Virus record (IMG/VR): IMGVR_UViG_3300008448_000421
Span: 1-30,114 of that record
Length of the DNA stretch: 30,114 bases
Strand: one strand, 5' to 3'
DNA from: a virus
This document shows positions 1-30,114 of this stretch, one piece after another; positions within the stretch are counted from its first letter, which is position 1; every line of letters begins with the position of its first letter. Made by a program: the position numbers and the translations under genes. The notes beneath the pieces were generated by a model. The model ran no database searches. It worked only from the letters and a program-made list of their open reading frames with translations, and was not told where the DNA came from.

Positions 1-1
1 C

Positions 2-133
2 TACATTCAACTAGTGTGGTCTACTGATAGCGCAACGGTATCTCTCCAGCATTTCCCGACGCAAATTAGTCCGGTGCGGCCTTCAACGGCGTCTTTGATT
101 GCTACACTTAGTTTCGTATCGGCTTTGCCGTAA
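2..133 (+). CDS. 3' end of a virion structural gene (partial)
   Basis: The frame from base 2 is open for 43 codons and ends at TAA 131-133, just before the ribosome binding site of the next gene. The residues are rich in Ser, Thr and Val and end in LSFVSALP. That is the kind of C-terminus seen in phage tail or head-associated proteins with short beta-rich domains, but the fragment is too short to name. It is in the same orientation as the late block and 17 bases from the next start, so it is probably the preceding gene of the same operon. The start lies outside the window. Confidence 0.6.
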   Translation, partial: YIQLVWSTDSATVSLQHFPTQISPVRPSTASLIATLSFVSALP

Positions 134-150
134 ATATTTAGGAGTAAAAA

Positions 151-1992
151 ATGGGTGGTGAAGGCGGATACACTGATACTGGTGGAAGCTGGTGGGATTA
201 TGTTGCTTCGCTACAAGCGGCTGAAGCGGCACCGCAAGCCGCCCCCGCACCGGAACCTACTCCACAACCTGCCCCCGCTCCCACGTCGACGCCTTCGTCG
301 CAACCCCTGACGTATCAGTCGCTTTACGATCAGATCCAAGCCCAAGGCCCGACTATTGGTACCTCCGGGGGTTGGTATTCCGATCCTACTTCAGAAGGTG
401 GTGGAGGCGGTGGAGCCGGTTATGTAGAACCGTGGACAACTACATCTTGGCAGACAGTACAAGGCGATAAAACCTACACATATGACCCGAATTCAGGGGT
501 CATTTCCCAAGACTTTTTAAAGACGCCTTCTCGTTCTTTTAACGACAAGTACCAAGACAGCGGCTACGTCCGATATAACTACCTCCCTGATGGGCAGGTG
601 CAGGAAGAGTTCGTCCCTATAAATAGCGGATGGAAAAGCTATACCGAGTTTCTTGGGCGTGCGGCTCCTATTATCGGCGGGGTAGTTGCAGCGGGCGCAG
701 TGCCTTCCCTGTTTTCAGGAGTAGGTGCCGGTGGTGGTGCCGCTGCGGGTAGTGCTGCTGAACTCGCCGCCCTTGGCGAACTTGGAATTAACACAGCGTT
801 AACTCCCGGTACTATCGGCGGTATTTATGGCGGTGCTGCGGGCGCTGCTGACCTTGCCGCTCTCGGCGAACTTGGGATTAACACGGCATTAACTCCCGGC
901 ACCGCTGGTGGGATTTATGGCCCCGCTGGATCAGCTATATCCGGTACGGGCGGAATCGCTAGTCTTTCAGATGCGGCCCCCGATATCGGGTCGGATTGGT
1001 TTGGAAATGAGTATGCGGACATTCCTTCGGATGTTCCTTCAGATGTTCCTAGTCCCCGTTCCGGTTCTCTCGATATCCCTACGGATTACTACGATTCAAT
1101 CGACTCTGAATTGTTTGGGCCGGATGGCTCTTATGAGCCAATCGACCCTTCTGAGTTTGGTGAGGTTGTAGACCCGAGTAATTTGGCAGATCCCTCTAAT
1201 ACGTTGGATTTTCCAGAAATGCCGAGCGATGCGGCTTCTCCCTCTACCCCATCCGCCCCTTCGACTTCGAACCTCCCCCCCGCTGCAACTAGAGGACTGT
1301 CCGCTGCCGCGTTAAGGGCGCTTGGCGAACTTGGTATCAATACCGATCAGTTGGATATGTCGGACTTTAATAATTGGGAGTATGAAGAGCCTCCTCCCGA
1401 TCTCTCTACCCCGGATGGTTCTTCATCCACTACTAAGCCGCCTTCAGATACTAAGCCGCCTTCAGATACTAAGCCGCCCGGATCGTCAACTTCAACTGAT
1501 TCCAATTGGATGAAGGACCTTCTCAAGCTTATCGTAGCTGGTGGTCTTGGCTATGCAGCGAGTAAATCAGGGTCAGGCCGTGGAACGCTTAAACCTGTAG
1601 GTGGGAAAGGCCCCGATCCCAAGGCCCGACGGTGGGACCCAAAAACCCAAACCTACTACAGTAACTATACCGGTGAACGTATTTACAAAGCTGCTGGCGG
1701 TGGTATCTCAGGGTTGCCCCGTAATGAGTACAAGGCTGGCGGCAGATATTTGAGTGGCCCCGGTGATGGCATGAGTGATAATATTAAGGCCAATATTGAT
1801 GGCGTTCAGGAAGCTCGCCTTGCCGACGGCGAGTTTGTAATCCCTGCGGATGTAGTCAGCCACATTGGTAACGGATCATCGAATGCTGGTGCCAAGAAAC
1901 TCCACGACATGATGAACCGCATCCGCCATGCCCGCACGGGCAACCCCCGGCAGGGACGGCAGATCAAAGCCGAAAAATACCTCCCGGTATAA
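151..1992 (+). CDS. Gly/Pro/Ser-rich virion-associated protein, 613 aa
   Basis: This is probably a structural or assembly protein of the late block. The N-terminal part (about residues 25-55) is Ala/Pro rich. A Gly/Ala-rich hydrophobic stretch lies at about 170-200, followed by two tandem 30-residue repeats (202-231 and 232-261) sharing the core LAALGELGINTALTPGT. The ALGELGINT core returns once more near residue 390. Low-complexity Asp/Pro/Ser segments follow, with a KPPSDT tandem near 430. The C-terminal ~80 residues (from about 535, GPGDGMSD... ending in KYLPV) are the compact conserved part, of a type I recall from many environmental phages, with LADGEFVIPADVVSHIGNG as its signature. The start is supported by AGGAG 7 bases upstream. 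The next gene begins 9 bases after the stop. I cannot give a biochemical function. Confidence 0.85.
   Translation: MGGEGGYTDTGGSWWDYVASLQAAEAAPQAAPAPEPTPQPAPAPTSTPSSQPLTYQSLYDQIQAQGPTIGTSGGWYSDPTSEGGGGGGAGYVEPWTTTSWQTVQGDKTYTYDPNSGVISQDFLKTPSRSFNDKYQDSGYVRYNYLPDGQVQEEFVPINSGWKSYTEFLGRAAPIIGGVVAAGAVPSLFSGVGAGGGAAAGSAAELAALGELGINTALTPGTIGGIYGGAAGAADLAALGELGINTALTPGTAGGIYGPAGSAISGTGGIASLSDAAPDIGSDWFGNEYADIPSDVPSDVPSPRSGSLDIPTDYYDSIDSELFGPDGSYEPIDPSEFGEVVDPSNLADPSNTLDFPEMPSDAASPSTPSAPSTSNLPPAATRGLSAAALRALGELGINTDQLDMSDFNNWEYEEPPPDLSTPDGSSSTTKPPSDTKPPSDTKPPGSSTSTDSNWMKDLLKLIVAGGLGYAASKSGSGRGTLKPVGGKGPDPKARRWDPKTQTYYSNYTGERIYKAAGGGISGLPRNEYKAGGRYLSGPGDGMSDNIKANIDGVQEARLADGEFVIPADVVSHIGNGSSNAGAKKLHDMMNRIRHARTGNPRQGRQIKAEKYLPV
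754..933 (+). repeat. two tandem 90-bp coding repeats
   Basis: Two adjacent 90-bp units inside the 613-aa gene each encode a 30-residue block with core LGELGINTALTPGT. The second unit differs mainly at third codon positions and at a few residues (Glu to Asp, Ile to Ala). A third, degenerate copy of the LRALGELGINT core lies near base 1312. The pattern suggests local duplication followed by divergence under protein-level constraint. Confidence 0.8.
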
Positions 1993-2001
1993 GGAACAGA
2001 A

Positions 2002-3291
2002 ATGGCCGCGCTTGATTCAACTGGACAGCCAGTAGACTTTAGTAAGACTACTGAAGGCGGTATTTCTACCGCAATGGAACCGTATGTAACGGATCTATTC
2101 GAGAATGCCGCTGCCGTCGCGAAGACACCTTATCAACAATACGGAGCGGAGCAAGCTGCCCAAGCTCAGCAAACTACTCCTTATCGGGTAGCGGGTCTTA
2201 GTAATCTTGAACAGCAAGCACTCGGTGGTATCGGTAGTCTTCAAGCGTACAACCCGACGCAGTTCAATACTTCGTTTAACCCGTCGCAATTCAATGCGTC
2301 ATACGACCAGACGCAATTTTCGAATACGTACAATCCGACGCAGTTTTCGAACACGTACAATCCGACGCAGTTCAATGCGGCCTATAACCCGACGCAGTTC
2401 ACTCAGCAATCATGGACTGATCCTAATAGGATGCAGCAGTATATGTCGCCCTACCAACAGGGTGTTACAGATATTGCGATGCGAGAGGCCCGTAGGCAGT
2501 CAGACGTTGACGCTCAGAAAGAGGCAGCGGGTGCTGTAGGAGTAGGGGCATTTGGTGGTTCACGTTATGGACTTGTCGAAGCTGAAAGGCAGAGAAACAC
2601 CGCCCAATTGCTGAACGATATTCAGACCAAGGGCCTTCAGAGTGCCTACGGGGCTGGAATGGGTCAGTTTAATGCCGAGAACGCCCTCGGTTTCCAAACG
2701 CAACAAGCTCAGAATCAGGCTAATCTTGCTGGCGGTCAGTTTAATTTCCAGCAACAGCAAGCTCAAAATCAAGCCAATCTTGCCGGTAGTCAATTTGGCC
2801 TGCAAGCTCAACAAGCTCAAAACCAAGCCAATCTTGCCGGGGGCCAACTCGGCCTGCAAACTCAACAGGCTCAGAATCAAGCTAACCAAGCTGCTGGGCA
2901 GTTTGATTTCCAACAGCAGTACGCGCAGAATCAGGCCAACCTCGCTGCTAATCAAGCCGCGTTCCAGCAACAGTACGCGCAAAACTTAGCTAACTATCAG
3001 GGGTATCAGTCGGGGTTAGGGATTTTGGGTACGCAGATGCAATACGGGTCCTTGCCCCGAACTCTTGACCAAGCTGGACTGGACACTGCTTATCAAACAT
3101 TCTTGGCGCAGCAACAAAAGCCGTATGAGAATCTTAATTTCCAAAAGGGCATCATGAGCGCCCTGCCCCCTGCGTCCTACAGCGCAGTTACGGAATCTCA
3201 GAACTATGAGCCTGTCAACCCTCTCGCTTCCGGGGTTAACATTCTCGGTCAACTTGGCGGGTTAGACTTCCTCAAAAACGCTCTTAAGTAA
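2002..3291 (+). CDS. Gln/Asn-rich repeat protein of the virion, 429 aa
   Basis: A late-block protein made mostly of repeats. After a non-repetitive N-terminus (1-82), residues 83-136 are six 9-residue units of the form YNPTQFNxx. A unique segment (about 137-233) contains GAFGGSRYG. Residues 234-341 are six 18-residue units starting QQAQNQANLAG, which should form a long amphipathic helix or coiled coil. The C-terminus is short and hydrophobic. An AAGGAA site 5 bases before the ATG supports the start. Its position between the Gly-rich protein and the transglycosylase suggests an internal or tail-tip structural role. No enzyme motif is visible. It could be a scaffold-like or ejected protein, but this is inference. 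Confidence 0.85.
   Translation: MAALDSTGQPVDFSKTTEGGISTAMEPYVTDLFENAAAVAKTPYQQYGAEQAAQAQQTTPYRVAGLSNLEQQALGGIGSLQAYNPTQFNTSFNPSQFNASYDQTQFSNTYNPTQFSNTYNPTQFNAAYNPTQFTQQSWTDPNRMQQYMSPYQQGVTDIAMREARRQSDVDAQKEAAGAVGVGAFGGSRYGLVEAERQRNTAQLLNDIQTKGLQSAYGAGMGQFNAENALGFQTQQAQNQANLAGGQFNFQQQQAQNQANLAGSQFGLQAQQAQNQANLAGGQLGLQTQQAQNQANQAAGQFDFQQQYAQNQANLAANQAAFQQQYAQNLANYQGYQSGLGILGTQMQYGSLPRTLDQAGLDTAYQTFLAQQQKPYENLNFQKGIMSALPPASYSAVTESQNYEPVNPLASGVNILGQLGGLDFLKNALK
2248..2409 (+). repeat. six 27-bp coding repeats (YNPTQF units)
   Basis: Six consecutive 27-bp units encode 9-residue blocks with consensus (Y/F)NPTQF(N/S)xx. The core hexapeptide is strongly kept, with one unit changed to YDQTQF. Several units are nearly identical at the DNA level, for example around 2329-2382, so the array can expand or contract by slippage. 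Confidence 0.85.
2701..3024 (+). repeat. six 54-bp coding repeats (QAQNQANLAG units)
   Basis: Six units of 54 bp encode 18-residue blocks beginning QQAQNQANLAG and ending in an FxFQ or LxLQ pattern. The last two units carry QYAQN, and the final one is degenerate. Eighteen residues are close to five helical turns, so each unit could add one identical length increment to a long helix. Confidence 0.85.
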
Positions 3292-3303
3292 GGTTAGATA
3301 GAT

Positions 3304-5124
3304 ATGTTTAGGACGCCTGAAGAGCTTACTAAAGCTCCACCCGAACTACTTAAACAGTATCTAGCGATGGGTGATCGCAGCCCGTTTCCTCGCGGTGCTA
3401 TTGAATTGGCACTCAGGAACCAAGCGAACATGGAGGCTAACGCTCAGGCGAGTCAGGCTAAAGCGCAGGGTAATGCTAACCCGACTCAGCCGACGACTAT
3501 TGTTGACCGCATTGCAGAAGCGGTAAAACAGAAGATCCAGTCCGAGACTCCTCAACCCCGCCCCGAAAGCATAGCTGGTATCGGCGCTTTACCTGTTAGA
3601 GATGATATGTTCCGTGCCGCAGAAGGCGGCATTGTCTCGTTTAAGGGTGGCGGTTCTACACAGTTTGACTACTCTAATCAATACGTACCCGAAGATATTC
3701 TTAGGGCGCATCACGGAGTCGAGTCGGCTTTTAGTCAAAGAATGGGTCCGTCCAGCGCCGATGCGCTAGGTCCATTTCAATTTCAGGGGCCAACAGGCAG
3801 GCAGTATGGCCTAAAAACGGATCAAGACCGCCTTGATTTCGCCAAGTCTAAAGACGCGGCTGCTAGGTACCTCGCGGATCTGCATAACCAATTCGGTAAT
3901 TGGGAACTTGCTTCCATGGCCTACAACTGGGGGCCGGGTAATGTGCGGGCGTATCTCAGGACTGGATTGGGTGCCAATGGTAAGCCCCGTCCTAAAGAGT
4001 CACTTGAGTACCCCGGTAAAATCGCCGCTTTAACTTCTGACCCGGAGGGGTTTAGGAACCGTGGGATTAACAGAGGTGGGCTTCCCCAAAATAGGGACAC
4101 TGAAAAATCTGCCCCGGCTACAGCCGTTGCTGCCGCTGGCGCACCTACGCTTAATAGAGAACTTATTGACGAAGCCGCTAGGCTGGAAAAAATTACTGAG
4201 AGAGAGCGTGATGACGCGCTTAAGGCACTCGGTGAAGCACCCAAAGCCCCTACAGAAGAAGAGCTTCTTGCCGCTAATCAACGGGCATACGAACAAGGTG
4301 ATAAGTTTAATAAACCTTTCGTAGACGCATTCCGGGCTAAGGTAGCTGAGATGAAGCCGGATACGGCGCGGATGAAGGAAGAAAACACCGATATGGCTTG
4401 GAGAAGAGGGCTAGCTGCCCTCGGCGGTTCAAGGCAGCGAGGTCTGGGTGGGTTCTTGGGTAGTCTTGGCCCTGCTATGACGGTAGGGTTTGACAGCTAC
4501 GAGAAGGGTCAAAAAGAACTCCGGGAAGCTGACCGCCTGCACAAACAGAACGAGCTTCTTCAGGCTAAGTATGAATTCGAAATGGCTAAAGGGAATAGGA
4601 CAGAAGCCAATCGGATCATGGAGCGTCTTGTAGACTCCAGTAAGCTGGAGATGCAACTATACAGAGCTGGTAAAAGGGACGTTATTAGAGACACCACCGC
4701 TAATCGCACTGCTAATAGCGGCATTATTTCCGCTTTGCAACGCGACTTCGAAGGTCAACGTAGGGACCGCCGAGAAGCCGAACAACGTGCATCTAGCGAA
4801 AGAAATGCTCAGACTCGGGCTGATGCTATGTTAGGCGCTGCCGGTATCCGGCAGGGTGGGGGCGGTGGTAGAGCGACGGATCAGCAAGACGCACGGTTTG
4901 ATAGATTTATGTCCGACTATCTAAGTAAACCCGAAATCCGTGATACGTTTGATAGTCAAGCTAGGGCGTTACTCGGACCAAACGCTAATCCGTTAACCGT
5001 GAGAGAAAAATCTCTTGAGCTTGCCCATGCGTATGCGGAACAATACATACGGGGTAGCAAACCTGTTCCCGCTGCCCCTGCCGCTCCCCGGCAGGGCCAA
5101 GACCTCGGTCCTCTGCTTAAATAA
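3304..5124 (+). CDS. lytic transglycosylase-helical virion protein, 606 aa
   Basis: A peptidoglycan-cleaving enzyme probably carried in the particle to open the cell wall during DNA entry. A lysozyme-like SLT domain spans roughly residues 117-225. Its catalytic glutamate is most likely E140 in GVESAFS, followed by the glycine-rich ALGPFQF motif near 159 and by MAYNWGPGNV at 205-214, all typical of SLT/gp16-type domains. A short segment AAEGGIVSFKGGG precedes it (about 104). The C-terminal two thirds are charged and helical, with a long predicted coiled region at about 395-500. The modest AAGG site upstream is 10 bases from the ATG. The stop is 7 bases before the giant ORF, which fits an ejection-protein pair. 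The enzyme class is well supported; the virion location is inferred. Confidence 0.85.
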   Translation: MFRTPEELTKAPPELLKQYLAMGDRSPFPRGAIELALRNQANMEANAQASQAKAQGNANPTQPTTIVDRIAEAVKQKIQSETPQPRPESIAGIGALPVRDDMFRAAEGGIVSFKGGGSTQFDYSNQYVPEDILRAHHGVESAFSQRMGPSSADALGPFQFQGPTGRQYGLKTDQDRLDFAKSKDAAARYLADLHNQFGNWELASMAYNWGPGNVRAYLRTGLGANGKPRPKESLEYPGKIAALTSDPEGFRNRGINRGGLPQNRDTEKSAPATAVAAAGAPTLNRELIDEAARLEKITERERDDALKALGEAPKAPTEEELLAANQRAYEQGDKFNKPFVDAFRAKVAEMKPDTARMKEENTDMAWRRGLAALGGSRQRGLGGFLGSLGPAMTVGFDSYEKGQKELREADRLHKQNELLQAKYEFEMAKGNRTEANRIMERLVDSSKLEMQLYRAGKRDVIRDTTANRTANSGIISALQRDFEGQRRDRREAEQRASSERNAQTRADAMLGAAGIRQGGGGGRATDQQDARFDRFMSDYLSKPEIRDTFDSQARALLGPNANPLTVREKSLELAHAYAEQYIRGSKPVPAAPAAPRQGQDLGPLLK

Positions 5125-5131
5125 GTAAATT

Positions 5132-8100
5132 ATGTCTCGATACTTCACTCTGCCAGATGGGTCTTATGTAACTATCCCTGATGACATGGATGTGGAGACA
5201 GCCCGCAAGCTGGCTATCGGTAGGTTTGCGGGTAGTCACGGTATTCCGGCAGAACTTAAAAGTGAAGGTACTAGGGCAGGGGCATCTCTTACTAGCGGGA
5301 TCGCTAGTACGCTAAGTGTCGTTCCTCAACTGTATGGCTTAGCTACTGGTGACTTCAAAAACGCGCCGCTTGCGGGGACAGTAGAGTCTCTTAAGAAAAA
5401 AGCGGAAGAGATCCGAACTCCTGAATCTGCTTATCAGCGGGCCGTTATAGATAAAGCAGTCGATGCGGCTGGGAAGCGTGGCATCCTCCCTCAAGTAGGG
5501 GAAGTCTTTAAACAGTACGGAAGTAACCCTTCTATTTTTATTGAGAAGCTTGGGGAACTTGCTCCTGACGTTGCCGCTGCTTTGTTGACGGGTGGCACTA
5601 CAGCATATGCCACCTTTATAGGGAAACTTGGACTCGGTGCCGTTGGCAAGCAAGCCGCAAAAGAAGGCGCTGAAGCCGCTGCTGAAGCCGCTGCTAGGAC
5701 CGCCGCCGCTAAAGCCTCTGCCCAAAAAGTTGGCACTAATGTCGCTTTGGGGCAAGGCGCTATACAGGAAGGCGCTTCTTCCGGTAAAGAAACCTACGAC
5801 GAAGTATTTAAAAACGAGTTTACAAAGCTTGTAAAGGCGGGCGTCCCAGAAGACGAAGCTAAAGCCCAAGCTCAGGAAACTGCTCTCACCCGTGCCCGTG
5901 CAGTGGCCGGGGCTACAGCGGCAGTAACCTTTGGCGCATCTAAGGCTCTTCCGGGTATAGAAAAAACGATCTTCGGCGGTGCCCCTGCTGGTCGTGTTAA
6001 AAGTGCTACTACTACCGGTTTAGGTGAAGCTGCGGGTGAAACCGCTGGCGCAGTTACCGGTCAGGTTGGACAGAATATTGCCGCTGAAGCGCCTCTGTCT
6101 CGTAATGTCGGTCGCACGATTGGTGAGTCTACCGCCCTTGGTGGCGGTGCGGGCGCAGTGACAGGTGCTGTATTTCCGGGCAAAGCGGGACCCGCTGCCA
6201 CGGGACTGGAAGCTGAAGTAAATAGAATCATCCCGCAAGGAGTCGCTCCCGAAGAAGGGGTTGACGAAACCGCTGCGCGTCCTACTATTCAGCCTCGCCC
6301 CGCTCCCAAGCCGGGAGAAACACTTGCAAAAACAGGACTGATAACTCCTGAAGAAGGTGCCGAAGTTGATCGCGTCACAGCGATAAAAGACTTTTTAGAC
6401 AAGGCGGAACAAGATGCAGGAGTCGGAGGACCGTCAGCCCCTCTCAATGGAGGAGATCAGTCTAGCGTGGCAATGGCTGGAGGCCCCACGGGGGTACCCG
6501 GTGCCAGCGCGGTTGAAACACCTACATCCGCTGGAATGGCTCAGCCTATCAGCGATGTTGCAGTTTCTCCTACAGGAGAAGGAACGAAGTTTGGTTCACT
6601 GAATGCGTTTTCGATTCCAGTATTGCGCCCTCGCCGTGGTGCTGATGGTGGTGTAGCTAAAGATGAATCCGGCAACGCTATTTGGGGGGAAACCGGGTCA
6701 CCCGTAGTTAACTACTATGATCGCTACATCACTGTTGTGGATGTTAACGGACAACGAGTTCCGTTTTATCTTAGCAGTGGACAGGCGGGCAAGAAGGGCG
6801 TCGAGGCAGGTAAGTGGTATCCGATTTTTGGAATCGGGGAAGACGGCTGGATCAATAAAGGGTCCGAGCAACAGATCGCTAGCTACTACGGTGTACCGGA
6901 ATTTAAAGAAGCCGCCCAAGAACTTGACAGAACTTTGGGGGACATGCGGGGCCGTAGTGACGTTCCTATTGTTAACGAAGAATACGCGCAGACGCTAAAC
7001 TTTATTAACGAAGGGCTTACGCCTAGCACAAGGGCAGATTCGGCAAATGGCGCGATGGGCGCTAGAAGTCTTATTGACAAGATCATTGCCGCACGGGCAC
7101 CGGAACAGCAAGCATCTGATGCTTTTGCCCAAGCTTTTGAAGGTAGGGGAGTAATTCAGGAGCAGCCCGCTGCTAAAGTTGAAGAGGCCCCTGAAGTTAA
7201 AACCGAGGCTCCAGTCGAGCCTGCCCCTGAGGTTAAGACCGAAGAGGCTCCCGTAGTTGAAGAGAAAGCTCCTGTTGCTGAAGAGAAAGTTGAATCCGCC
7301 CCCGAGGTGGAAACTGAAGCCCCGGCTGAACCTACCCCTACCAAACCCAAGCGTGAAACTAAAGCACAGCGGGTAGAGCGTGAACAACGCGAGTCGGATG
7401 AGGCTCTTAAGACTTTTGCTATTCCTAGATCCGCCCCTTCCGCTGGATCACAGCAGGTGGCTAAGTCTGCGCGGGGTGTAAACCTCAATCAAGTGCCTGA
7501 GCTTGACCTCGACTATTACCGGGCCACCCGCAAGCTTAATGATGTGATGAGCAAGCCCGGTTCGCAACGAACTGTCGAGGAGCAAGCCATCCATGCCTAT
7601 GCCGCTGGTGTGCAGAAGGCTAATCCTAAAGCCACTATTAAAGATGTTTTTCGGTATCTCGCTTATGAGTTGGCGGAACCGTCTTCTGTCGGCGCTAAGC
7701 AGAGGAGGCTTTCAGAGTCTGCGCGAGTCTATGTAGAGAAAGCCCTTGGGCGTGATGCTACTAAAAAGCTCGATGCTGCGGTCGGTAAAGTAAAAGAAAA
7801 TGTAGCCGCTGCGGATGAGGCGGCGGGACGCCTAACCTCTGATGCCGGCTTGGAATCCCGTAGGGGTGAAGAACGGGAAGCAAAACCCGAAACTGAACTT
7901 AACTTGCAAGAGATGCTTAAGGGTGTTTCTGAAAGTTATGAAGGTACGCGCAGTGGTGGTAAAGCCGTTCGCGGCGCTATCGCGGAGTTGTTGTCAGGGA
8001 TCGGTGCCCCTCCCCGCGTAGTGTTTGGAAAAGTAGAAGATGGTCGCGCTGGTAAGTTCGACCCGAAGACTAATACTATTACTCTAAACAAAGATAAAGT

Positions 8101-11100
8101 TACTGAGGACGTTCTGCTGCATGAAGCAGTCCATGCCTATATCGACCATGCCATCGACAACCCCAGCAAACTTAACGCTAATCAGAAGCGGGCATTAGGG
8201 GAGCTTAAGTCTCTTCACAAACTTGCGGTTGATAGGTTCGGTGCGGACTTTGATATTGGCCCGCTGAAAGAGTTTGCTGCCGAGGTAATGAGTAACCCTG
8301 AGCTTCAGGCTCAGATGCGTCAAGTCAAAGTTCCGACGAAGCCGTTTACGTTCCTTGGTAGTTTTGCAAGGACGGTCGCAAAGCTTCTTAACATCCCAAT
8401 CGCTGAACAAAACAGCCTCTTCCTCAGATCCGTCAGTGAGATTGAGTCGCTTCTTTCCGCCCCCACTGCGAAGGTCAAAGGTAAAGAAGTCTCTTACGCC
8501 CCTGAGAAAAAGGCGCGTACCTTCCGCATTGCTGGAAAGGATATAGAGATTGGGCGTCCGGTCCGTGAACCTAAGAAGTTGAGCAAACGCCAAGAGGGTC
8601 TGCAAAAGAAGAAAGCAAAACTGGAAGCGGATAGGCAGGCTTCTCTCAACAACGTAATTAACCTTACTGAGGGTAAAGCGGATGCCGTAATCCGGGCGCT
8701 TGCGGACTCTCGTAGGATGGTCGTTGTACTTGAGCGAAAGCTCGGGGATATGGGTAAGTTAGTTTTTGACACCGCTAGCGATGCCTTTAATGCGGTGGAT
8801 TCTGCGCTGACTGCCTCTGCTGGTAGGACCAACTTCCTCGTTATGGATAAGGTCAAACCCCTACAAGACCTTCAGTACAAGATTGTCGATGCGATTGCTA
8901 AGCGTGAAGGTAGCGACGTTAAGCAGGTGTTCGACTCTCTTAACAGTTACTTCACGGTTCTGCATGAGCCTGAGCGCAGGCTTGATAAGTTTATCCGTAC
9001 CGTCAGCCTTGAGCCACACAACGAAGTGCGTCGGTACAACATCCGCGAGGAGTTGTCGAAGGATAACAAGCTTAGTGTAAAAGAAGCTCGTAAGCTTTAT
9101 GATGAGTGGGTAGAGCTTGTCCGTGATGACAGGGTTGCCCAAGAAAAAGACATCAGTAGTGACGAATTTTCCGTCACGGGTATGAAGGATAAGAACGGCG
9201 AAGACGGTAGGCTGTCTAGCGAGGAAGCTGCCAATATCCTTGGGCAGTTTAAGGATCGGTTTAAAGAAGACCCCGAACTTGCCAAACTGTATAAACTTGC
9301 TGAGAAGACCCAGCAGGAACTGAACAAAGTCACGATTGACCTGAACCGTAAGGCTAACTACGGTAGCCAAGGACTTCAGAACCTCATCAATGCTCGGGGC
9401 TGGAAACACTATGTTCCGTTCCGTGGCGCTCCGGAGTCAGAAAAATCTGACGAAGCCTCAAACTATTACGACGTAACTAACGTCAGTGGTGAGATGGCCC
9501 AAGTAGAGAAAGCCACGCAGGGTCGTATCTCCGCTCCTGAAAACGTGCTTCTTCGTTCTTTTGCCGAATCGGTTAAAGCCGCATCCCGTGTACCTCAGGG
9601 GAATGTGACTAAGGCTGTGTATAACTTGGTGAAGAACGGGCAGGTTGAAGGAAGTATTAAAACCGTTTCCTACCAAGACCGTGTTCTCAAAGATGCTAAC
9701 CCGCCACGGGAAGATAACGTCATCTATCACTACGCTGACAACGGCAACCTTCATGCGATAGAGATCAAGAATCTTGAACTAGCTAAATCAATTCGCGGAA
9801 CTTACAGCAAGCTGCACCCCCTTGCAGACGCCGCCCTTAACGCAGCCAGTACCGCTACCCGAGTTCAAGGTTCTTTTATGACCCGCTATAACCCCGCGTG
9901 GTGGGCGGGCGGTTTCGTAATGGACGTACTGACTAACACATTTACTATTAGCTCAAATTATGGGGCCACCGCCGCTGCCAAATACATGGGGCAAGTGGTA
10001 CACGATATCGTAGCTACCAAAGGTTTTGCGAAGGCAGCGAGATTTAATTATCTGTATAACACAGGGCGGATCGAGGAAATCCGGAAGTTGGCTAAGCCGG
10101 GTTCGTGGTACGCCGACGCCCTAGATTATGCGGATCAAGGCGGAAAAATCGCCTTTGGTTCGGGGTTTAGCTCTAAGAGTCAACTACAACAACTGGAAAG
10201 CAGGCTCTCTAAGAATCCAATCATTGTCACAGGTCGCGCCGTAGACGATGTTATCGGCATTGTGACAGACTCTTTAGAGATGGCATCCCGCGTTGCTGCG
10301 TATCGTGTGTTTAGACAGCAGGGGTTGCCGCCTAGTAAAGCTGCGGTGGAATCAAAAGAACTTGCCAATTTTGAACGGGCGGGGGATTACGGTCGGGTTC
10401 TTGGCGCGGCTTTCACCTTCTATAGGCCCAGTGCTACAGGCGCGGTAAAAGCGATTGACTCCATCGCCCACGGTAAATATGGAAAGCAGACCGCAGGGTT
10501 CGCCCTCGCAATGGGGATGGGGCTTTACTTTATCACCAAAAGTATTGCTGACGATGATGAAGAGGGAAGGAACCGTGTAGAGAATGATGACGGTGATAGG
10601 TCTGTACGCAGGTTGCGTATCTTCCTTCCGGGTATGGAGAACCCGATCCAAATCCCGTGGAGCTACGGTATTGGTGGCCTAGCCGCGTCGGGTTTCCAAA
10701 TGGCTAAGGGACTTTTCGGGAGTCAGAGTTTCGGCGACACCGCCAACAACATACAGAAGATTCTCAGGGAATCTTTCCTCCCCTTGCCCGCATCACAGAT
10801 TGATCCACGTAAGCATTTCGGGGCATTTGTATATGACACGATTACCCCGTCGGTGATTAGACCGTTTGGTCAGGCGGTCTTTAACGTGGACTCTTTGGAC
10901 AGGCCGATTTTTAAAGAAGGTCCGTCTAGGTATGCTGAAGCGTTTGCAACGGGTAAAGACATCCCCGACTGGATCGAGGACTTTACAAAACATCTTTACC
11001 GGAACCACAACATCGACGTTTCCCCGCGTCTTGTCCACCACATGCTCAGTAACTATGTGAGCGGTATCAGTGGCATCGCTTCCGATCTTGACGGCCTATC

Positions 11101-11503
11101 TAGGACTGCTTACGGGGATAAACAGCTTTCTGCGAAAGACATTCCGATTATTAAAGGCTTCATTGGAACGGAAGCTAATATGGACCGGAAGAGGTTTGAT
11201 GAGTTCTCGGAGCAAATCAAGAAGTACGAGAAGTCTATTAACACCTTTAAGAAACGAGACACACCTGAGTCATACGATCTGTATAAAGAACGTAACCCTA
11301 CCCATGAAGCTGCGGTGAGGCGTTACAATCAGATGGTTAAAAGCCGTCTTGATCCGCTTCGTGCTGAAGCCAACAAGATTGATTCACCTAAGTACGGGCT
11401 GAGCGCCGAAGAGCGTAAAGAAAGAAAAAAGGAAAACAGGCTCCGACAGAATCAGGCCATGCGGGACATCATGTCATCGGTGCAGTACACCCTTGCGGAT
11501 TAA
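5132..11503 (+). CDS. giant polyvalent/ejection-type protein with zincin motif and LPD38-like region, 2123 aa
   Basis: The largest gene of the window. The N-terminus carries LPDGSYVTIPDDM (6-18), a short module common at the start of phage internal proteins. An Ala/Gly-rich helical region follows (about 150-360), then a small domain with GKWYPIFGIGEDGW (about 561-574), then an acidic Pro/Glu/Val low-complexity linker (about 680-745). A metallopeptidase-like motif HEAVH lies at 997-1001, with candidate third ligands E1047 or E1051. The region from about 1580 on (MTRYNPAWW at 1583, then a long helical part) resembles LPD38, a domain of phage and conjugative-element polyvalent proteins delivered into the recipient cell. 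A hydrophobic segment at about 1786-1805 could insert in a membrane. It probably enters the cell with the DNA. Domain assignment is by pattern recognition only. The start has only a weak ribosome site. Confidence 0.8.
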   Translation: MSRYFTLPDGSYVTIPDDMDVETARKLAIGRFAGSHGIPAELKSEGTRAGASLTSGIASTLSVVPQLYGLATGDFKNAPLAGTVESLKKKAEEIRTPESAYQRAVIDKAVDAAGKRGILPQVGEVFKQYGSNPSIFIEKLGELAPDVAAALLTGGTTAYATFIGKLGLGAVGKQAAKEGAEAAAEAAARTAAAKASAQKVGTNVALGQGAIQEGASSGKETYDEVFKNEFTKLVKAGVPEDEAKAQAQETALTRARAVAGATAAVTFGASKALPGIEKTIFGGAPAGRVKSATTTGLGEAAGETAGAVTGQVGQNIAAEAPLSRNVGRTIGESTALGGGAGAVTGAVFPGKAGPAATGLEAEVNRIIPQGVAPEEGVDETAARPTIQPRPAPKPGETLAKTGLITPEEGAEVDRVTAIKDFLDKAEQDAGVGGPSAPLNGGDQSSVAMAGGPTGVPGASAVETPTSAGMAQPISDVAVSPTGEGTKFGSLNAFSIPVLRPRRGADGGVAKDESGNAIWGETGSPVVNYYDRYITVVDVNGQRVPFYLSSGQAGKKGVEAGKWYPIFGIGEDGWINKGSEQQIASYYGVPEFKEAAQELDRTLGDMRGRSDVPIVNEEYAQTLNFINEGLTPSTRADSANGAMGARSLIDKIIAARAPEQQASDAFAQAFEGRGVIQEQPAAKVEEAPEVKTEAPVEPAPEVKTEEAPVVEEKAPVAEEKVESAPEVETEAPAEPTPTKPKRETKAQRVEREQRESDEALKTFAIPRSAPSAGSQQVAKSARGVNLNQVPELDLDYYRATRKLNDVMSKPGSQRTVEEQAIHAYAAGVQKANPKATIKDVFRYLAYELAEPSSVGAKQRRLSESARVYVEKALGRDATKKLDAAVGKVKENVAAADEAAGRLTSDAGLESRRGEEREAKPETELNLQEMLKGVSESYEGTRSGGKAVRGAIAELLSGIGAPPRVVFGKVEDGRAGKFDPKTNTITLNKDKVTEDVLLHEAVHAYIDHAIDNPSKLNANQKRALGELKSLHKLAVDRFGADFDIGPLKEFAAEVMSNPELQAQMRQVKVPTKPFTFLGSFARTVAKLLNIPIAEQNSLFLRSVSEIESLLSAPTAKVKGKEVSYAPEKKARTFRIAGKDIEIGRPVREPKKLSKRQEGLQKKKAKLEADRQASLNNVINLTEGKADAVIRALADSRRMVVVLERKLGDMGKLVFDTASDAFNAVDSALTASAGRTNFLVMDKVKPLQDLQYKIVDAIAKREGSDVKQVFDSLNSYFTVLHEPERRLDKFIRTVSLEPHNEVRRYNIREELSKDNKLSVKEARKLYDEWVELVRDDRVAQEKDISSDEFSVTGMKDKNGEDGRLSSEEAANILGQFKDRFKEDPELAKLYKLAEKTQQELNKVTIDLNRKANYGSQGLQNLINARGWKHYVPFRGAPESEKSDEASNYYDVTNVSGEMAQVEKATQGRISAPENVLLRSFAESVKAASRVPQGNVTKAVYNLVKNGQVEGSIKTVSYQDRVLKDANPPREDNVIYHYADNGNLHAIEIKNLELAKSIRGTYSKLHPLADAALNAASTATRVQGSFMTRYNPAWWAGGFVMDVLTNTFTISSNYGATAAAKYMGQVVHDIVATKGFAKAARFNYLYNTGRIEEIRKLAKPGSWYADALDYADQGGKIAFGSGFSSKSQLQQLESRLSKNPIIVTGRAVDDVIGIVTDSLEMASRVAAYRVFRQQGLPPSKAAVESKELANFERAGDYGRVLGAAFTFYRPSATGAVKAIDSIAHGKYGKQTAGFALAMGMGLYFITKSIADDDEEGRNRVENDDGDRSVRRLRIFLPGMENPIQIPWSYGIGGLAASGFQMAKGLFGSQSFGDTANNIQKILRESFLPLPASQIDPRKHFGAFVYDTITPSVIRPFGQAVFNVDSLDRPIFKEGPSRYAEAFATGKDIPDWIEDFTKHLYRNHNIDVSPRLVHHMLSNYVSGISGIASDLDGLSRTAYGDKQLSAKDIPIIKGFIGTEANMDRKRFDEFSEQIKKYEKSINTFKKRDTPESYDLYKERNPTHEAAVRRYNQMVKSRLDPLRAEANKIDSPKYGLSAEERKERKKENRLRQNQAMRDIMSSVQYTLAD

Positions 11504-11712
11504 CGGCCTTGGGCTTTTAGCACCTTCTGCTCGTACTCATAGTCCGCAGCGCAGTCTGACCCACAGAACAGCTTGTCGCCTTTAACCTCTTCGCTGCAAT
11601 AGTGACAGCTTCCGCACCGGTCTAGTCTCGCTCCGCGACCAATCGCTTTTGCTTGGTGTTCAATAAGCTCGCGTAGATTTTCTTCTACGCGCTCCAGCAT
11701 CTTTTCATTCAT
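11500..11712 (-). CDS. small zinc-finger protein, 70 aa
   Basis: A short protein with an N-terminal helix (1-28) and a C-terminal Cys cluster: C33, C36, C39, C50 and C54. The last four fit CxxC-x10-CxxxC, a treble-clef-like zinc site. It may be a small DNA- or protein-binding factor. The ATG overlaps the end of the upstream gene by 8 bases (ATGAATGA), so translation is probably coupled. Its stop overlaps the stop of the giant late gene on the other strand, so the two operons converge with no spacer. Function unknown. Confidence 0.75.
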   Translation of the reverse strand: MNEKMLERVEENLRELIEHQAKAIGRGARLDRCGSCHYCSEEVKGDKLFCGSDCAADYEYEQKVLKAQGR

Positions 11713-11923
11713 CGTCGTTACTCTTTACTGACCAGCACCGGACTACGAGGATACCCTCTTCTACCCGCGTCCTGACAAGCACATCAAGGCCGTAATTCTT
11801 AGCGGCTTTCTTTATTGCTTGTTTCATATAGTCCGGATTATTGGTCGGTATACAAAAAGAATCCCCCGGTTCCATTCCCATGAATGGGAATGCCCATTCA
11901 GGCTCCGCAAACATTATAGCCAC
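11705..11923 (-). CDS. hypothetical protein, 72 aa
   Basis: A small soluble protein with no domain I recognise. It contains an aromatic N-terminus (AEPEWAFPFMG) and a C-terminal beta-alpha-like part (LDVLVRTRVEEGILVVRCW). The GTG at 11923 follows the TGA of the primase gene directly. An internal ATG at 11914 is the alternative start. A GGAG sits only 3 bases before the GTG and 12 before the ATG, so neither is ideal. It overlaps the zinc-finger gene downstream by 8 bases and is clearly part of the primase operon. Confidence 0.6.
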   Translation of the reverse strand: MAIMFAEPEWAFPFMGMEPGDSFCIPTNNPDYMKQAIKKAAKNYGLDVLVRTRVEEGILVVRCWSVKSNDDE

Positions 11924-14839
11924 TCACTCCGTATCATCGTTAACACTATTTATATCTACTTTGATATTGAATGTATAGGCGGTCACAGGAGTCTGAGGGG
12001 CGCTACCCCATGCACGGGCAATGCGTACTTTTTTCGGTGGCCCTAGCATGGTATTGCTGGCGAGCAGGGACTCTTCAAACCTCTTCGAACTAAACTTCTT
12101 TTCTTTAAGATAATCAAGCAGCGCCGACTGAATAACATACAGACGATCTGCATCAGGCTCCACCCGCATTACTAGCCCCTTGAAACTTAGCGGAATACGA
12201 GCCGGAATATAACTCGGGGTCTTCCTCAGGTCTGCGGTCGAATCCACAACCAGCATGTTGCTTGTATTGCTGTAGATAAATGCCTGAAGAATATCGGAGG
12301 CTTCCCCGATCTTGCCCGCGTTCTCAAGCTCAATAGCCCGAAGTTTCTTAAGCAGATACCGGTACGTATGCTCAATGTCGTAGTCATGCAGGCCGAGCAT
12401 TTTTGATATCTCTGAACCTGTTAACCATGTCCCCACCCAGTTAACCCAATAGCGGTGCTTGGATTGAGCATCGAAGTCCTTACTAAACCGGCGGCAGTTT
12501 TCTTCGATACGCTTTTTAATAGCCTCGACATTACAGACTACATACTTAATAAAAGTTATTCCAGCATGTCCGCAATTGGCGTTGAGGGGTTCAAGATGTT
12601 CCCTAGCCCAATCGGTACTCATGGTCGGAGGCATGTGAAACTCTATCTGAATACAGCGGGCGAACTCACCTTCAGGATCAGCCCGGTGACTCTTAAGCTT
12701 CTGATAGAAATCTTCGTTCGTACTCATCATGCTGTGCGTATGGAAGATGGGCAGATCCTCCCTCTCCGTATTACTCGACGCATTCATGCGTACTTTGTTC
12801 GACCCAAGAGAGCCGGCATAGATAAAATTAGAAAGCGCCTCAGGCATGATGTTCGTTTGTTCGTCACTGCCATAAGGCAGGGAGTTGAGTACCGACATCC
12901 TCTGAATACGGGCGTTCTCTGTAGTCGATGTAACCAACTGCTCAGTGGGATCACCCCAAATTGACAGTGCGCCTTTGATGGAGATAGTCTTTCCAGTACC
13001 GGCAAGCTCGCCGTATGCAACTAGGGTGATGCCGTGAATATTGGCTAGCCGCATCAGCGGGCTGTTAAATCCTGACAATGCGAATATCGCGTGGTTCTCA
13101 AACCCCGGCTTTGAAAACTGATTAAAAGCTTTCTTCCAAGTTTTAAAATCGCCACTGGGGTGAAAGTATTTAGCGATCTTCCTAGTGCTATCGGATGGTG
13201 GGCAGGGGCGTTCTGTCCCGTCCCTAAAGTATTCTGTATTTCCCAAAGCAAAAGACTCGCCGTCTTCTGACCAGCCCAATTGGTCACGTAGCACACTAAG
13301 TCTCTTGACGGACTGCAAGTACGCAGCCCATTTGTTCGTGTAAGACATAAGATGTTCCCAGTAATTCTTGTTAGCGACCACCACACCTTTGGATGACATA
13401 GCCTCTTTGAATCTTTCGGCGGCATTGGTCACACTCAACGGAACATAGAACTCTCTTACAGGGTCCAGCGGCAGGTGGATGTTAAGGGCTATGTTCTCAC
13501 CGGAATGTTTAGAGTACAGCCGGTCATAGATTTCAATGTCGTATGGATAGACTAAGTAAGGCTCCGCTGCTATCTTTTTCTTAGTAGCTTTATCGTACTC
13601 AGGAGGGGGCTGGAAGAAGATGCCGCCATTAGGCCCACGGACAAACGGGTAAAGCTCGGGAGGAAACGCTTCGCGTTCTTTGACTACCTGCCCCTGCTCA
13701 TCTACTACCGGCTGCGGTTCCTTAAGCTGCCGTCCTAACTCTATAGGACTAGAAAACCGACCCTTGTGGATACAGCCCTCACACTTACCCGCGTCGATGC
13801 TTTCGAAGGTTTCGCACCGGTAGGGGCCTCTAGTGGCATGGGCTTTCCGTTCTGTTTCGTCGTAGTCATACTCAGGATGATTCTTACTGATAAGGTGAAT
13901 TGCTTTACTGCGGTCATCACACACCTGCGCGATTGACAGCACCGCCCGCCACCTCGGCTCATCCATCGTGGCTTGGTTAGCCACAATGTGATTTATCTGA
14001 GCGCAGCCCTCATCCTTAAGCATGAGGATCTTACGGAATTTAGTTTCGTAGTTTTCGTATTTCGCCCGGACATATTCCTGAAGCTCCTCATCATCTTCCT
14101 GTACCCGGATGTATCCGGTGAAGTCGAAAGCGGGCTTGCTGACACCAGCCTTTTCAGCGGCGTCAAGAATCTTTTGCTTAATTTCCTCGTAGTTAAACGT
14201 CTTGATTGGGGTCAGTAGTTTGGTGCGGCGCGGCGTACCATCTTCTGTATTCCAGTTATTAGTATCAGGGCAGCGCATGATGCGGGCAGCGTCAGCGACC
14301 ACCGTCGGGTCATTAGTAAACTCAAGTTTGGAACACAGATCCTTAAACACCGAAGCCGTGCTTATCCACTCAGCCTTGTCGATATCGCGATCAAGCGGCC
14401 AATAGGGGTGGATACCGTTACCTGAATCTACAAGTACGGGTTTGGGTAGATTGGTTTTGCTTACGAAGTCTTTGAGTGCAAGCAGCGCCGCTTGCTTATC
14501 TGCGTAGGACTTGTCGTCCCCTTTGCAGTCTAGGTCAAGATAGAAGGCACGGAAATACAGGCAGTTATCTGCGGCCCGACTGTCTACTTCTTTACCGGCG
14601 TAATTAGTTTTCTTCTTGTCGCCAAACCCACCAACAGCATAATAAGTATTGTAGTTGTTTCTTTCTTTACTACCGTCGATGGCGGCAAGTAGTTCCTCAG
14701 CGTCCTTGACCTTCCTCTGCCTAGTTATCCCCCTCCCGTTGGCTTTTTCTATTGTTACTACAAAATAGTCCCCTACCGTTGGCAGCACCGCCTGATAGAA
14801 CTCGCGCACCTCTAGCTCCGAAAAAAGGGGAGGACACAT
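11924..14839 (-). CDS. AEP-type primase-DUF927-like ATPase/helicase, 971 aa
   Basis: Probable replicative primase-helicase. The N-terminal half looks like an archaeo-eukaryotic primase core: YLDLD supplies the metal-binding D102/D104, SGNGIH (139-144) is the conserved S-x-G-x-H-like motif, and ADAARIMRCPDT (D183, R186) is the third element, as in RepB/PrimPol-type primases. A small Cys cluster (C342, C353, C356, with H358) is a likely zinc site. The C-terminal part carries a P-loop GELAGTGKT (610-618), SIWG and SDEQ (D659/E660), the pattern of DUF927 ATPases. I chose the ATG at 14839 because GGGAGG lies 8 bases upstream; a TTG 21 bases earlier overlaps that site. It is transcribed after the SSB-like and XRE-like genes. 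Confidence 0.8.
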   Translation of the reverse strand: MCPPLFSELEVREFYQAVLPTVGDYFVVTIEKANGRGITRQRKVKDAEELLAAIDGSKERNNYNTYYAVGGFGDKKKTNYAGKEVDSRAADNCLYFRAFYLDLDCKGDDKSYADKQAALLALKDFVSKTNLPKPVLVDSGNGIHPYWPLDRDIDKAEWISTASVFKDLCSKLEFTNDPTVVADAARIMRCPDTNNWNTEDGTPRRTKLLTPIKTFNYEEIKQKILDAAEKAGVSKPAFDFTGYIRVQEDDEELQEYVRAKYENYETKFRKILMLKDEGCAQINHIVANQATMDEPRWRAVLSIAQVCDDRSKAIHLISKNHPEYDYDETERKAHATRGPYRCETFESIDAGKCEGCIHKGRFSSPIELGRQLKEPQPVVDEQGQVVKEREAFPPELYPFVRGPNGGIFFQPPPEYDKATKKKIAAEPYLVYPYDIEIYDRLYSKHSGENIALNIHLPLDPVREFYVPLSVTNAAERFKEAMSSKGVVVANKNYWEHLMSYTNKWAAYLQSVKRLSVLRDQLGWSEDGESFALGNTEYFRDGTERPCPPSDSTRKIAKYFHPSGDFKTWKKAFNQFSKPGFENHAIFALSGFNSPLMRLANIHGITLVAYGELAGTGKTISIKGALSIWGDPTEQLVTSTTENARIQRMSVLNSLPYGSDEQTNIMPEALSNFIYAGSLGSNKVRMNASSNTEREDLPIFHTHSMMSTNEDFYQKLKSHRADPEGEFARCIQIEFHMPPTMSTDWAREHLEPLNANCGHAGITFIKYVVCNVEAIKKRIEENCRRFSKDFDAQSKHRYWVNWVGTWLTGSEISKMLGLHDYDIEHTYRYLLKKLRAIELENAGKIGEASDILQAFIYSNTSNMLVVDSTADLRKTPSYIPARIPLSFKGLVMRVEPDADRLYVIQSALLDYLKEKKFSSKRFEESLLASNTMLGPPKKVRIARAWGSAPQTPVTAYTFNIKVDINSVNDDTE

Positions 14840-14889
14840 TTCTGCGCCCTCCCGTACCAATCACATGGCTGGATTGCCACTCTACATTG

Positions 14890-15303
14890 TTAGTCCTTGC
14901 CCAACAACCACCGCTCTAGCTCGGGGTTGGATATCTTCAAGATATCCATCTTCTCAGTCAGAGTCTTTTCAAAAAAATCCGACGAACTAAAAAACGACTC
15001 ATACGACTGCCGTGCTTCTTTAGAAGTCTTGGGCAGGATACCCTTCGCAAGATCCTCTTTGAAAGCCATAGTCAAAAGCAGAACGTCCACAGCGTTAGAG
15101 CGACCGATCCGCTTACCGTTAAGCCACCCATGCACAGATGCCCTAGTCACGCCCAAGATATTGGACAGACTGCCCGGTGACACGTTTGCCTTCAGTACGG
15201 TCTTAGCAAGATCGACATTGATCTGACCCCGAAAGGTTTCCGCAACGTCGGGGAGGGCTTCGATCCGAGCCTTGGTCTTGTTAGCAAAAGTAGCGTTCTT
15301 CAT
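14890..15303 (-). CDS. XRE-like helix-turn-helix protein, 137 aa
   Basis: A likely DNA-binding regulator. Residues 41-62 (VSPGSLSNILGVTRASVHGW) read as a Cro/CI-like helix-turn-helix, followed by LNGKRI, typical of the wing side of XRE domains. The C-terminal half is helical and could dimerise. The start codon overlaps the stop of the SSB-like gene as ATGA, so the two are translationally coupled. The stop is 50 bases before the primase start. It is a candidate for binding operators in this genome, including the palindromes at the right end, but nothing in the sequence shows its target. Confidence 0.7.
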   Translation of the reverse strand: MKNATFANKTKARIEALPDVAETFRGQINVDLAKTVLKANVSPGSLSNILGVTRASVHGWLNGKRIGRSNAVDVLLLTMAFKEDLAKGILPKTSKEARQSYESFFSSSDFFEKTLTEKMDILKISNPELERWLLGKD

Positions 15304-16178
15304 TCTTCGTCATCCCAGTTGTCCAGCACATCTTCAACGCTATCCCCTTTCGGTGCCGGTACGGGGGCGGCGGGCTTCGACGGCTTCTTAACAGGAGCGT
15401 CTTCCACATCTTCTTCTTTAGAATAGAAGAGCGAACCTTGCTTAGGTGCAGCGGGAACTTTATCCGTCTGCGCGACACTCATACGAATCGCTGCCAGCGC
15501 GGCGGGATCCTCACCACGGGCCTTGATGATTTCGTGTTCACCTTCCTCAAGCGGCTTCACTGCGCGGAAGAGAAGTTTCTGTCCAGTAGCCTGCGTATCG
15601 AACCGGACTTCAGTAACTGCGGCACCCAGCGGGATGTTGTGGGCTTTAAGCAACTGAACGTAGGCTTCGAACGGCAGCTTGTTGGGTTCACCAGCACCGA
15701 AAATAGAAGTAGCCGGGATCACAAACTGATAAATATCCCCTTGCAGATCGTCTGCCAGTACCACTGCCATCCGGCGGCTAAACCGGCAAGCGCGACCTTC
15801 GCCGTTGCCCGAACCCTTGATGTTCTGAGGACAGTTAGCACAGGTTGACGACTGCTTGTTAGCTACACCTTCGTCGGGTTTGGTGCCGTCCGTAGACCAG
15901 CAGGACGGGGCAAGCTTTTCGCCTTCACGGTACGACTCAGCGTAGAAAGTACGGCTAGGCTTGTGCGCTGCGCGAACCACCACAACGTCAAGCGACCGAC
16001 CTTCTTTGGTGGCGATCTCTTTGCCACCGACAACCATACGGAACACACCACCACGGATACTGATCCGCTTAAAGCTACTACCGCCGCCAGCAATGGCGAG
16101 GGTATCCGCATCCAACTCAATGTTCTTGAGATAGGCGGGGAGGTTGCCGCTATTTTTAAACAGAGTAATTTCGCTCAT
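15300..16178 (-). CDS. zinc-ribbon protein with acidic tail, probable ssDNA-binding protein, 292 aa
   Basis: A probable single-stranded DNA-binding or replication accessory protein. A Cys cluster C93, C113, C116, C131 within a basic, glycine-rich loop suggests a zinc site. The body between 135 and 215 is rich in beta-strand patterns, which fits an OB-like fold. The last residues (VEDVLDNWDDEE) form an acidic tail preceded by a Pro/Lys/Ala linker, as in bacterial and phage SSBs, where the tail recruits partners. AAGGAATAATA directly precedes the ATG. It sits between small genes and the primase operon in the segment driven by the strong promoter at 16864-16892, as expected for a protein needed early and in quantity. 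The SSB role is inference from architecture and context. Confidence 0.6.
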   Translation of the reverse strand: MSEITLFKNSGNLPAYLKNIELDADTLAIAGGGSSFKRISIRGGVFRMVVGGKEIATKEGRSLDVVVVRAAHKPSRTFYAESYREGEKLAPSCWSTDGTKPDEGVANKQSSTCANCPQNIKGSGNGEGRACRFSRRMAVVLADDLQGDIYQFVIPATSIFGAGEPNKLPFEAYVQLLKAHNIPLGAAVTEVRFDTQATGQKLLFRAVKPLEEGEHEIIKARGEDPAALAAIRMSVAQTDKVPAAPKQGSLFYSKEEDVEDAPVKKPSKPAAPVPAPKGDSVEDVLDNWDDEE

Positions 16179-16180
16179 TA

Positions 16181-16429
16181 TTATTCCTTGGGTTGTTTCT
16201 GTGCGAAAGCGTTTTTTGCAGCCGTCGTCATGGCTTCAGTGAATTCGGAAAATTCTTCAAGATTATTAAACCAAAGATATCCTGCCACTGAAGTCAAAGT
16301 TAAATCTCCCCCGTCGTCATTATATTCAAAAGAGAACGCCTTAAATTTTTCGCCACCTGTGTCAGAAACTTTGACTGCAAATGTGTCCGGTTCTACAGAG
16401 AAAGACAACTTGTATTCACTGATACTCAT
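16181..16429 (-). CDS. hypothetical protein, 82 aa
   Basis: A small acidic protein, mainly beta-strand by pattern in its first half (YKLSFSVEPDTFAVKV) and helical at the end. I do not recognise a family. The ATG overlaps the TGA of the upstream gene (ATGA), indicating coupled translation. It lies directly before the SSB-like gene, 2 bases from its ATG, within the segment served by the promoter at 16864-16892. Confidence 0.7.
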   Translation of the reverse strand: MSISEYKLSFSVEPDTFAVKVSDTGGEKFKAFSFEYNDDGGDLTLTSVAGYLWFNNLEEFSEFTEAMTTAAKNAFAQKQPKE

Positions 16430-16833
16430 TTTGCTCTCCTAACTACAACCGCATATTCATGCGACACGTTAATACCGGGGGGAATTACATCCGGGTTCTG
16501 ATCCATAAACTCCTTCATAGCTCCTTGGTGTATGCGCTTTTCAAACAATTCCAGCGCGTCGTTCTCTTTAACAAACTTACGGAACGAATCCCAATCGTTC
16601 GTCCAATACTTAGACTTAACCGTCCGCGATGCAGTACCGAACGTACTCTTAACCGAATCCAGACCGCTCTCTTTACAGAACTCAAGAATCTTGTTCTGCA
16701 CTACCATCAACTGCTTAGCCAACTTCTCATCTTCGTCTTCGAACTTCGTCTTCGCCTCAAGACGGGCGTCCCGAATCTTAAGGTAAATCTTGATGAGCCT
16801 GTCTACTGACACGCTCGCTTTTTCTTTCTCCAC
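16426..16833 (-). CDS. Gam/Gp157-like helical protein, 135 aa
   Basis: A mostly helical protein: a long charged helix pair at about 1-60, then a compact domain with YWTNDWDSF and a C-terminal PPGINVSHEYAVVVRR strand. This shape recalls phage Gam- or Gp157-like nuclease-inhibitor proteins encoded near recombination genes, but the match is weak. I place the start at GTG 16833, because GGAG lies 6 bases upstream. A longer frame from a TTG at 16878 would begin upstream of the sigma70 -10 box and so would not be in the transcript from that promoter. It is the first gene of the promoter-driven run and overlaps the next by ATGA. Confidence 0.7.
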   Translation of the reverse strand: MEKEKASVSVDRLIKIYLKIRDARLEAKTKFEDEDEKLAKQLMVVQNKILEFCKESGLDSVKSTFGTASRTVKSKYWTNDWDSFRKFVKENDALELFEKRIHQGAMKEFMDQNPDVIPPGINVSHEYAVVVRRAK

Positions 16834-16863
16834 TGTAAGCTCCGTTTGCGTTGAAGGATGTAC

Positions 16864-16892
16864 ATTGTAACCCGACAATAGGGTAGAGTCAA
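16864..16892 (-). promoter_or_regulatory. sigma70-type promoter
   Basis: On the minus strand TTGACT (16892-16887) and TACAAT (16869-16864) are separated by exactly 17 bases. Each box matches the sigma70 consensus at 5 of 6 positions. Transcription would start near 16857, giving a leader of about 24 bases that contains the GGAG site of the GTG-start gene at 16833. It should drive the Gam-like, 82-aa, SSB-like, XRE-like and primase genes. Confidence 0.85.
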
Positions 16893-16917
16893 ACCTAAGT
16901 GTTTCAGTTTTGTAGCT

Positions 16918-18483
16918 TTATACACTTCTGAGATTTCTATACATATCAGTTAGCTCCGAGTGCAGGTTCTTCTTGTCCATGAGCGCCCGGTAAATCTTGC
17001 GTTCCACTTCTGATCCCTGTATGTGATGCACGGTCATCTTGTTCTTCTGCCCCACCCGGTCGATGCGAGCGATGCACTGAAGGTAGGTTTCCAACGCAAC
17101 CACAGGCGACCAAAACACGACCGTATCCGCAGCGGTCAGGGTCACCCCATGCGAAGCCGACTGAGGCTGAATCACTAATACTTTCGGGTCAGCTTGCGTC
17201 TGAAACCGATTGAAGATATCGGTACGTTTCCCAACGGATACATCTCCGTTGATTACATCGACGCTAATTTTATTTTTAATAAGATAGTTTGCGATCACAT
17301 CAATCGTGTGCCGGTATGGCACGAACACTAGGACTTTGTTTTCTGTTTCGTTAAGGATCTCCTGTAAAGCATTTAGCCGGTTGGATACGTCGAATTCCAA
17401 TACCTCTCTATCATCAGAGTAAACAGCACCGCCCGATATCTGTAGCAACTTCTGAATCTGTACCGCCGCATTCACTGCGGACACCTCCTCACCCGATGCC
17501 TCAAAAAGCATTTGGCTTTTAAGCGTTTCGTAATATCGCTTCTGCTGCGCGGTAAGTTCAACATCCCGCATCAGGTACATGACCTCAGGCAGGTCTAGGC
17601 ACTGCGCCTTTGTAAATCGAATAGCGGGTTGCAACGCCTGATAGACTAAATCCCGCGATTGGGGTTTAGGAATCCATTTGAACTGCGTAATCTTCTGCAT
17701 GGTTATGTCCTGCCATGCGCCCTTGGTGCGAGGCACCCGAGAAGGGGAGATTAGTTTAGCTAGACCGAACGCATCGAGCGGGGTCTGTGCGGCGGGCGTT
17801 CCCGTCAACAGCCAAAGTTTTGTGTGTGGTTTGAGGACGCCCGCAATCGTGCGCCATCTCCTAGTCGATACATTCTTTAGCGCGGTGGCTTCATCACAGA
17901 CAATAAGATCAAACCCGCCATTAGCAATCTCGTCTTGGACAATCTCTACGCCGTCGTAATTGATAATTACAAACTCTGCATTGCCACTGACGATAGCTTT
18001 TCTAGTCTTAGCCTCGCCGTAGGCCACCTGCACGGTGCGGTTCATTGCCACCTTGAATAGGTCGGAGGCCCATGCGGAATTCATAATAGACAGCGGGCAT
18101 ACCACAAGAACCCGCTTGACTTTACCTATCTTCATTAGGTAGTCCGCTGCCCATATAACTGCGGAAGTCTTACCCGTCCCAGCCTCGTTGAACACGAAGC
18201 ATCTATCGTGCATGGTGAGGAAAGCGGCTGTGGCTTTTTGATGGGCGAATGGTTTGTGAAACCCTGTCCATTCGTACTTACCTTCTATAGGGGAAGGCGT
18301 CCTGCTGTAGCCTAAGTTCTTTAATACCCTTGCCTCGTCGTACCCCCAGTAAACCAACATCTCGTACATCGGCCCTTTGGGGTGATCTAGTTTTGACAGC
18401 ACCTTACTTCGCGGGATGGTGGCTACAATCTTTTCCGGGTTATGTGTCCGAATTAGAAGCCCCTTGTTATTAACTATTTTCAT
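16918..18483 (-). CDS. SNF2/SF2-type DNA helicase, 521 aa
   Basis: An ATP-dependent DNA translocase or helicase of superfamily 2, closest in pattern to the SNF2/RapA group of phages. Visible motifs are HQ (81-82) as the Q-motif region, NEAGTGKT (99-106, Walker A), DEAT (197-200, motif II), LTGTP (226-230, motif III) and QCIARIDRVGQ (469-479, motif VI), which is typical of SNF2 proteins. A shortened N-terminus and the lack of insertions fit phage versions. It likely remodels replication forks or recombination intermediates together with the Fe-S nuclease and SSB-like protein. There is no clear ribosome site before the ATG. It follows a 250-bp noncoding region with a terminator-like hairpin, so it may be separately controlled. 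Confidence 0.88.
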   Translation of the reverse strand: MKIVNNKGLLIRTHNPEKIVATIPRSKVLSKLDHPKGPMYEMLVYWGYDEARVLKNLGYSRTPSPIEGKYEWTGFHKPFAHQKATAAFLTMHDRCFVFNEAGTGKTSAVIWAADYLMKIGKVKRVLVVCPLSIMNSAWASDLFKVAMNRTVQVAYGEAKTRKAIVSGNAEFVIINYDGVEIVQDEIANGGFDLIVCDEATALKNVSTRRWRTIAGVLKPHTKLWLLTGTPAAQTPLDAFGLAKLISPSRVPRTKGAWQDITMQKITQFKWIPKPQSRDLVYQALQPAIRFTKAQCLDLPEVMYLMRDVELTAQQKRYYETLKSQMLFEASGEEVSAVNAAVQIQKLLQISGGAVYSDDREVLEFDVSNRLNALQEILNETENKVLVFVPYRHTIDVIANYLIKNKISVDVINGDVSVGKRTDIFNRFQTQADPKVLVIQPQSASHGVTLTAADTVVFWSPVVALETYLQCIARIDRVGQKNKMTVHHIQGSEVERKIYRALMDKKNLHSELTDMYRNLRSV

Positions 18484-18733
18484 GGGTTAGTTTGTTTAAG
18501 TTGATCGGTATTTAGTAGGTAAACCAGGGCTTATTTAAAAGCAAATACAAAGGCTAATAGGGCGAACACGACTTGCGCGTTCACCCTACTTCCTATCTAG
18601 CCTGACGGTCGGGAGCTACTAATTGAGGCTCTAAGGAGGACTCAAAAAGCGACCCGCTAGACTGACGGGGTTTAAAGCCCTTGCGGCTCCGGTACTTCCA
18701 CTACCCGCCTAACACGGTACCGGATGGATAAAA
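18484..18733 (-). other. 250-bp structured noncoding region between HNH and helicase genes
   Basis: No ATG-started reading frame fits on the minus strand here. The region holds an 8-bp inverted repeat TCCGGTAC/GTACCGGA (18688-18695 and 18717-18724, loop 21), a direct repeat CTAGMCTGACGG at 18597-18608 and 18657-18668 (11 of 12 identical, exactly 60 bp apart), and a terminator-like hairpin (18558-18588). It could be a regulatory leader, a small RNA or a replication origin. I see no tRNA in it. Confidence 0.55.
18541..18588 (-). terminator. rho-independent-like terminator before the helicase gene
   Basis: In minus-strand RNA the stem UAGGGUGAAC pairs with GUUCGCCCUA (10 pairs, one G-U) around an 11-base loop (plus-strand arms 18558-18567 and 18579-18588). 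A broken U-rich run follows, UUAGCCUUUGUAUUUGC. The one imperfect position pairs only in minus-strand RNA (G-U) and is C/A on the plus strand, so the minus-strand transcript is the functional one. It starts with the same UAGGGUGA as the terminator at 28316-28340. Confidence 0.65.
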
Positions 18734-19009
18734 CTATTTCTTCGGAGTATTCTTCTTAACGCTACCGTCGCTGTTACGACTAAAGGAAGCGTTCTTGGAT
18801 CGTGTGGTCAGACGCAAATTACCTGCGCCACTACTACCGCCCTTACTCAATGGGACGATATGGTCGATCACTTTACCATCTCTGTCAACGCCTTTCGCAT
18901 CCATAGCTCTGCGTGACCGTGCCCGTGCGGCTCTAGCAGGTTTTTCATTCCGCTTTTGCTCCATTTCCCATTCATGCTTATAGGGACGGGGCGACTTGGT
19001 GTATGGCAT
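18734..19009 (-). CDS. small HNH endonuclease, 91 aa
   Basis: A small DNA endonuclease of the HNH (beta-beta-alpha-metal) type. Residues 48-56 (IDHIVPLSK) carry the D49-H50 pair, N64 in NLRLTT is the central Asn, and KNASFSRN (72-79) provides the last position, with N73 where many members have His or Asn. The N-terminal 35 residues are highly basic and probably bind DNA. At 91 aa it has little beyond the catalytic module. It lies next to a structured noncoding region, a common setting for freestanding homing-type HNH genes, but the flanking genes look intact. Alternatively it could serve DNA processing. Its start is 1 base downstream of the lipoprotein stop. Confidence 0.8.
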   Translation of the reverse strand: MPYTKSPRPYKHEWEMEQKRNEKPARAARARSRRAMDAKGVDRDGKVIDHIVPLSKGGSSGAGNLRLTTRSKNASFSRNSDGSVKKNTPKK

Positions 19010-19010
19010 G

Positions 19011-19322
19011 TCAGTCTTTCTTGTTCAGATTCTTCTTGGTATCGTCGTCTTCTTTATCTTCTTTCTCGTCTTCGTAACGGTACTTATACCCGTAGTTATT
19101 TAGATCAATCTCTACACCCGTAACTACTTTAGCGGGCTTAGTTTCGATCTCGATCCGTACTGGATTTTCTGTAACTACTTTTACTGGCGCGGGGTTAACC
19201 GTTAGGAATACGGAGGCGACAACAGGCGGCGCGGGTATAGGGTCAGCAACAACGGGGAGAACGTGGTCATCATCACTTCCACATCCAGCCAATAAAACCA
19301 AGAAACACAAACGCTTAAGCAT
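19011..19322 (-). CDS. small lipoprotein, 103 aa
   Basis: An exported lipoprotein. MLKR, then a hydrophobic stretch LCFLVLLAGC, is a signal peptide with lipobox LLAGC, giving C14 as the lipidated residue. After it come GSDDD, a Pro/Val-rich segment (about 22-55), a beta-rich part and a very acidic/basic C-terminus (EDEKEDKEDDDTKK). Gly at +2 and Ser at +3 do not favour inner-membrane retention, so an outer-membrane location is likely. It is placed in a replication cluster, not beside lysis genes, which argues for superinfection exclusion or another host-surface role over an Rz1-like spanin, though a spanin is possible. The ATG overlaps the upstream gene by 8 bases. Confidence 0.65.
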   Translation of the reverse strand: MLKRLCFLVLLAGCGSDDDHVLPVVADPIPAPPVVASVFLTVNPAPVKVVTENPVRIEIETKPAKVVTGVEIDLNNYGYKYRYEDEKEDKEDDDTKKNLNKKD

Positions 19323-19689
19323 CTTCGTTAACCCTTATCGCTGCCAACATTTTGTTAGCTACCCTAGCCTGAGTAGAACAGGATTCAATGCGTCTAGATA
19401 TATTCAAAGAGAACGCCTGAATCGCTGCGGATATACTCGAAACCTTTCCCCAATCGTTTTTAAAGATTGCCCTATCCAGTGCGGTCACCATCTTGTGAAT
19501 CGTAACCACATCATCTTTAACTACTTCTAACTGTTCTTTTATGTCTTCGCTGATTCCGTCAAGAACCTCAAGCGTATCGGCCCTAGACTCTTGACTAATC
19601 CGTATGTCCATCCGCTTCTTGGGCGCTGCCATCCGGGCTGCTACTAACTTAGCTTGATGCTCAGGGGTTATGGTCTTCTTCGGTTGCAT
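19315..19689 (-). CDS. hypothetical helical protein, 124 aa
   Basis: An Ala/Lys-rich N-terminus (1-30) is followed by long amphipathic helices (about 35-115) with no recognised motif. It probably forms a coiled coil. It overlaps the lipoprotein gene downstream by 8 bases and lies 12 bases after the Fe-S nuclease gene, so it is part of the same transcript. Function unknown. Confidence 0.65.
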   Translation of the reverse strand: MQPKKTITPEHQAKLVAARMAAPKKRMDIRISQESRADTLEVLDGISEDIKEQLEVVKDDVVTIHKMVTALDRAIFKNDWGKVSSISAAIQAFSLNISRRIESCSTQARVANKMLAAIRVNEDA

Positions 19690-19701
19690 GGCGGCATGAT
19701 A

Positions 19702-20379
19702 TCACCGTCTTTTGGGTCGCCAATAGGCGCAGCTTTCCACTGGACAGAACCCACATAGACCGGACGACTTAGGGTTAAAGACACCGTAACGCATCGCGTT
19801 AGTAAGCTTGTCTAAAGACTCTACAAAACGAGAGGGTAACTCTTTCATTCCCTCACGTTCGTATTTCGCCTTGATGAAGCTCTGCTCAACCGTAAATAGC
19901 AATCCAGCCTTGACCGTATCAATCTCGGGGAAGTGCTTAAACAGCATGAATGCCATCAGGGCTAGCTGACTAGTATCAGCATACCTTGACTTACCGGATT
20001 TGTAATCAACAATAAATGCTTTCTTCTTGTCCCGGTTAAGCACAACAAGATCCGCAATCCCCCTACAAAAATATTCAGGGTCATCGAATGCACAGGGAGA
20101 TAGGTCCGCCTTTAGCGCCATCTCGTATTCGCAAAGTTTCTCGCCGTCGATCTCGATCAGCTTATCAAGCTGACTCTGCATAAAAGAAAACCCCTTAGGC
20201 AGGGGTTTTCCATCACGCACATATTCCTCGGCTGCCGTATGTAACTCGGTTCCGTAAAGAGCCGCTTCGCCGGGGGAGTCCTCAAAGTTTTTGGCTATGC
20301 GGATCTCATAATATTTCTTCGGGCAGTTATCAAACAGTTTAAGGCTGCTGAAGCTCCACTTGATAGGGGATACCGTCAT
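19702..20379 (-). CDS. Cas4/AddB-like PD-(D/E)XK nuclease with Fe-S cysteines, 225 aa
   Basis: A DNA exonuclease of the RecB/Cas4 superfamily. SFSSLKLFDNCPKKYY carries C19, GTELH gives H47, GIADLVV gives D110, IVDYKSGK gives the D125-x-K127 core, and Q138 lies in the following helix. The C-terminal CGFCPVESC gives C209, C212 and C217, which together with C19 form the four-Cys pattern of a [4Fe-4S] cluster as in AddB and Cas4. The length of 225 is usual for phage members. No Cas1, Cas2 or CRISPR array is present, so a role in phage recombination or end processing is more likely than spacer acquisition. It overlaps the 73-aa gene upstream by 41 bases. Confidence 0.88.
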   Translation of the reverse strand: MTVSPIKWSFSSLKLFDNCPKKYYEIRIAKNFEDSPGEAALYGTELHTAAEEYVRDGKPLPKGFSFMQSQLDKLIEIDGEKLCEYEMALKADLSPCAFDDPEYFCRGIADLVVLNRDKKKAFIVDYKSGKSRYADTSQLALMAFMLFKHFPEIDTVKAGLLFTVEQSFIKAKYEREGMKELPSRFVESLDKLTNAMRYGVFNPKSSGLCGFCPVESCAYWRPKRR

Positions 20380-20560
20380 TTTCTGCGAGGAGCTTTACTT
20401 GGTGTTTTAGTAATCTCGATTCTACCGTAAGTAGGGTAGATAGTTCAATTGCAAAGTCCCAGTCCTTACGAAGCACAGCTTCCTCAAACCCTCTTACATA
20501 TCGGCGCATCTTAAGGATGCTTTCTGAGTAATCTACGATCTCAGTTTCATGTGTCGCCAT
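20339..20560 (-). CDS. hypothetical protein, 73 aa
   Basis: A small helical protein. I start it at ATG 20560 (MATHETEIV), because GGGGAT lies about 8 bases upstream; a GTG 24 bases further up is possible. Its start overlaps the polymerase stop by 14 bases and its end overlaps the nuclease gene by 41. No motif is recognised. Its location between polymerase and nuclease suggests a small accessory factor. Confidence 0.6.
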   Translation of the reverse strand: MATHETEIVDYSESILKMRRYVRGFEEAVLRKDWDFAIELSTLLTVESRLLKHQVKLLAENDGIPYQVELQQP

Positions 20561-22394
20561 AAGACAATCCCCATCCGGATTCACAAGCTACGGGCAGACC
20601 CTCTGCCCAACTAGGTGCCGTAGACATACACTCTTCGATGTACCGCACGGCTTCTTCCCGTTCCTCGGCCTTGCATACTACCACCACGGCATCATGCACG
20701 GTCAACACAGCCCGGTACCGCCTACTGATTTTCAGCATCTGTTCAGCGACCACGCACCGCGCCAACCCCTGCACCACGTTCTCAACTATGGTGCCGAACC
20801 ACAGGGGGGTTTTACCCTTACGGCTTTCGTAAGAATACTTAACCTCATCCGCTTCTGTGATACTAGACAGGCCGGGGTACCTGATCTTATATCCGCTAGG
20901 TAATCCAATAGCATTAGTGCCAAAGAACCGTAGACACCCCTTGTTACTGAAGCCCCACGGCTTCTCATTGTTCATAGACTTAAGCGCCTCATGAACCTCG
21001 TACCAAAACGCTCTAATCTTGTAGTTTGATTCCCGGTAAACCTTGATGATTTCAATGCACTCATCCTCGGTCTTCTCAACGCCAGCAGACTTCAACTCAG
21101 CGCGAAGTTTTTTCGCTCCGGTTCCAAACCCGCAACCAAGCACAACCGTCTTGGAAAGAAAGCGTTCTTCCTTTGTAATTTCTTCCGGTTTTTTCTTGTA
21201 AATCTTACTGCCCATTAAACGATACACATCCTCTTTATTTCTAAATGCTTCTAGGATGTCGTTCTGATCTGCAAGCCATGCCAGTACACGCGCCTCAATC
21301 TGTGAAGAGTCACAGTTAATGACGACATGACCGGGCGGTGCCACCATAGAATTCTTTAGAGCTTTCTTCTTAGGATCTCGGCTCGGTAAATTTTGCAGGT
21401 TGATCTGATCTCCACCACCCCAACGCGACGTATGCGCCCCGCAGTAGAACAGGGGGATGGGTAGTTTGCCTTCGTTTCTTTTGGCGATGGCGATGAAGTT
21501 CTCGATCCGGCCCTCCTCCATCGTGGATTTAGTCCCAAGGCGGACAGAACATAAAAGCTGTACGAACGGGTCGTCCATGTTTTGAAGGTCGATGAACCCT
21601 GAATCTTTTTTACCCAACGCAGGTATGGACTTACCCGTAGCGGGGGACGTTTTCATAGGGACTTTGATCCCTCGTACCCTCAACAGATCCGAAAATTTCT
21701 TATTAGAAGACAGAGATTCACGGACTTCTTCGTTGGTGTTTACGCAAAGATACTTTTGCAGACTATGTAAAGCTTCCTCTTTCTCCGCACGGATTGCGGA
21801 CAATCTCTCCTCTAACACCGCAGAGTTAACGTGCATCACAGGCTCTACGAAGAACCTTAGAGTAAGGTCGATCAGCCTTAATTCTTTTGCGGGTACTTTA
21901 GGTAATAGACGCTTGAACAGCCGATACGTCAGGTCTACGTCATTAACGCAGTAGCCGCCATATCTCGCCAGTTCCCAGTCGGTGAAGTCTGCCCGCCGCT
22001 TACCCAGCGCGTCATGAACCTCAGTACCTTTAACTCCTAGCGCGTAATGCTCAGACAATGAAGCAAGGGATGCAGACACATGCACCCCCCTAACAAACCG
22101 AGCCATGCTCATTGTGTCGGCCCATACTTTCGGATTAACCCCGTAGCGCCACCCAAGGATGGCTGCGTCGAACATCGTGTTATGACACACGATCATTGAG
22201 TTAGAGAAGTCAAACTTATTCAGAAAGCCCGCAACGTCGTCACCGCTGTACCACTGGGTTTCTTCTTCGCCTTTCTTAATAGCCAGCCCGATAACTTCAA
22301 AGCGCGGGTCGTTAACATACTCCTCGGTCGTCAGCTTAGACAGGGAATAGTCTTTAGCGTAGTAAGTCTCAAGGTCAATCGTGTAGATGCTCAT
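20547..22394 (-). CDS. family A DNA polymerase with 3'-5' exonuclease, 615 aa
   Basis: The phage replicative DNA polymerase. The N-terminal exonuclease has D7/E9 in IDLETYY (ExoI), CHNTMFDAAIL (ExoII) and YCVNDVDLTY (ExoIII), so proofreading looks intact. Polymerase motif A is CDSSQIEAR with catalytic D362. Motif B is R411...K415 TVVLGCGFG. Motif C is TVHDAVVV with catalytic D568. Leu419 aligns with E. coli Pol I residue 762 and Phe423 with Tyr766. Motif C has Ala569 where Glu is usual. The length is shorter than T7 gp5 (704). I use ATG 22394 (MSIYTIDLE); a GTG 39 bases upstream lacks a ribosome site. The gene overlaps the 59-aa gene upstream by 20 bases. Confidence 0.92.
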   Translation of the reverse strand: MSIYTIDLETYYAKDYSLSKLTTEEYVNDPRFEVIGLAIKKGEEETQWYSGDDVAGFLNKFDFSNSMIVCHNTMFDAAILGWRYGVNPKVWADTMSMARFVRGVHVSASLASLSEHYALGVKGTEVHDALGKRRADFTDWELARYGGYCVNDVDLTYRLFKRLLPKVPAKELRLIDLTLRFFVEPVMHVNSAVLEERLSAIRAEKEEALHSLQKYLCVNTNEEVRESLSSNKKFSDLLRVRGIKVPMKTSPATGKSIPALGKKDSGFIDLQNMDDPFVQLLCSVRLGTKSTMEEGRIENFIAIAKRNEGKLPIPLFYCGAHTSRWGGGDQINLQNLPSRDPKKKALKNSMVAPPGHVVINCDSSQIEARVLAWLADQNDILEAFRNKEDVYRLMGSKIYKKKPEEITKEERFLSKTVVLGCGFGTGAKKLRAELKSAGVEKTEDECIEIIKVYRESNYKIRAFWYEVHEALKSMNNEKPWGFSNKGCLRFFGTNAIGLPSGYKIRYPGLSSITEADEVKYSYESRKGKTPLWFGTIVENVVQGLARCVVAEQMLKISRRYRAVLTVHDAVVVVCKAEEREEAVRYIEECMSTAPSWAEGLPVACESGWGLSYGDT

Positions 22395-22554
22395 TATCTT
22401 TTTGTGGCCTGTTTGTGTGGGGACAATCTTCACAGTAAGGATTCCACCACCTATTAGCGATCTCCCTAGCTACTTCCTTTTTAACTCTTGCCCGTAGAAG
22501 ATCTTGATACAAACCCTCGATCCACCATATCTTATTGCCGCCCCTCTCATTCAT
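22375..22554 (-). CDS. small CxxC protein, 59 aa
   Basis: A short frame that fills the space between the VRR-NUC and polymerase genes. It starts at ATG 22554, 8 bases inside the end of the VRR-NUC gene, and ends 20 bases inside the polymerase gene, the same overlap style as its neighbours. A GAGG lies about 10 bases before the ATG. The protein begins MNERGGNKIWW, has a basic helix (LLRARVKKEVAREIANRWW) and a C-terminal CEDC pair followed by His. It could be a small metal-binding protein, although only two Cys are present. Function unknown. Confidence 0.6.
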   Translation of the reverse strand: MNERGGNKIWWIEGLYQDLLRARVKKEVAREIANRWWNPYCEDCPHTNRPQKDNEHLHD

Positions 22555-22840
22555 TGGTTATAGCCTCAAGAATACGCTCAAGACTATCAATGTTTTCTTC
22601 ATTGACAACGAAAGCGAATCCGCCTGATTCACGTATATCTTTTAAATTCTTTTCCTGTAACGCAGTCGGCTTGTTATCTCCAGCTTTACACTCAATGCCA
22701 ATAAACTTGCCGCGTAAGCAACAGACAATATCCGGTACCCCACTGCGCCCAAACCCGCCCGTCATCGGGTAGAAGTAATAGGCACCGTGAGATTTAAGGA
22801 TAGATGTCACCTTCTTTTTGACGTTGGATTCGGGCGTCAT
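22547..22840 (-). CDS. VRR-NUC domain nuclease, 97 aa
   Basis: A minimal nuclease of the VRR-NUC (PD-(D/E)XK) family. GGFGRSGVPDIVC provides D37, GKFIGIECKAG provides E50-x-K52, and Q62 lies in the helix that follows, the standard arrangement. The length of about 100 aa is typical for phage stand-alone VRR-NUC proteins, which are proposed to cut branched DNA such as Holliday junctions. It overlaps the DUF3310 gene by 47 bases and the 59-aa gene by 8. With the SNF2 helicase and Fe-S nuclease it supplies DNA-processing functions for replication or recombination. Confidence 0.9.
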   Translation of the reverse strand: MTPESNVKKKVTSILKSHGAYYFYPMTGGFGRSGVPDIVCCLRGKFIGIECKAGDNKPTALQEKNLKDIRESGGFAFVVNEENIDSLERILEAITNE

Positions 22841-23057
22841 GCTTTTCCATCTCCGAAATTAGTTTCTCAAGGTACCACTGTGCTTTGCGTACATCCTCCA
22901 AACGATTCTTGGATTCGTATCGCCAAAGATATTTAATTACGTTCGCGACACACACGGCTTGGATGCCGGGTTTGTTTACCGTCGCGGCTTTGATTGCTTC
23001 GATGCACTCGATGGCCCCATTTTTATAATGCTGGGGGTTGATGCTGTCTTTGCTCAT
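22794..23057 (-). CDS. DUF3310 protein, 87 aa
   Basis: The sequence INPQHYKNGAIECIEAI followed by IKYLWRYESKN and AQWYLEKLI is the DUF3310 signature found in many tailed phages. Members are sometimes annotated as nucleotide kinases but no reaction is established. It is helical, of normal length for the family, and overlaps both the wHTH gene upstream (35 bases) and the nuclease downstream. Confidence 0.88.
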   Translation of the reverse strand: MSKDSINPQHYKNGAIECIEAIKAATVNKPGIQAVCVANVIKYLWRYESKNRLEDVRKAQWYLEKLISEMEKHDARIQRQKEGDIYP

Positions 23058-23370
23058 ACTCTTTCCTCCGTTTGAGTTTCGCTCTGTACTTCTGTGTACG
23101 TTGAGCGGGTGTTAATGCAGCACGGGGTTTGCGAACGTCATCCCTGTTACCGACTCCGTAGACTTTTAAGACGTATCGCTTTTTGTCGTTCATCCGCCAC
23201 GCGCATATGTAAGCTGACCCTGCCTTGTGCATCTCGCGGGTGTAGCGCAGGACCGTAACGTAATGCAGCCCCGTCCGTTCTGCCAACTCCTCGCAAGTGT
23301 ACTCACCGGCAAGCATCTCCTTAACAAGATGGGCAAACGACAGCGCGTTAACCTTTACTTGGTTTGGCAT
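23023..23370 (-). CDS. winged-helix/HTH DNA-binding protein, 115 aa
   Basis: A likely transcription factor or DNA-binding accessory. Residues 22-45 (CEELAERTGLHYVTVLRYTREMH) form a clear helix-turn-helix, followed by wing-like strands (SAYICAWRMNDKKRYVLKVY). The C-terminus from residue 80 is strongly basic (KYRAKLKRRKEYEQRQ). The start overlaps the previous stop as TAATG. It is one of three HTH proteins in the window that could recognise the recurrent palindromes. Confidence 0.8.
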   Translation of the reverse strand: MPNQVKVNALSFAHLVKEMLAGEYTCEELAERTGLHYVTVLRYTREMHKAGSAYICAWRMNDKKRYVLKVYGVGNRDDVRKPRAALTPAQRTQKYRAKLKRRKEYEQRQHQPPAL

Positions 23371-24092
23371 TACGCCACTATCTCGTAGTCATGGAACACC
23401 GTGCCCAATGCGGCGTCACCGACTTTGCACGGCTTGACCCACACATTCTTTCCACTTCGCAACCTACGCAAGTGCCCGCGCCTGTCGTGCAGTCTTGGTG
23501 ATGCGTGAGTCCCACCCTTTGATTCACTGATAACTTGCGGTTTCGTCGGTGCGATCTTGACCGTGCGCCAGTCATAGGACGGGAGCTTGCCTTGTGCGAT
23601 CTTCCTTTTGTTGGTGAACGTCTGAACGACAGATGGCGAATAAGTTTCGCAACCAAGGTTTAGCGAGTTATACCAAAGAGTAATCCAACCCAAAATAAAC
23701 CTAGAATCCTCTTGAGATAGCTCTTCATTCTCTTCCATCGTCCCATAGCGCACCGTGGTGCCGTCTTCATCAACGGCGTACACAAGCGTCGGCAGTTTGT
23801 TTATTGGTTGTCCGTGCCTCCCGTGATACATCGTCACCAAAATACCTTCGCTTGGGTCATCACCTACAACCATGAGAAAAACTTCGTACATGTCATGTTC
23901 TTTGTACGACCCGCGATAAACAAGCATGCTTTTTTCAAAAGGGGGCCGGTACTCTAACAGCCAGTCGCGCTTATTGATGTTATCGTTTACTTCCTTAACT
24001 ACACCGGACATATCGAACCACATCATTTCAACCGGGTCCATGCCTACGGCGGCTGAGTATTTCACTATCTCCCGTATTAGTGGAGTGGTCAT
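23370..24092 (-). CDS. conserved phage protein with HxxPRxHxRRGHxRR motif, 240 aa
   Basis: The N-terminal two thirds are a mixed alpha/beta region with no recognised family. The C-terminal 45 residues carry HASPRLHDRRGHLRRL followed by GKNVWVKPCKVGD. I recall this His/Arg-rich motif as a recurring C-terminal feature of otherwise unrelated phage proteins. The regular His and Arg spacing suggests metal or nucleic-acid binding. The ATG overlaps the upstream stop (ATGA) and the stop shares a base with the next start. Function unknown. Confidence 0.75.
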   Translation of the reverse strand: MTTPLIREIVKYSAAVGMDPVEMMWFDMSGVVKEVNDNINKRDWLLEYRPPFEKSMLVYRGSYKEHDMYEVFLMVVGDDPSEGILVTMYHGRHGQPINKLPTLVYAVDEDGTTVRYGTMEENEELSQEDSRFILGWITLWYNSLNLGCETYSPSVVQTFTNKRKIAQGKLPSYDWRTVKIAPTKPQVISESKGGTHASPRLHDRRGHLRRLRSGKNVWVKPCKVGDAALGTVFHDYEIVA

Positions 24093-24316
24093 TCCTTTCC
24101 CCTTGCGCGGATGGCTAAGGCGTTGCCGATCAATACATCTGCGAGCATCGAGTTGTTTTTGCAGGCTTCTGCATTGCGCTCCAAAATCTCAGCACACGCC
24201 TCACGTTCAGCAGCGGCGACAAGATTAGCGAAGTGATACCGGGTAAATTGCTCGCCGGCTTTTATAGATTCGGTCAGTGCTTGTTGCCATAGCGTGTCAA
24301 TGTCGTCGCGGTTCAT
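24089..24316 (-). CDS. hypothetical helical protein, 75 aa
   Basis: A small, mainly helical protein beginning MNRDDIDTLWQQA and containing FANLVAAAEREACAEI, a pattern I recall in small early phage proteins. No catalytic residues are apparent. Both ends overlap neighbours as ATGA, so it is translated within a coupled string. Confidence 0.7.
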   Translation of the reverse strand: MNRDDIDTLWQQALTESIKAGEQFTRYHFANLVAAAEREACAEILERNAEACKNNSMLADVLIGNALAIRARGKE

Positions 24317-24444
24317 TCCTTCCCCCTAATCATCTTCCAGCCAATCCTTTTATCCATCACTTTACGTTTGGTCCAGTAGGGCAAAGCCCACTGTACGTTT
24401 GTTTCCACGACGATTAGCCGTCCACTGAAATAAACTTTCATCAT
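24313..24444 (-). CDS. small basic protein, 43 aa
   Basis: A short frame lying exactly between two annotated-size genes. Its ATG at 24444 overlaps the TGA of the 71-aa gene as ATGA, and its own TGA overlaps the ATG of the 75-aa gene as ATGA. This perfect double coupling is the main evidence that it is real. The product begins MMKVYFSGRLIVV, is rich in Lys, Arg and Trp (net basic) and has no recognised motif. Without it there would be a gap of about 125 bases in an otherwise gapless run. Confidence 0.65.
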   Translation of the reverse strand: MMKVYFSGRLIVVETNVQWALPYWTKRKVMDKRIGWKMIRGKE

Positions 24445-24656
24445 TTCGCCCACCCCTTCGCCTTGGCAAGCTCACGACAAGCGCACTCGTAATGGGCCGG
24501 ACCCCATGACCAACAGCCTTCGCCGTGGGTACTTTGTTTGTTGAGTGCGTCACGGAGAGTGTCGGCTTTCTCCTGCGCGGCATACCACTCGCCGTCCCTC
24601 AGCATACGGTCAACGCATTGCAGCATCTCCTGTGCAGCTTTAAGTAAGTCGCTCAT
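24441..24656 (-). CDS. hypothetical protein, 71 aa
   Basis: A small helical protein with a Cys/Trp-containing segment near the end (GCWSWGPAHYECACRE, three Cys and one His), which could bind a metal. I start it at ATG 24656, overlapping the upstream TGA as ATGA with GGAGG 8 bases before. A TTG 15 bases earlier is less likely. No family recognised. Confidence 0.65.
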   Translation of the reverse strand: MSDLLKAAQEMLQCVDRMLRDGEWYAAQEKADTLRDALNKQSTHGEGCWSWGPAHYECACRELAKAKGWAK

Positions 24657-24868
24657 CCTCGTATCCTCCAATAAGATTTACTAGCCTTGTATGTCACCGT
24701 TACCAAACCAAAATCCCAAAGCTGACGCAGTGAACGGCCAACGCCGGCATAACCGACGCCGACCTCATCACTAACTTGCTGAATGGTTTGCGAACCATTC
24801 TTTTCTAGTACGCGCAGGATCAGGATCTTGGTTGGGTGCAGCTTAGAACGGGGCGGGTTCGTAGTCAT
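24653..24868 (-). CDS. winged-helix DNA-binding protein, 71 aa
   Basis: A minimal winged helix: helix 1 (TKILILRVLEKN), then IQQVSDEVGVGYAGVGRSLRQLWDFG as the helix-turn-helix, then a wing LVTVTYKASKSYWRI. This is a MarR/ArsR-like layout reduced to its DNA-binding core. It probably regulates phage or host promoters. The start overlaps the preceding gene by 26 bases. Confidence 0.72.
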   Translation of the reverse strand: MTTNPPRSKLHPTKILILRVLEKNGSQTIQQVSDEVGVGYAGVGRSLRQLWDFGLVTVTYKASKSYWRIRG

Positions 24869-25052
24869 CGACAGACTGACTCTTCCCTTTGTACTTCTTT
24901 AGCTCACTAGCTCGCACAACCTCTTGCGCGGGGAAGGGAAACCCATCGGACGATGGGAAGCGAACCACTACATAGCCCGCATTGCCCACCGCCTCGATGA
25001 CCCCGTGCCGACCGTAGTGTGTGACCCACATGCCGGGAGTGGGGTTCTTCAT
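24843..25052 (-). CDS. small beta-barrel-like protein, 69 aa
   Basis: The segment GMWVTHYGRHGVIEAVG...GYVVVRFP looks like a small SH3/KOW-type barrel, followed by a short charged tail. Such domains bind nucleic acid or protein, but I cannot name a family. The ATG overlaps the stop of the basic protein upstream as ATGA. Confidence 0.65.
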   Translation of the reverse strand: MKNPTPGMWVTHYGRHGVIEAVGNAGYVVVRFPSSDGFPFPAQEVVRASELKKYKGKSQSVDDYEPAPF

Positions 25053-25408
25053 TTACCGTACCCAACGAACCAACGCCGCAAAAAGGACTTGGGTTCTTCT
25101 TTGACCGGGGCGGGCGTAATCGCAATAGCCGGCTTTTGCGATTCGGGTTTCTTGGATTCACTGTGCAACTTAATAAGCTCAGTAACCGCCACGCTTTCTT
25201 TGTCGAACTCATGGCCCAGTGTCTTCATGTAAGCACGGGCGGTGCGTGGCACGGGTGAGCGTTTGGTGCGGGGCTTGTAGGTAGCCTTGGACTTAGCCTT
25301 GGCTTTGGTCGTTTGCTTCGGTTTGGCGGTGGCCTTTACAACCTTGAGTGTCTGAACCATCTCGTTGATCTCGTTCGTTGGTGTGACTGTCGCAGCTTGC
25401 GCGTTCAT
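25049..25408 (-). CDS. Lys/Ala/Pro-rich basic protein, 119 aa
   Basis: Residues 20-55 are a run of Lys, Ala, Thr and Arg with KAKAKSKATYKPRTKRSP, resembling histone H1-like tails. A short helical part (TARAYMKTLGHEFDKESVAV) and a Pro/Lys-rich C-terminus ending in FLRRWF follow. It probably binds DNA or RNA non-specifically. The start is set by AAGGAATAGTA directly before the ATG. The palindrome at 25418-25429 runs into that ribosome site. Function inferred from composition only. Confidence 0.65.
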   Translation of the reverse strand: MNAQAATVTPTNEINEMVQTLKVVKATAKPKQTTKAKAKSKATYKPRTKRSPVPRTARAYMKTLGHEFDKESVAVTELIKLHSESKKPESQKPAIAITPAPVKEEPKSFLRRWFVGYGK

Positions 25409-25417
25409 TACTATTCC

Positions 25418-25429
25418 TTAACTAGTTAA
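25418..25429. repeat. palindrome TTAACTAGTTAA, copy 1
   Basis: A perfect 12-bp palindrome, extended to 14 bp here (CTTAACTAGTTAAG). It overlaps the stop of the 105-aa gene and ends next to the AAGGAA site of the 119-aa gene. It is one of four copies or near copies at the right end. Confidence 0.8.
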
Positions 25430-25743
25430 GAAGTTACTTTAGGTTCTTTAATCCAAAACCTTTTATCTACATAGATTTCTCTTAGTTCTCTTAGCTCCTC
25501 CGGTGAAACGTAAAGTAAGTACAAACCAATTCCATCCTTGTAGCCAAGATCCTCCGTGTAGGAGAAGTCTTGTTTGAGTCGAAGGATGTTGAGTCTACCA
25601 TGCACATTTACAGGAAGGGTAGACAGCTTTGTTTCAATTGTTAAAGGACGGCGCACTAGGTTAGGTGGCCCGCTAAACCGGATGGAAGCATTGCTCCCAC
25701 CCAGTAGCTTGATTTGTATGTGCGAAGCGTATGGGATATCCAA
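25426..25743 (-). CDS. hypothetical protein with TTG start, 105 aa
   Basis: A small, mostly beta-rich protein with no recognised domain. I place the start at TTG 25743, because GAGGAATAGTA precedes it, almost the same leader as that of the next gene (AAGGAATAGTA then ATG). There is no ATG nearby in this frame. It lies 9 bases after the 385-aa gene and probably shares its transcript. The stop is inside the palindrome at 25418-25429. Confidence 0.65.
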   Translation of the reverse strand: MDIPYASHIQIKLLGGSNASIRFSGPPNLVRRPLTIETKLSTLPVNVHGRLNILRLKQDFSYTEDLGYKDGIGLYLLYVSPEELRELREIYVDKRFWIKEPKVTS

Positions 25744-25752
25744 TACTATTCC

Positions 25753-26910
25753 TCAAAAGAATTCGGACTTAGTGCGGGCCACCGCTACCACACTCGGAGC
25801 GAGGCTCTCATCAGAACGCGCCTCCTCTTTCTCATGACTTGTTTGGAGGGTCTTGGGGATGACAATGCTCCGGGCGCAATTCTGCCGACCGGGATAGAAC
25901 ATATGCGGAAGGTTGTGAAGTTTCATGCGGATTAGATTGTTCTCCATGACATAAGTTGGAACCCACGAATAATCACCGCTAAACAAACCTTCGTTGGATG
26001 AAGTACCTTTAGCCCGAATCAAATTGTGTACACCGAATACATACGGGTACTCGGTTACCAGTTCCTTGATCTCGTTAATACGGAAAGTCTTGTTTATCCC
26101 CGACGCCATAAGATCAGGTTTGCCCGCGATGCTTATATCCTGAACAAGATACTTATGCTCACACACGTAGGGGATCTCCGAGATAACCAAAGATCCTTTC
26201 ATAAAGTTGCCCATCGTAATTGAGTGTTCACGCCGATTACTAATGACCGTAGCAGCGCGCTCCCTAGTGTCGGTAACCCACGCGGAAAGTTTATCGGTAG
26301 GTGAGAAGGATTTACCCTCTTCCAAATCCGTAAACAAATTAACAAGGTCGATTGCTTTATCACTGTCGAGGGCGCTAAAACTAAACTCCATACTGCCCAC
26401 GCTTATCTTGTTCTGAATACTATAGACAGCTTGCGTAGCGGCCTTCGATGCGAATTGATCCATGCCATGACCCAGCCAGCTACCGTTGTCACGCTTGAGA
26501 ATAGACATAAGCCCTTCGACGGTATTACTTCTAAACAAGTCAGTAGGCTTACGTTCTTTGTCAATGAACGGTGTTGAGATACAAATGTAGGGGCGGATCT
26601 CCTTGCCCGACCTAGACTCATAGTGGAAGACCACGCCCATGGTCTTGCCATCCTTGCCGAACACATACCCGCCATTATTGGACTCGACAACCCCATCCGA
26701 AGCCCCCATAGGCTCCATTCCGTACTTAGACCACAGCGCGACCATAGCGTTGCGGCACTGCGTAACCATGTGATTGTCAGAGAACGAACTGAAGGTAGTG
26801 ACGGATCTATGCAACTCGGGGATTACTATGTGTCCATCCACCTTATCCCTCACCATCTGCGAGTAGTCGTTAAGACGCTGAATAACTTCCGATGCTTTAG
26901 TAATAGCCAT
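25753..26910 (-). CDS. uncharacterised protein of the MoxR/VWA module, 385 aa
   Basis: A soluble alpha/beta protein with no family I recognise. It starts with a helical region, has a segment GGYVFGKDGKTMGVVFHYESRSGKEIRPYI suggestive of a beta sheet (about 79-108) and ends in a charged, probably disordered tail. The start is firm: GGAG 7 bases before the ATG, in the same GGAGCTAC leader as the ATPase and VWA genes. Shared leader and position argue that it works with them, possibly as substrate or adaptor of the MoxR-VWA pair. That role is inference. Confidence 0.75.
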   Translation of the reverse strand: MAITKASEVIQRLNDYSQMVRDKVDGHIVIPELHRSVTTFSSFSDNHMVTQCRNAMVALWSKYGMEPMGASDGVVESNNGGYVFGKDGKTMGVVFHYESRSGKEIRPYICISTPFIDKERKPTDLFRSNTVEGLMSILKRDNGSWLGHGMDQFASKAATQAVYSIQNKISVGSMEFSFSALDSDKAIDLVNLFTDLEEGKSFSPTDKLSAWVTDTRERAATVISNRREHSITMGNFMKGSLVISEIPYVCEHKYLVQDISIAGKPDLMASGINKTFRINEIKELVTEYPYVFGVHNLIRAKGTSSNEGLFSGDYSWVPTYVMENNLIRMKLHNLPHMFYPGRQNCARSIVIPKTLQTSHEKEEARSDESLAPSVVAVARTKSEFF

Positions 26911-26917
26911 GATGTAG

Positions 26918-26921
26918 CTCC
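26918..26921 (-). promoter_or_regulatory. ribosome site in shared GGAGCTAC leader (385-aa gene)
   Basis: The leader CCTAACCTTGGAGCTAC (26930-26914) is nearly the same as that of the VWA gene (CCTAATCTTTGGAGCTAC, 28289-28272) and shares GGAGCTAC with the ATPase gene (29619-29612). GGAG lies 7, 8 and 10 bases before the three ATGs. The match outside the core suggests duplication of a leader cassette or a common control site. Confidence 0.7.
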
Positions 26922-26928
26922 AAGGTTA

Positions 26929-26942
26929 GGGGCCGAAGCCCC
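26929..26942 (-). terminator. UUCG hairpin between VWA and 385-aa genes
   Basis: In minus-strand RNA GGGGC-UUCG-GCCCC forms a 5-bp GC stem closed by a C(UUCG)G tetraloop, an exceptionally stable hairpin. The bases after it (UAACCUUGG) are not U-rich, so it may act as an RNA-stability or processing element and not as a full terminator. Confidence 0.55.
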
Positions 26943-26946
26943 GTTG

Positions 26947-26958
26947 TTAATTAGTTAA
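26947..26958. repeat. palindrome variant TTAATTAGTTAA, copy 2
   Basis: This copy differs from TTAACTAGTTAA at one central base. It overlaps the stop codon of the VWA gene. The change still leaves stop codons in all six frames. Confidence 0.65.
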
Positions 26959-28267
26959 AGATAACGCGGCCTTTACCAGCCGGTGCTTTGAACTTCTTAT
27001 TGCAGTACCCACCACCGATCACAAAAATAGACGGCACGGATACGTTCCACTTAACCGGGGACTCGACCGCACCATCCGAGAACACCACCAAGCAATCGGG
27101 CTTGAGCTTGTTGGCAATCATGTAGTCAGACACGCAGCCCATGCGGGTACCGCCACCACCGGGGATGGAGATATGGGAGATGGTGCTTGACTTATCGGAG
27201 CGGATGATCTGCTCCTTCTGTACATCAGCGTCCCACCACAGGATGCGAATAACTTCAGGCTTGACAGACTCAGCGATCTTTATAGTCTCAGCTAAACATA
27301 CGGCTTGGTCGTCGTCGCTCATCGAACCCGATACGTCCTGTGCAATAACAATCTCTTTCGGACGGTGTGCAATGCTAGTGGGCAGGTAAACATCCTGCAT
27401 GACATAGCGACGATTGAACTGACGCCACGTATACGTGTCCTTGCCCTTGGTGCATGACGTAATGAACTCACGCAGAACCTCACGCCAGTCCACCTTGGGG
27501 ATAAGAGCGGCGGTAACGCTACGGTTAACATTACCCTTGGCCTTGCCTACTAATAACGAACCCTCACGGATCGCATGATCTACAGCATCAGCCAGCGCAG
27601 ACTGTTCCTCCGGGGTCATGGACTCGGCACCGTCCCAATCATGTGAATCCAGTCCCGCGCCATCGTCGGGCTGACCGGAACCGTTTCCAGCCTCGGGCTG
27701 ACCATCACCCTCGTTATCACCCTCACCCGTACCTGACTCACCGTCATCACATGGCTCGCCGTCTTCACCCTCATCGCCCGCCTCTTCACTAAGTAAGTCA
27801 AAGATTTCTTTGGCAGACAGGTTGCTGTAGTCGGGGTTATACAGTCCACCCTTGGGCATACGGGCAAAGGCCCCGGTCGGATCGGTGTCGATGATCCAGC
27901 CATTTACTACATAGTCCATGGCTTTGTTGGCCCGCACGGGGTCGATCTTGTGCAGGTATTTGTAGCCTGACAGATGCGTGAAGAGGATGTGCCCAGCCTC
28001 ATGCAGCACAAGGAAGTTAACCTCATACTCATCAAGCGTTGCAACGAACACCTCGTTAAACAACATATCCCGCCCGTTAGTAGCGGCGGTCTTAACCTTG
28101 TGCCCCAGCTCAACCATCATTAGCTTACCGATCTGCAAGACTAAGTAAACGAGACAGAAGCTCGGGTGGTTCATGATCTGCGAGATAGCCCGCGAGATGC
28201 GGGTGGCTGCATCCAACTCCTCGTAGATGGAGTAAGGGATGAACTTGTATTCTTCGATAGGGGTCAT
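26951..28267 (-). CDS. metallopeptidase-like VWA protein (DUF2201 type), 438 aa
   Basis: The partner type usually encoded with MoxR ATPases. The N-terminal domain carries VLHEAGHILFTH with H89-E90-x-x-H93 and a following NKAMDYVVN (D118), the pattern of the DUF2201 N-terminal putative metallopeptidase domain. A long acidic, glycine-rich linker (about 160-215) leads to a VWA domain (about 303-438) with the MIDAS residues D311-x-S313-x-S315, T374 in GGGTRMG and D398 in FSDG, all intact for metal binding. I use ATG 28267 with GGAG 8 bases upstream; the longer open frame to 28354 runs through a terminator hairpin and is not coding. It lies downstream of the ATPase and likely forms a complex with it. 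Confidence 0.87.
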   Translation of the reverse strand: MTPIEEYKFIPYSIYEELDAATRISRAISQIMNHPSFCLVYLVLQIGKLMMVELGHKVKTAATNGRDMLFNEVFVATLDEYEVNFLVLHEAGHILFTHLSGYKYLHKIDPVRANKAMDYVVNGWIIDTDPTGAFARMPKGGLYNPDYSNLSAKEIFDLLSEEAGDEGEDGEPCDDGESGTGEGDNEGDGQPEAGNGSGQPDDGAGLDSHDWDGAESMTPEEQSALADAVDHAIREGSLLVGKAKGNVNRSVTAALIPKVDWREVLREFITSCTKGKDTYTWRQFNRRYVMQDVYLPTSIAHRPKEIVIAQDVSGSMSDDDQAVCLAETIKIAESVKPEVIRILWWDADVQKEQIIRSDKSSTISHISIPGGGGTRMGCVSDYMIANKLKPDCLVVFSDGAVESPVKWNVSVPSIFVIGGGYCNKKFKAPAGKGRVIFN

Positions 28268-28283
28268 GACAGTAGCTCCAAAG

Positions 28284-28340
28284 ATTAGGTTAAAAACAAA
28301 AATAAAAATAACGAATAGGGTGAGGACAGCCCTCACCCTA
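28284..28340 (-). terminator. strong rho-independent terminator between ATPase and VWA genes
   Basis: On the minus strand TAGGGTGAGG and CCTCACCCTA (plus-strand arms 28331-28340 and 28316-28325) form a perfect 10-bp stem with a 5-base loop. A T-rich run of about 30 bases with four T-stretches follows. The tail ends just before the VWA leader, and I see no promoter between terminator and gene. Confidence 0.88.
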
Positions 28341-28477
28341 CCCGACCGCATCAACCCGAAGGGACACCCCCGAGGAATACAGGAAGCCCATAGAGGAAGC
28401 TTCGCGTAATCGAGTCTGCGATTGGCCCCGTTAAACCACGGTGGCCTTGGTTAACTAGTTAATAAAAACTGATGAAC
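28341..28477 (-). other. 137-bp noncoding stretch after the ATPase gene
   Basis: Between the ATPase stop and the terminator lies a stretch with no supported gene. It holds the palindrome at 28451-28462, a CCACGGTGG palindrome (28435-28443) and a repeated GGAAGC (28382-28387 and 28395-28400). No sigma70 promoter is evident. Confidence 0.5.
28451..28462. repeat. palindrome TTAACTAGTTAA, copy 3
   Basis: A perfect copy, 15 bases downstream of the stop of the ATPase gene and 183 bases upstream of the VWA start. Confidence 0.8.
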
Positions 28478-29605
28478 TTACAGAAGCGCGTCGCCGTTTT
28501 GTGCCATCCAAGTTACGCACTCGGGCTGACCATTGACGAACTTCTCAAGATGCTTGGCCTTACACACTTTGCGGAAGAACGACATCTGCAAATCCTTACG
28601 CTTGAACCGAAGCGTATACGTCACGCAAGCATCAAGCTCACGCAGCGTACTAATTCTTGAAACGCAATTGTTGAGTGTCAACATCGGCCCCACGCCAGTA
28701 TCGGCAACGGGCGCATTGAGGGGATCTTTAACAATTGTCTCAAAGAGAACCAAGTCTTTGAGAGTGTCGAAGAAAGACAACATCGACATAGACGCCGACA
28801 TACCGCAAGCCCCGGCAAACATCGCCAGTTGCTCGTCTTTAATAAACTCCTTGCGGTAGTAAGCGATATGGCTAGCCGCTTCAAGCGAGCGAGGGGACAC
28901 GAACGGCTCGCCGGGTTTGTTGGGGTTGAAGATCATGCTGTAAGTCAGCGCGTCGTCACCCTTGAGATCCTTCTCATCGACACCCTCGTAGTCCACGTAG
29001 GATTTGAACACACCGCTGAACTTCTCAGTCCAGTTAATAACGTCGGGGTGGATGTTGTTGTTAAACGCCCAGTCAACCCATCCGTCAAAGTCTTTCTTAA
29101 TATCAATGGGGATCAGACGGTTGATAAGGTGAGCGGCGAAGTTATCACCCACCCCATCTGCTGCATTGTTGCTAGTGGCAAACACAATCGACCCATCCGG
29201 CAGGGGGATGCCGCACAGGATCTTCTCAAGAATAAGGCGGGTGAACGCCAGCAATACCGGCCCCATGCACTTGCCCAACTCATCAAGCATGATGACCTTG
29301 GGACGCTTGCTACCCTCGCCAATCAGGCGGAACAGGGAATTGACAAAGAACTCAAGCTGCTTGGATTCCTTGTCCGGCATAGCCATGCCAACGTCGGGCA
29401 CATCCATGGTCGGACAATCAATGTAGATGTAGTCGTACTTATCGCCCAGTGTTTCCTTGAGCGCGGCCATGATGCTGGACTTGCCGATACCCGGCTCACC
29501 ACGCAGGAGAAAAGCTTTCTTGGTGCCGAACCGAGCGATCATCTTCGCTGCGGAACGCAGGGTGACACGGGGGGCACGGGCGAAGTTGGTATTGATAGCG
29601 GCCAT
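28478..29605 (-). CDS. MoxR-type AAA+ ATPase, 375 aa
   Basis: An ATP-driven chaperone-like remodelling enzyme of the MoxR group. Walker A is GEPGIGKS (36-43), Walker B VIMLDE (104-109), sensor 1 FATSNN (142-147) and R163 in HLINRLIP is the likely arginine finger. The C-terminal part (from about 200) includes a lid helical region and a family-specific extension. The downstream VWA protein is the expected partner, as in RavA-ViaA or CbbQ-CbbO pairs, where the ATPase acts on a target protein brought by the VWA subunit. The ATG is set by GGAG 10 bases upstream in the shared leader. A terminator hairpin and a palindrome precede it. Confidence 0.9.
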   Translation of the reverse strand: MAAINTNFARAPRVTLRSAAKMIARFGTKKAFLLRGEPGIGKSSIMAALKETLGDKYDYIYIDCPTMDVPDVGMAMPDKESKQLEFFVNSLFRLIGEGSKRPKVIMLDELGKCMGPVLLAFTRLILEKILCGIPLPDGSIVFATSNNAADGVGDNFAAHLINRLIPIDIKKDFDGWVDWAFNNNIHPDVINWTEKFSGVFKSYVDYEGVDEKDLKGDDALTYSMIFNPNKPGEPFVSPRSLEAASHIAYYRKEFIKDEQLAMFAGACGMSASMSMLSFFDTLKDLVLFETIVKDPLNAPVADTGVGPMLTLNNCVSRISTLRELDACVTYTLRFKRKDLQMSFFRKVCKAKHLEKFVNGQPECVTWMAQNGDALL

Positions 29606-29650
29606 GATTTAGTAGCTCCAGATAATAACGGTTAAATAAAAGAAGAAAGA

Positions 29651-29662
29651 TTAACTAGTTAA
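29651..29662. repeat. palindrome TTAACTAGTTAA, copy 4
   Basis: A perfect copy between the terminator of the rightmost gene and the ATPase leader, 45 bases before the ATPase start. Confidence 0.8.
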
Positions 29663-29663
29663 A

Positions 29664-29690
29664 CAAAGCTGGCCCACATAGGTGAGCCAG
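29664..29690 (-). terminator. terminator hairpin after the rightmost gene
   Basis: In minus-strand RNA CUGGCUCAC pairs with GUGGGCCAG (9 pairs, one G-U) around the loop CUAU, followed by GCUUUGUUU. The G-U pair is C/A on the plus strand, which points to a minus-strand element. The U tract is short, so termination may be partial. Confidence 0.7.
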
Positions 29691-29712
29691 ATGATCCACT
29701 GCTAACTACTAC

Positions 29713-30111
29713 TTACAACATCCCACGGATACGGGACACACGCTCACGGATCTCCTCACGGGCGAGGGGATCGTTCTTGATGGACTCTTTGAGGGAGTCC
29801 ACGCTCTTACCCTTAAGCATCTCCTCAAGCTGAACACGGGCAAGCTCCATGTTCTGATCGTCCGCGATATTCAGATGCTTCAGATCGTCCACAAGGGACA
29901 GGATTTTCTGTACGGACGTTGTGTGTACAGACGGGGCGCGTTCGCCCTCACCCTTCTCGACCGTAGCCTTAGCTGCCCAATCCAGTGACGCATAAAGCTT
30001 GTCCCATGCGAATTGCATAGACTCTTTAATCTGCTCGTTCATCTCAGCGAGCATCGTATCTGCGACCAATCTGCCAACCTCACGCTCGGAGATTGCATCC
30101 ACGCTAGTCAT
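29713..30111 (-). CDS. helical protein at window edge, 132 aa or longer
   Basis: An acidic/basic, fully helical protein with no recognised domain; the C-terminal part (about 75-132) is rich in charged heptad-like patterns. The first ATG lies 3 bases from the window end and its codon is preceded in frame by AAG, so the true start may lie outside. The gene is followed by a terminator hairpin. Its position before the ATPase makes it a possible fourth member of the module. Confidence 0.6.
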   Translation of the reverse strand: MTSVDAISEREVGRLVADTMLAEMNEQIKESMQFAWDKLYASLDWAAKATVEKGEGERAPSVHTTSVQKILSLVDDLKHLNIADDQNMELARVQLEEMLKGKSVDSLKESIKNDPLAREEIRERVSRIRGML

Positions 30112-30114
30112 CTT

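Follow-up and report, generated by a model that had tools for sequence, protein, structure and literature searches.

In the phage studied here, the genes for an AAA+ ATPase and a VWA protein are separated by a predicted intrinsic terminator, which probably lies inside an early operon served by processive antitermination, a strategy known from lambdoid phages; we assign this reading a probability of roughly 55%. The analysed stretch, hereafter called the window, is the complete 30,114-base IMG/VR phage record IMGVR_UViG_3300008448_000421. Its early and replication genes form a block on the minus strand from 30111 to 11924, which contains the 3' part of a 321-aa gene, the AAA+ ATPase gene, the VWA/metallopeptidase gene, small genes, and genes for a family A DNA polymerase, an SNF2 helicase and others. 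Two close relatives, L001 (99%) and L002 (97%), were compared with the window. L001 reaches further upstream and hence carries the missing operon start together with the complete 321-aa gene; the start is present in this one contig only, which limits the argument below, and the related phage G002 ends before it. Probably only polymerase that has acquired resistance to termination at the operon start gets as far as the VWA gene and the replication genes that follow, most likely through a known mechanism acting in an undescribed phage. We infer from sequence both the occurrence of antitermination and the element that may cause it. The features of the window are compiled in Table 1.

Table 1. Features in and around the ATPase-VWA intergenic region; positions refer to the window
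Feature	Position	Strand	Remark
AAA+ (MoxR-like) ATPase, VWA partner	28478..29605	-	phrog_1297
VWA/metallopeptidase protein	26951..28267	-	DUF2201_N + DUF2201; phrog_1314
DNA polymerase gene	20547-22433	-	in the minus-strand block, beyond the VWA terminator
Structured, constrained intergenic region ATPase-VWA	28268..28477	-	210 nt
12-bp palindrome TTAACTAGTTAA	28451..28462	.	one of 12 in the L001 early region
27-nt hairpin element CCAAGGCCACCGTGGTTTAACGGGGCC	28424..28450	-	outer stem covaries between copies
Predicted intrinsic terminator hairpin	28312..28344 (core 28316-28340)	-	14-15 bp
U-rich tail TTATTTTTATTTTTGTTTTT	28292..28311	-	directly after the hairpin
VWA ribosome-binding sequence GGAGCTAC	28272..28279	-	
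Weaker terminator-like hairpin upstream of the ATPase gene	29669..29690	-	score -20.2

The first-pass annotation had placed a strong terminator with a perfect 10-bp stem and a long U-rich tail at 28284-28340, directly before the VWA gene, and both its position and its description were confirmed. The hairpin 28344-28312 (minus strand, CGGGTAGGGTGAGGGCTGTCCTCACCCTATTCG; predicted -23.7 kcal/mol) has a perfect 10-bp core, TAGGGTGAGG/CCTCACCCTA (28340-28331/28325-28316), around a loop of 5 nt, which is lengthened by four weaker base pairs, and seven of the first eight tail bases are T, thus showing the combination of GC-rich hairpin and U tract typical of intrinsic terminators. No perfect stem with a T-rich tail is longer in the window, and ten mononucleotide shuffles of the minus strand yielded one such site in total, with a stem of 6 bp. 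According to the d'Aubenton-Carafa rule it is also the sole minus-strand hairpin of the window to score above zero (+20.1 with the extended stem); counting the 10-bp core alone, the score falls to -3.6. Hence, the hairpin owes the attribute "strong" in part to its weaker outer pairs, and this moderate score is a point against our preferred explanation. Hairpin and tail are kept in L001 and L002, where the single stem change from A-U to G-U retains the pairing. Taken at face value, these features indicate that the hairpin would terminate transcription. In all three phages, no stop codon interrupts the VWA frame upstream across the terminator (28351-28268, minus strand), which would add a signal-anchor-like extension, MRSGRVRAVLTLFVIFIFVFNLIFGATV. 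A membrane-anchored VWA isoform beginning at ATG 28351 was considered and rejected, because U-rich tails encode such residues anyway and this start has no good ribosome-binding site, whereas the start at 28267 is preceded by GGAGCTAC; the extension is probably a by-product of the U tract.

The earlier statement that no sigma70 promoter follows the terminator also held. A sigma70 weight-matrix scan of 28315-28268, after the hairpin, gave 3.5 bits at best, below 88% of the shuffles, and the best site in the whole VWA upstream region reached 4.3 bits, below 98% of dinucleotide shuffles. With the same matrix, a near-consensus early promoter was found in L001 (TTGACT-17-TATAAT, 1654-1682) that scores 15.7 bits, a value reached by 0 of 200 shuffles. 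On the minus strand of the window, a comparable score was otherwise reached only at 16892 (13.2 bits), downstream of the DNA polymerase and SNF2 helicase genes. Hence, no strong promoter separates the terminator from genes required for replication, and this arrangement is our principal reason for proposing antitermination. Transcription of the proposed operon would start at one sigma70-type promoter, located about 2.6 kb upstream of the ATPase gene as seen in L001 outside the window, and the transcript would cover the ATPase, VWA, DNA polymerase and SNF2 helicase genes. The polymerase would be made termination-resistant early by leader RNA, either by a boxA-like site with a boxB-like hairpin, by a 27-nt hairpin or by both, and would then pass the VWA terminator, at which unmodified polymerase would stop. 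The site at 16892-16864 (TTGACT-17-TACAAT, minus strand) precedes the 16426-16878 gene and is likely a second start for downstream replication genes.

The applied matrix describes sigma70 promoters, and the promoters used in the host of the window phage may differ, which weakens the case for antitermination. VWA could then be transcribed separately from a promoter of an unfamiliar kind, perhaps one that employs the TTAACTAGTTAA palindrome, while the hairpin would just end the ATPase unit. Such a use would agree with the presence of the palindrome upstream of many early genes. At VWA, however, the terminator stands between the palindrome and the gene and would be encountered by any transcript begun at the palindrome; furthermore, no match to sigma70 region 2 was found in the contigs, and between tail and start codon no repeat was seen except the ribosome-binding site. 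We regard a separate VWA promoter as very unlikely.

The palindrome itself, TTAACTARTTAA (TTAACTAGTTAA or TTAACTAATTAA), is present, with one mismatch allowed, in 12 copies within 8.3 kb of L001 (160-8471), where about 0.003 are expected. Four copies are located in the window (25418, 26947 with one mismatch, 28451 and 29651) and six in L002. They sit in non-coding DNA or overlap a stop codon, and the palindrome contains stop codons in all six frames. One copy is found 6 bp before a -35, and two are placed on either side of the main promoter, about 100 bp away. The remaining copies are mostly intergenic, and several adjoin the ribosome-binding sequence GGAGCTAC, which is common to the VWA, ATPase and 25753-26910 genes and the 321-aa gene of L001. 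The simplest guess is that the palindromes are operator-like sites. Short repeats in early intergenic regions and a shared ribosome-binding sequence (here GGAGCTAC) with an upstream palindrome resemble the start-associated sequences of cluster K mycobacteriophages and the stoperators of cluster A (PMC3203893, PMC9283540). However, cluster A stoperators are recognized asymmetrically, by a monomeric repressor (PMC9283540), whereas the sites in our phage are symmetric 12-mers, neither asymmetric stoperator sites nor spaced 17-bp inverted repeats, and no repressor was identified. Combinations of the palindrome with GGAGCTAC in other contigs were single sites without arrays and were judged unrelated. 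In L002, an extra small gene at 230-590, absent from L001 at this place, lies between direct repeats AAACCATCCTTTATTTATTAACTARTTAA, an arrangement that points to gain and loss of genes by way of the intergenic repeats.

Regarding an antiterminated operon, the leader of L001 offers candidate signals. Nut sites have the order promoter, boxA, hairpin, and in L001 the promoter is followed by a boxA-like site, a boxB-like hairpin and, after an untranslated leader of about 450 nt, the first gene at 2212. The boxA-like core CTCTTTAACA at 1728 lies 45 nt after the -10, i.e. in the leader soon after the promoter as in lambda-type nut antitermination, and the site (1726-1737) matches the E. coli rrn boxA at 10 of 12 positions, an incomplete agreement that was counted against the antitermination reading. 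There are 22 copies of this 10-mer in 1.73 Mb of strand, hence about 0.0013 occurrences are expected within 100 nt. A perfect 6-bp hairpin, GCATCG-ACC-CGATGC (GCATCGACCCGATGC; 1751-1765), follows 13 nt after boxA; such a hairpin is given by 1.4% of shuffles. A longer boxA string matched eight contigs, all representing one unrelated locus, and this was judged to be chance. The arrangement shares with the lambdoid N/nut system one strong early promoter, a leader with boxA-like site and hairpin, an intrinsic terminator between early genes and replication genes behind it. It differs in that the boxB-like loop (ACC or GACCC) is not of the GNRA type, the gene content is not lambdoid, and no N-like protein was recognised among the small early ORFs of the incomplete L001, where short N proteins are easily missed. 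A search for the Q antiterminator (PF06530) gave no match. Terminators within a long operon are likewise found in conjugation operons with processive antitermination, where they were explained as protection against spurious transcription (PMC8955417); those operons belong, however, to Gram-positive plasmids with a bipartite system, of which no counterpart was identified in this phage. Among the three routes to VWA transcripts named in the first-pass annotation, read-through, an unusual promoter or antitermination, the last is best supported by the promoter, boxA-like and boxB-like sites of L001 and by the replication genes behind the terminator; taken as a whole, that earlier interpretation finds partial support.

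The 27-nt hairpin represents a further candidate signal. The window copy lies about 80 nt before the VWA terminator, in a leader without boxA, and a second copy (CCAAGACCACCGTGGTTTAACGGAGTC) is found in the early leader of L001 at 2062-2088, about 380 nt after the -10 and about 325 nt from boxA. Both this distance and the lack of a boxA in the VWA leader speak against our preferred explanation. A third copy (CCAAGCCCACCGTGGTTTAACGGAGGC) is present at 3081-3107 of L037, a prophage-like record that is elsewhere unrelated in sequence to the window, and again it is situated in the leader after an early promoter (15.1 bits with the same matrix, reached by no shuffle). The outer three pairs read GGC/GCC in the window, GAC/GTC in L001 and GCC/GGC in L037, with inner stem and loop constant. 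L037 provided the one match to the 17-mer core in the viral collection outside the window's lineage; because it also has the five upstream bases and the outer stem, chance is unlikely. A degenerate search with other inner-stem sequences revealed no further member forming both stems. In genome contigs the 17-mer gave five matches, all of them lacking the CCAAG flank and judged to be chance. A search for the element that tolerated up to three mismatches, covering 398 Pseudomonas and 369 same-class species (767 entries), gave a single match, with three mismatches. The element was not found in Pseudomonas phage F116. The early leader of F116 does resemble that of L037 (101 nt at 73%), and a part of it is common to F116-type phages (30 records) and L037 (L037 2870-3180; L048, which is F116, 1400-1720). 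In these leaders the 3' hairpin before the first gene shows apparent covariation, GGCA/TGCC versus GCCCCTC/GAGGGGC, inside a TTTCC...GGAAA stem, which looks like an undescribed conserved leader RNA.

The two leader positions and the place before the terminator suggest a possible antitermination role of the 27-nt hairpin, and the copy before the VWA terminator may renew or gate the resistance of the polymerase. In mEp021-type phages, a third nut site (nutR2) is located downstream of gp32 (PMC11893012). In its full form, the proposal would be that CCAAG-NC-CA-CCGU-GGUUUA-ACGG-R-GNC is an undescribed cis-acting antitermination RNA that is used after the early promoter and before the strongest terminator, renews or gates resistance, and has moved between unrelated phages; we put this forward tentatively and consider it rather unlikely. 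The put RNA of phage HK022 is similar in being a structured element in an early leader, with no phage antiterminator protein found. From the start of its transcript, HK022 putR is about 270 nt away (PMC9378689), compared with about 380 nt after the -10 for the element in L001. Furthermore, put consists of two stem-loops in about 70 nt, close to the early promoter, whereas here one 27-nt hairpin of other sequence, without a conserved partner stem, is found, and one copy lies deep in the operon.

The gap between the ATPase and VWA genes is constrained. In comparison to L002, 5 of its 210 positions are changed, while the four-fold sites of the two flanking genes show 45 changes in 371, i.e. the gap has 5-fold fewer changes than the flanking silent sites (Fisher p = 2e-5). 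Within the gap, three sequences that are all close to one another were compared. Its folding was surpassed by only 1 of 200 shuffles (z -3.45). A blastn search with the gap and the L001 leader against 50,697 phage records returned chance matches only, and Rfam scans of the window, L001 and L037 found nothing relevant. The favourable folding would be in line with a gap that encodes a small RNA or contributes a processed 3' end. The hairpin would then form the 3' terminus of a stable structured RNA, which either derives from the ATPase transcript or starts at a promoter close to the palindrome, with VWA expressed by read-through; an unrelated gap of 250 nt at 18733-18484 has the same layout. The gap is, however, without an Rfam match, its 5' side is without a promoter, and much of its folding energy is supplied by the terminator itself, hence we regard a small RNA as improbable. 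The 250-nt gap (18733-18484, minus strand) is non-coding and separates an HNH-like gene from the SNF2 helicase gene; its structured part ends in a hairpin, TAGGGTGA/TCGCCCTA, resembling the VWA terminator. The first approximately 207 nt are identical in the related phage and all changes fall into the last approximately 45 nt; no Rfam match was obtained, and it is possibly a phage non-coding RNA.

The gap might also act as a conditional attenuator, in which alternative pairing or the translation of a short leader ORF blocks terminator formation. A 17-codon ORF (ATGGGCTTCCTG...GTCGGGTAG) does end inside the 5' arm of the stem, and its single change in L002 is synonymous; but it is without a convincing ribosome-binding site, and ORFs of such length are common by chance. 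A conserved alternative pairing upstream of the stem, which the earlier annotation had recommended to search for, was not found: the best upstream complement to the 5' arm reaches only -10.6 kcal/mol against -23.7 kcal/mol for the terminator hairpin, and hence a classical antiterminator is not supported. No antiterminator pairing mutually exclusive with the terminator, as expected for an attenuator or riboswitch, and no Rfam match was detected in the gap. This mode of control therefore appears highly improbable.

Finally, the hairpin might serve dosage control, as it was proposed before that it sets the ATPase above the VWA protein. A partial terminator with a fixed read-through fraction would then yield the excess of ATPase that a six-to-one complex needs. 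NorQ/NorD data are consistent with six ATPases per VWA protein (PMC9976466), and RavA and ViaA are present at about 350 and 90 copies, respectively (PMC3893208); both were counted in favour. Hairpins of unrelated sequence with U-rich tails after the ATPase stop were found in four of seven lineages, compared to 64 of 280 other gene ends; the lineages were counted by eye, including distant relatives with about 30-45% identity, and the 280 gene ends are from the same loci. Of these four, the three lineages other than the window's own carry the short hairpins CCCACG-nnnn-CGTGGG, GGGGGC-ATT-GCCCCC and TCCACG-ATGT-CGTGGA after the ATPase stop, which hints at recurrent punctuation after this gene. 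However, in the closest diverged relative (L003, VWA 45% identical) the two genes are 10 nt apart without any hairpin, two other lineages lack it as well, and the hairpins of the relatives are short (5-6 bp). Moreover, every downstream replication gene would drop too, and this reading would not account for the constraint on the 130 nt that precede the hairpin. Tuning of the stoichiometry by the hairpin is conceivable; we consider dosage control rather unlikely.

Collectively, what had been a bare terminator can now be tested as a case of operon control in a phage that is not lambdoid, with two candidate RNA signals named. The 27-nt hairpin, which matches no Rfam family, is the possible new part of this case. 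For the ATPase-VWA pair it means that expression is not readable from gene order alone.
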